NCBI RefSeq assembly: GCF_030824435.1
Contig: NZ_JAVBXS010000051.1
Coordinates: 1 to 47,960 of the forward strand
Direction of reading: 5' to 3'
DNA from: Rheinheimera sp.
GTDB lineage: Bacteria; Pseudomonadota; Gammaproteobacteria; Enterobacterales; Alteromonadaceae
DNA: 47,960 nt
How positions within the stretch are numbered: the first letter of the stretch is position 1; every line of letters begins with the position of its first letter. The translations under genes and the position numbers were made by a program. This document shows positions 1-47,960 of this stretch, one piece after another. Under the pieces are notes generated by a model. That model worked only from the letters and a program-made list of their open reading frames with translations. It made no database searches and had not been told where the DNA came from.

Positions 1-694
1 CATCGCCTTTAAACTGCTCGTTGGCCGGTGTGGAAATGGCATAACCATTGTTACGGCAGAAAAACAGCACTGGCGCTTTATGCACAGCGGCCATATTTAA
101 ACCGGCGTGGAAGTCGCCTTCAGAAGCGGCGCCTTCACCAAAATAACAAATGGTCACGTTGGATAAACCACGTAATTTTTGCGCGTAGGCATAACCTGCC
201 GCCTGAGGGATTTGTGTTCCCAACGGGCTGGAAATGGTCATGTAATAAATATCTTTAGAGCCGTAATGCACTGGCATCTGACGGCCTTTACCCAGGTCTT
301 TTTCGTTGGAAAACAATTGGTTCATAAATTGTTCCAGCGAAAAACCACGGTAACGTAAAGCACCCTGTTCACGGTACTGCGCCATGATCATGTCTTTGTC
401 ATCCAGCGCAGCAGCGCTACCGACAGTGGCGGCTTCTTCACCTAAACACTGCATATAAAAGCTGATACGACCCTGACGCTGCGCAGCGAGCATCCGCTCG
501 TCCAGCACCCGGATAAAACTCATGCTGTGATACATTTTCAGCGCAGTTTCTTTATCCAGCTCAGGTGCCACAGCACCAGGATAAAGAGTACCGTCGTCCT
601 GCAGAATACGAAGAGTTGGGATCTGTAACGCGTGCCCACTGATAAATCCGGCTGTATGCACAGTCGAAATGGTGGCGTTGTTAGGGTTGGTCAT
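1..694 (-). CDS. bkdA1: Branched-chain 2-oxoacid dehydrogenase E1 component, alpha subunit (partial, C-terminus beyond window)
   Basis: This is the N-terminal 231 codons of a thiamin-diphosphate-dependent E1-alpha subunit; the gene runs off the left edge. The start at 694 (MTNPNNATIS) follows GAGAG. Visible family features are GEEAATVGSAAAL, DMIMAQYREQG and the ThDP/Mg-binding stretch from FGEGAASEGDFHAGLN to CRNNGYAIS. The enzyme decarboxylates the 2-oxo acids of Val, Leu and Ile in the cytosolic BCKDH complex. The E1-beta and E2 genes would be expected just outside the window. The pyruvate dehydrogenase E1-alpha family is the main alternative. The extended N-terminus before the catalytic core and the wording GISFYMQCLGEEA-like region fit the branched-chain type better. 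Two ThDP enzymes' cofactor pathway genes (thi) lie 38 kb away, with no evident link. Confidence 0.88.
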   Translation of the reverse strand, partial: MTNPNNATISTVHTAGFISGHALQIPTLRILQDDGTLYPGAVAPELDKETALKMYHSMSFIRVLDERMLAAQRQGRISFYMQCLGEEAATVGSAAALDDKDMIMAQYREQGALRYRGFSLEQFMNQLFSNEKDLGKGRQMPVHYGSKDIYYMTISSPLGTQIPQAAGYAYAQKLRGLSNVTICYFGEGAASEGDFHAGLNMAAVHKAPVLFFCRNNGYAISTPANEQFKGD

Positions 695-1150
695 AGGTCT
701 CTCTTTAGGTTTCGGGTAACGCGGACCTTGGTTGTTTGCCGGCATTACCTTGAAATTGAACCAGACTGGTGGCGCACCATTGCTCTTTGGCAATTATTGG
801 CAGGCAAAACCAGCTTCTCCCCATGGTGCGACTTGCATTGTTAGCCTGAGCAAACGCTTTGCTGGTATTCAGACTTCTGCGAGTCTGTACTTTACGTGAG
901 CGTCAACCCAAGCTGTGCTGGCAGCACCCGCTATTCTCGTTTTTAGAATGCGATCGATTTTAGAATGCGCCGCAACTTTACCTTTACGTAAACTGCATTG
1001 CAACCGGATCAGCCATTAAAAATTAGCAGAAAGCAGAAAATACGCTGGCGCTATTTTAGTGTTTTGGCTTTTTGTTGGCCGGTAAAGCAATGGCATTTTG
1101 CTGGTTCACAACAGGCCAAAGCCCCTGATGTTCAACATTTGCAGCCTGTT
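695..1150. promoter_or_regulatory. Long gene-free region upstream of bkdA1 with possible LiuR-type sites
   Basis: I see no convincing gene in this stretch. It holds TTTACGTGAGCGTCAA (891-906) and TTTACGTAAAC (983-993), which resemble the ACGT-containing palindromes I associate with LiuR (MerR family), the regulator of branched-chain amino acid catabolism in related bacteria. A 12-base direct repeat, TTTTAGAATGCG, occurs at 941-952 and 958-969. The bkd promoter should lie here. The regulator assignment rests on memory of the motif and is tentative. Confidence 0.35.
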
Positions 1151-1154
1151 ACAA

Positions 1155-1184
1155 CAAAAAAGCTGCCAACAAAGGCAGCTTTTA
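1155..1184 (-). terminator. Rho-independent terminator of astE
   Basis: Arms AAAAGCTGCC and GGCAGCTTTT enclose a six-base loop. On the minus strand the stem is followed by a T-rich run (TTTTTTGTTG). It lies about 25 bases past the astE stop. Confidence 0.8.
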
Positions 1185-1208
1185 CAGAGGAAAAAAATAG
1201 CTCAAACC

Positions 1209-2294
1209 TCAGGCGGTACGGCCAGCCACTGACACTGGTTTGACCATCAGCATAGCTCTTTGGCCAATGGCCACTTTGGCATTCGGGAAAATTAACGCTT
1301 CACCCGGCTGATCCACCTTATATTCAATACCTTGATCCCGCGCCAAAACAGTCCCTATCGGAAACTGGGTAAAGTTTTCGATATTGGCCGCAAAACAAAG
1401 CTCAAAAGCTTCAGTTTGTTTGTTAATGGAGCGATACACTTCGAACAGCTGAAAATCAGTTTCTACAAAGGCTTTGGTATTTATCACTTCGCCGCTGATA
1501 AGTTGACGCAAAAGCACAGCAACCTCGGCAAAACGGCTATGGTCGTTTTCGCCAAAAGGCCGTGCTTTACCAAGCTCCAGCGTAAATGCGTGGGCGTTAT
1601 GGCTTTGGGCACCGTAATAACTAAAAGTAGTGGCTGGTGTTTGCATTAATAAAAAGGTGTTTACCCCACAACTGCCCCATAAACTGAACTGCTGTTCAGA
1701 CCAGGGTTTGTCATGTAAATACGGATACACCGCAAATTTTTCAAACTTAGAACCACGAATAGCGGTATGTAAATCGTATAAAGCACGTTGCCGCCCTGTG
1801 GGCATCACCTGGTAAAAACGGCTAACGTATTGCTCTAACCGGGCACAACGTAATTTTTCAAATGATAAACCAAGCTGCTGTGCCTGATTTTCAAAGGCTG
1901 CCGTTGCCAGCACAGCAGCATCTATCTGATGGGCACCGGAAAAAAACCTGTTCATATTGTCTGTTATTTCGCGCACCCCGGCATTCATCGCCGCTGGGTT
2001 ACCAAATAAAAACAACACTCTTTCTGTCAACTGCAGCTTTTCCTGCAGAATGTCTTTGGTAAGTGCAGCGCAAATTTCAATTGGCGCAGTTTCGTTACCA
2101 TGTACACCAGATGACAACACTATGTCGTTATTGCCATAACGCACAGGCGTAAAACAAATCACGCCGGTGTCCCAAATTTCACATTGCGTTCCGTTATTAA
2201 GTACAAAACTGCTGGCCGGGTAAAATTCAGGGTGTTTGAGCGTAAAAGCCAAAAAGTCGGCATCGGCAAGTTGTTCGGGTAAAGCAGATGACAT
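1209..2294 (-). CDS. astE: Succinylglutamate desuccinylase
   Basis: AstE hydrolyses N-succinylglutamate to succinate and glutamate, the last step of the arginine succinyltransferase pathway in the cytosol. The 361-residue protein shows the zinc carboxypeptidase-like (M14 AstE/AspA) signature: SGVHGNET (H65 and E68 as zinc ligands), YDLHTAIRGS (H176 as third ligand) and FTLELGKARPFGEN (E240 as likely catalytic base). The start at 2294 follows AAGGACC. The protein is somewhat longer than the E. coli enzyme (about 320 residues). The other ast genes are not next to it; it stands alone between a bkd gene and a nuclease. Confidence is high because all three ligand motifs are intact. Confidence 0.9.
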   Translation of the reverse strand: MSSALPEQLADADFLAFTLKHPEFYPASSFVLNNGTQCEIWDTGVICFTPVRYGNNDIVLSSGVHGNETAPIEICAALTKDILQEKLQLTERVLFLFGNPAAMNAGVREITDNMNRFFSGAHQIDAAVLATAAFENQAQQLGLSFEKLRCARLEQYVSRFYQVMPTGRQRALYDLHTAIRGSKFEKFAVYPYLHDKPWSEQQFSLWGSCGVNTFLLMQTPATTFSYYGAQSHNAHAFTLELGKARPFGENDHSRFAEVAVLLRQLISGEVINTKAFVETDFQLFEVYRSINKQTEAFELCFAANIENFTQFPIGTVLARDQGIEYKVDQPGEALIFPNAKVAIGQRAMLMVKPVSVAGRTA

Positions 2295-2367
2295 AACTGG
2301 TCCTTGTGGTTTTATTTGCCGGTTTTGTTGCCGGCTATTGTAGACAGCAAGGGCCTAGTTTTGCAGC

Positions 2368-2397
2368 AAAAAAATGACGGCCAAAGGCCGCCATTTT
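2368..2397 (-). terminator. Rho-independent terminator of the LTD nuclease gene
   Basis: Stem halves around ATGGCGGCC and GGCCGTCAT with a TTT loop are followed on the minus strand by a run of seven T. It sits about 70 bases past the stop of the nuclease gene. Confidence 0.8.
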
Positions 2398-2467
2398 GAG
2401 AGAACAACAAAGTTTATAACGAGTGGCCTCAGTGCGGCGAACTGCTGTTATAAAGAACGGCTGTTCT

Positions 2468-3736
2468 TTATGGGCAGGCGCTGCCATAAATTGAGCTCGC
2501 CCATTGTGGGTTGTCGATAAAAGGATTGCGGTTTTTTTGCAGTTCATAAATCCTGTTATTACGGCGCTGCTCAAAACTATCGACCGGATCGGCCAGATGC
2601 CAGGCCAACAACACACAAAGTTTGCCCATTTGTGGTGCTGTGCTGCCGGTTGGTGCAATATTTGGAATAGATAAGTCTGGTGTGCCGCTGTCATCACCGC
2701 CCTGATAACGGACGTCCATATAAAACAACATCCGGGCTACGTCGCCTTTCACCGCTGCGCGCGGTTCAAAACTGTCGCTGTCGGTTTTGTTTAATGGCGC
2801 TTCAGCAACTGCAGTACCACCATTATCAAAATCTTTATTACCGCGGGTGGAATTAAGCGACACGTCTTCCGGCCTTAAATGATGTAAGTCGGTATGGGCA
2901 TATTGGCTTTCATCCGGAAAACCATGGCTTTTTGCCCAGACATGCTCGCGGTTCCAGGCGTCTAACGAACTGCTGGTGTTTACTTTAAAGGTTTTTGGCG
3001 TGCTGCGACCCGCGTACAACAAAATTACATTGGCGGTATTGGCCGGATCTTCATCGGTATAACTAATGGCATCCCAGACTTCGCTGTAGCTAAAACGGAC
3101 ATGGCCACGCAAAATATTGTTTAATGCGGTTTTAAGCGCCGAACCGGTTAAACCTGTGGTGCCGACATAATAAGTCGGCAGATTGACAGTGCCGGAACCG
3201 CCTGTATCACCACCACCGCCATCACAAGAAGTAGCCAGTAACCCAGACCCCGGCGTGCCTGCATTGCTGCTGACCTGCCAGTCGGCTGCTGTGTTGCTGT
3301 CCGGCACGTTTTTGCGTGCGACAGATTTATCTACAGCATTTAAACCCCAACCGCTTAAGGCATTTTCAAAAGCAACCAGATCAACGTCAGTGCTGCCCTG
3401 GCGCAACTTAACATAATCACCGCTGTTGCCAAGGGATAAAGTCATACCGTTTTGATTGGCACTTTTACCGGTTAGTGCCAACAAAGCACTGCTGTTTTTT
3501 GCCACCACAAAATAACCACCGGCGCTGATAGTGCCGGTTAAGTTAAAGCTGCCACTGTTATCGGCCAGGTTATAACCGGTCAGACTGACGGCTGCGCAGC
3601 TATCGTTATAAATTTCAACATATTCTTCGGTACTGTCGTTATTAGGTGCGTCATACAGCACTTCCGACAATAATAATTTGGCTTGTACAGGTTGTAATAT
3701 AAGGCAGCAACAAGCCGCCAATATCAGACGTTTCAT
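2468..3736 (-). CDS. Secreted endonuclease I family nuclease with N-terminal lamin-tail domain
   Basis: The 422-residue protein begins with a signal peptide (MKRLILAACCCLILQPVQA). A lamin-tail (LTD) beta-sandwich follows at about 20-165 (LLLSEVLYDAPNNDSTEEYVEIYN, split here as LLLSEVLYD and EEYVEIYN). A Gly-rich linker (172-183) leads to an endonuclease I domain from about 205 to the end. The His-Me finger motif is WNREHVWAKSHG with H265; TDLHHLRPED and NSTRGNKDFD supply the metal-binding part. Such proteins degrade extracellular DNA or RNA, for nutrient phosphate or biofilm turnover; ExeM/ExeS-type enzymes are relatives. The start follows GGGGAACTG. Cysteines 47 and 171 may form a disulfide. 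The substrate, DNA or RNA, cannot be told from sequence. Confidence 0.85.
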   Translation of the reverse strand: MKRLILAACCCLILQPVQAKLLLSEVLYDAPNNDSTEEYVEIYNDSCAAVSLTGYNLADNSGSFNLTGTISAGGYFVVAKNSSALLALTGKSANQNGMTLSLGNSGDYVKLRQGSTDVDLVAFENALSGWGLNAVDKSVARKNVPDSNTAADWQVSSNAGTPGSGLLATSCDGGGGDTGGSGTVNLPTYYVGTTGLTGSALKTALNNILRGHVRFSYSEVWDAISYTDEDPANTANVILLYAGRSTPKTFKVNTSSSLDAWNREHVWAKSHGFPDESQYAHTDLHHLRPEDVSLNSTRGNKDFDNGGTAVAEAPLNKTDSDSFEPRAAVKGDVARMLFYMDVRYQGGDDSGTPDLSIPNIAPTGSTAPQMGKLCVLLAWHLADPVDSFEQRRNNRIYELQKNRNPFIDNPQWASSIYGSACP

Positions 3737-3851
3737 CAGTTCCCCACTTTTTTATATTGTTTGTCTTGTGCTATTGGCAGCAAAAACTACTGACAACAAT
3801 CACTGTCACTGATCTTGTATAGACCAGCCCAACAGCATAAAGCAGGAATAT

Positions 3852-3920
3852 GACAATTGTCTTATTTAACTTTACCTTATTAACAAATGTCTGACATTTC
3901 GAAACCTGATGTTTCGAAAT
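3852..3920. promoter_or_regulatory. Cluster of palindromes upstream of the LTD nuclease gene
   Basis: Three inverted repeats lie in 70 bases: GACAATTGTC (3852-3861), AAATGT-3-ACATTT (3885-3899) and the perfect ATTTCGAAAC-5-GTTTCGAAAT (3896-3920). They sit 115-185 bases before the nuclease start and look like operators. I cannot name the regulator. Confidence 0.4.
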
Positions 3921-3949
3921 CAAACACTCAAAGTCAGATATGACAAACT

Positions 3950-3966
3950 AAAGTGGCGTCCACTTT
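3950..3966 (-). terminator. Weak hairpin at the stop codon of the EamA gene
   Basis: AAAGTGG-3-CCACTTT overlaps the TAA stop. On the minus strand it is followed by AGTTTGTC, which is only moderately T-rich, so termination is uncertain. Confidence 0.35.
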
Positions 3967-4837
3967 AAGCCCACATCACCAAAATAGCGGCCAGCACTAT
4001 CAGTCCAAGCCCCAGATAATGTTGTTTTTTCAGTTTTTCTTTAAAGAAAAATGCTGAAATAAGCAAAGTAAACAGCACTTCCACCTGCCCCAGCGTTTTG
4101 ACCAAAGGCACTATTTCCAGGCTCATAGCGGTAAACCAGCCCAAAGAGCCAATACAACTGGTGACACTGGTCAGCAGCGTTAACCTGGGTCTGAGCCATA
4201 AAGCACGCAAGGTTTGGGCGTCACGAACAACCAGATACAACAGCAATAGTACTGTTTGTAAACTTATGACAAAAAGCAACACCCAGGCCGCACCATAAGG
4301 AAATGGCAAACCAAGCGCCAGACTTGCTTCACGCACCCAAAGTGAAGTCAGCGCAAAAGCCAGACCAGAGGCTGAACCTATCAGCACAGTGGGCCAACTG
4401 ATGCTTTTCATACTGCTTAAACCGCTTAACAAAAATACCGCTATGCTGCCGAGTAACACCCCAAGCCAGCCAAGCAGTGTGAGGGAACTTGCAAAAAACA
4501 ACACCCCAAGCACAGCAGCAAAAATGGCTTCACTTTTGGCAAGCCCCACCCCAATGGCGTAGTTTTTTTGTTTAAACAGCACCACCATTAAAGCCGTTGC
4601 CAGAATTTGCATTAAAGATGCCGCCACCACATAAAACACAAAACTGCCGTTCAATTGTGGCAACTGCGCAGTGGGCTCCCGATATAACAACCACAGATAC
4701 AAAGCCGCCAAGGGGCTGGCGTAAATAAAACGCGCCAGCGTCACGCCAAGCACATTCACATCCACACTTAGCTGTTTTTGAAAGGCATTGCGCCAGGCCT
4801 GCATAAAAGCGGCAAGCAAGGTAAATAAAATCCACAT
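3965..4837 (-). CDS. EamA-family drug/metabolite transporter
   Basis: The protein has about ten hydrophobic segments in two tandem halves, as in EamA (DMT superfamily) permeases of the inner membrane. I prefer the start at 4837 (MWILFTLLAAFMQAWRNAFQ, 290 residues), which begins directly with the first membrane segment and has AAGAG upstream. An in-frame start at 4915 would add 26 hydrophilic residues that are not typical of the family. Features include the second-half GSLGWFTAMSLEIVPLVKTL and C-terminal FFFKEKLKKQHYLGLGLI, the usual 'EKL' helix end. The substrate is unknown. It is encoded alone, downstream of a tRNA gene on the other strand. Confidence 0.8.
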   Translation of the reverse strand: MWILFTLLAAFMQAWRNAFQKQLSVDVNVLGVTLARFIYASPLAALYLWLLYREPTAQLPQLNGSFVFYVVAASLMQILATALMVVLFKQKNYAIGVGLAKSEAIFAAVLGVLFFASSLTLLGWLGVLLGSIAVFLLSGLSSMKSISWPTVLIGSASGLAFALTSLWVREASLALGLPFPYGAAWVLLFVISLQTVLLLLYLVVRDAQTLRALWLRPRLTLLTSVTSCIGSLGWFTAMSLEIVPLVKTLGQVEVLFTLLISAFFFKEKLKKQHYLGLGLIVLAAILVMWA

Positions 4838-5043
4838 AGGGTTATTTTCTCTTCGGAACTTATCCGGTTTGGCAATTACAGGCGACAAAACTGCTTGTAT
4901 TGTCGCAAAAAGCAAACTGCCAGATGGCCGGATGGATGTGATCTATGGTGTTAATGTAACGGATTTTGGCAGCATGTATTGTGGATATTCTGCAGAAACC
5001 GGTTAAAAACCCAGCAGTTAAACCAGAAGAGCCAGACATTCCG

Positions 5044-5071
5044 TTGCAATCAGGGCGAAAAGCATTATGAT
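5044..5071 (+). promoter_or_regulatory. Promoter of tRNA-Pro
   Basis: TTGCAA (5044-5049) and TATGAT (5066-5071) are separated by 16 bases. The start of transcription would fall about 5-7 bases before the tRNA. Confidence 0.6.
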
Positions 5072-5083
5072 AAGCCGCAATGT

Positions 5084-5160
<77 letters not shown>

Positions 5161-5254
5161 TTAATCCCCTGTTTTATAAAAGCTTTCTCATAAACTCATT
5201 GGCGTGCTGTAGTGCACTCGTTCTGCGTACATAGACAATAGCCAAGCGTACTCT

Positions 5255-6268
5255 TTATCCTTTAAATACCTGATAACCATAACGAAGCAGTTTATTGCGT
5301 AATAACATATGGTGTTTTATCCATCTTTGCCCTTCTGCCCAGGCAAGTTCATTTACATCTGCATTGGTATAAAATTCAACAGTCTTGACACGTTTAAGCG
5401 CAAATTCTTGTTGTAGCAGAAGATATAACAACAAACGCCCAGGCGAATAACATGCATGATTTGGATCATGAGCTGTTTTTAGTAAAATCAACATCTCTGC
5501 AGACAAAATGCATAATTCCATCGCGACGGATTCACCACCAAACATCAGTTCATATACACAGGCTTGACCACTACCGGCGAAGTTTTCCATCATCGCCTGA
5601 TAAAAATGGCCTTGTTCATTTTCAACATGCACAGCAGTGCCCTGAGTTTGCTTCCAGCCTTTTGATTCCATGTCGCCAAAACGCGTGATGGCTGAATGCA
5701 TTTGCTCCGGATCTTCTATCTGCTTCAGGCACAGGTCATAACCTGCTTCCCGTACTTTTTTAAAACGCCGGGACAGATTATTTCTGAATCTGGTGGTGCG
5801 GGACGCCAGATAATCATCAAAACTGCCGTTATCCAGCCTGATATTGATAGTTAAAGCGTGTTGAACAGGGGCACTTTGCCAGTCGGGCAGTGTGTTATCC
5901 AGCGGGCTGTAACAAGGATCCTGACAGGGAAAGTCCAGCCCAAGCAACAAGCCAGGCAGCTTTGGCAATAAGGTCCTCAGGTCTTGTGGCTGGGTTAAGA
6001 ATAAGGGTGTGATCTGAGCCTGTGCCGGAGTAAAAACCGACCATTTGGCCGGGCCTTTTGGTTCAATTAGCAACATACCATCAATAGTTTCAGCACTGCG
6101 ATGCACACAAAGTTGCACCTGATCATTGGAAAAATATTTTAATAAAGGTGCAATAAACTTGCTGTCAAAATAAGGATGGCCAGCAAACAAAAAGGCATTA
6201 AGCCGGTCCCATGCTTGTTGATACTCACCAAGGCCATTTTTTGCCGGATATAAGCTCCAACTCTGCAC
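5255..6268 (-). CDS. FemAB/BioF2-like GNAT acyltransferase
   Basis: The 337-residue cytosolic protein looks like the acetyltransferase fold found in FemAB and 'peptidoglycan/exopolysaccharide' acyltransferases (PF13480-like). Supporting features are FDDYLASRTTRFRNNLSRRFKKV, the typical arginine-rich 'RRNlrR' helix, followed by a GNAT-like core with GESVAMELCILS and YSPGRLLLYLLLQQEF, then VKTVEFYTNADVNELAW near the end. It starts with GTG at 6268 behind AAGGGG. Such proteins usually add an acyl or aminoacyl group to a cell-surface or lipid-linked precursor. Nothing nearby tells which one. Confidence 0.65.
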   Translation of the reverse strand: MQSWSLYPAKNGLGEYQQAWDRLNAFLFAGHPYFDSKFIAPLLKYFSNDQVQLCVHRSAETIDGMLLIEPKGPAKWSVFTPAQAQITPLFLTQPQDLRTLLPKLPGLLLGLDFPCQDPCYSPLDNTLPDWQSAPVQHALTINIRLDNGSFDDYLASRTTRFRNNLSRRFKKVREAGYDLCLKQIEDPEQMHSAITRFGDMESKGWKQTQGTAVHVENEQGHFYQAMMENFAGSGQACVYELMFGGESVAMELCILSAEMLILLKTAHDPNHACYSPGRLLLYLLLQQEFALKRVKTVEFYTNADVNELAWAEGQRWIKHHMLLRNKLLRYGYQVFKG

Positions 6269-6380
6269 TGCCTGCCCCTTTCTAATCAGAACTTATATGC
6301 CAGAACCAGCACCGGCTCCGGCCTGAGGTTAGTGTTGATCCCGACTGATACTTACAACTTGGTTGTTGTACAGGTAGAAT

Positions 6381-6398
6381 AAAAACCGGTTTTTATAT
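6381..6398. promoter_or_regulatory. Perfect 18-base palindrome between divergent genes
   Basis: ATAAAAACCGGTTTTTAT is perfectly self-complementary. It lies 113 bases from the acyltransferase start and 149 bases from the ABM monooxygenase start, so it could be a shared operator. Regulator unknown. The rest of the 278-base interval shows no gene. Confidence 0.4.
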
Positions 6399-6546
6399 CT
6401 GGTTGAATTCTCTGACTATCAGCCACTACAGCTGAGCATAGCAAAAACAGTTGTGCTGAATATTGTCGCAGGAAGATTTATCTGTCACTGCCTGCAAAGT
6501 TGTTTTTTTATAGTGGTTTAAGTTTGTTGTCACTCAAGGATTATCG

Positions 6547-6906
6547 ATGTCAAAAAAAGTTTATTGTATAGCGCAGTTTTTACCCAAAGCCGGCCAGGAA
6601 CAGGCGTTGTTTCAGGTATTGCAAAGTCTGGAAGCCAATACCCTGCGTGAAGATGGGTGTTTGCAATACCGCGTCACCCGGCAAATTCCAAGCCCTTTTG
6701 CTGAAGGCAAAAGTTTCCCTATTGTTTTTAACGAAATCTGGGCCGATTTAGCCAGTTTTGAAGCCCATTGCCAGCGCCGTGAAATTCAAACCTTTTTCAG
6801 CCGTTATTGCCTGGCTGAAGATGGTCTGGCTGCGGACTGGAATGTGTGTATTTATTCAGACGAACCCCAAGGTTATGACGCGCCGGTATTTGAGCACGCA
6901 GGTTAA
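6547..6906 (+). CDS. Antibiotic biosynthesis monooxygenase (ABM) family protein
   Basis: The 119-residue protein matches the small ferredoxin-like ABM/YgiN fold. It opens with a strand (KKVYCIAQFLPKAGQEQAL) and has the family's LREDGCLQYRVTRQ and VFNEIWADLASFEAHCQRREIQTFF. ABM proteins act as cofactor-free quinol or polyketide oxygenases, or as haem-binding enzymes. Many, including this one, have no known substrate. The start at 6547 follows CAAGGA. It is a single gene, convergent with the SbtA gene. Confidence 0.78.
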   Translation: MSKKVYCIAQFLPKAGQEQALFQVLQSLEANTLREDGCLQYRVTRQIPSPFAEGKSFPIVFNEIWADLASFEAHCQRREIQTFFSRYCLAEDGLAADWNVCIYSDEPQGYDAPVFEHAG

Positions 6907-6953
6907 ACTGCCTGCTCAAACTTGTATTACTTTGTTTGTGTTTAAGCCTGTGA

Positions 6954-7883
6954 TTAATAAAACCAACCCAGCCACTGTTGATAAAGCGGTAAACCAAACA
7001 ATACATTCACCGGAAAAGTAATACCCAGGGCGGCCAGCATGGCAAGACCAATATTGGCGCCCGGTATGGCCGCTTTAATAGCAGCAGGCGCTGCAATGTA
7101 AGAAGCACTGGCACATAATGCAGCCAATACCAGCGCACTACCCTGAGGTAATTGCAACACAAGGGCAGCTGCTATCCCCACCCAGGCCAACACAAAAGGC
7201 GCTATGGCGGCAAAAGCCAATAAACGCCAGTGCTGCAGTGGCAAAGGTGAACAAACCCGGGCGGTACAAAGCCCCATTTCCAGTAAAAACATCGCCAGCA
7301 TGGTTTTAAAACCACCGAGCAGCACTGGCGATAACGGCGCTAAACCTTCAGGACCATAAGTTGCGCCAATCAGCACACCACCACCCAATAACAACACACC
7401 ACGGCTGGTTAAAGACTCACGCAAAATGCCACCTGCACTGCCCTTGCCGGTTAAACGCCGGTGCAACCAAAGCATCATCACAATGGCGGGTAGTTCCAGC
7501 AATACCAGATATAAGGTGGTTTCGGCATTCAGTGGCAAACCAGCCTGCTCGGTAAGCGCCAGCACCACGGCAAAAGTACCGGCACTGACAGAACCATAAT
7601 GGGCGGCGATACTGACGGCATCATCCTGATTCAGCCGCACCAGAGTACGTAACACCGGATAACAGAGCAGCGGCAAGGTAAAACCCAAAGCGGCGATGGT
7701 TAAAAGTTCAGGAATAATTTGAGCTGAAAGCTGGCCATGCAAAGCCAAACCACCTTTAAGTCCAAGCACCAGCATTAATAAAATGGATAAAGTGTCATAA
7801 ATCGACTGTGGCACTTTTAAATCAGATTTTAATAAACCGGCCACCAGTCCCAATGCAAAAAACGCGATAACAATATCTGGCAC
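6954..7883 (-). CDS. sbtA: SbtA-like sodium-dependent bicarbonate transporter
   Basis: The 309-residue membrane protein has about ten segments in an inverted repeat. The SbtA (PF05982) hallmarks are visible: LVLGLKGGLALHG in the first half, AHYGSVSAGTFAVV, and CASASYIAAPAAIKAAIPGAN in the second half. It imports bicarbonate with sodium at the inner membrane. It starts with GTG at 7883 behind GGAGGGGAAA. The PII-like partner SbtB is not adjacent. A LysR regulator gene is divergent, the usual control arrangement for inorganic-carbon genes. In a heterotroph it may serve anaplerotic carboxylations. Confidence 0.85.
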   Translation of the reverse strand: MPDIVIAFFALGLVAGLLKSDLKVPQSIYDTLSILLMLVLGLKGGLALHGQLSAQIIPELLTIAALGFTLPLLCYPVLRTLVRLNQDDAVSIAAHYGSVSAGTFAVVLALTEQAGLPLNAETTLYLVLLELPAIVMMLWLHRRLTGKGSAGGILRESLTSRGVLLLGGGVLIGATYGPEGLAPLSPVLLGGFKTMLAMFLLEMGLCTARVCSPLPLQHWRLLAFAAIAPFVLAWVGIAAALVLQLPQGSALVLAALCASASYIAAPAAIKAAIPGANIGLAMLAALGITFPVNVLFGLPLYQQWLGWFY

Positions 7884-8040
7884 TTTCCCCTCCAGCGATA
7901 AAAAAGTTGTTTAAAAACCAGGGTTTTATCCGGCTATAACTAAGCCAGATAAGCCCCTGTTGTTGCTGGCTGGCGATTTTGCCTGCCTTTGGGTATATTG
8001 AATAATTAAATCTTTCCGAAACATGTATAGATAATTATCA
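7884..8040. promoter_or_regulatory. Divergent sbtA-lysR control region
   Basis: The 157-base interval holds an inverted repeat ATAATTA (8002-8008) and TAATTAT (8032-8038). The second arm abuts the LysR start, so binding could repress the regulator's own gene. No Shine-Dalgarno sequence is visible before the LysR ATG. Confidence 0.4.
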
Positions 8041-9054
8041 ATGGATATTCGTCATTTAACGTTTCGTTTGCTGCAGGTGTATGTACAAGTGGTGCGGCTG
8101 GGATCGGTTTCGGCGGCAGCCAGAGCCTTACACCTGACTCAGCCAACAGTGTCGTTGCAGCTGAAAAAACTCAGTGAAGAAATTGGCTCGCCGCTTTTTG
8201 AGCAGCGCCAGCAGCAGATGGTACCTACCCATGTGGGTCAGCAGCTGTATCAGGCCGCTTGTGATGTTTTGGGGCGTTTTGATGATTTTTCGCTGACGCT
8301 GACAGAAGCGGAACAAGGTATGTCCGGCCATTTAAGTTTGGGTATTGTGACCACTGCCAGTTATGTGATGCCACACATTCTGGGTGGTTTTTACCGGCAT
8401 TTCCCCAATATTAAAGTCACGCTGAATGTGGGTAACCGCGCTCATATGCTGGCGCGTTTTGAGCAGCAACTGGATGATTTATATCTGTTTAGTCACCCGC
8501 CTATTGGTCATGCAGTGCAGGCAGCCCGTATTCTAAAAAACCCCTTGTGCCTGATTGCACCAGCTTCGCACCCTGTTAGCACCACAAATAACATGCTTAA
8601 TATGGCAACTTTACGCCAGCACAGATTTTTATTACGAGAGCCCGGCTCTGCCACCCGGCTGATGTTCGAATCCTGGCTCAGCAGTCAGGGCATTGAGCTT
8701 AGCGATACCATGCAGATAGAAAACAACGAAGCCATCCGGCTTGGAGTGGCTGCCGGTTTGGGTTTAGCCGTGGTATCGGCCCATAGTTTGCCGCGCCAGC
8801 CTGAAAACGATATCAAAGTGCTGGACGTGGCCGGTTTTCCGCTGGATGGCCACTGGTATCTGGTACGGCGAAAAGACCGGCGTTTACCCCAAACGGCAGA
8901 GCAGTTTGTGCGTTTTATCAGTCAGCATATTCACGATTGTGTAGCGCCGCAGTGGATAGTGCCAGGTATTGAAAATTTAACAACGGCGCTTTCAGCAACG
9001 GCAGTTTCGACAACGGCACTTTCAACATCAAAACAGCCAACAGCATCACAGTGA
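8041..9054 (+). CDS. LysR-family transcriptional regulator, CbbR/CmpR-like
   Basis: The 337-residue DNA-binding protein has an N-terminal winged helix-turn-helix (about 5-65: LLQVYVQVVRLGSVSAAARA then LTQPTVSLQLKKL). An effector-binding domain follows at about 90-300. The helix and LREPGSATRLMFESWLSSQG and NEAIRLGVAAGLGLAVVSAH segments resemble CbbR/CmpR regulators of carbon fixation or inorganic-carbon uptake. The divergent sbtA gene is the obvious target. The last 25 residues are low complexity (Thr, Ala, Ser), made by imperfect tandem repeats. The ligand is unknown. Confidence 0.85.
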   Translation: MDIRHLTFRLLQVYVQVVRLGSVSAAARALHLTQPTVSLQLKKLSEEIGSPLFEQRQQQMVPTHVGQQLYQAACDVLGRFDDFSLTLTEAEQGMSGHLSLGIVTTASYVMPHILGGFYRHFPNIKVTLNVGNRAHMLARFEQQLDDLYLFSHPPIGHAVQAARILKNPLCLIAPASHPVSTTNNMLNMATLRQHRFLLREPGSATRLMFESWLSSQGIELSDTMQIENNEAIRLGVAAGLGLAVVSAHSLPRQPENDIKVLDVAGFPLDGHWYLVRRKDRRLPQTAEQFVRFISQHIHDCVAPQWIVPGIENLTTALSATAVSTTALSTSKQPTASQ

Positions 9055-9235
9055 AACCTACCTTGTTATCAAGTCGCTGCACTTAACCTTTGCACCGGCA
9101 CAACTGCCGCAGCCGCATATTGTTTTAAAGCTGTTTCAGGCACAATAAAGCGCTTTTTTTGATACAGACCCAGTCTTTACCCGGTTTTGTCACAACGCCT
9201 TAATCACCCAAACGATGCAAAAGCAGGAAGGTTTT

Positions 9236-10330
9236 ATGATTGATTTACGCAGCGATACTGTCACCCGCCCAAATGCCCAAATGCGCGAGCTGATGGCCAA
9301 AGCCGAAGTGGGTGATGATGTCTTTGGCGACGATCCGTCGGTCAACCGGCTGCAAGGGTATGCAGCAGAACTGCTTGGTTTTGAAGCGGCCTTGTTTGCG
9401 CCAAGCGGTACTATGACCAACCTGATTGCGCTGATGAGCCATTGCCAGCGTGGTGATGAAGCGATCCTGGGCCAAAACTGGCACACCTACAAATGGGAAG
9501 CTGGTGGTATGGCCGTATTGGGCTCTATTCAGCCGCAACCTTTGCCACATCAGGCTGATGGCTCTATTGCCCTTGCTGATATCGCCGGTGCCATCAAACC
9601 TGATGATCCGCATTTTGCCCGCACCCGACTGATAGTGATAGAAAACACCACAGGTGGTCAGGTATTGCCTGTTGCATATATGCAGCAGGTGCAAAGGCTT
9701 GCGAAACAACATGGCCTGGCCTGTCATATTGACGGTGCCCGCATTTTTAACGCTGCCACTGCCCTGGCGGCACAAGATGGTGCTGATGTTTATCAAAAAG
9801 CACGGGAACTGACCGCAGGTTATGATTCAGTGTCCATTTGTTTATCCAAAGGACTAGGCGCACCTGTTGGCTCTTTGTTATTGGGTTCAACAAGCTTTAT
9901 CCAAAAAGCTATCCGTATCCGCAAAATGCTGGGCGGCGGTATGCGTCAGGCCGGTATTCTGGCTGCTGCCGGTTTATTCGCGCTGGAGCATCAGGTGCGG
10001 CGTCTGGCCGACGATCACCAACATGCTGCTTTGTTGCAACAAGGTCTGATGGCACAGGCAGAAGCTTTTGGGCTTAGTGATGTTTTTCAACCAGCACCAG
10101 TGCAAAGCAATATTCTGTTTTGTGATTTAGCGCCTGAATTTGCGGCTTTTTACCAGCAACAATTACAGCAACAAGGTATTCTGTGCACCGGCGGTCGTTA
10201 TCAGGCCAGCCAGGGCCCAAGGGTGCGGCTGCGTTTTGTCACTCATCTGGATATTAGTGCAGCACAAATCCAGCAAGTGTTGTTGGCAAGTGAAAACGCA
10301 CTTCGGGCCTGGTGTTTAACACAACAATAA
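9236..10330 (+). CDS. ltaE: Low-specificity L-threonine aldolase
   Basis: The enzyme cleaves L-threonine or allo-threonine to glycine and acetaldehyde, using pyridoxal phosphate, in the cytosol. The start at 9236 ([12 protein letters not shown]) has AGGAAGG five bases upstream; an ATG at 9215 is too far. The 364-residue protein shows the fold-type I features [37 protein letters not shown] and the PLP lysine K205 in [13 protein letters not shown]-terminal [12 protein letters not shown] is also typical. It is a single gene with 181 bases to the downstream ABC transporter gene. Confidence 0.92.
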
Positions 10331-10511
10331 CGAATGCGGAAACAATCAGTTTCCTCAGTTGCAGCTGTTGCTGCTTTTCGCTTTTGTTAAGCTGTGTTGT
10401 TATTTTTTAGCTGTTCCCACAGGTTTATTCCGCTGTTTTTAACGCTTTGTGATGTAAAGCTTTTTAGTTTCAGAGCTGGTGTTTTAAAAGTATTTTTTAG
10501 TGAAGGTATTT

Positions 10512-12356
10512 ATGCTGCGTTTTTTCGAAAAACTCACCCAACCCTTTCCGGCCGGCGAGCCCAGTCAGCCGCCCCAGGGCTTATGGGCTTTTTGCCGTCA
10601 TTACAGTCAGGGCATGACAGTGCCGCTGCTGGTGATGGCGACCCTCACCGCTTTGTTAGCCATGCTGGAAGTGTCGTTGTTTGGTTTTATGGGGCAGCTG
10701 GTGGACTGGCTGATTGAAAAAGACCCGGCCACTTTATGGCAAAGCGAAAAAGACACCCTTATTCGGATGGGCTTTTTAACTGCTATCGGTATTCCGCTGT
10801 TGGTGTTGTTACATTCGGCCGTTATTCACCAGATGATCCTCGGCAATTTTCCTATGGCCATCCGCTGGCAGGCGCATCGTTATCTGCTGAAACAAAGTGT
10901 TAGTTTTTATCAAAATGACTTTGCCGGCCGTATCGCCACTAAAGTAATGCAAACTGCGTTGGCCGTGCGGGAAACCGCCACCAAATTGCTGGATGTGATG
11001 GTGTATGTGTTGGTGTATTTTGGCTCTATGTTGTATCTGGTGGCCGACGCCGACTTTCGTCTGGTGTCGCCGCTGCTGATATGGCTTTTGTGTTATATAG
11101 GCCTGAATATTTATTTTGTGCCACGGTTAAAAGCTGTGGCCAGCCGTCAGGCCGATGCCCGCTCTGAAATGACCGGCCGTATTGTTGACAGTTATACCAA
11201 TATCAACACCATCAAGTTGTTTTCGCATACCAGCCGCGAAGCAGAATATGCCAAAGACAGCATGTCGCAGTTTTTATTGCCGGTGTATCAACAAATGCGG
11301 CTGGTCACCTGGCTGACTTTTTCAGTACAAACCCTGAACTACCTGCTGGTATTTGCCGTCGGTGCTATGTCTATCTGGTTGTGGACAGAGCAGGCGGTCA
11401 GCATTGGTTCTATCGCTATTGCAGTCAGCCTTTCATTACGTTTAAACGGCATGTCGCAGTGGATCATGTGGGAAGTCAGCAGTTTATTTGAAAATATCGG
11501 CACAGTGGCCGATGGCATGACCACCCTCGCCCAGCCGCAACAAGTGCAGGATATGCCCGCAGCCAAACCACTGCTGGTGAACGGCGGTGCTATTGAGTTT
11601 ACTGATTTAAGCTTTAACTACAGTAAAGTGGTCAAAGACAACCGCGGCCCTGTGCTTGATCATTTAAATCTGCAGATCCAGCCCGGCGAAAAAGTGGGTT
11701 TAGTGGGTCGTTCCGGTGCCGGTAAGTCCACTTTAGTGAACTTACTGCTGCGTTTTTACGATGTGGAACAAGGCAAAATTCTGATTGATGGCCAGGATAT
11801 CAGTCAGGTGCAACAAGAAACCTTGCGCGCGCAAATTGCCATGGTGACGCAGGATACTTCGTTGCTGCACAGGTCGGTGCGGGAAAACATTTTATACGGT
11901 AAACCCACAGCCACTGAAGCTGAACTGATTGCCGCCGTGCGTGCTGCAGAAGCCGATACTTTTATCGACGAGCTGACTGATCCTAAAGGCAATTCTGGTC
12001 TGGATGCTCAGGTGGGCGAACGGGGTGTAAAACTGTCCGGTGGCCAGCGCCAACGTATTGCTATTGCCAGGGTGCTGCTTAAAAACGCACCTATTTTAAT
12101 TTTGGATGAAGCCACCTCAGCACTCGATTCTGAAGTGGAAGCTGCTATTCAGCAAAGTTTAAATACGTTAATGGCAGGTAAAACTGTGATTGCCATCGCC
12201 CACCGGTTGTCGACCATAGCGGCGATGGACAGGCTGATAGTGCTGGATCAAGGCCGCATTGTTGAACAAGGCAGTCATCAGCAGCTGATTGCCCAAGGTG
12301 GCATTTATGCTCAGCTGTGGGCGCATCAAACCGGTGGTTTTATTGGTTTGGATTAA
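10512..12356 (+). CDS. ABC exporter, fused permease and ATPase (MsbA/multidrug type)
   Basis: The 614-residue half-transporter has six membrane segments (about 40-330) and a nucleotide-binding domain (about 360-600). It would work as a homodimer in the inner membrane. Walker A is GRSGAGKST (399-407), the signature LSGGQRQRIAIAR lies near 507, Walker B is ILILDEATSALD and the H-loop is AIAHRLST. The start at 10512 has GAAGG five bases upstream; an in-frame GTG at 10500 lacks this. The EAAT-like and KV insertion (KVVKDNRGPVL) precede Walker A. The substrate, lipid or drug, cannot be told. Confidence 0.88.
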   Translation: MLRFFEKLTQPFPAGEPSQPPQGLWAFCRHYSQGMTVPLLVMATLTALLAMLEVSLFGFMGQLVDWLIEKDPATLWQSEKDTLIRMGFLTAIGIPLLVLLHSAVIHQMILGNFPMAIRWQAHRYLLKQSVSFYQNDFAGRIATKVMQTALAVRETATKLLDVMVYVLVYFGSMLYLVADADFRLVSPLLIWLLCYIGLNIYFVPRLKAVASRQADARSEMTGRIVDSYTNINTIKLFSHTSREAEYAKDSMSQFLLPVYQQMRLVTWLTFSVQTLNYLLVFAVGAMSIWLWTEQAVSIGSIAIAVSLSLRLNGMSQWIMWEVSSLFENIGTVADGMTTLAQPQQVQDMPAAKPLLVNGGAIEFTDLSFNYSKVVKDNRGPVLDHLNLQIQPGEKVGLVGRSGAGKSTLVNLLLRFYDVEQGKILIDGQDISQVQQETLRAQIAMVTQDTSLLHRSVRENILYGKPTATEAELIAAVRAAEADTFIDELTDPKGNSGLDAQVGERGVKLSGGQRQRIAIARVLLKNAPILILDEATSALDSEVEAAIQQSLNTLMAGKTVIAIAHRLSTIAAMDRLIVLDQGRIVEQGSHQQLIAQGGIYAQLWAHQTGGFIGLD

Positions 12357-12387
12357 CCAGTTGTCTTGCTGGCTTTTATCTGGCACA

Positions 12388-12422
12388 CCCGTTGTTTTCG
12401 GCTGTCACTGAACAACAACGGG
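12388..12422. terminator. Hairpin between convergent genes
   Basis: CCCGTTGTT and AACAACGGG form a 9-base stem with a 17-base loop between the ABC exporter and GST stops. No long T-run follows, so it is a weak bidirectional terminator candidate. Confidence 0.35.
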
Positions 12423-12458
12423 CTTTCAGGCTAACTGCTTTGGTTACAGCAACACCTG

Positions 12459-13034
12459 TTAAGACAGACGTGGATCTGTTTCTGCAACACCGGCATGCTG
12501 TGCTGCAGTCACCACAAATTCCAGTAATGCGCTAAAAGGGGTTAAATCCGCAAGTTTGCGAAACGAAGCCCAGTCCAGCAAAGCATACAAACTCATTGCC
12601 AGATAGTTCCAACGGGCAAACTCCCCTGCAGCCGCTTTTTGCTCAAGCACTGCCAACACAGCTTCGGTACGTTCACGTTGCAGATTAAAAAACAGTTTAT
12701 TGTCATTGGTGTCAAAACCACTGCGCTGGCATAACAAAATTTCAACCAGTGAATCATTCACCGCATTGATCAGGGTTAAAGTATTTTCTTCATCCCAGCT
12801 CAGTGGTGAAAAACCGAACTTGGCCGACAGATAACGATAAATCACACCTGAGTCAAAAATAACCTGTTCGCCGTCCATCAACATCGGCACCTTGCGGGCT
12901 GGGTTAAGTTTGATCAGCCTTTCCCGGTCGGCTGATTCAAAAATATTCATGCCGATAAATTCATAAGTTTGCTCTGCCAATAACAGACGTAAACGGCGGA
13001 CAAATGGTGACGATTGTGAACCATATAATTGCAT
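12459..13034 (-). CDS. Glutathione S-transferase family protein
   Basis: The 191-residue protein has a thioredoxin-like N-terminal domain (MQLYGSQSSPFVRRLRLLL; NPARKVPMLMDGEQVIFDSG with the cis-Pro of 'KVPML' and the glutathione-binding Ser of 'FDSG'). An all-helical C-terminal domain follows from about 85. The catalytic position is probably a serine of the SQSSPF segment. Homologues include YibF-like GSTs. The start follows GGGAG. A DUF3300 gene lies upstream, separated by a terminator-like hairpin. Substrate unknown. Confidence 0.82.
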   Translation of the reverse strand: MQLYGSQSSPFVRRLRLLLAEQTYEFIGMNIFESADRERLIKLNPARKVPMLMDGEQVIFDSGVIYRYLSAKFGFSPLSWDEENTLTLINAVNDSLVEILLCQRSGFDTNDNKLFFNLQRERTEAVLAVLEQKAAAGEFARWNYLAMSLYALLDWASFRKLADLTPFSALLEFVVTAAQHAGVAETDPRLS

Positions 13035-13057
13035 GTTGACTCCCTTTTTAATAACAA

Positions 13058-13080
13058 GACGCCCGCAATGCGGGCGTCTG
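13058..13080 (-). terminator. Hairpin between the DUF3300 and GST genes
   Basis: AGACGCCCGC-3-GCGGGCGTCT is a perfect 10-base stem just past the DUF3300 stop. The following minus-strand TTGTTATT is weakly T-rich. The stem is strong, so a terminator is likely. Confidence 0.6.
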
Positions 13081-13091
13081 ACTCATCTTTT

Positions 13092-14990
13092 TTATTCGAT
13101 CTGCCGGTTTGACTCTATCGGCCTTTCCTGCCGCTCAACTGGGGGTTGATACACAGGCTCTGGCTGTTGGTACACAGGTTCTGGCTGTTGGTACACAGGT
13201 TCTGGCTGTTGATACACCGGCTCTGGTTGTTGATACACCGGCTCTGGTTGTTGATACACCGGCTCTGGCTGTTGATACACAGGTTCTGGCTGTTGATACA
13301 CAGGCTCTGGCTGTTGGTACACAGGCTCTGGCTGTTGGTACACAGGTTCTGGCTGTTGGTACACAGGTTCTGGCTGTTGATACACAGGTTCTGGCTGCTT
13401 ATATACGGGCTCAGACTGCCGGAATATTTCATTTCGCCGCTCGCGTTCAAGCTCAGCTGGCACTTCGTTTTGAAGTTCAGGCTGTGTTTCTAAAGACTCG
13501 CGGGGAGTTTCGACCACAGTGCCAAAACCTGAACCTTGTTGCAGCGTCGTGCCTGAGTCGCCGTTGTTGCTGGATTCGGGCATAGGCTCAGGCAATGGCG
13601 CCGGATCCTGTTCAAATTTTGGCATTCTGCCACCACGACCTTCACCTGGTTCTGGTCGCTCGCGGTTCTGGCCGCCTCCGTCGTTTTCTCTTGGCATTGG
13701 TGTCAGCTCCAGCTCTGCCGGATTTTGCACCGTATCGCCTTCCTGTTCAGTGACTTCCATCCTGTTGCCACTTTGCCCGGTGGAACTGTCATTCTGCCGT
13801 TCAATCACTGGCGCTGTCTGACCAGGGACTCTCATCAGGTCGCGATCAGCTGGCACCCGTTCAAAATCATCAGCTACATCAGGTCGCACCTGCTGTTGCG
13901 GATCACCGGATTGTTCTGTGACCGGATATTGCTGTCTGATGTTTTGATCACCAGGCAGCACCACATTCTGTTGTTGCCGTTGTTCGACCGCCCAGCGTCT
14001 TCTTTCGCCAACATCATCCTGACGATAGTCGTTGCCGCTTTGCTCGCGGGTTGGCTGATAACTGGTGTGATAGACCACACCATGACGATGGCGCGGATTA
14101 TGCCGCCAATGACGGCGCTCTTCATGACGGATAATGTCGTCATAACGGTAATAACGGTCGGGTCTGTGGTAATGGTTAATCACCACTATTTCGCGCCTTG
14201 GCCAATAAAAAGTGGAAAAATAAAAACCAGTAGACACCCGGGCACCACTACCCCAGTACACCATGGACGCATGATTGCCATAACCAGGATGGGGCCAGTG
14301 AATAGGTGGGTAATCACGCCACCACCAGTCACCATACACCACACGGGTGTCGTATACAGGTACGTACACAACTTCGCGTTGACGCGGTTCGATAATAATG
14401 ACTTTTTCTTTTTCACGGCGTTGTACTGTGATGTGTTCCTGATCTTTCAGGTTACCTGCCGCATATGCTTTTTCACGCAGTGCCTGCACAGTTGCCATTA
14501 CTTGTTGTTGCTGTACCAAAAAGGCATCACCGAGTTTTTGTGTCCACTCCAGCTCGTTATTCATTTTGGTAAGCAGCGGTGCAAAAGCCACTAAAGCACG
14601 TACGCTTGGGTCCCAGGGCTCGTTCTCAGCAGCTTTAAGCGCTTGTTCCGATGTCATGCCTTTTTGTGCACTCAACCAGCGGGTTGCTTTGACAATTTCG
14701 AGCGGATAAGTAGCAGCTATTAACACGTGCGACAACACTGTGTCCGGATACAGCGCCACAGGGGCCAGCATTTGGTCAAGTTCGGCCTGACTAAAGAGTT
14801 TTTGTCCTGCAACTGCATTTTGTTGACCGGCAGCCGTTGTTGTGGCGTTTTTTGTACTGCCCGCCGACACTGTTTTGGTCTGCCGTTTTTGTGCTGCAGC
14901 ATTGGGCTCGGCAGCGTCAGCAGGAGGCAGTTGCAATGCCAGCGCAAGACTAAGCGTTATAGTTGAAAACCGCAACACTGAGCTTTTCAT
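13092..14990 (-). CDS. Secreted DUF3300 protein with a heptad repeat tail
   Basis: The 632-residue protein has a signal peptide (cleavage near ADA-AEP), a DUF3300 domain at about 65-330 and a long disordered tail. The DUF3300 part includes LDQMLAPVALYPDTVLSHVL, NEPWDPSVRALVAF and REVVYVPVYDTRVVYGDWWW, then a His/Tyr/Arg-rich segment. The last hundred residues are about 12-13 near-identical QPEPVYQ heptads, each 21 bases. The start is the ATG at 14990 behind GCAGGAG; a TTG just before it is less likely. The function of DUF3300 is unknown to me; the Trp/Tyr/His and Pro/Gln/Glu content suggests an envelope or cell-wall surface role. Confidence 0.85.
   Translation of the reverse strand: MKSSVLRFSTITLSLALALQLPPADAAEPNAAAQKRQTKTVSAGSTKNATTTAAGQQNAVAGQKLFSQAELDQMLAPVALYPDTVLSHVLIAATYPLEIVKATRWLSAQKGMTSEQALKAAENEPWDPSVRALVAFAPLLTKMNNELEWTQKLGDAFLVQQQQVMATVQALREKAYAAGNLKDQEHITVQRREKEKVIIIEPRQREVVYVPVYDTRVVYGDWWWRDYPPIHWPHPGYGNHASMVYWGSGARVSTGFYFSTFYWPRREIVVINHYHRPDRYYRYDDIIRHEERRHWRHNPRHRHGVVYHTSYQPTREQSGNDYRQDDVGERRRWAVEQRQQQNVVLPGDQNIRQQYPVTEQSGDPQQQVRPDVADDFERVPADRDLMRVPGQTAPVIERQNDSSTGQSGNRMEVTEQEGDTVQNPAELELTPMPRENDGGGQNRERPEPGEGRGGRMPKFEQDPAPLPEPMPESSNNGDSGTTLQQGSGFGTVVETPRESLETQPELQNEVPAELERERRNEIFRQSEPVYKQPEPVYQQPEPVYQQPEPVYQQPEPVYQQPEPVYQQPEPVYQQPEPVYQQPEPVYQQPEPVYQQPEPVYQQPEPVYQQPEPVYQPPVERQERPIESNRQIE
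13146..13415 (-). repeat. 21-base tandem repeat encoding QPEPVYQ heptads
   Basis: About 13 units, counted by the recurring TACAC/TATAC step. Units differ mainly at synonymous sites (GGTTCTGG, GGCTCTGG, CGGCTCTGG types), and variants run in blocks, as expected from unequal crossing-over or slippage. The 21-base unit keeps the frame when copy number changes. Confidence 0.9.
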
Positions 14991-15119
14991 CAACGAACTC
15001 CTGCTGCCTTGGCAGCTTTCATGCTAAAGATGCCGGTTTGTGTTGATTCAACCAGACCAGCTTTATAGGTGTTATGACACAATGGATCTGAACAGGTTCT
15101 GAATTGAGGTGATAAGCAG

Positions 15120-16001
15120 TTATCTTTTTGCCCATAACTGCACTGGACGAAAACCTGTGACCAGAGCAGTGCCCGTTAACACTGCCAAAGCGCCAAAAGC
15201 TGTATGCCAGCCGACTTGTTCACCCAAAAACAAAGCGCCCCATAACACACCAAAAACAGGTATTAAAAAGGTCACTGTCAGTGTCTGTGTAGCGCCAACT
15301 TCCTGCACCAGCTTAAAATACAATAAATAAGCGACACCGGTACAAACAACCCCCAATGCCAGTACGGCCAATGCAACGGCCGGGCTGATATCGGTTTGTG
15401 GCCCCTGTATAAGCGCTAAAGGCAGCAACATCAATAGCGCCCCCCACATACTGCCATGTGCATTGGCAAAAGGCTCCACAGCTTTGGCCCGGCGGGTGTA
15501 ATGTGTAGCAATGCCATAACAACAAGCCGCACTTGCAGCAGCTGCCACCGCTAATAAAGCGCCAGGTTTTACCAGCACAGGGTCAAACCCAACCAGAATA
15601 GCCACACCGCTGACACCAAGCACAAGGCCAGCCATTACAGACACTGATAACGGCTGACGGAAAAACAATATACCTATCACAGCACCCCAGATAGGTGCAG
15701 TTGCGTTCAGAACCGACAACAACGAAGCGGTTAGCACAGTGGCGCCATAAGCAAACAGTAAAAAAGGTAAAGCGGAGTTAATAAATCCAAGTTTGATGTA
15801 ATGTTGCCAGTTGTCCCGCCAATACAGCTTTTTATGCAGAAAAACCGCGATCAAAGATAAGAACAAAGCCGCAAATAATACCCGACCGCCCATCAGCATG
15901 GCTGGACCAAGAGACGGTACTGCAATACGGATAAATAAAAACGAAGCGCCCCAGATAGCAGCCAGCAACAACAAACGACCAATATTTAACAACGACATCA
16001 T
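15120..16001 (-). CDS. EamA-family drug/metabolite transporter
   Basis: The 293-residue inner-membrane protein has ten hydrophobic segments in two EamA halves. It begins LLLLAAIWGASFLFIRIAVP, a classic RhaT/EamA start, and ends with FLIPVFGVLWGALFLGEQVG. The start at 16001 follows CAGGGA; a second ATG directly follows. It is a different subfamily from the other EamA gene in the window. A small inverted repeat TGCAGT-3-ACTGCA lies upstream at 16063-16077. Substrate unknown; amino-acid or metabolite export is typical for the family. Confidence 0.83.
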   Translation of the reverse strand: MMSLLNIGRLLLLAAIWGASFLFIRIAVPSLGPAMLMGGRVLFAALFLSLIAVFLHKKLYWRDNWQHYIKLGFINSALPFLLFAYGATVLTASLLSVLNATAPIWGAVIGILFFRQPLSVSVMAGLVLGVSGVAILVGFDPVLVKPGALLAVAAAASAACCYGIATHYTRRAKAVEPFANAHGSMWGALLMLLPLALIQGPQTDISPAVALAVLALGVVCTGVAYLLYFKLVQEVGATQTLTVTFLIPVFGVLWGALFLGEQVGWHTAFGALAVLTGTALVTGFRPVQLWAKR

Positions 16002-16096
16002 GTATTTCCCTGATTGCCCTGCCGCCCTTTGTCATTTGGCAGCGGTTGATAACTGTTAAATATGCAGTAAAACTGCAATCTTCTGCAAAAACACGC

Positions 16097-16126
16097 TTGC
16101 ATGACTTCGCAGATTTATTGCATAAT
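16097..16126 (+). promoter_or_regulatory. Promoter of a possible small RNA
   Basis: TTGCAT (16097-16102) and CATAAT (16121-16126) are 18 bases apart and lie on the plus strand, where there is no protein gene. Confidence 0.4.
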
Positions 16127-16132
16127 CACCGC

Positions 16133-16186
16133 GCTTCATTTTTGCTTTATTGCTTCCGCCCATGCATTTTTGCATGGGCTTTTTCA
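16133..16186 (+). ncRNA. Possible orphan small RNA ending in a strong terminator
   Basis: A perfect hairpin, GCCCATGC-6-GCATGGGC (16158-16179), is followed by TTTTTCATTTT on the plus strand. All genes from 15120 to 17890 are on the minus strand, so this terminator has no obvious gene. A promoter-like pair lies 30-60 bases upstream, giving a transcript of about 50-55 bases. No open reading frame of note is inside. On the minus strand the hairpin has no T-run, so it is not a good dcd terminator. Confidence 0.35.
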
Positions 16187-16221
16187 TTTTGGTGGATCTG
16201 TAACTGGCAAGCTGCAAATAT

Positions 16222-16821
16222 TCAGCGCCCTGATACTTTGTCGTCCTGATTAATCCGGCTTGCCACTGCACCTGTTTGTTGCTGATACTTGGCGTCTGTT
16301 CTTTTGTTATAAGGCCTGTCGGCCGCACCTGTCATCAGTTCAAAATTCAGCGCACCAATTTTCATGCCCGGACGCAATGCCAGCGGTAACCGGCCACTGT
16401 TATAAAACTCAAGCACTATATTGCCAGACCAACCCGGGTCAATCCGGTGGGCAGTCACGTGCACCATTAAACCCAAACGCGCAAGACTTGAACGTCCGTC
16501 CAACCAGCCAACAATGTCGGCAGGCAAAGTGACAGACTCAAGGGTGACAGCCAGCGCTAATTCACCCGGGTGCAGATAAAATGCTTCATCGTCTTTGAGC
16601 ACCAGCTCATCACTCATCACTGAATCAAGTGCTTGTTGTACTTCTTCCCTTGGGCCACTTAAATCAATAAAAGGCGCAGCATAAGCGGTAAAGCTTCTGA
16701 ATTTATGGCCAAGGCGGATATCTACACTAACGCCACTGATCATGTCCTGGGAGGGCATAGGGTCAATACAAATTTTGCCGTCTGCCAGATAGCGTTCGAT
16801 GTCGCGGTCACAAAGTCTCAT
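16222..16821 (-). CDS. dcd: dCTP deaminase
   Basis: Dcd deaminates dCTP to dUTP, the main source of dUTP for thymidylate synthesis in gammaproteobacteria. The 199-residue protein is close to E. coli Dcd: [62 protein letters not shown], and the catalytic Glu in [13 protein letters not shown] (E138-equivalent). The start at 16821 is one base after the mrp stop (TAACATG), so the two genes are translationally coupled. The C-terminal tail is slightly longer than in E. coli. Confidence 0.96.
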
Positions 16822-16822
16822 G

Positions 16823-17890
16823 TTAATCGTCCGTTATAATAATTTGTGGTTGTTGGGCAATTTTGTGCTGGGCTTGCCAGTATAAAGCGAAGATTAGTTG
16901 CCTGGCTATTTTCTGATAAATTTCAGAAGATTGTTCATTTTGATTCAGCACTACAGGGCTGCCATTGTCGCAGTGTTCGCGGATTTGTTTTTGTAGTGGC
17001 AGCTGGCCTAAAACCGGCACCTGATAACGTTCTGCTAACGCGATGCCACCCTTGCTGCCAAAGATATCGTCAATATGACCACAGCTGCTGCACTGGTAAT
17101 AACTCATGTTTTCCACAAGGCCAAGCAATGGAATATTCACTTGCCGGAACATGTTTATGCCTTTTTGTGCATCGGCCAAAGCCACGTCTTGTGGTGTTGT
17201 CACAATAATTGCGCCCGCCACCGGTAACTTTTGTGACAGCGTCAGCTGAATATCACCAGTGCCTGGCGGCATGTCTACCACCAGATAATCAAGTTCCGGC
17301 CATAAGGTTTCGTTTAATAGCTGCAATAACGCCTGACTGGCCATTGGGCCACGCCAGACAGACGCTTGTTGCGGGTCCACCAGAAAACCAATAGATTGCA
17401 TAAAAATGCCAAATTTATGCTGTGGCGCTAAGTGTTTATCATCAGGTGAAGTGGCTTTACTGCCGACAAGTCCAAGCATAGTAGGAATAGAAGGGCCGTA
17501 AATATCAGCGTCTAATAAACCAACCTTAGCGCCCTGTTGTGCCATTGCTATTGCCAGATTGACTGCGGTGGTTGATTTACCTACACCACCTTTGCCCGAT
17601 GCCACCAGAATAACCTGGCGGATGTTACCAAGGCTCGGTGGCAAAGGATTCTGATACGTCAGAGACACATCACCACTAAAACCAGCTTCGGCCAGTGCCT
17701 GACGCAACGGCGACAATATGGACGTTGCAGCAAAAGGTAACTGGATACAAAGACTGTTATCGCTAAGCTCAATATCGGTGGCAAGCTGCGATAACGCCAC
17801 CGGTATCTCTTCGGTCTGAAAATTATCCAGTACCTGTTGTTGTGCACTGCTGAGCTTTGTTGTGTTTTTGTTTTTCCACCAACCAAACAT
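16823..17890 (-). CDS. mrp: Iron-sulfur cluster carrier P-loop protein, Mrp/ApbC
   Basis: The 355-residue ATPase carries and transfers 4Fe-4S clusters in the cytosol. It has the deviant Walker [10 protein letters not shown] (about 99-107), the switch [14 protein letters not shown], the Walker B-like [10 protein letters not shown] and a C-terminal CxxC in [15 protein letters not shown] that binds the cluster. The N-terminal region (DUF59-like) is short. I choose the ATG at 17890 (MFGWWKNKN) with AGCAGG upstream over an in-frame start at 17947. It is divergent from metG, the arrangement known from E. coli, and forms an operon with dcd. Confidence 0.94.
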
Positions 17891-18081
17891 CGGATACCTG
17901 CTATGAAAAAACCAGTTTATGGTTTGGGGTTTTTGACGCAGGCGCACTTTAACAAAAAAACTGCCGGTGCCAGCAACAGAAAAGCTGGCGGAACTGCAGC
18001 AGCGGGAGTGCGCTTTAACGGCCGTTATTGTATCATGATGCCATCTCTTTTCAGTTATTTATGCATTCAGAGTTCTATTTG

Positions 18082-20160
18082 ATGACACAACGTAAAATTT
18101 TGATCACAAGCGCCCTGCCATACGCCAACGGCCCTATCCATTTAGGCCATTTATTGGAATATATTCAGACCGACATCTGGTCGCGTTTTCAAAAAGCGCG
18201 CGGTCATCAATGTTATTACGTCTGTGCTGACGACGCGCACGGTACCCCAATTATGCTCAAAGCGCAGCAACTGGGTTTAACGCCTGAGCAAATGATTGCA
18301 CAAACCTCTGTTGAACATCAGGCTGATTTTAAAGAGTTTTTAATCGACTTTGATAACTACCACAGCACTCACAGTGATGAAAACCGTGTTTTTGCCAGTG
18401 AAATTTATCAAAAACTCGATGCCGGTGGTTATATCAAACGCAAAACCATCAGCCAGCTGTTTGACCCGGAAAAACAAATGTTTTTACCGGACCGTTTTGT
18501 CAAAGGCGATTGCCCTAAATGTGGTGCTTTGGATCAAAACGGCGACAGCTGCGACTCCTGCGGCGCCACTTACAGCCCGACTGAACTGAAAAACCCACGT
18601 TCAGTGGTGTCAGGCGCCACGCCGGTGTTAAAAGATTCCGAACACTATTTCTTTGATTTACCTGCCTTTGAACAAATGTTGCAGGACTGGACCCGTGGCG
18701 GTTCGTTGCAAAGTGAAATGGCGAATAAACTGCAGGAATGGTTTAAAGAAGGCCTGCAGCAGTGGGATATCAGCCGCGACGCGCCTTATTTTGGTTTTGA
18801 AATTCCAGGTGCACCAGGCAAGTTTTTTTACGTTTGGTTGGATGCGCCAATCGGCTATCTGGCGAGTTTTAAAAACCTTTGTGATAAAACCGGTATCAAC
18901 TTCGACGACTTCTGGAAACTCGATTCTGACGCTGAGGTGTATCACTTTATCGGCAAAGACATTATTTATTTCCACAGTTTATTCTGGCCAGCCATGCTGG
19001 ACGGCGCCGGTTACCGCAAACCAAGCAGCGTTTTTGCCCATGGTTTTGTTACTGTCAACGGCGCCAAAATGTCGAAATCGCGTGGCACCTTTATTAAAGC
19101 CCGTACTTATCTGGATAACTTAAACCCTGAGTATCTGCGGTATTATTTTGCCTCAAAACTCACCTCAGGCATTGTTGATCTGGATTTAAACCTCGAAGAC
19201 TTTTCGCAAAAAGTGAATGCCGATTTAGTGGGTAAAGTGGTCAATATCGCCAGCCGCTGCGCCAGCTTTATCAGCAAAAAATTCGACAGCACTTTATCTT
19301 CCGACATCGCCGAGCCTGAGCTGCTGGCAGAATTTGTGGCTCAAGGTGAAAGTATTGCCGCTTCATTTGAACAACGGGAATATGCCCGTGCTATCCGCGA
19401 CATTATGGCGCTGGCTGATAAAGCCAATCAGTATATTGACGCTAAAGCGCCATGGGTGCTGGCCAAAGATGAAAGCAAACAAGTTGAAACCCATCAGGTT
19501 TGTTCTATGGGCATCAATCTGTTCCGCGTGCTGATGCATTATTTAAAACCCGTGCTGCCGGCCATGGCCGCTGAAGTAGAAGCCTTTTTAAATATTCAAC
19601 TGCGCTGGGACAATTACCAAAACGCTTTGGTGAATCACCGCATTAAGACTTTTAAAGCTTTGATGCAGCGGGTTGATCCGCTGAAAGTACAAGCCATGGT
19701 GGACGCGTCCAAAGAAAATTTACAAACAGCTGAGCCTGCAAAAGCTGCAAGCAAAACTGCGGTAAAAGCTGACGGCAAAGCCGACGAGAAAAATGCAAAA
19801 ACAGCTGATGCAGCAGGATATGAGCCGTTAGCGCCGATGATTCAGTTTGATGATTTTGCCAAACTCGATTTGCGGGTTGCCCGTATTGTCAGTGCTGAGC
19901 ATGTGGAAGGCGCGGATAAACTGGTGAAACTGCAACTGGATTTAGGTTTTGAAAACCGTCAGGTATTTGCTGGTATTAAATCAGCTTACGACCCTGCCGA
20001 TTTAGTCGGTCGGTTAACTGTGATGGTCGCCAATCTGGCGCCACGCAAAATGCGCTTTGGTATGTCCGAAGGCATGGTGATGGCGGCAGGCCCTGGTGGC
20101 GCAGATATTTTCCTGCTCACGCCGGATGATGGTGCTACACCTGGCATGCAGGTGAAGTAA
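18082..20160 (+). CDS. metG: Methionyl-tRNA synthetase
   Basis: The 692-residue class I synthetase charges tRNA-Met. It starts at 18082 ([17 protein letters not shown]), the usual start for the family. HIGH-type motif is HLGH, a zinc-binding knuckle is [18 protein letters not shown], and the KMSKS loop is AKMSKSRG. An Ala/Lys-rich linker at about 565-600 leads to the C-terminal tRNA-binding domain (EMAP II-like; [15 protein letters not shown] to [10 protein letters not shown]) used for dimerisation. It is divergent from mrp with 191 bases between. Confidence 0.97.
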
Positions 20161-20220
20161 CTAAGCTTGATATAAAGCAAATAATCACCAGAGCCAATTC
20201 TATAGCTAAAAAGTAAGTTG

Positions 20221-20348
20221 TATACCCAAAATTATTGACGTTGCAGGTAGGCGACAAGTAAGCGAATCTCCAGGAGCATAGTTGTACTATGTGACTGGGG
20301 TGAGCGAACGAAGGCAACAACCCTGCGGCTTCAAGGATGAAGGGTATA
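20221..20348. repeat. ERIC-type intergenic repeat (128 bases)
   Basis: The unit begins TATACCC and ends GGGTATA, perfect terminal inverted repeats. Its middle reads CCAGGAGCATAG and CTATGTGACTGGGGTGAGCG, which matches the core of ERIC (enterobacterial repetitive intergenic consensus) as known from the ERIC1R/ERIC2 primers. Length fits the roughly 127-base consensus. It lies between metG and the MFS gene; the MFS ribosome-binding site starts four bases after it. Such elements fold into a long hairpin when transcribed. Confidence 0.85.
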
Positions 20349-20363
20349 GCGTAAGGACAGCAG

Positions 20364-21827
20364 ATGTCTGCCACAATCCGCTCATTTTCTTCGTTATACC
20401 TCGCCACTTTACTGATGGTATTGGCGGCCGGTTTACTGACTACTTATCTGGGTTTACGCCTGGCGGCTATTGACGTTTCCAAAATATGGATTGGCGCCAT
20501 GATGTCAGCTTATTACCTTGGGCTGGTGGCGGGTTCTAAAATTGGCCACAGGTTAATAGCCAGAGTTGGCCATATCCGGGCTTTTGTGGCGACGGCGGGT
20601 ATTGTCACTGCGTCGGCGTTGGGCCATGCATTGATTGACGATTTAAACGTCTGGTTATTGCTGCGGCTGGTGGTTGGTATTTGTATGATGTGCCAGTACA
20701 TGGTGCTGGAAAGCTGGTTAAACGAACAGGCCGACAGTAAAAACCGCGGCACTGTGTTCGCAAGTTACATGATTGTCTCTTATTTAGGTTTGGTGCTTGG
20801 TCAGGGCGCGATGAGTTTAAACCCTGAACTGACGATAAAACCTTTGTTATTAGTGGCGATTTGTTTTGCGCTTTGTATCGTACCCTTGGCATTGACCCGT
20901 CGTATTCACCCGCAACCTATGCGCCCTGCACCGCTGAAGATTAAAGCTTTTTGGCTCAAAGTGCCGCAGTCGCTCACCACCATTGCTATGGCGGGCATGA
21001 TAGTGGGTTCTTTTTATGGTTTAGCCCCTGCTTTTGCCGCAGCTCAGGGTATGAATACCGAACAGGTTGCCGCTTATATGGCAACTACAGTGGTCGCTGG
21101 TTTATTAGCACAGTGGCCTATGGGTAAATTGTCAGACAGAATAAGACGTTCGCGCCTTATTCGCACCAATACAGTGATCTTAGGTGTATTGGTGCTGGCC
21201 ATCGCTTTGTTGCCTTTGTCCGGTTACGTACAACTGGCCTTTACCTTTTGTTTTGGCATTCTGGCTTTTACTTTGTATCCGCTGGCCACTGCAATGGCCA
21301 ATCAACATATTGAACAAGATGAACGGGTTGCACTTTCTGCCACCATTTTATTAACCTTTGGTTTAGGCGCCAGTACCGGCCCTTTAATTGCGTCGGCTTT
21401 TATGCAGTTTGGCGGCAGCCGGATGTTATACGCTTTTATGGCACTGGTCGCTGCCCTGCTGTTTTTGCGGTTAACTCAGGTAAATTATCAACAGAAACAA
21501 CAGGATAAATCGCAACCAAAAGATTATGTGATGGCATCAGGTGACTTGGTTTCGTCGCCATTGGCAGCAGCATTGGACCCAAGGGTGGATCAGGCCACTG
21601 CCCAGCAACAGCTGATGGCCGAGCCACAAACACCGGTTGTTGAACCTGGTCAGGGTGTGCAGCAGGAAATGATGTTTGAATACCATGCTGCAGCCAGAGC
21701 TGCGCAGAATTCAGCAGATTCAGCTGCAACAACAGCAACTGATCCCGGCGGTGTTGAAGCTGATGCAGCGATGATTGCAGAGCAACAAGGTAAGCCTGCT
21801 GACCACAACAATACAAAACCTCAGTAA
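20364..21827 (+). CDS. MFS transporter (YcaD-like) with a long cytosolic tail
   Basis: The 487-residue inner-membrane protein has twelve hydrophobic segments in residues 1-370. GLVAGSKIGHRLIARVGHIRAF carries the loop 2-3 motif of MFS proteins and LAQWPMGKLSDRIRRSR the equivalent in the second half. The sequence resembles E. coli YcaD-type permeases. After about residue 385 a soluble tail of a hundred residues, rich in Ala, Gln and Pro, has no recognisable domain. AAGGACAG precedes the ATG directly after the ERIC element. Substrate unknown. Confidence 0.83.
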   Translation: MSATIRSFSSLYLATLLMVLAAGLLTTYLGLRLAAIDVSKIWIGAMMSAYYLGLVAGSKIGHRLIARVGHIRAFVATAGIVTASALGHALIDDLNVWLLLRLVVGICMMCQYMVLESWLNEQADSKNRGTVFASYMIVSYLGLVLGQGAMSLNPELTIKPLLLVAICFALCIVPLALTRRIHPQPMRPAPLKIKAFWLKVPQSLTTIAMAGMIVGSFYGLAPAFAAAQGMNTEQVAAYMATTVVAGLLAQWPMGKLSDRIRRSRLIRTNTVILGVLVLAIALLPLSGYVQLAFTFCFGILAFTLYPLATAMANQHIEQDERVALSATILLTFGLGASTGPLIASAFMQFGGSRMLYAFMALVAALLFLRLTQVNYQQKQQDKSQPKDYVMASGDLVSSPLAAALDPRVDQATAQQQLMAEPQTPVVEPGQGVQQEMMFEYHAAARAAQNSADSAATTATDPGGVEADAAMIAEQQGKPADHNNTKPQ

Positions 21828-21856
21828 ATACATCAAAACATCATCTTCCCGGAGTG

Positions 21857-21876
21857 TCAGCCCTATTGTGGGCTGA
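21857..21876. terminator. Hairpin between convergent MFS and quinone oxidoreductase genes
   Basis: TCAGCCC-6-GGGCTGA lies between the two stop codons. There is no T-run on either side, so its activity is uncertain. Confidence 0.35.
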
Positions 21877-21879
21877 TAC

Positions 21880-22920
21880 TCATGGACAGATGCTTAACAC
21901 CAGTTTGCCGACAACAGCGTTATTCGCCAGCAGCTGATGGGCTTTGTCAGCCTCTCGCCAGTCAAAGCTTTGCGCTATCAGCGGGCGGAGTGCACCTGTT
22001 GACAAGTGCCCGCCAAAACGCTGTAAAAAAGTCTGACAAAGTGCCGTTTTGTAACTATCAGTGCGGTTGCGAAGTGTTGAACAAATCAGCTGGCCGCGTT
22101 TTTTAAACATCAACGCCAAATCAAAAGCCGGAACCTGCCTGCCGCCCATCATCGCCAGCACCACAATACGACCATCGAGCGCCAATAATTGCAAATCTTT
22201 GGGGATATAATCCCCTGCCACAGGGTCGACAATAACGTTAAAACCTTGCGGCACTAGAGCTTTGAGCTCAGCAGAAAAATCAGCATTTTTGTAATTAATA
22301 CAAAAATCAGCACCCAGTGCTTTGCAGGCAGCGGCTTTTTCATCTGATCCAACCGTCACAGCAACAGTGGCGTTCATTGTTTTGGCCAGACGGATGGCGG
22401 CAGTACCAACACCGCTGGCGCCGGCATGAATAAGCACAGCGCCGCCTGCAGAAAGGCCGCCGAGCTCAACCATGGCCTGATAAGCCGTTAAAAACACTTC
22501 GGCTGTGCCTGCCGCCTGTAAAGCGCTGATCCCATCCGGACGCTGTAAAATATGGCCTTTATGCAACAGCGTATATTCGGCATAACCACCACCAGGTACT
22601 AAACCAAATACTTCCTGGCCCAGCCAATGTTGCTGACTGTTATCACCAACAGCGACCACAGTGCCGGCAACTTCTAAACCGAGAATGGGGCTTTCCCCAG
22701 GTGGTGGCGGATAAATACCGGCCCTCTGGGCTAAATCTGCTCTGTTAATGCCGGCAGCAGCCACTTTGACCAGCACTTGATCCGCTGAAGGCACCGGCAG
22801 TGGCAACTCAACAAATTTGAGTGTGCTGTCTGGCCCCGGATGTTCTACATCTATGGCACTCATGGTTTTGGGTAGTGATATGTTGTTGGATAACAAAGTT
22901 GTGGCAGCTAAATGTGGCAT
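21880..22920 (-). CDS. NAD(P)H quinone oxidoreductase, PIG3 type
   Basis: The 346-residue enzyme belongs to the zinc-independent medium-chain dehydrogenases. It has the N-terminal fold with GINRADLAQRAGIYPPPPGESPILGLEVAG and a Rossmann domain with HAGASGVGTAAIRLAK. The phrase GTAEVFLTAYQAM is typical of the PIG3/QorA branch. It reduces quinones or related carbonyl substrates with NADPH. I take the start at 22920 (MPHLAATTLL) because AAAAGGATG precedes it. The ATG at 22863 (MSAIDVEHPG) fits the family length but has no ribosome-binding site. It is monocistronic. Confidence 0.85.
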   Translation of the reverse strand: MPHLAATTLLSNNISLPKTMSAIDVEHPGPDSTLKFVELPLPVPSADQVLVKVAAAGINRADLAQRAGIYPPPPGESPILGLEVAGTVVAVGDNSQQHWLGQEVFGLVPGGGYAEYTLLHKGHILQRPDGISALQAAGTAEVFLTAYQAMVELGGLSAGGAVLIHAGASGVGTAAIRLAKTMNATVAVTVGSDEKAAACKALGADFCINYKNADFSAELKALVPQGFNVIVDPVAGDYIPKDLQLLALDGRIVVLAMMGGRQVPAFDLALMFKKRGQLICSTLRNRTDSYKTALCQTFLQRFGGHLSTGALRPLIAQSFDWREADKAHQLLANNAVVGKLVLSICP

Positions 22921-23011
22921 AGAGCATCCTTTTATTCTGCTTTTATACAGCAGCTTTTTTGCGGTTATGCAGAGCAATAGTTTTAACATAAGGGCTTAAA
23001 CCACAAACTCC

Positions 23012-23046
23012 AAGCAAAACACCAGGCAAGAACAGAAGTTTTGCTT
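23012..23046. promoter_or_regulatory. Inverted repeat upstream of rlmI
   Basis: AAGCAAAAC (23012-23020) and GTTTTGCTT (23038-23046) are perfect 9-base arms with 17 bases between, 61 bases before the rlmI start and between two divergent genes. An operator is possible; regulator unknown. Confidence 0.3.
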
Positions 23047-23106
23047 TAGCTTTATACTTTTCGTGCTTAAAATGCGCCTCTTTTATTTTCAGGTGGATAT
23101 CCCAAC

Positions 23107-24297
23107 ATGACAGCCAGCATCATTTTACAAAGCGACCGCGACAAATCGTTAAAACGCCGCCATCCATGGGTGTTTTCACAAGCAGTCAAGCAGGTGCATG
23201 GCACTCCCAATTCAGGAGACACTGTGGATATCCTGACCGAAGATGGCAAATTTGTTGCCCGCGGTGCTTATTCGCCCAATTCACAAATCCGCGCCCGAGT
23301 CTGGACCTTTGATCAAAACGAACTTATTGATGTAGAATTTTTCCAGCGCCGCATTCAGCAAGCCTGGTTTTTGCGCCAGCAACTGTTTGATTTAAACCAA
23401 ACCAACGGGATCCGGGTGGTGGCTGCTGAGTCTGATGGTTTACCTGGTGTGACTGTTGATTTATACGCCGATGTGCTGGTTTGTCAGCTGTTAAGCGCCG
23501 GCGCTGAGCGTCAACGCAAACACATAGTAGCTGCGCTGAAACAGCTGTTTGATGGTTACAGTATTTATGAACGTTCTGATGTGGACGTGCGTAAAAAAGA
23601 AGGTTTAGAACCACGCACCGGCTGGTTACATTTGCCGCGCGAAAGCGGTGAAGTCACCATCAAAGAAAATGGCCTGAATATTCTGGTGGACGTCATCAAT
23701 GGCCATAAAACCGGTTTTTATCTCGATCAACGCGACAGCCGTGCCGCCGCTGGCCGTTATGCCAAAGGTAAAACTGTACTGAACTGTTTTAGCTACACCG
23801 GCACCTTTGGTCTGTCGGTATTAGCAGGTGGCGCCACTCATGTGACCAATGCCGATTTATCTGATCTGGCGCTCGCAACAGCAGAGCGCAATATGGAACT
23901 GAATCAGCTGGATTTATCCAAAGCCACTATGACCAAAGCCGACGTGTTTAAACTGCTGCGCCAATATAAAGAAGAAGGCAAACAGTTTGATATGGTGATT
24001 TTAGATCCACCAAAGTTTGCCGAAAACAAAACCCAGTTGGTCGGTGCCTGCCGGGGTTATAAAGATATTAACCGTGTTGCTATGCAAATTGTGAAACCAG
24101 GTGGTTTGTTATTAACCTTCTCCTGCTCTGGTCTTATGGAAGAAAGTTTGTTCCAAAAAGTGGTAGCAGACGCAGCCCTTGATGCCAACCGTGGCTGTTT
24201 ATTTATTGAAAGGTTAAGCCAGGCGAAAGACCACCCTATTGCCAGTTTTTACCCTGAAGGCCATTATTTAAAAGGTCTGGTTTGTATTATTCAATAA
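23107..24297 (+). CDS. rlmI: 23S rRNA (cytosine-1962-C5) methyltransferase
   Basis: RlmI methylates C1962 of 23S rRNA with S-adenosylmethionine. The 396-residue protein has a PUA domain (about 1-75: [31 protein letters not shown]), an EEHEE-type linker domain and a class I methyltransferase domain. Motif I is [18 protein letters not shown] (226-243), motif IV is DPPKF (300-304), and the Cys nucleophile region is [16 protein letters not shown] is also a family hallmark. It is very close to the E. coli protein in these segments. The start at 23107 is the usual one. It is a single gene. Confidence 0.94.
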
Positions 24298-24533
24298 GTC
24301 AGTATTTTCAATAACAGGGCTGGTGTTGCGCTTTAGCACCAGCCTAACGTCCCACTGCGATACACATCTTTATTCCTTTTGTTGCTTCTGACTTTTGCCA
24401 GCTTTTTTCATCCGGGGCAAAACATTAAATTCATTAACTTTTGCTGGTTGTCATGGCTCGACTTGGTTACCATCAGCCTGTTGTTGTTTCAGTCTTGCCA
24501 ACACAGGCAAAATCCATTCAAACAGGAGTTTTT

Positions 24534-25106
24534 ATGCGTTTATTATTGGCCGCTGTTGCCCTCTCCACCAGTTTTGCAAGTCAGGCTGCCTGGCAGCTGA
24601 GCCCTGAACAATCCCAACTGCGTTTTGTGTCGGTAAAAAACGGGACTGTGGCTGAAGTACACAAGTTCAGCCAACTGTCGGGCAATTGGGCTGATGATGG
24701 CAAAGTTTCCATTCAAATTCCGGTGGCAACTTTAGATACCATGATCCCAATCCGTAACGAGCGCATGCTGGAGCATGTATTGAATGCTAAAAGCTTCCCG
24801 CACATCAGCGCCAGTGCCCGGATTGAACCAAAACTGCTGTCTGATTTAACAGTAGGCGCCAGTATGCAGCACAGCACTGAGCTGAGCCTGACGTTGCTGG
24901 ATAAAAGTCAGACTTTGCCGGTGCAGCTGACGCTGACCAAACTAGCTAACGACAAAATTCAGGCAACAACCACAGCGCCTGTGCTGGTGAACAGCGCGGC
25001 CTTCCAGTTAGACACCGGAGTGCGTAAATTGCAGGAAATCGCCAAGCTGAACGACATCAGCCTGTTGGTACCAGTCACTTTCCATGTGGAATTTAAACGC
25101 AACTAA
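24534..25106 (+). CDS. YceI-family periplasmic protein
   Basis: The 190-residue protein has a signal peptide (MRLLLAAVALSTSFASQA, cleavage before AWQL) and a YceI lipocalin-like barrel. The opening WQLSPEQSQLRFVSVKNGTVAEVHKF and RNERMLEHVLNAKSFPHISA are typical. YceI proteins bind polyisoprenoid chains, as in TT1927b, and are often stress- or acid-induced. The start at 24534 has AGGAG five bases upstream. The 236-base gap before it contains no gene I can support. Confidence 0.85.
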   Translation: MRLLLAAVALSTSFASQAAWQLSPEQSQLRFVSVKNGTVAEVHKFSQLSGNWADDGKVSIQIPVATLDTMIPIRNERMLEHVLNAKSFPHISASARIEPKLLSDLTVGASMQHSTELSLTLLDKSQTLPVQLTLTKLANDKIQATTTAPVLVNSAAFQLDTGVRKLQEIAKLNDISLLVPVTFHVEFKRN

Positions 25107-25142
25107 AAGCGGCAATTCTCTAAACGCCTGAATAAACGGCAG

Positions 25143-25176
25143 AAAAAAAAGACAAGATGAACCTTGTCTTTTTTTA
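25143..25176. terminator. Bidirectional terminator between yceI-like and yjiH-like genes
   Basis: AAAAAAGACAAG-6-CTTGTCTTTTTTT has A-runs before and T-runs after the stem and so works on either strand. It lies between convergent genes. Confidence 0.85.
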
Positions 25177-25235
25177 TTTTAAATCAGCAACCTGAGATAA
25201 AAACTGGGTTTTATTAAACCTATATTAAAACAGTA

Positions 25236-26597
25236 TTAAAACAATAAATGCGCCATACCAGCTATCACCGGCAACGTTACTAAAGTACGCAGCAGGAATA
25301 TCAGCAACAAATCCCATAAAGTGACCGGAATTTTACTGCCAAGTAACAAAGCGCCCACTTCAGACATATAAATCAGCTGAGTCACTGACAAAGCAGCAAT
25401 CACAAAACGGGTCATGTCACTGGGCACTTCGGCAATAAGAATCGACGGCACAAACATATCGGCAAAACCCACCATCACAGCTTTAGAAGCGTCCACCGCA
25501 AAAGGAATTTGCAAAAGCTCAAATAAAGGCACAAAAGGTGCGCCAAGCCAGCTAAAAACAGGCGTGTACTCGGCAACCATTAAAGCGCAGGTGCCAACCG
25601 CCATAATCACAGGCAATACACCAAACAACATGTCCAATACAGTTTCAACACCCTCACGCGCCGTTGCTTTGACACCAGGCGCCATACTGGCCCTGTGTAA
25701 ACCATGGGAAAATGCCCGGCGCCAGACCGATGTCTGGTTAAAGTGGCCACCTTCGGCTTTCATATGATCAAAACCATCAATAAAAGTGTCAGGTTTACCA
25801 CGAAGTGGTGGCAGATAAGGCAACACTATTGCGGCAACAATACCCGCAAGACAAATGGTGCCATAAAATGGCACAAACATATGCTCAAGCTTCACCTGCC
25901 CCAGCACCACTAAACAAAAAGTCACTGAAACCGCAGAAAAAGTAGTGCCAATCACCGCAGCTTCGCGCGCTGTGTAAAAACCTGCTTCGTATTGTTTGCT
26001 GGTCAGCAGAATACCCACACTGCCATCACCGAGCCAGGAAGCGATACAATCCACAGCCGAGCGGCCAGGCAAACGGAACACCGGCCGCATTATTTTGGTC
26101 ATCAGGGTGCCAATCATTTCCAGCAAACCAAAATTCAGCAGCAAAGGCAAAAACAAACCGGCAAACACAAAAACACACAAAAGCACCGGCAATAAGTCGT
26201 TAAATACTAAACCGCCGGTCGCGCTGCTATGAATGGCGTTGGGTCCAATGGCAAAAAGCGTGGCAAGAATAAACACTGCGCCTGTGAGGCGCACCCATAA
26301 CCAGACGGGCGCTGGTTTAAACAATTTTTGCCAGACATGATGTTGCATAAAAGCCGCTGGCTTCACAAAGGTCCATAGGGTCAATAAAGCTGAGCTACTG
26401 ACAATAGTTGCCAAAATCCAGGGCATCATCGCTGCCAAACTGGTTTTTAGCCAATTGGCCAGCACAGCCACCGGAATGGTCAGGCCTTTTTCTGCCGGAA
26501 TAGGCGTCATAAACAAAAATAGCCCGAGCGCCGAGGGCACAGATAAAACGGCGAAATTACGCCAGCTGAAATAATTAGTTGTGGTGTTGGCTGACAT
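25236..26597 (-). CDS. YjiH-family membrane protein with nucleoside-recognition (Gate) domains
   Basis: The 453-residue inner-membrane protein has about ten hydrophobic segments and two Gate/nucleoside-recognition regions (PF07670-like). GRSAVDCIASWLGDGSVGILLTSKQYEAGFYTAREAAVI in the middle and FVIAALSVTQLIYMSEVGALLLGSKIP at the end are typical. Homologues include E. coli YjiH and are often called arginine or spore-maturation-like transporters without firm evidence. The start at 26597 has only a weak AAAAG ribosome-binding site. Substrate unknown. Confidence 0.8.
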   Translation of the reverse strand: MSANTTTNYFSWRNFAVLSVPSALGLFLFMTPIPAEKGLTIPVAVLANWLKTSLAAMMPWILATIVSSSALLTLWTFVKPAAFMQHHVWQKLFKPAPVWLWVRLTGAVFILATLFAIGPNAIHSSATGGLVFNDLLPVLLCVFVFAGLFLPLLLNFGLLEMIGTLMTKIMRPVFRLPGRSAVDCIASWLGDGSVGILLTSKQYEAGFYTAREAAVIGTTFSAVSVTFCLVVLGQVKLEHMFVPFYGTICLAGIVAAIVLPYLPPLRGKPDTFIDGFDHMKAEGGHFNQTSVWRRAFSHGLHRASMAPGVKATAREGVETVLDMLFGVLPVIMAVGTCALMVAEYTPVFSWLGAPFVPLFELLQIPFAVDASKAVMVGFADMFVPSILIAEVPSDMTRFVIAALSVTQLIYMSEVGALLLGSKIPVTLWDLLLIFLLRTLVTLPVIAGMAHLLF

Positions 26598-26790
26598 CTT
26601 TTATCGATAGAACAAGATTAAAAGTGCGGCAAGGGTAAAGGCTTTAGGCTGAACTGTCATCCAGAAAAAACGTACAAACACTGTGAATGCTGATTTTTTA
26701 ACTTCTTCCCGTCACGGATATAAGTAGTGAAACTCATACTTTATAGTAGCGATAACAAGTAAATTACTGGAAAAAAACCAATAAAAACAG

Positions 26791-27090
26791 TTAATTCATT
26801 TCAATAAAAAGCAAACCCAACAGATATAAGTCTTCACTTTCCTGTGCACAACGCACCACTTTAGCATGAGCATCTAATGGCGCCACACTGGCGTTATTGG
26901 AATCAAGCCGTACATGCAACATCATGCCCATTTCCAGCGGTTCATCCACCTCAACCGACATGCCTGTTGCACTTAAGTCACGGCAAATACCGTCAAGCTC
27001 ACGGCCTGACTCCGGATCGTTAATCAGGATCTGCACGTCACAATTAATCATCATCCTAAAATAATTGCGTTTGTCATTTCTGCTCAGCAT
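26791..27090 (-). CDS. PilZ-domain protein, putative c-di-GMP receptor
   Basis: The 99-residue protein consists of one PilZ domain. The c-di-GMP-binding motifs are present: an RxxxR-type sequence in KRNYFRM (R8 and R12), and DLSATGM, the [DN]xSxxG loop. The fold ends with YLLGLLFIEM. Such single-domain proteins link c-di-GMP to motility or exopolysaccharide. The start follows GGGGAT. It is not adjacent to any cyclase or phosphodiesterase gene in this window. Confidence 0.85.
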   Translation of the reverse strand: MLSRNDKRNYFRMMINCDVQILINDPESGRELDGICRDLSATGMSVEVDEPLEMGMMLHVRLDSNNASVAPLDAHAKVVRCAQESEDLYLLGLLFIEMN

Positions 27091-27202
27091 ACAATCCCCG
27101 GGCTTTTTTTAGGCTCTGCATTGTTATAATGCCAATAAGGCTCAGTGTAAAGGCAATAATCCGGCACTGTCAGGCCGCAATGAAAGCAAATAAGTCTGTC
27201 TG

Positions 27203-30200
27203 TTATTTCAGCTCCTGCACCGCCAGCAATACCCTTTTACCGGAAATTGGGTAAGGTGTGCCCAACTGCTGCGCGAATAACGACACTTTGAGCTCTTCCA
27301 GCATCCAACGAATGGCTTCCACCTCTGCCGGTATTGGCTTACCGGCAAATTTGCCCAACAGATTTTTATAAGCGTCTTCAGCTTTTTGATACTCGTGCAT
27401 CATTAATCTGTCACGTTGTGGATCCACCGGCAGTTTCTCCAGCCGTTTTTGTAAGGCCAGCAAATAACGACGGACATCATCCAGCTTTGCCGCGCCATGT
27501 GCCGACACAAAACCTTTAAATAACAAGGTATCAAGCTGTTGTTTAATATCAGCATTGGCATAAGCCAGGGCTAAATCCAGCCGGCCGCGCAGCCTTTTCG
27601 AAATATCATGGCCAATGGTCAGAATTTGTTCGACTTTCAGCGCAATTTGCAGCACTGTGTCGCCAATCTCAGCGCGTACTTTGTCACGAAGCTGCACAAA
27701 ATCCTGCTGATTTTGTGGCCATGGCTGAATTGCGATGAGCTGGTCGACACCCGCAGCAATACAATCATCAATCAGCTCCAGCACTTTGCCAAAAGGATTA
27801 AAATACAAACCCAGCTTGGCTTTATTGGGCAATGAATCCTGCAAATACTTCACCGGTGACGGAATATTTAAAAGCACTAAACGACGAAGGCCCAGTTTTG
27901 ACAAAGCAGCAGCTTGCTCTGGGTTATCCAGCAATTTGACCGACACACTGTGCTTATCATCCACCAAAGCCGGAAAAGCTTTGATCTGATAACCACTTTG
28001 CACCTTGATATATTCGCGTGGCAGCTCGCCAAAACTCCATTCAGTGAGTTTGTCCTGCTCTATACCCTGCTCGGCCACTGCACTCAGGCTTTGTTGTACC
28101 TTGCCCTGCAGTTCTTGTTTTAACAAAGCTAAAGAGCGGCCTTGTTTCAGGGTATTGCCTTTATCGTCCACCACTTTAAAGTTAAATTTTAAGTGCGCGT
28201 CAAGCAGGCTAAGCTCCCAACTTTCATCGGGGATAGTGACGCCGCTCATGCGTTTTAAACGTTGTGCCACGACTTGCAATAAAGGCCCATCGCCTGGTTG
28301 AATGGTTTGCATCAGCGCATCGGCATAATTAGGCGCCGGCACAAAGTTACGGCGTAGGCTTTTCGGTAAAGATTTTATCAGCGCTACTAACAGTTCATGC
28401 CGAAGGCCAGGAATAAGCCAGTCAAAACCTTCATCTTTAAGCTGATTCAGCAAAGTTAAAGGCACTATCAGGCTAACCCCATCATCAGGCGCACCAGGTG
28501 AAAAATGATATTCCAGCGGCAATGTTAAATTATCCTGACACCAAATCTCCGGATAACTGTCGGCGGTAATGCTGTCGGCATTGTGTTTACGCAGCTGCTC
28601 TGGGTCAAAATTCAGATAAGTGGCATCTTTTTGTTTTTGTTGTCGCCACCATTTTTGAAAATCAATGCGGTTATTTGCCCAAAGCGGTATTTTTTCAGCG
28701 TAAAAACCGGCCAGGGTGTCTTCATCCACCAGAATGTCACGCCGTCTGGATTTGTCTTCAAGTTCAGTGACTTCGTTAATCAGCCGTTCGTTAAAACTTA
28801 AAAAAGCTTCATTCAGACCAAGCTCCTGATTCACCAGCGCTTCGCGGATGAACAGCTGATGACAAAGCGCTTCATCAATTTTGCTGTACAGCACCGGTCT
28901 TTTGGCAACAATAATCAGGCCATATAAAGTCACTTGCTCATAAGCAATCACGGCACCGCGTTTTTTCTCCCAGTGCGGCTCGGCATAACTGCGGTTTACC
29001 AGATGCTGTGCCAGCGGCTCTATCCACTCAGGCTCAATTTTGGCGAGAGTCCTGGCATATAAACGGCTGGTTTCCACCAACTCGGCGCTCATCACCCACT
29101 TCGGTTTTTTCTTAAATAAACCACTGCCAGGGAACACAAAAAAGCGGCTTTGCCTTGGCCCCATATAATCAGCTTCAGCATCACGCTGACCAATCTGGCC
29201 CAATAAACCGGTTAAAATGGCGCTGTGAATACTGTGATAATCGGCAGGCTCAGTATTGAGTTTGAGCTGCATTTCGTTACAAACCTGCGACAGCTGACCA
29301 AATAAATCCTGCCATTCACGCACTCTTAAATAGTTCAGCAATTCCATTTTGCACATCCGGCGGAACTGGTTGTTGCTGAGCGCTTCTTGTTGGTTTTGCA
29401 GATAATCCCACAGCTTTAACATCGACAAAAAGTCAGAATCAGGCTCGGTAAAGCGGCCATGCAGTTCATCCGCTTTTTGTTGTTTATCCAGTGGCCGCTC
29501 ACGTGGATCCTGAATAGACAGTGCAGCCGTGATCACCAAAAGTTCGCGTAAAGCATTGGTGCCAGCCGCGGCCAGCACCATACGCGCCAGTTTTGGGTCG
29601 ACCGGTAAACGGCTTAACTGTTGCCCCAGTGGCGCCAGTGCCAATTGGTCGCCGCGCCCGGGTTTTAACGCGCCCAGCTCTTCCAGTAAGCGAATACCAT
29701 CGTTGATAAAACGGCTGTCTGGTTTTTGTAAAAACGGGAATTGCTGAATATCGCCCAAACCAAGCGCCAGCATTTGCAAAATAACGGAAGCAAGGTTGGT
29801 ACGCAGAATTTCCGGATCGGTAAATTCCGGCCGGCTTAAAAAGTCTTCTTCACTGTAAAGCCGGATACAAATACCAGCCGCCACCCGACCACAACGGCCT
29901 TTACGCTGATTGGCGCTGGCCTGACTAATAGCTTCTATCGGCAGCTGCTGCACTTTAGAGCGGTAGCTGTAACGTGACAAACGTGCAGTACCAGGGTCTA
30001 TCACATAACGGATACCAGGCACTGTTAACGAGGTTTCTGCCACGTTGGTGGCAAGCACAATACGACGGCCGGTGTGACTCTGGAAAATGCGGTTTTGTTC
30101 GCTGGCACTTAACCTGGCATATAACGGCAACACTTCAGTATGCGGCAGTTTGAGTTTATCCAGCGCATCAGCAGTGTCACGGATTTCCCTTTCACCATTT

Positions 30201-31078
30201 AAAAAAATCAGAATATCGCCTGGCGGCTCACGGTACAGCTCATGCACGGCGTCAAAAATGGCTTGCAGCTGATCGGCGTCTTTATCGTCGTTATCCATGG
30301 GGCTTCGGTAACGCACTTCCACCGGATAAGTGCGGCCCGACACTTCAATCACAGGAGCGTTGTTAAAGTGTTTGGAAAAACGCTGTGGGTCAATAGTGGC
30401 CGAGGTAATAATCAGTTTGAGATCGGGGCGACGTGGCAACAACTGCTTTAAATAACCCAGCAGAAAATCGATATTCAGACTGCGTTCGTGTGCTTCATCA
30501 ATAATGATGGTGTCGTATTGATTTAAGAATCTGTCTTGTTGAATTTCGGCCAGCAAAATACCGTCTGTCATTAACTTAATATGCGAAAGTGGCGAGCTGT
30601 GGTCGCCAAAACGCACTTTATAACCCACCTGATTGCCAAGCTGGCATTGCAGCTCGTCAGCCAGGCGCTGCGCCACACTGCGCGCGGCTAAACGCCTTGG
30701 TTGGGTATGACCGATAAAACCTTCCACACCCCGGCCAAGCTCAAGGCAAATTTTCGGCAGCTGGGTGGTTTTACCCGAACCCGTTTCACCGGCAATAATC
30801 ACCACCTGATGCGCTGCAATAGCAGCTTTTATATCTTCGCGCTTCGCAACCACGGGCAATTCAGGCGGATAAGTGATAGTTGGCAACGTGGCCAGACGTT
30901 GTAACTTGAGCGCAGCAGAGCGGTCTATATCAGCAGCAATTTTTTCCAGCACTTTGGGCAAAGCATCGACACTTAATTTTTCTGCGCCATGCAAACGTTT
31001 TTTCAGACCAAAACGGTCTTTTGGCATACAAGCGGCTAATTGGGAAAATAAAGCAGATACAGTTACAGCAGCAGTCAA
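27203..31078 (-). CDS. hrpA: ATP-dependent RNA helicase HrpA
   Basis: The 1291-residue DEAH-box helicase matches full-length HrpA. Walker A is GETGSGKTT (97-105), motif Ia is TQPRRLAAR, the DEAH box is at 194-197, motif III is SATI, and the helicase-associated and OB-fold domains fill the rest (DUF3418 at the C-terminus). In E. coli HrpA acts on mRNA and on stalled or collided ribosomes. It starts with TTG at 31078 behind GAGGG; the N-terminal VSALFSQLAACMPKDRFGLKKRLHG aligns with the E. coli N-terminus, which supports the TTG. The ribosome-binding site lies in a hairpin (see below). Confidence 0.95.
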   Translation of the reverse strand: MTAAVTVSALFSQLAACMPKDRFGLKKRLHGAEKLSVDALPKVLEKIAADIDRSAALKLQRLATLPTITYPPELPVVAKREDIKAAIAAHQVVIIAGETGSGKTTQLPKICLELGRGVEGFIGHTQPRRLAARSVAQRLADELQCQLGNQVGYKVRFGDHSSPLSHIKLMTDGILLAEIQQDRFLNQYDTIIIDEAHERSLNIDFLLGYLKQLLPRRPDLKLIITSATIDPQRFSKHFNNAPVIEVSGRTYPVEVRYRSPMDNDDKDADQLQAIFDAVHELYREPPGDILIFLNGEREIRDTADALDKLKLPHTEVLPLYARLSASEQNRIFQSHTGRRIVLATNVAETSLTVPGIRYVIDPGTARLSRYSYRSKVQQLPIEAISQASANQRKGRCGRVAAGICIRLYSEEDFLSRPEFTDPEILRTNLASVILQMLALGLGDIQQFPFLQKPDSRFINDGIRLLEELGALKPGRGDQLALAPLGQQLSRLPVDPKLARMVLAAAGTNALRELLVITAALSIQDPRERPLDKQQKADELHGRFTEPDSDFLSMLKLWDYLQNQQEALSNNQFRRMCKMELLNYLRVREWQDLFGQLSQVCNEMQLKLNTEPADYHSIHSAILTGLLGQIGQRDAEADYMGPRQSRFFVFPGSGLFKKKPKWVMSAELVETSRLYARTLAKIEPEWIEPLAQHLVNRSYAEPHWEKKRGAVIAYEQVTLYGLIIVAKRPVLYSKIDEALCHQLFIREALVNQELGLNEAFLSFNERLINEVTELEDKSRRRDILVDEDTLAGFYAEKIPLWANNRIDFQKWWRQQKQKDATYLNFDPEQLRKHNADSITADSYPEIWCQDNLTLPLEYHFSPGAPDDGVSLIVPLTLLNQLKDEGFDWLIPGLRHELLVALIKSLPKSLRRNFVPAPNYADALMQTIQPGDGPLLQVVAQRLKRMSGVTIPDESWELSLLDAHLKFNFKVVDDKGNTLKQGRSLALLKQELQGKVQQSLSAVAEQGIEQDKLTEWSFGELPREYIKVQSGYQIKAFPALVDDKHSVSVKLLDNPEQAAALSKLGLRRLVLLNIPSPVKYLQDSLPNKAKLGLYFNPFGKVLELIDDCIAAGVDQLIAIQPWPQNQQDFVQLRDKVRAEIGDTVLQIALKVEQILTIGHDISKRLRGRLDLALAYANADIKQQLDTLLFKGFVSAHGAAKLDDVRRYLLALQKRLEKLPVDPQRDRLMMHEYQKAEDAYKNLLGKFAGKPIPAEVEAIRWMLEELKVSLFAQQLGTPYPISGKRVLLAVQELK

Positions 31079-31082
31079 AACA

Positions 31083-31108
31083 ACGCCCTCACAGCAAAGA
31101 GGGCGTTA
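31083..31108 (-). promoter_or_regulatory. Hairpin covering the hrpA ribosome-binding site
   Basis: AACGCCCTC-8-GAGGGCGTT is a perfect 9-base stem five bases before the hrpA TTG. On the minus strand the second arm contains GAGGG, the presumed Shine-Dalgarno sequence. It may mask hrpA translation, or be a terminator for the CBS gene (only GTTTTG follows). Confidence 0.5.
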
Positions 31109-31208
31109 TGCTAACAAGTTTCATTGAGGCAAATCCAGCAAACTCAGTCCGACGCAGCAAGATAAGTTTCAAGCCGCACCAAAGTGCTGAAAAAGCACGC
31201 AAAGCGGC

Positions 31209-31628
31209 TTAACTCACAGCACGATAATGTGAATGTAACTCCTGATCTATGGCTCTTAATACGTCAGTGCGGCTAATCACCCCCAGCAGCACACCATTGT
31301 CATCCACCACCGGATAAATTTTTGGTTTAGCGCCCAACATTTGCTGGGCCAAATCAATAATGCCGGTATAAGGTTTGACCGTCAGCACTTCAGTACGCAT
31401 CACATCGCTGACATGGGCGCTGACCTGATCATGATAAGACGACAACAACATCCGGGCTAAACAATCCTGCTCAGATAAAAACCCTACCACTTTACGGTTT
31501 TTATCAATCACAGGGCCGCCCAACTGACCGGCATCTGTCAGTTTGTCGACCGCCGTTTCCAACGTCATATCGGCACTGAAAGTGACGGGATGATGGTTCA
31601 TCTGGTCTGCCACTTTTAATAAATTCAT
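31209..31628 (-). CDS. Tandem CBS-domain protein
   Basis: The 139-residue protein is made of two CBS motifs: about 8-65 (MNHHPVTFSADMTLETAVDKL, GGPVIDKNRKVVGFLSEQD) and 75-130 (MRTEVLTVKPYTGIIDLAQQML, YPVVDDNGVLLGVISRTDVLRAI). CBS pairs (Bateman modules) usually bind adenosine nucleotides and regulate a partner. No partner domain is present. The start follows GAGGGGG. It lies 130 bases before hrpA, on the same strand. Confidence 0.88.
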   Translation of the reverse strand: MNLLKVADQMNHHPVTFSADMTLETAVDKLTDAGQLGGPVIDKNRKVVGFLSEQDCLARMLLSSYHDQVSAHVSDVMRTEVLTVKPYTGIIDLAQQMLGAKPKIYPVVDDNGVLLGVISRTDVLRAIDQELHSHYRAVS

Positions 31629-31667
31629 GTGTTCCCCCTCAGGAATATGGCTTTATGCGACATCAAA

Positions 31668-31685
31668 GCAGCGAATTAACGCTGC
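31668..31685 (-). terminator. Weak hairpin downstream of the isoaspartyl peptidase gene
   Basis: GCAGCG-6-CGCTGC, followed on the minus strand by TTTGATG. It is a weak terminator candidate. Confidence 0.3.
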
Positions 31686-31725
31686 CGTTTCAAAAGCGTA
31701 GTGCATATTCATGAGTTCAGCCCTG

Positions 31726-32772
31726 CTATTGTGGTTTTTTCGCAAGGTCCTGAAAAATAGCCACTTGCGCTGCCTGCCCCGCAACTCTTTTGCCGCGATA
31801 CATGCCTTCGGTATTAAAAGGCCAGCTGATATTGCCTTGTTTATCCATCACAATGACACCACCAGTGCCACCTGCTTTTACCAACTCCTGATGGATCACC
31901 TGATCTGCAGCTTCTGCTGCGCTGACACCACCGTATTTCACTCTTGCACAGATATCAGCAGCAACGCGGTATAGGATAAAAAACTCACCATGGCCAGTGG
32001 CAGAAACAGCGCAGCTTTGATTGTCGGCAAAATTACCGGCACCAATAATAGGCGCATCACCAATACGGCCGTATCTTTTTGCTGTCATACCACCTGTTGA
32101 AGTGGCAGCTGCCAGATTGCCTTGTTTATCAAGCGCTACTGCGCCAACAGTGCCCATATTCCAGGCTGGGTTCCAGGCTGGCGATAAGCGCAAAGACGCC
32201 TGATGGGGGGATTTTTGCTCCGCTTTTTTCATCGCTTCTTTGGCTTTTAGCAAAGCGTTATAACGAAATTCAGTATCAAAATGACTGTTGGCGACCAGCT
32301 GCAGGCCTTGTAGTTTGGCAAACTCTTCGGCGCCTTTGCCCGATAACATCACATGCTCAGACTTTTCCATTACAGCCCTTGCCAGCAAAACCGGATTTTT
32401 CACTATGGTGACACCGGCAACAGCACCGGCTTCCAGGGTGTCGCCGCGCATAATGGAAGCATCTAAATCATGACCACCTTCATAGGTGTAAACTGCACCT
32501 TTTCCGGCGTTAAACAGCGGTGAATCTTCCATCACCAGCACCGCCTGAGTCACAGCATCCAGACTAGTGCCACCAGACTCCAGCACCTGATAACCGGCAT
32601 TCACAGCTTCTGTCAGTTTTTGCTCATACGCCTGTTGTTGTGCCGGGCTTAATTGCGCTTTGTTAATAGTGCCGGCACCGCCGTGGATAACGATGGCATA
32701 GGGCGCCTGAGCCACCACTGCGCCGCTGATAAACAGAGTTATCAGCGACAACATCAATTTTGATACACGCAT
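31726..32772 (-). CDS. Periplasmic isoaspartyl peptidase / L-asparaginase (Ntn hydrolase)
   Basis: The 348-residue protein has a signal peptide (MRVSKLMLSLITLFISGAVVAQA), so it works in the periplasm. It is an Ntn hydrolase: IVIHGGAGTI near the N-terminus, DLDASIMRGD, and the autocleavage site NMGTVGAVALD, where cleavage before T208 makes the nucleophile. GGMTAKRYGRIGDAPIIGAG and GHGEFFI are typical of IaaA/plant-type asparaginases. It removes isoaspartyl residues or hydrolyses asparagine. The start follows AGGTGAAC. A short repeat, NPAWNPAWN, lies just before the cleavage site. Confidence 0.9.
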   Translation of the reverse strand: MRVSKLMLSLITLFISGAVVAQAPYAIVIHGGAGTINKAQLSPAQQQAYEQKLTEAVNAGYQVLESGGTSLDAVTQAVLVMEDSPLFNAGKGAVYTYEGGHDLDASIMRGDTLEAGAVAGVTIVKNPVLLARAVMEKSEHVMLSGKGAEEFAKLQGLQLVANSHFDTEFRYNALLKAKEAMKKAEQKSPHQASLRLSPAWNPAWNMGTVGAVALDKQGNLAAATSTGGMTAKRYGRIGDAPIIGAGNFADNQSCAVSATGHGEFFILYRVAADICARVKYGGVSAAEAADQVIHQELVKAGGTGGVIVMDKQGNISWPFNTEGMYRGKRVAGQAAQVAIFQDLAKKPQ

Positions 32773-32913
32773 TCAGTTCACCTGGTTGATTTTGCAAAAA
32801 GTACTGTAGTGATACCCCGAAGACAGGTCGGATTGCAATGCGCTCAGATGCTGTTGCGCTCAAACAGCAAAAGCTTGCGTTAAATCAAAACAGCGTTGTG
32901 TCAGCTTGTTAGC

Positions 32914-32934
32914 ATCATGTCATCACAACATGAT
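32914..32934. promoter_or_regulatory. Inverted repeat between the divergent peptidase and YdcH genes
   Basis: ATCATGT (32914-32920) and ACATGAT (32928-32934) are perfect 7-base arms seven bases apart, 33 bases before the YdcH start. It could be an operator. Confidence 0.3.
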
Positions 32935-32966
32935 AAGACCGTTGGTCTGCACTAAGGGGTAACGAT

Positions 32967-33203
32967 ATGACATTAGAAAAACACAGTTTATTGCAGGAGT
33001 TTCCGGAGTTTCGTCAGCGTATCCATCAGTTAAAAACAACTGACCATCACTTCGCCAGATTATTTAGCGAATATCACGAAGTGGACCACGAGGTTTTTCG
33101 TATTGAACAAGGCACTGAGGTGAGCTCTGATGACTACCTGGAAGAGCGCAAAAAACTGCGGCTGAAATTAAAAGATCAGTTGTTCAGTGCGCTGAATGCC
33201 TGA
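32967..33203 (+). CDS. YdcH-family (DUF465) small protein
   Basis: The 78-residue, highly charged helical protein matches the DUF465/YdcH family: EFPEFRQRIHQLKTTDHHFARLFSEYHEVDHEVFRIEQG, followed by the C-terminal YLEERKKLRLKLKDQLF. The function is unknown to me. The start follows AAGGGGT. It is single, closed by a strong terminator. Confidence 0.85.
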   Translation: MTLEKHSLLQEFPEFRQRIHQLKTTDHHFARLFSEYHEVDHEVFRIEQGTEVSSDDYLEERKKLRLKLKDQLFSALNA

Positions 33204-33210
33204 CAACCCA

Positions 33211-33247
33211 CATAAAAAGCATCGCTACTGACGATGCTTTTTATGTG
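33211..33247. terminator. Bidirectional terminator after ydcH-like gene and endA
   Basis: CATAAAAAGCATCG-7-CGATGCTTTTTATG has a T-run on both strands and sits between convergent genes. Confidence 0.88.
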
Positions 33248-33297
33248 TTCACTCAGCCGTTGTCCGGCTATAGCTGCATACAACTGATACTGGCTGC

Positions 33298-34290
33298 TTA
33301 TTGGCAGTTTTTAGCTTTACGAAAGCCTGCCTGCAACGCTTGTTGTTCAGTCTGGAACCAACGTTGATTCTTAACCCCTACCTGACTAAAGCCCGGACAG
33401 TCGGACAGATGATAAATCTTACTGTTTTGATTGCCGAGCACCTGCGTTTGTTTTGTAACGGTATTTTTATTTGGCAAAGCCTTTGCAGCATCTTCTGCAG
33501 TTACAGACCGGGCCTGCGTTATTGTTGCTACCGGCGTTTTATCCGACAAGCGACCAGCTAAACCATAAGCTGTTGGTTGGTAACCCAAAACCCATTGCCG
33601 TACTTCGGTGACAAAATAATTCGGATGCCCCATCTGCTGGGCAATACGGCGGTTTAACAGCCTTTCCCGGTCGTCCACCGGATCGTCCTGATGCCACCTT
33701 ATCAACAACAGTTGTTGTGATTTTGGTAGAGCCAAAGCGTATTTATCGGCCATGTAAAAATAAATCCGCGCTATATCCCCCCGGACCTGAGCACGGGGTT
33801 CAGCCAGTTGTGCCTGAAAATCGACTTTAAAGGGGCAAGCGCCATACTGCGGCGGCTGAGCAGGCAATTCAGCAAAAGCAAAGTTGGCTCTATCGCCATT
33901 TACTTCGCCAATAGCCGGCTTTAAGTTAAATAAATCCGCTTCCATCCTGCCAAACAAGGTATCTGTTTGCTGACAGTTGTCCCGCCCACCTTGCTGCCAA
34001 CATGGCAGGCTTTTACCAAAATGATGTGCTGGTACTACGTGTTCCCACTCAATACGCTGGGCACGAGGCCCATTTTTCCTGACTTTGTAACCACAGCTTT
34101 TTAAATCGGGGATCCCTTTACCTCCTTGCCAACGCAAAGGGCAAGCACAATAAAATGTTTGGTTTTCATCACTATAAATACGCTGGGCTAAACGTTTTGC
34201 TTCACTAAAATTATCAGGTGCAGCACGAACTTGCAGTACAACGAACAGGCAGAGCAACACAAAAGCAGTGCCTAAAAACCGCAACAACAT
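33298..34290 (-). CDS. endA: Endonuclease I with C-terminal Ada-like zinc motif
   Basis: The 330-residue protein is a periplasmic or secreted DNase. From the start at 34290 (MLLRFLGTAFVLLCLFV, with AAGAGTG upstream) it has a signal peptide; an upstream start at 34389 would spoil it. The EndoI domain holds RIEWEHVVPAHHFG with the His-Me histidine at about residue 84, GRMEADLFNLKPAIGEVNGDR and RGDIARIYFYMADKYAL, as in E. coli EndA. The disulfide pattern (CACPLRW, CGY) is also like EndA. After about residue 270 is an extra piece, NSKIYHLSDCPGF to GFRKAKNC, resembling an Ada-like metal-binding motif. It is divergent from sbcB. Confidence 0.88.
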   Translation of the reverse strand: MLLRFLGTAFVLLCLFVVLQVRAAPDNFSEAKRLAQRIYSDENQTFYCACPLRWQGGKGIPDLKSCGYKVRKNGPRAQRIEWEHVVPAHHFGKSLPCWQQGGRDNCQQTDTLFGRMEADLFNLKPAIGEVNGDRANFAFAELPAQPPQYGACPFKVDFQAQLAEPRAQVRGDIARIYFYMADKYALALPKSQQLLLIRWHQDDPVDDRERLLNRRIAQQMGHPNYFVTEVRQWVLGYQPTAYGLAGRLSDKTPVATITQARSVTAEDAAKALPNKNTVTKQTQVLGNQNSKIYHLSDCPGFSQVGVKNQRWFQTEQQALQAGFRKAKNCQ

Positions 34291-34350
34291 AAATTTCACT
34301 CTTGTTATACAACAGACCACAGTGTTCTGCTTTGACGATAGCCATATTAT

Positions 34351-34417
34351 GCCACAGCGCGCTGTGGCAATAAAATCAAGGCATTGCATTTGCGCCTTGA
34401 TTTTATTGCCTTATACT
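34351..34417. promoter_or_regulatory. Palindromic control region between endA and sbcB
   Basis: GCCACAGCGCGCTGTGGC (34351-34368) is a perfect 18-base palindrome. Overlapping it, GGCAATAAAATCAAGGC (34366-34382) and its complement GCCTTGATTTTATTGCC (34394-34410) form a 17-base stem with an 11-base loop. A promoter for sbcB may be TTGCGC (34390-34395) and TATACT (34412-34417), 16 bases apart; the second arm lies in its spacer. The 16-base core of the first palindrome separates weak -35 and -10 sequences for endA. Confidence 0.6.
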
Positions 34418-34449
34418 GCCGCGAGTTTTGCGTGTTATCGGGGTGTATT

Positions 34450-35877
34450 TTGCCAGCAACTTTTTACTTTCACGACTACGAAACCTGGGGGGCGGATCCG
34501 AAAAAAGACCGCCCAGCTCAGTTCGCAGGCCTTCGCACAGATATGGCGCTGAATGCTCTTGGCGAAGCGCAGATGTGGTATTGCCAACTGGCTCCGGACT
34601 ATTTGCCCCATCCGGTTGCCGCTTTAATTACCGGTATTAGCCCGCAGTTGTGTCAGAAAAAAGGTTTGCCGGAAGTCCATTTTATGCGGCAAATCCTCAC
34701 AGAGTTCAGTGCGCCCGAGACCTGTGTGGTCGGCTATAACAATCTGCGTTTTGACGATGAAGTCACGCGTTACAGCTTATGGCGTAACTTTCTTGACCCT
34801 TATGGCCGTGAATGGCAACAAGGCAACAGCCGCTGGGATTTAATAGACGTGGTGCGGGCTTGTTATGCGTTACGCCCTGAAGGTATTCAGTGGCCATTAC
34901 ACGACAATGGCACACCAAGTTTTCGCTTGGAAGATTTAACCAAGGCCAATGGCCTGACGCACGAGCATGCCCATGATGCCCGTTCTGATGTCTACGCCAC
35001 TATCGCTATGGCAAAACTTATTAAAGAAAAACAACCGAAACTCTTTCAGTATTTGTATGAACTTCGCAAAAAAAGTCAGGTTCAGGCGCTGATAGATGTT
35101 GCCGGGTTAACACCATTAGTGCATGTTTCATCCAAGTTTCCGGCGTTGCAGGGTTGTTGTAGCTGGATAGTGCCGCTGGCTTATCACCCCAGCAATAAAA
35201 ATGCGGTTATTTGTTTTAATCTGCAGTCGGATCCAAGACTCCTATTAGATTTACCTGTACAGGAATTGCATCAGTTGCTCTATCGCAAAACCGCAGATTT
35301 GGCCGCAGATGAGCAACGGCTTGGGTTAAAACTAATCCACCTGAATAAGTGCCCAGTGCTTGCCAATGCTAAAACTTTAACTGAACAAAGAGCTGCAGAG
35401 CTTGGTATCAGTCGCAGTAATTGTCTGGCAAATCTGGAATGGCTGAGGCGGCACCGGGAACTACAACAAAAAGTGGTGGCCATATATCAACTGGAAAATG
35501 AATTTAAAGCCGAAACAAACCCGGATTACGCTTTATATCAAGGCTTTTGCAGCGACAGTGATAAACAACTGATGCAACAATTACATCAAATGAGCCCAGA
35601 GCTGCTGGCAGCAACGCCTTTGCTGTTTCAGGACGACAGGCTGAATCAAATGTTGTTCAGGTTCCGGGCCCGGAATTACCCTCTTACACTGAATCACGAT
35701 GAAATGTTGAAATGGCAGCGTTACTGTCACGACAAATTAACTTTAGGGCTGGATAATCCTTCGTTAACGCTGGAGGAATTTACCATTGCTTTGGAGAATG
35801 CCGCTGAGCAGCATCAGAGCGATGAGCATAAACTACAGCTGTTGCAGGCACTGTATCGCTTTGTTGCTGTTGGTTGA
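34450..35877 (+). CDS. sbcB: Exonuclease I (3'-5' single-strand DNA exonuclease)
   Basis: ExoI degrades single-strand DNA 3'-5' in recombination and mismatch repair. I start it at the TTG at 34450 because GGGGTG lies six bases upstream, and because it then begins PATFYFHDYET and has 475 residues, the E. coli length. A longer frame from 34384 would add about 22 residues with no family counterpart. DEDD exonuclease motifs are FHDYET, YNNLRFDDEVTRYSLWRNFLDPY (split in the sequence) and HDARSDVYATIAMAKL. HINKCPVLA-like LIHLNKCPVLANA is a further ExoI hallmark. It is divergent from endA. Confidence 0.93.
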   Translation: MPATFYFHDYETWGADPKKDRPAQFAGLRTDMALNALGEAQMWYCQLAPDYLPHPVAALITGISPQLCQKKGLPEVHFMRQILTEFSAPETCVVGYNNLRFDDEVTRYSLWRNFLDPYGREWQQGNSRWDLIDVVRACYALRPEGIQWPLHDNGTPSFRLEDLTKANGLTHEHAHDARSDVYATIAMAKLIKEKQPKLFQYLYELRKKSQVQALIDVAGLTPLVHVSSKFPALQGCCSWIVPLAYHPSNKNAVICFNLQSDPRLLLDLPVQELHQLLYRKTADLAADEQRLGLKLIHLNKCPVLANAKTLTEQRAAELGISRSNCLANLEWLRRHRELQQKVVAIYQLENEFKAETNPDYALYQGFCSDSDKQLMQQLHQMSPELLAATPLLFQDDRLNQMLFRFRARNYPLTLNHDEMLKWQRYCHDKLTLGLDNPSLTLEEFTIALENAAEQHQSDEHKLQLLQALYRFVAVG

Positions 35878-35998
35878 AGCGGCACGCAAACGCTGACTGG
35901 ACTGACTACGTAAATCAGCGTAGGATCACTGTCAATTCAGTTTACAAAGATTTGTTTTTTATCCGAGCTTTCGGCGAAAAAACACTATGATACAACGA

Positions 35999-36022
35999 CA
36001 TATGTTTGTGGCACAAAATATG
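35999..36022. promoter_or_regulatory. Operator-like palindrome in front of the HprK/PqqD operon
   Basis: The core TTTGTG-G-CACAAA is perfect, and the palindrome extends (with one extra base on the left arm) to CATAT on the left and ATATG on the right. It lies 34 bases before the first start codon, which has a perfect AGGAGG. A TATGAT sequence a little upstream (near 35987) may be the -10. Confidence 0.45.
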
Positions 36023-36055
36023 CTTAACACTAGTCTGTTGTATTAGGAGGAAGTT

Positions 36056-36652
36056 ATGCAAGAGCAACCCGAAAACAAGTCAGTCGAATCATCCGTTCCT
36101 TCGGTCTCTGCGCATGCCACAGATTCTGGTAAGTCACGTCGCCAGTTTTTGACAAAAGCAACAGCAGGTTTAGTGATTGCCAGTCTGCCAGCACGCTCAG
36201 TTTGGGCAAGTGGCGGTGGCGTAGCGCAGTCTATCGTCGCTTCAGGGCACGGCTCTGACTTCTCCGGTGGCGATCCTATCGAATTATTGTCACCTGGTTA
36301 TTGGTCAAATCATGAAATTCAGAACCATACATTAAACTTTTACACAGTGTTTGGTGGTCGCGCCTTTACAAAAAGCGGTTCTCCTGCGTTAAAAACATCC
36401 CTGACCTTTGGTGACATTCTGGTTGGTGATCCCAAAAACAAAGGTGCGGGTAACTGTAACTTCCATATGGTAGGTATCTATCTGAACGCTATCTATCATG
36501 GTCAATTTGGTATCAATTATCCTATTATTGGTATTGGTCAGCCTTTTGCAACCGCAGGTGATTTTGCCAGTTACCTATACAACAAAGCCTTGCTTGATCC
36601 TTACAGTGTCGGCAGCGAGCTGAGCTCCATTATCGATAACTACCACGCTTAA
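36056..36652 (+). CDS. Tat-exported protein with SPGYWSNH motif, possible substrate of the HprK/PqqD system
   Basis: The 198-residue protein has a long, Ser-rich N-region and a twin-arginine signal (SRRQFLTKA, R28-R29, hydrophobic stretch to about 50, then VWASG). After cleavage, about 145 residues remain. SPGYWSNHEIQNHTLN at 79-94 resembles the (S/T)PGYWKNHP motif common in secreted proteins of unknown function. A single Cys (C134) is in GAGNCNFHMVGIYLNAIYHG. I do not recognise a domain or known function. It starts at 36056 behind AGGAGG. It is the first gene of a four-gene operon, the natural candidate for a substrate of the downstream enzymes. Tat export implies folding, and perhaps modification, before export. 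Confidence 0.75.
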   Translation: MQEQPENKSVESSVPSVSAHATDSGKSRRQFLTKATAGLVIASLPARSVWASGGGVAQSIVASGHGSDFSGGDPIELLSPGYWSNHEIQNHTLNFYTVFGGRAFTKSGSPALKTSLTFGDILVGDPKNKGAGNCNFHMVGIYLNAIYHGQFGINYPIIGIGQPFATAGDFASYLYNKALLDPYSVGSELSSIIDNYHA

Positions 36653-36653
36653 T

Positions 36654-36679
36654 ACCACTGTCTGCAATGGAGCAGTGGT
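36654..36679 (+). promoter_or_regulatory. Hairpin with the PqqD start codon in its loop
   Basis: ACCACTG (36654-36660) and CAGTGGT (36673-36679) pair around a 12-base loop that contains the ATG at 36667. No Shine-Dalgarno sequence precedes this ATG. It could lower translation of the downstream genes relative to the Tat protein. Confidence 0.45.
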
Positions 36680-36906
36680 TTCAACAAGCAGTTGTTATTC
36701 ACAGTTTTGCGGATAACTCAGGTACAGTGTTTTTTCATATGCACAGCGGCGAAACTTTAGCTTTAAGTTTGCCGCTTTTTGCTATTTATCAGCAATTGGC
36801 TGAGACCTCATCAGAATTACGTCAGAATCGGTTAGTGATGCAACGACTGAAATTGTTTCTGTCTGACACTGCGGTCAACAATCTGAGCCCCTCCGATGAC
36901 ATTTAA
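36667..36906 (+). CDS. PqqD-like small protein of the HPr-rel-A type
   Basis: The 79-residue protein lies between a Tat protein and an HprK-like kinase. Its length, the beta-rich start (FFHMHSGETLALSLPLF) and the C-terminal helices (LFAIYQQLAETSSELRQNRL and later) fit PqqD, a winged-helix 'RiPP recognition element' that binds precursor peptides. Similarity to classical PqqD is weak by eye; the assignment leans on the neighbourhood, which is that of the 'HPr-rel-A system PqqD family peptide chaperone'. The kinase ATG overlaps its end by 11 bases, so they are translationally coupled. It would work in the cytosol as an adaptor. Confidence 0.6.
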   Translation: MEQWFQQAVVIHSFADNSGTVFFHMHSGETLALSLPLFAIYQQLAETSSELRQNRLVMQRLKLFLSDTAVNNLSPSDDI

Positions 36907-37771
36907 CGTCAGATACCTGAACCTGCCACCTTTTTGTTTTGAAATCCGCACTGACATCAGCAAAGTCGCTGCCAATTTGCAACATATTTACGGTGATACT
37001 TTGTCATGCACAGCACAAATACCTGATTATTATCTGACTTTAAGTGCCGGCAGCGGGCTGCGTAAATATATCAGGCCTCAGGCGAGGTTTTTGGCAGATC
37101 AGCAGGAGCCTTTTAAACCAATTGAGGTTGATAACGGTTTTGCATTACTCGAATGGGGTATGAACTGGTGTATTGCAACCACGGAAATGCGGTTTGTCAT
37201 AGTGCATGCCGCTGTTCTGGCAAAAGATGGCAAAGCGGTGTTGTTTCCAGCGCCGCCTGGCTCGGGCAAAAGTACCCTCACCGCCTGGTTGGCATTTAAT
37301 GGCTGGCGTTTATTGTCTGATGAAATGGCGTTGTTGATCCCGGGTACTAATACAGTTATTCCTTTTGTGCGCCCTATTTGCCTTAAAAATCAATCTATTG
37401 ATTTGGCCAGAAGCTGGTTCCCTGAAGCCAGGTTCTCGTCCGTTGCCAAAAACACCCATAAAGGTGATGTGGTTCATTTGTCGCCCCCTGCCGACAGCTG
37501 GTTGCAGAACACTGTATCTGCTGAAGTGGTTGCTATCGTCTTTCCTAAATATAACAAAGCCCAACAACTGGAAATTACCGCTTTAAGTCAGGCGCAGGCC
37601 TTTATGGCACTGGCAGAAAATGCCTTTAACTTTAGTTTGGCTGGAGCCGAAGGTTTTCACACCATAGTGAAGCTGGTAGAACAATGTCAGAACTACGAAG
37701 TAACGTACAGCCAGGTGGCTGAATTGGCAGAGTTTTTACAACAGGATGTGTTGCCTTATGCCCATCCGTGA
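36896..37771 (+). CDS. HprK-related kinase A
   Basis: The 291-residue protein has an HPr kinase-like P-loop fold. Walker A is PAPPGSGKST (about 118-127), preceded by VIVHAAVLAKDG and followed by WRLLSDEMALL (138-147), equivalent to the acidic catalytic and Mg-binding segment of HprK. The N-terminal hundred residues lack the HprK N-terminal domain of Gram-positive enzymes. HprK-like kinases phosphorylate serine; relatives in lasso-peptide clusters (PadeK/ThcoK type) phosphorylate a precursor's C-terminal Ser. No ptsH, HPr gene or PTS component is in this window. It overlaps both neighbours, so the three enzymes are made together. Confidence 0.82.
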   Translation: MTFNVRYLNLPPFCFEIRTDISKVAANLQHIYGDTLSCTAQIPDYYLTLSAGSGLRKYIRPQARFLADQQEPFKPIEVDNGFALLEWGMNWCIATTEMRFVIVHAAVLAKDGKAVLFPAPPGSGKSTLTAWLAFNGWRLLSDEMALLIPGTNTVIPFVRPICLKNQSIDLARSWFPEARFSSVAKNTHKGDVVHLSPPADSWLQNTVSAEVVAIVFPKYNKAQQLEITALSQAQAFMALAENAFNFSLAGAEGFHTIVKLVEQCQNYEVTYSQVAELAEFLQQDVLPYAHP

Positions 37772-38876
37772 CATCATTATTCAGTTATTCCTCGGCAAAG
37801 ATCCGGGACCACTACAGCCGCAAGACTGGGCCAGTATAATCCGGGTACTGCGGTATCAACAGTGTCTGGCCCGTTTGGGCTGGCGGCTGCGAGATAAGGG
37901 GTTATTGGCAACTTTGCCTGATTATGTGCTGAATCATCTGAAAAACGCTGAGCTTATTGCACAAAAACAGTATCACCAGGTGCAGTATGAAGCCAAACTG
38001 TTAAACCGTTTGCTGAAGCCTTTGACTACAAACCTGCTGTTTCTTAAAGGTGCAGCTTATTCGTTAACAGAGCACGCCAATGTTGGCCTTGGGCGCACTT
38101 ACAGCGACATCGACCTGCTGGTCGATCGACCAAGTTTATTGCGGATCGAACAAGAACTGTGTTTATACGGTTTTTTTGCAGAAGATCTCGATGAATACGA
38201 CCAGAAATATTACCGTGAGTGGTCGCATGAAATACCGCCATTACGCCATGGCAACCGCGGTACCCTGCTGGATGTGCACCATAATTTATTACCGCTGATG
38301 ACAGGCAGAGCACCCGACATCCAGCTGTTTTTTCGCCATACCCAACAAACCAGCGCTGGTTACTTTGTGTTTAGCCCGGCAGCCATGTTGTTACACAGCG
38401 CAATACATCTGTTGCTGAGCGAAGAAATTAAACATGGTTTTCGCGATCTCACCGATTTGTATTTAATTCTTGAGCAGTATCAAAGTCCGGATTTTTGGCA
38501 GGAATTATTGCTGTTGGCCACACAAAGCGGTTTTGCCAGCGAACTTTTTTTAGCTTTGCGTTATAACCAGAAAATTCTGGCTTTTGATGTTCCACCACAA
38601 GTTTGGCAACAGCTGGAGCCCTATCAACCCGGCAAATTTCAACAACGCTGCCTTGATTTTATCTTTATGCGTAAGCTCCAGCCTGCTCACCCGATATCTG
38701 CCACAAGCGCCGACGCCATTGCTGATTTTTTGCTGTTATTACGTGGCCATTACCTGAAAATGCCATTGTGGTTGCTGTTAAAACACCTTAGCCGTAAGTT
38801 CAGCCGGCAAATGCTCAGCGCTGTTTTTGGCAGTAATATTTTTGACAAAAAGACCGACCAGTCCAGCCAGAAGTAA
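37758..38876 (+). CDS. NTP_transf_5-type nucleotidyltransferase of the HprK/PqqD operon
   Basis: The protein (about 372 residues) belongs to the large nucleotidyltransferase family PF14907. Key features are LLFLKGAAYSLTEH, the GS-motif analogue, then RTYSDIDLLVDRPS with the metal-binding Asp pair (about residues 117 and 119), and GTLLDVHHNLLP carrying a likely third acidic residue. I prefer the ATG at 37758 over 37746, whose ribosome-binding site would be too close. It overlaps the kinase by 14 bases. Related proteins in lasso-peptide clusters (PsmN type) act after a kinase, on the new phosphate. The 32-base gap to the thi promoter suggests the operon ends here. Confidence 0.8.
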   Translation: MPIRDIIIQLFLGKDPGPLQPQDWASIIRVLRYQQCLARLGWRLRDKGLLATLPDYVLNHLKNAELIAQKQYHQVQYEAKLLNRLLKPLTTNLLFLKGAAYSLTEHANVGLGRTYSDIDLLVDRPSLLRIEQELCLYGFFAEDLDEYDQKYYREWSHEIPPLRHGNRGTLLDVHHNLLPLMTGRAPDIQLFFRHTQQTSAGYFVFSPAAMLLHSAIHLLLSEEIKHGFRDLTDLYLILEQYQSPDFWQELLLLATQSGFASELFLALRYNQKILAFDVPPQVWQQLEPYQPGKFQQRCLDFIFMRKLQPAHPISATSADAIADFLLLLRGHYLKMPLWLLLKHLSRKFSRQMLSAVFGSNIFDKKTDQSSQK

Positions 38877-38883
38877 ATTCAAG

Positions 38884-38913
38884 TTGTATTTTAAGTAACA
38901 AAATAATTATACT
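38884..38913 (+). promoter_or_regulatory. Promoter of the thiamin operon
   Basis: TTGTAT (38884-38889) and TATACT (38908-38913) are 18 bases apart. Transcription would begin just before the riboswitch. Confidence 0.65.
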
Positions 38914-38920
38914 CGGCCCC

Positions 38921-39008
38921 ACTTGTCGGAGTGCCCATTTGGGCTGAGACCGCTTTATGCGGGATCCGTTGAACCTGATCAGGCTAGAACCTGCGAAGGG
39001 AACAAGGG
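38921..39008 (+). promoter_or_regulatory. TPP riboswitch (THI element)
   Basis: The conserved parts occur in order: CTTGTCGGAGTGCCC (P1/P2 start), GGGCTGAGACCG (the CUGAGA pyrimidine-sensor motif), then CCTGATCAGGCTAGAACCTG and CGAAGGGAACAAG, which pairs back with CTTGT. It senses thiamin pyrophosphate and lowers thi expression. There is no strong terminator with a T-run downstream, so control may act on translation (see the leader ORF). Confidence 0.95.
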
Positions 39009-39010
39009 TA

Positions 39011-42578
<3,568 letters not shown>

Positions 42579-42592
<14 letters not shown>

Positions 42593-43454
42593 GCCAATAA
42601 CACTCAGCGACAACGAGTTTTTATATTATAGCCGTCAGCTGTTATTGCCCGACTGGTCGGAAAGCCAGCAACTGGCACTCAAACAAAAAACGGTGCTGAT
42701 CATAGGTTTGGGTGGTTTGGGTTGTCCGGCAGCAACGTATCTTGCTGGCGCTGGTGTCGGTCAGTTGTGGCTTTGTGATGGTGACAAAGTTGAGCTCAGT
42801 AACCTGCCGCGTCAGCCGTTATATAAACCGGCAGATGTGGGTATGTTGAAAGCAACAGCGGCCAAAGCGGCTTTATCGGCTTATAACCCCTTTATTCAAA
42901 TCACAGCATTCACCCAAAATGCTGATGAGCAAATGCTGCATCTGCTGCTAACTAAAGTCGATTTTGTGCTGGACTGCTCCGACAATCTTGCAACCAAGTT
43001 ACTGCTGAACCGCTTGTGCCTGCAGTATCAACGCAGCTGGGCCGGCGCCTCAGCAGTGGCTTATCAGGGTTATAGCTGGTTTATGCCGGCCAGTGTTAAA
43101 GAGGATAAAGCCGCATCTTTGCCACAAAACACCACAGGTTGCCTGCAATGTCTGGGACATAACGTGCCTTTAGCTGTCGGCGGTTGTTCCAGTCAGGGGG
43201 CTTATGCACCTTTAGTGGCTACCCTGGCACTGCAACTTTGTATAACGGCGCTTGATTTTCTGCGTGGCATCGCCGTTAAAACCCGCTTTCAGTTGTATCA
43301 ACACCAAAACCAGAACTTTGTGCCTTTAAGCATTGCAGTGGACCCACAATGTTCGGTTTGTCAGCTTCCGCGGTTACAGCACATCAAAAGCCCGCTGCCC
43401 GCAAGACCGCAACAGCAAAAAACCTGCAATCAGCCAGAGGAGCATGGGCTATGA
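42579..43454 (+). CDS. thiF: Sulfur carrier protein adenylyltransferase ThiF
   Basis: ThiF adenylates the C-terminal glycine of ThiS. The 291-residue E1-like protein has the ATP-binding IGLGGLGCPAATYLAGAGVG, DGDKVELSNLPRQPLY, and DCSDNLATKLLLNRLC. Two Cys pairs (CLQC and CSVC) form the zinc site. I take the ATG at 42579 because AAGGAG is six bases away; the ATG at 42576 is only three bases from it. It overlaps thiDE by 14 bases and thiS by four. Confidence 0.94.
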
Positions 43455-43675
43455 CAGCACTGATGCTGGAACTCAAAGTCAATCAACAGCCCTTTTTTAT
43501 CAGCGCAAACAGCACTGTCACAGAGCTATTAACAAAGTGGAGCGGTTTGCCGCTGGCGGAGCTGAAAGTAGCGGTGGCGCTGAATCAGCAGGTGCTGGCC
43601 AAAGTGCAGTGGCCAACACAACAACTGCAAGCGCAGGACGAGCTGTTAATTTTTAATCTGGTGGCAGGAGGTTAA
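43451..43675 (+). CDS. thiS: Sulfur carrier protein ThiS
   Basis: The 74-residue ubiquitin-fold protein ends in the diagnostic VAGG, whose last glycine carries the thiocarboxylate sulfur for the thiazole. Its ATG at 43451 overlaps the thiF stop (ATGA), and GAGGAG lies upstream. A longer frame from 43349 would add about 34 residues with no family match. ThiF activates it and ThiG uses it; both genes are adjacent. Confidence 0.93.
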
Positions 43676-43676
43676 A

Positions 43677-44447
43677 GTGTTTGAACTTGGTCATGAACAA
43701 TTTCACAGCCGTTTGCTGCTTGGCAGCGGCAAGTTTGCCAGCCCACAGCAGATGCTGGAAGCCATCAGTGCCAGCGGCACGCAAATGGTCACTCTGGCAC
43801 TAAAAAGGCTAAAACCAGGCCAGCCCTCACCCGATTTATTAACGCCTTTACAACAAGCTGGTGTGCGGCTTTTGCCCAATACTTCAGGGGCAGTCAATGC
43901 CAAAGAAGCGATATTTGCTGCAGAGCTGGCCAGTGAGCTGTTAGAAACCAACTGGGTTAAGCTGGAAATTCACCCCGACCCACGTTATTTATTGCCGGAT
44001 CCCCATGAAACCCTGTTGGCAGCAACAGAGCTTTGCAAACTGGGTTTTATTGTGTTGCCTTATTGCAGCGCTGATCCGGTGCATTGCCAGGCTTTGCAGG
44101 ACGCAGGTTGTGCAGCAGTGATGCCGCTGGCTTCCCCTATCGGTTCGAATCAGGGGCTGCAAAACCGGCTGATGCTGGACATTATTATCAGTCAGGCCAG
44201 AGTGCCGGTGATTATTGACGCTGGTATTGGCAAAGCATCCGATGCCTGCGCCGCCATAGAAATGGGCGCCAGCGCTGTGTTGGTCAATACCGCTATTGCC
44301 ACGGCCCAAAATCCGGTGTTGGCCGCCCGGGCATTTAAGTTGGCGGTAGAAGCCGGATTTGCCGGATCCAGAGCACAATGCGCGCCGGCACAAAACGCTG
44401 CCAGTGCCACCAGTCCGGTGGACGCTTTGTTGGATTATTTACGATGA
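43677..44447 (+). CDS. thiG: Thiazole synthase
   Basis: ThiG forms the thiazole phosphate from deoxyxylulose phosphate, dehydroglycine and ThiS thiocarboxylate. The 256-residue TIM barrel has the Schiff-base lysine K95 in [11 protein letters not shown], and [29 protein letters not shown] and [30 protein letters not shown]. It starts with GTG one base after the thiS stop, behind GCAGGAGG. It overlaps thiH by four bases. Confidence 0.96.
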
Positions 44448-45694
44448 CTGATCACGGTATCATTGTGGCTACAACGCCATTATCTGAACAATATCAGCAA
44501 CATTTTCCAGACACTGCGGCTAGCCCTCTAGCAACACAACAATCAGTGGAAGCACAGTTATCAGGAAAAACCCCGCTTTTTAGCGAAGTGCTGGCACAGA
44601 CTGATTTTTCCACTTTGCAGTTAATACCAGCCGATGAAAACCGCATTAAACAAGCACTTTATGCCCAAAAGCCAGAGATTGCCGATTTAGCTGTGTTGTT
44701 AAGCCCGGTCGCAACAGCCTTTTTGCCAGAGCTGATACAACGTGCAGCGCAGCTGACAAAGCAGCACTTTGGTGCTGCAAGGCAATTATTTGCGCCACTT
44801 TATATGTCCAACCTGTGCGCCAACGAATGTACTTATTGTGGTTTTTCGATGAGTCAGGCCGTGAAACGACGGGTGCTAAATAGCGAAGAATTATTACAGG
44901 AAGCAGAAGCGGTAAAAGCGCTAGGGCATGATCAGTTGTTGCTGGTCACAGGTGAACATGAACGTAAAGTGGGCATGGATTATTTTCGCCGGCAAATTCC
45001 GCTGCTGCGGCCATTATTCAGCCGCCTGATGCTGGAAGTGCAGCCACTGACAACTATTGAATATCAGGAACTTAAGCAGCTTGGCATCGACACTGTGCTG
45101 GTCTACCAGGAAACTTATCAGCAGCAGGCGTATCAGCAATATCATTTAAAAGGCAATAAAACCGATATGCGCTGGCGGCTTGATTGCCCGGACAGGCTTG
45201 GTAAGGCCGGTATCGACAAAATTGGTTTAGGCATTTTATTGGGCCTGGCGGATTGGCGGTTGGATGCATTTTACCTGGCAACACATCTGCGCCACTTGCA
45301 AAAACATTATTGGCGTAGCCAGTTCAGTGTGGCTTTTCCAAGGTTAAGGCCTTGTAGCGGTGGTATTGAGCCCAAGGTGCTGGTGGGTGATAAGGAGCTG
45401 GTGCAGTTGTATTGTGCTTTTCGTATTTTTGCCCCTGAGCTGGAGCTGATTTTATCCACCCGCGAACGCGCCCGACTTCGCGATTTATTGTTGCCGCTGG
45501 TGATCACCAGTATCAGTGCCGGCTCTAAAACCCAGCCAGGGGGTTATCAGGTGGCGCCCGAAGCTTTACAACAATTTAGTATTGATGATGAGCGTAGCCC
45601 TAAAGAAATGGCCGCTGTTTTAACAGAACTTGGTTTACAACCGGTCTGGACCAACTGGCATCCGGCTTTTGGCCGGGGCTCATCTTGCTCATAA
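44444..45694 (+). CDS. thiH: Tyrosine lyase, radical SAM enzyme ThiH
   Basis: ThiH cleaves tyrosine to dehydroglycine and p-cresol, the anaerobic-type route to the thiazole. The 416-residue protein has the radical SAM motif [11 protein letters not shown] (C125, C129, C132) and the C-terminal ThiH region ([39 protein letters not shown]). The start at 44444 (MTDHGII) overlaps the thiG stop. Presence of ThiH rather than ThiO is consistent with a gammaproteobacterium. The operon ends here; 186 bases follow to the lipoprotein gene, without a clear terminator. Confidence 0.95.
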
Positions 45695-45880
45695 CTCTTT
45701 ATGCTGCGTGTTGTGCTGATCAGAGTGCTGTTGTTTTAATGTCTTTTATTTGAGTTTCTATTTTCTAAGTGCCTTTACTGGCAAAAAGGAGGTCCGGTTC
45801 CGAGCTACTCTGGCCGCTTATCTTTTGCTGTGGTAGCCTGTCGGCCAAATTTTATTCATTTTTAAATCAGGGATATTCGA

Positions 45881-47278
45881 GTGTCAGCATTTTTAAATCG
45901 ATTCCGGCAATATTCAGTGGTAATGGCTTTTAGCTTATTGCTTGGTGCTTGTGTAGCACCAGCTCTGTTGTTATCACCTCAGGGACAGTTGATGTGGGCA
46001 TTATTAAAACCACTGGTGGGTCTTGATCCCAATGAAATGAACCTGCTGGAACAACCGCTGATCAAAAACCGCATGCAGCCGTTATTGGGTGAACATTACG
46101 ACACTGCAGTGACCTTATTAAAAACGGCAGATAAAGTGCAACAGGAAGGCCCGTTGTTTTATCTGGTCTCTAATCACACCCCTATTCCACAATTGGCAGA
46201 AAAAGCCGGTTTTGTCTGGAACTCGGAAACAAACCAGATGGCCGTGTTGTTAGTCTCGGGTGGTGCGCCTTTGGTATTTGCCGAACAGTTAAATAATCAG
46301 GCCGCCAAAGTGGTACCAAGCTGGCCGGCCGATTTAGCTGACTATGCCGATCCGGTGAAACTCAAACAAAAAGCCTTACAAAAAGCGACCAGCGAGGCGT
46401 CCGGCCAGCTTGGGCTCGACAGCGACCAGCAACATCTGGCCACTGCAGTGTTAGGCGGCGCTAAGGTTGAAGATTTAGCCAAAACGAAGATTGAACAGAA
46501 AAAACAACAGCTTGTTGATACAGTGACAGCGCCTGTCAGTGCAGAAATAAAAGGTGTTCAGGATCAGATTTCAGCGGTAAAAACTCAGGTTAAAGCAACA
46601 ACAGATATTAAGGCGCAAACCCAAAACGCCCTACAACAAGCTATTGATATCAAAGCACAAACAAAAACGCTTACGCAGCCTGTGGTTGATGCAAAAGTGC
46701 AGGCACAAGATGCTGTATCACAAGCCGTTGATATCAAAGCGCAAACCAAAGTTTTGACTCAGCCTGTGGTGGATGCAAAGGCGCAAGCGCAAGACGCTGT
46801 AACACAAGCTATTGATATAAAAGCACAAAGCAAAGCTTTGACTCAGCCTGTGGTGGATGCAAAAGTTCATGCGCAAGAGGCTGTACAACAAGCTGTTGAT
46901 ATCAAAGCACAAACCAAAGCGGTGGCTCAACCTGTTATCAATGCCAAAGCTCAGTCGACAACAGCTGTGTTGGCTGCTGAAGATGATTTGGCAACTGAAA
47001 TGGCGGCTGAACAAGCTCAGTTAAGCCAAAACAGCCAACAACAGACTATGGTTCAACAGACTATGGTTCAACAGACAATAGTTCAGCAAAAAGCCGCACA
47101 GTTACAGGCGGCTAAAGCTGCTGTTATCAAAGCTCAGGCGGATGTTACCGCTGCAGCGGCGCTGTTGGCAAAAGCCAATAGCCCGGCTGAATTTGCTGAT
47201 GCTAAACAACAACTGGATGCCGCCAGCAAAACACTGGAGCGAGCCAGGCAGTTGGAACAAAAATTAACTGATAAATAA
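45881..47278 (+). CDS. Repeat-rich lipoprotein with helical 28-residue units
   Basis: The 465-residue protein begins with a signal and lipobox (SLLLGAC, Cys24), so it is probably an outer- or inner-membrane lipoprotein. An Ala-rich globular part reaches about 200. Then come long amphipathic Ala/Lys/Gln/Val helices, including four 28-residue units at 254-365 (DIKAQTK..LTQPVVDAK..AQDAV) and three QQTMV pentads. It starts with GTG at 45881; no strong ribosome-binding site is visible. No domain is recognised. The coiled-coil or rod-like tail suggests an envelope spacer or binding protein. Confidence 0.75.
   Translation: MSAFLNRFRQYSVVMAFSLLLGACVAPALLLSPQGQLMWALLKPLVGLDPNEMNLLEQPLIKNRMQPLLGEHYDTAVTLLKTADKVQQEGPLFYLVSNHTPIPQLAEKAGFVWNSETNQMAVLLVSGGAPLVFAEQLNNQAAKVVPSWPADLADYADPVKLKQKALQKATSEASGQLGLDSDQQHLATAVLGGAKVEDLAKTKIEQKKQQLVDTVTAPVSAEIKGVQDQISAVKTQVKATTDIKAQTQNALQQAIDIKAQTKTLTQPVVDAKVQAQDAVSQAVDIKAQTKVLTQPVVDAKAQAQDAVTQAIDIKAQSKALTQPVVDAKVHAQEAVQQAVDIKAQTKAVAQPVINAKAQSTTAVLAAEDDLATEMAAEQAQLSQNSQQQTMVQQTMVQQTIVQQKAAQLQAAKAAVIKAQADVTAAAALLAKANSPAEFADAKQQLDAASKTLERARQLEQKLTDK
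46640..46975 (+). repeat. 84-base tandem repeat, four units
   Basis: Units encode (A)(I/V)DIKAQ(T/S)K..LTQPVVDAK.QAQDAV..Q. The four copies are similar but diverged at some positions, mostly third-base or conservative changes. The fourth is the most diverged. Confidence 0.85.
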
Positions 47279-47323
47279 GCAGCTAAAACTAACAGCTTCT
47301 CCAGTTGGTTCGTTATGGCTGAT

Positions 47324-47359
47324 AAAACAAAACCCCGCAAAAGCGGGGTTTTGTTTTTT
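47324..47359. terminator. Strong bidirectional terminator after the lipoprotein gene
   Basis: AACAAAACCCCGC-4-GCGGGGTTTTGTT has A-rich and T-rich flanks. It also could terminate the minus-strand yebG transcript. Confidence 0.88.
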
Positions 47360-47540
47360 AGAGATACTGAGCCTTTTAGATACTTCATTGTTATGCCGGA
47401 ATAAAGACCCGCCTGTTATCTTCTAAAATCATTTTTTAAAACAATTTTTCTTAAATTTATGTTCGTAAACCTGTCATCTTCGACCTGTATTCGAATGGTT
47501 TCAGTACAACAACAGATATATTCAACTATTGAACGATGAA

Positions 47541-47570
47541 GTTGCCGCCAGCGCCTTATCAGGCGGCAAC
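47541..47570 (-). terminator. Hairpin over the yebG stop codon
   Basis: GTTGCCGCC and GGCGGCAAC are perfect 9-base arms, partly inside the last codons of yebG. No T-run follows, so it may protect the mRNA end rather than terminate. Confidence 0.35.
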
Positions 47571-47900
47571 CAGGTTCAGCTCTGTCGTTTTGACACTTTC
47601 AACTTCTGCTACGGGCTGTTTGTTGTCATCCGCAACATTGTCATCAGCAATTTTGTCTTTTTTAACGGTTTTTGCTTTAGCGCCCAGTGCCTGCAATACA
47701 TCGTCTTTATGCTGCGCCAGATAAAGCGCTAGGGTTTCCTGCATGTTTTCATCAGTGATCAGCTGACTGGCCCCAAGTACCACAAACAAGTCATCAGCCA
47801 TATCCAGCATTTTGTCATAAGCATCGGCTTCGCTTTTTGCAGCAAAAGTCATTTTTTCTACTCCGTTGCGTTCAACCACATATTTTACGATCACGGCCAT
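47559..47900 (-). CDS. yebG: YebG-family DNA damage-inducible protein
   Basis: The 113-residue acidic protein matches YebG in its N-terminal part: MAVIVKYVVERNGVEKMTFAAKSEADAYDKMLDMADDL. In E. coli yebG is a LexA-controlled SOS gene; its precise role is unclear. The C-terminal tail is low complexity (Asp/Lys/Val). The start follows AGAGG. The window's last bases (CTGT at the very end, plus strand) may be the first half of a LexA box, CTGT-8-ACAG, about 57 bases before the start. Confidence 0.88.
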   Translation of the reverse strand: MAVIVKYVVERNGVEKMTFAAKSEADAYDKMLDMADDLFVVLGASQLITDENMQETLALYLAQHKDDVLQALGAKAKTVKKDKIADDNVADDNKQPVAEVESVKTTELNLVAA

Positions 47901-47960
47901 GTTGTGTTGCCTCTTTCTGTGATAATCAGGGATAAAAAGTCAGGTGAAATACATTACTGT

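Follow-up and report, generated by a model that had tools for sequence, protein, structure and literature searches.

A candidate maturation cassette for a Tat-exported protein in exosortase-A bacteria: predicted RRE-guided serine phosphorylation followed by sugar or nucleotide transfer

Enzymes of the HPr-rel-A type are annotated across many Pseudomonadota, and in the open-licence PMC literature we found no stated target for them. A locus of Rheinheimera sp., in which such enzymes adjoin the gene of a twin-arginine (Tat) signal protein, raises the question of what they act on. The window referred to below is the whole stretch of DNA that was analyzed (47,960 nucleotides of contig NZ_JAVBXS010000051.1). 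A sequence-only reading of this window had proposed that a PqqD-like protein presents the Tat protein to the kinase and that a nucleotidyltransferase then acts on the phosphorylated residue.

Gene content of the cassette

The cassette consists of four genes on the forward strand. The candidate substrate, a Tat-signal protein of 198 residues (36056..36652), was identified from the list of open reading frames and by direct reading, which revealed an SRRQFL motif. Its gene is preceded by a Shine-Dalgarno sequence visible as AGGAGG (36045..36050). The gene of the PqqD/RRE-like protein, a candidate substrate presenter of 79 residues (36667..36906), starts 14 bases past the stop of the Tat gene and shares 11 bases with the gene of HprK-related kinase A (36896..37771, 291 residues). 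The kinase gene in turn overlaps that of an NTP_transf_5 nucleotidyltransferase-fold protein (37758..38876, 372 residues, ATG start) by 14 bases, or by 26 bases if the alternative start at 37746 is used. The four reading frames, the mutual overlaps of the trio and the ribosome-binding site ahead of the Tat gene, all noticed in the sequence-only reading, are borne out by these coordinates.

This gene set and the families of the two enzymes were computed directly. In profile searches both enzymes scored above cut-off, as expected from their earlier assignment to the HPr-rel-A type: the kinase matched TIGR04352 (HprK_rel_A) with 326.8 bits (cut-off 200) and the transferase matched PF14907 (NTP_transf_5) with 134.7 bits (cut-off 31.2). 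Each model has a single match in the genome (E<=0.001). Kinase residues H104, the P-loop G122, G124, K125, S126 and T127, and S141-D142-E143 are invariant among 23 aligned relatives; so are K97-G98, R113 and D117-x-D119 of the transferase among 25. A search by sequence returned no solved relative of the transferase at E<=1. The genome also codes for TatC (228.3 bits).

The nine neighbours that we scanned code for an exonuclease, endonuclease I, an asparaginase, a helicase and thi gene products. The cassette had been described as having no lasso cyclase, protease or radical SAM gene nearby. The former two are indeed missing among the nine neighbours, while radical SAM genes do occur downstream, namely ThiC (39162-40979) and Radical_SAM/BATS (44378-45694). 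A TPP riboswitch lies at 38917-39018, ahead of the thiamine genes. Since the radical SAM genes are among the thiamine genes behind this riboswitch, we did not assign them to the cassette. A lasso peptide cluster was rejected, as neither a macrolactam cyclase nor a B2 protease is present among the nine neighbours.

The PqqD-like protein of the window scores below cut-off against TIGR04353 (13.5 bits, cut-off 35), an outcome that the sequence-only reading had named as speaking against it and that here concerns this one protein. It is the relatives that point to an RRE of the lasso type. Among 47 PqqD-like relatives, 30 match TIGR04353 at E<=0.1, and the profile of the window's clade matches that of 24 others with E 3.4e-5 and probability 72 (alignment A3 unites the window's protein with 46 of the 66 candidate ORFs). 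The nearest solved sequences in the profile search are the lasso RREs TfuB1 and TbiB1 (E 4e-4). The structure model has strands at E9-13, E20-24 and E30-33 with helices after them; its best PDB fold match, a weak one, is again TbiB1 (E 0.12, TM about 0.35). No PqqD-like ORF was detected by profile in 17 of 140 loci, and no transferase by single-sequence search in 15 of 140, both counts lumping together contig ends, wrong starts and divergence.

The Tat gene as a partner of the trio

Co-occurrence of the Tat gene with the trio was computed directly in two collections. In a sample of the order (394 genomes), all 33 genomes with the kinase have a match to the substrate profile in its Tat-and-serine part, compared with one weak match (G197, E 3.6e-4) among 361 kinase-less genomes. 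The corresponding Fisher value, 3e-47 with G197 counted, ignores kinship and, like that for exosortase, overstates independence, as genomes of one order or phylum are related. In the second collection, whose genomes are partly shared with the order sample, the Tat gene is present at 79 of 80 kinase loci, these being the best 80 of at least 346 confirmed relatives. The sequence-only reading had specified that homologous operons mostly lacking the Tat gene would speak against it; with 33/33 genomes and 79/80 of the best loci the opposite is seen. The Tat gene is thus strongly supported as a regular partner of the trio.

Within the best 80 loci, the Tat gene has left its upstream place in five (four downstream, one on the opposite strand) and is present in two copies in three. 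Order and phylum loci included only about 1.5 kb of flank each, and in the DNA covered no Tat gene was found at 4 of 29 phylum loci and 3 of 18 further loci. The substrates fall into types I, II and III, which track the kinase tree with 2 changes, the smallest number possible; this comparison was made without L001, L010, L035, L039 and L044 and, from the last 18 loci, without L187, L188, L189, L191 and L193. L187 and L191 have Tat proteins that fit none of the three types.

A conserved serine stretch behind the Tat signal

The signal of the window's Tat protein, SRRQFLTKATAGLVIASLPARSVWA, has a twin-arginine motif (residues 28-29), a hydrophobic stretch and an AxA-like end. The arginine pair is kept in all 111 distinct rows with letters at this position. 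Behind the signal, a tail carries S59xxxS63xxxS67, followed by a folded domain at about 71-198. In the AlphaFold model the domain 71-198 is confident and the serine-bearing tail is disordered.

The family is highly diverse (mean column identity 12%), and its most conserved positions apart from the Tat motif are the serines of the disordered tail. The stretch corresponds to the codons of residues 56-67 (36221..36256, forward strand). Direct counting over distinct type I rows gave Ser63 in 112/112, Ser59 in 108/112 and Ser67 in 104/112, bearing in mind that the rows were aligned to a profile already having Ser at column 63, which favours Ser. Not among the 112 are rows from type II loci, from L001 (truncated) or from L010 (a duplicate), and identical rows were collapsed. 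Alignment A2 of the Tat proteins covers 67 of the 80 loci (the best 80 of at least 346 relatives); absent from it are L048, L051, L059, L060, L063, L067, L074, L075, L077, L086, L090, L092 and L093. Ser is missing from column 63 in 18 of 20 aligned type II partners, even though their enzymes are the same as in type I. A single acceptor rule therefore fails to cover the whole family.

A search for a known domain was unsuccessful. The window's protein scores 11.2 bits against the generic Tat-signal model TIGR01409 (cut-off 16.7) and matches nothing in Pfam or NCBIfam at E<=0.01, the best hits being weak matches to other Tat signals (E 0.08). Scanning 68 members at E<=0.01 returned generic Tat-signal models (TIGR01409 in 3, TIGR02811 in 3) and two lone weak matches. 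There was no significant solved-structure relative, either by sequence (best E 0.63) or by fold (one match, E 5.9), and nothing significant among viral models (best E 3.6).

A PEP-CTERM-type promoter and the exosortase link

Upstream of the Tat gene we found, by direct computation, a bipartite element on the forward strand. Its motif 1, TGTCAATTCAGTTTACA (35930..35946), is a probable predicted site for the sigma-54 activator PrsR and has one mismatch to the palindromic form. Motif 2, TGGCACAAAATATGCT (36009..36024), is a sigma-54 promoter-like site, GG-N10-GC, also with one mismatch, located 62 bases past motif 1 and 31 bases before the ATG. The published PEP-CTERM element comprises a 17-nt motif 1 ending in TTTACA and, after a spacer of 62.8 +- 10.6, a sigma-54 motif 2 ahead of the start (PMC1569441). 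The operon's element fits this layout in its TTTACA end, its spacer and the placement of motif 2. The motif 1 pattern took TTTACA and the 17-nt length from that paper, and its left half, TGTAAA, was completed from the window's own sequence. Motif 1 matches the window at one more place (22022-22038, reverse strand); this site falls within an ORF, and we discounted it as accidental.

The strict bipartite pattern occurs twice in the genome, at the operon and before the gene of a PEP-CTERM-like protein. XrtA and PrsR (694.8 bits, cut-off 502.6) are both present. The operon promoter thus resembles that of surface-matrix protein genes, and we predict control by sigma-54 and PrsR. By the rule used in this analysis, 39 of the 97 upstream regions of type I show no sigma-54 site and 8 of 20 type II regions do show one, although the genomes of type II are mostly without XrtA; both counts speak against the proposed reading. 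These counts exclude L010, L035, L039, L044, L059, L067 and loci with short upstream regions, and near-copies among the 97 were kept. Exosortase co-occurrence, computed directly in the order sample, is 33/33 kinase genomes. The product probably acts in the exosortase-A/exopolysaccharide surface layer. The sequence-only reading had mentioned neither the cluster of conserved serines nor the sigma-54/PEP-CTERM control element, nor the connection with exosortase.

Proposed mechanism and alternatives

We consider it reasonably probable, by analogy with known systems, that the operon serves to mature a single Tat-exported protein belonging to the exosortase-A/exopolysaccharide programme. Sigma-54 and PrsR would switch the operon on jointly with PEP-CTERM proteins. 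The RRE/PqqD-like protein would grip the N-terminal region of the precursor in the cytoplasm, and the HprK-type kinase would phosphorylate a serine, with Ser63 as the leading candidate, in the flexible SxxxSxxxS tail that directly follows the Tat signal. The NTP_transf_5 protein may then attach a sugar or nucleotide via that phosphate. The folded, tagged protein would exit through Tat and lose its signal, and the tag would then lie roughly a dozen residues in from the N-terminus of the mature chain. What we infer in this scheme is the enzyme-substrate relation, the serine that is phosphorylated, the second step and the sequence of the steps, as well as the cleavage site and where the product acts; its chemistry and function are drawn from the linear polyphosphorylated peptides (LPP) and pseudomycoidin.

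The kinase and transferase might instead target something other than the Tat protein, for instance a lipid, a precursor of polysaccharide or some small molecule, with the Tat protein as a downstream partner, e.g. a binder of the finished product with the serine tail as binding site. We regard this as unlikely. In its favour, the cassette accompanies exosortase/EPS genomes, glycosyltransferase- or exosortase-related genes were seen by eye near some loci, one locus (L062) has an acyltransferase by profile (TIGR03694), and the chemistry of PsmN itself is described as unsettled (PMC9266682). However, the RRE-type protein points to a ribosomal substrate, HprK relatives with such a neighbourhood phosphorylate peptides, and the tail serines are precisely the positions most conserved in the Tat protein outside the Tat motif.

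The serines also immediately follow the signal peptide, and bulk or charge added there could influence export. The parent family of HprK is regulatory. Both facts suit a regulatory switch in which the kinase phosphorylates the tail to block or release Tat export, for quality control or timing, with the modification later removed or irrelevant. This would leave no role for the transferase, conserved with its D117-x-D119, and we give such a switch little credence. That the Tat gene is a mere neighbour kept by operon conservation is highly improbable. Gene order is indeed mostly conserved, but the Tat gene changes its place with respect to the trio and at some loci has two copies, Tat signals are kept across substrate types of differing sequence, co-occurrence in the 33 kinase genomes of the order sample is complete, and 20 of 741 other ORFs at the best 80 loci (of at least 346) are Tat-like by a loose rule. 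A chance neighbour was rejected on the basis of the phylogenetic profile and the movement of the Tat gene.

The maturation reading names a target protein family that has no Pfam or NCBIfam model in our scans, together with a predicted acceptor serine, and it points to conditions of the growth programme (PrsR/sigma-54, exopolysaccharide) for examining the product. If it is true, the reach of RiPP-type recognition and kinase chemistry includes folded cargo of the Tat system, and a covalently modified secreted component is added to the exosortase-A surface programme. A bolder version, which we think rather improbable, is that the cytoplasmic phosphoserine, via the added sugar or nucleotide, joins the folded Tat protein to the exopolysaccharide of exosortase-A bacteria. 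In that event a RiPP-type RRE/kinase/transferase module would have been repurposed for protein-polysaccharide matrix conjugates.

Comparison with known systems

The cassette agrees with the HPr-rel-A system in having a kinase well over cut-off with PqqD-like and PF14907 genes adjoining. Compared by name, the models of that system (TIGR04352 and TIGR04353, PqqD family peptide chaperone) include no Tat partner, acceptor serine or promoter. Searches of the open-licence PMC literature for HPr-rel-A, PqqD family peptide chaperone, GYWKNH, and exosortase with HprK found no paper. Similarity to SynChlorMet (ScmC HprK-like, ScmD PqqD-like) is slight: the kinase scores 27.4 bits, far under the ScmC cut-off of 125, and 3 of 47 PqqD-like proteins match the ScmD model at E<=0.1. 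The SynChlorMet cassette has radical SAM partners, which are missing from the cassette here.

With the PEP-CTERM/exosortase A (XrtA) system and its PrsK/PrsR/PrsT, the operon shares the bipartite promoter element (PMC1569441), whereas the candidate substrate here bears a Tat signal and lacks the PEP-CTERM tail. The main text of that paper does not mention HPr, PqqD or nucleotidyltransferase. One further paper (PMC7533575) contains the terms PqqD, HPr kinase and nucleotidyltransferase in a lasso context. Lasso tailoring of paeninodin and pseudomycoidin (PadeK, PsmK, PsmN) employs an HprK-like kinase and then a nucleotidyltransferase homologue. According to a review (PMC9266682), PsmK/PsmN phosphorylate and then hexosylate a serine, the PsmN-type homologue placing a hexose on phosphoserine. 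There the partner is a lasso precursor, short and with its serine at the C-terminus, in contrast to the Tat protein here.

LPP of Bacillota (PMC13381572) share a discrete RRE (assigned here via relatives), an HprK-like kinase and an NTP transferase. LPP clusters, too, are without a lasso cyclase of their own, have an acceptor serine near the leader and occur within polysaccharide loci. In LPP biosynthesis, the substrate of LppK is a linear peptide whose Ser3, the residue phosphorylated, directly follows the leader, and the cluster includes the RRE and NTP transferase; deletion of the transferase had no effect in the heterologous host (PMC13381572). This last result counts against our preferred explanation. 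The main text of the LPP paper does not mention twin-arginine, Proteobacteria or Pseudomonadota. Unlike our cassette, LPP clusters feature a peptidase of the SpI type together with an MsbA-like exporter; neither is present among the cassette ORFs and the nine neighbours scanned. Finally, LPP precursors are 35-200 residues long with a leader motif YxxPxVLxHQxIxFETxxS, whereas the protein coded here combines a Tat signal with a folded domain.

Organization of the cassette and its enzymes

The four genes of the cassette form a single unit on the plus strand, in which the Tat-signal protein gene (36056–36652) comes first and is followed by the genes for the PqqD-like protein (36667–36906), the HprK-related kinase (36896–37771) and the NTP_transf_5 transferase (37758–38876). 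An exonuclease I-type gene lies upstream, and a TPP riboswitch (38917–39018; RF00059, 78.9 bits) precedes thiamine genes downstream, so we regard the cassette as a stand-alone unit. The sequence-only reading had named the last three genes as a trio. Profile searches confirmed this for the kinase (TIGR04352, 326.8 bits, cut-off 200) and the transferase (PF14907, 134.7 bits, cut-off 31.2), but the PqqD-like protein fell below the TIGR04353 cut-off (13.5 bits against 35).

The enzymes seem intact. Invariant positions in 23 aligned kinases are H104, the P-loop residues G122, G124, K125, S126 and T127, S141-D142-E143 and K164-N165; the profile of these sequences matched an HPr kinase in the PDB (E 0.0034). 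In 25 transferases, K97-G98, R113, D117, D119, D172 and H174 are invariant. The transferase was detected by single-sequence search in 125 of 140 loci and the PqqD-like ORF by profile search in 123. The latter protein is diverged: of 47 proteins encoded at this place in the cassette, 30 hit TIGR04353 and 11 hit Pfam PqqD at E<=0.1. The profile of the window's clade (15 sequences) matches that of 24 others with E 3.4e-5 and probability 72. The top solved relatives of the PqqD-like profile are the lasso recognition elements (RREs) TfuB1 and TbiB1 (E about 4e-4). The structure model, arranged strand-strand-strand-helix-helix, has as its top, weak PDB fold matches TbiB1 with leader peptide (E 0.12). 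We assign the protein as an RRE with moderate confidence.

Association of the Tat gene with the kinase

The Tat gene regularly accompanies the other three genes. The kinase exceeds its cut-off in 33 of 394 genomes of the order, and the profile of A2, an alignment of Tat partners from genome_contigs kinase loci, matches 41 genomes of the same sample. The proposed partnership held when co-occurrence was counted: all 33 kinase genomes match A2 across the Tat-and-serine region (full length is often not covered), and a substrate is present in 79 of 80 genome_contigs kinase loci (best 80 of 346 relatives). Of these 79, 67 were caught by the Tat rule and entered in A2; the other 12 match the profile from outside. 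One kinase-less genome, G197, matches A2 weakly in the Tat-and-serine region (positions 23–69, E 3.6e-4); seven others match solely in the C-terminal part (positions 75–182). With kinship of genomes ignored, the Fisher value is 8e-49 without G197 and 3e-47 with G197 counted against the association. For rough comparison, a similar loose rule flagged 20 of 741 other ORFs from the same 80 loci (best 80 of 346) as Tat-like.

The Tat gene was also found in 29/29 order loci, in 25/29 phylum loci (none seen in L118, L129, L130 and L136) and in 15/18 further loci (none seen in L188, L189 and L193). In L063, L067, L075 and L092 the trio comes first and the Tat gene after it, and in L093 the gene sits on the strand opposite to the trio. 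Two copies are present in L067 and L075, and L033 carries an additional copy on the opposite strand. The Tat protein is very probably the substrate of the trio.

Several side observations concern these loci. The proteins of the seven kinase-less genomes (L153–L159) share with type I substrates the C-terminal GYWK...LNA stretch; six are open frames of 276–308 residues with N-termini Sec-like by eye and the seventh is a longer frame. No Tat signal was seen in them (frame starts read for the six). In L033, a second kinase match and a second substrate (2935–3549 and 4121–4729) lie next to the main cassette, on the opposite strand, which suggests duplication. Glycosyltransferase-like ORFs were noted by eye upstream of the cassette in L118, L130 and L137, with no Tat gene seen in the stretch of DNA read for the first two. 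An HtrA-like serine protease cluster occurs in 29 of 80 kinase loci within L032–L111 (best 80 of 346 relatives), at a median of about 2 kb upstream and on the same strand in 26 of 29 (e.g. L045 4204–4998, 264 aa); its matches are below model cut-offs, and it is either a partner of the cassette or part of a shared neighborhood.

Substrate types and the predicted acceptor

Type I substrates, including the window's protein, have SxxxSxxxS, often with S-P-G-Y-W further on. Type II (families including f58, f61, f65 and f78 of the phylum sample; 19 aligned) has a C-terminal [ST]-C-W-x-S motif, and type III (nine f63 loci, L178–L186) ends in SGFTC[FY]ASLQ. None of the three types cleanly describes the Tat proteins of L187 and L191. 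When types were placed on a FastTree phylogeny of 149 kinases (L187–L189, L191 and L193 were left out of the type count), the 144 typed ones need two substrate-type changes, the minimum, which indicates that enzymes and substrate kind largely travelled together. Type II and III partners share an [ST]-C-[WFY]-x-S-[FLI]-like C-terminal end (L113, L116, L117, L119–L127, L131–L134, L138–L140, L178–L186, L192, L194 and L195), possibly a different acceptor recalling the C-terminal Ser of lasso kinases.

Among 68 type I proteins (12% mean column identity), R28, R29 and S63 (numbering of the window's protein) alone are invariant. The best columns in 112 distinct type I rows are S63 (112/112, a count biased toward Ser, since the profile used to align the rows has Ser in this column), R29 and R28 (both 111/111), S59 (108/112), S67 (104/112) and N144 (103/111). 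The Arg pair helped to find most of the proteins; the serines played no part. Type II lacks Ser at column 63 in 18 of 20 aligned rows, and type III is outside that alignment. Seven of 12 other Tat candidates of the window's own genome gave a Tat-like frame, and S-x3-S-[GAN] follows in one of the seven, a doubtful frame.

AlphaFold predicts for the window's Tat protein a confident domain (about 71–198) preceded by a disordered tail; no PDB fold match was found for this model. An HprK-type peptide kinase would need just such a conserved Ser cluster in a floppy tail immediately behind the leader. According to excerpts of PMC13381572, LppK, the kinase of linear polyphosphorylated peptides (LPP), phosphorylates Ser3 directly behind the leader and does not accept S3T or S3Y; position 63 of type I, which is Ser and never Thr, is consistent with this. 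We think that Ser63 is probably phosphorylated and, more tentatively, that the transferase might attach a sugar or nucleotide to its phosphate.

Upstream control element and exosortase link

Upstream of the Tat gene lie motif 1, TGTCAATTCAGTTTACA (35930–35946), and, 62 bases past it, the sigma-54-like motif 2, TGGCACAAAATATGCT (36009–36024, GG-N10-GC), with the ATG 31 bases on. By sequence, this agrees with the bipartite element that excerpts of PMC1569441 describe for proteobacterial PEP-CTERM genes: its first motif spans 17 nt with TTTACA at the end, and a spacer of 62.8 +- 10.6 separates it from a sigma-54 motif. A sigma-54 site (up to 2 mismatches, no more than 250 bases upstream) precedes 57/97 type I, 8/20 type II and 41/629 other ORFs, compared with 26/1940 shuffles. 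Both motifs within 400 bases occur in 42/97, 0/20, 13/628 and 0/1940, respectively; by the two-motif rule a sigma-54 site is lacking from 39/97 type I regions. The 13 control matches comprise five PEP-CTERM-like ends, four substrate ORFs missed by the exclusion filter and four others. When the sigma-54 site was kept and the preceding DNA shuffled, the motif 1 threshold was reached in 157/2900 trials versus 42/58 real regions. TTTACA-N50-75-TGGCAY-N5-WTGCW occurs at two places in the own genome assembly (reversed control, 0): one is the site before the Tat gene, and the other precedes a protein that ends in AEPGYLALLGLTLLVMYRRRQLRVK, a PEP-CTERM-like tail. The sigma-54 activator PrsR is present in this genome (694.8 bits, cut-off 502.6). 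Another exact TGTCRR-N5-TTTACA match in the window (22022–22038, minus strand) lies within an ORF and is probably due to chance.

Exosortase (PF09721) exceeds its cut-off in 84 of 394 order genomes, including 33/33 kinase genomes; all 33 also belong to the 41 genomes scoring 200 bits or more. In the window's own genome the exosortase is XrtA (347.2 bits, cut-off 208); its gene is on a separate contig from the cassette and adjoins XrtA-system glycosyltransferase, amidotransferase and FemAB genes. The XrtA/PEP-CTERM amidotransferase of this exosortase cluster (TIGR03108; L175 8532–10436, contig C98) also gives 257 bits against NF033535, a lasso cyclase model with a cut-off of 525. In the phylum sample (398 genomes), the kinase occurs in 61, XrtA exceeds its cut-off in 35, and 25 have both. 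The ten genomes with XrtA and no kinase imply that XrtA has no need of the cassette. All 36 kinase genomes without XrtA, several of them incomplete, belong to 13 families (f55, f58, f61, f65, f67, f71, f74, f76, f78, f81, f83, f86 and f87), and seven show a weaker exosortase match under the XrtA cut-off; outside these families XrtA accompanies the cassette in 25/25 genomes. Substrates read from these 13 families are type II where the C-terminus was read (L128 and L137 left out). The cassette product could plausibly belong to the exopolysaccharide layer.

Comparison with known systems

Searches of the PMC open-licence literature found no printed report of a Tat-exported partner for the trio, of the predicted SxxxSxxxS acceptor and the substrate family, of the PrsR/sigma-54 element before the cassette or of its exosortase link. 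The trio itself is already known by the model name HPr-rel-A. Excerpts of PMC13381572 (May 2026) place an RRE, an HprK and an NTP transferase in a linear-peptide (LPP) cluster of Bacillota, and for the lasso peptide pseudomycoidin an excerpt of a review (PMC9266682) gives a kinase step followed by addition of hexose to the phosphoserine.
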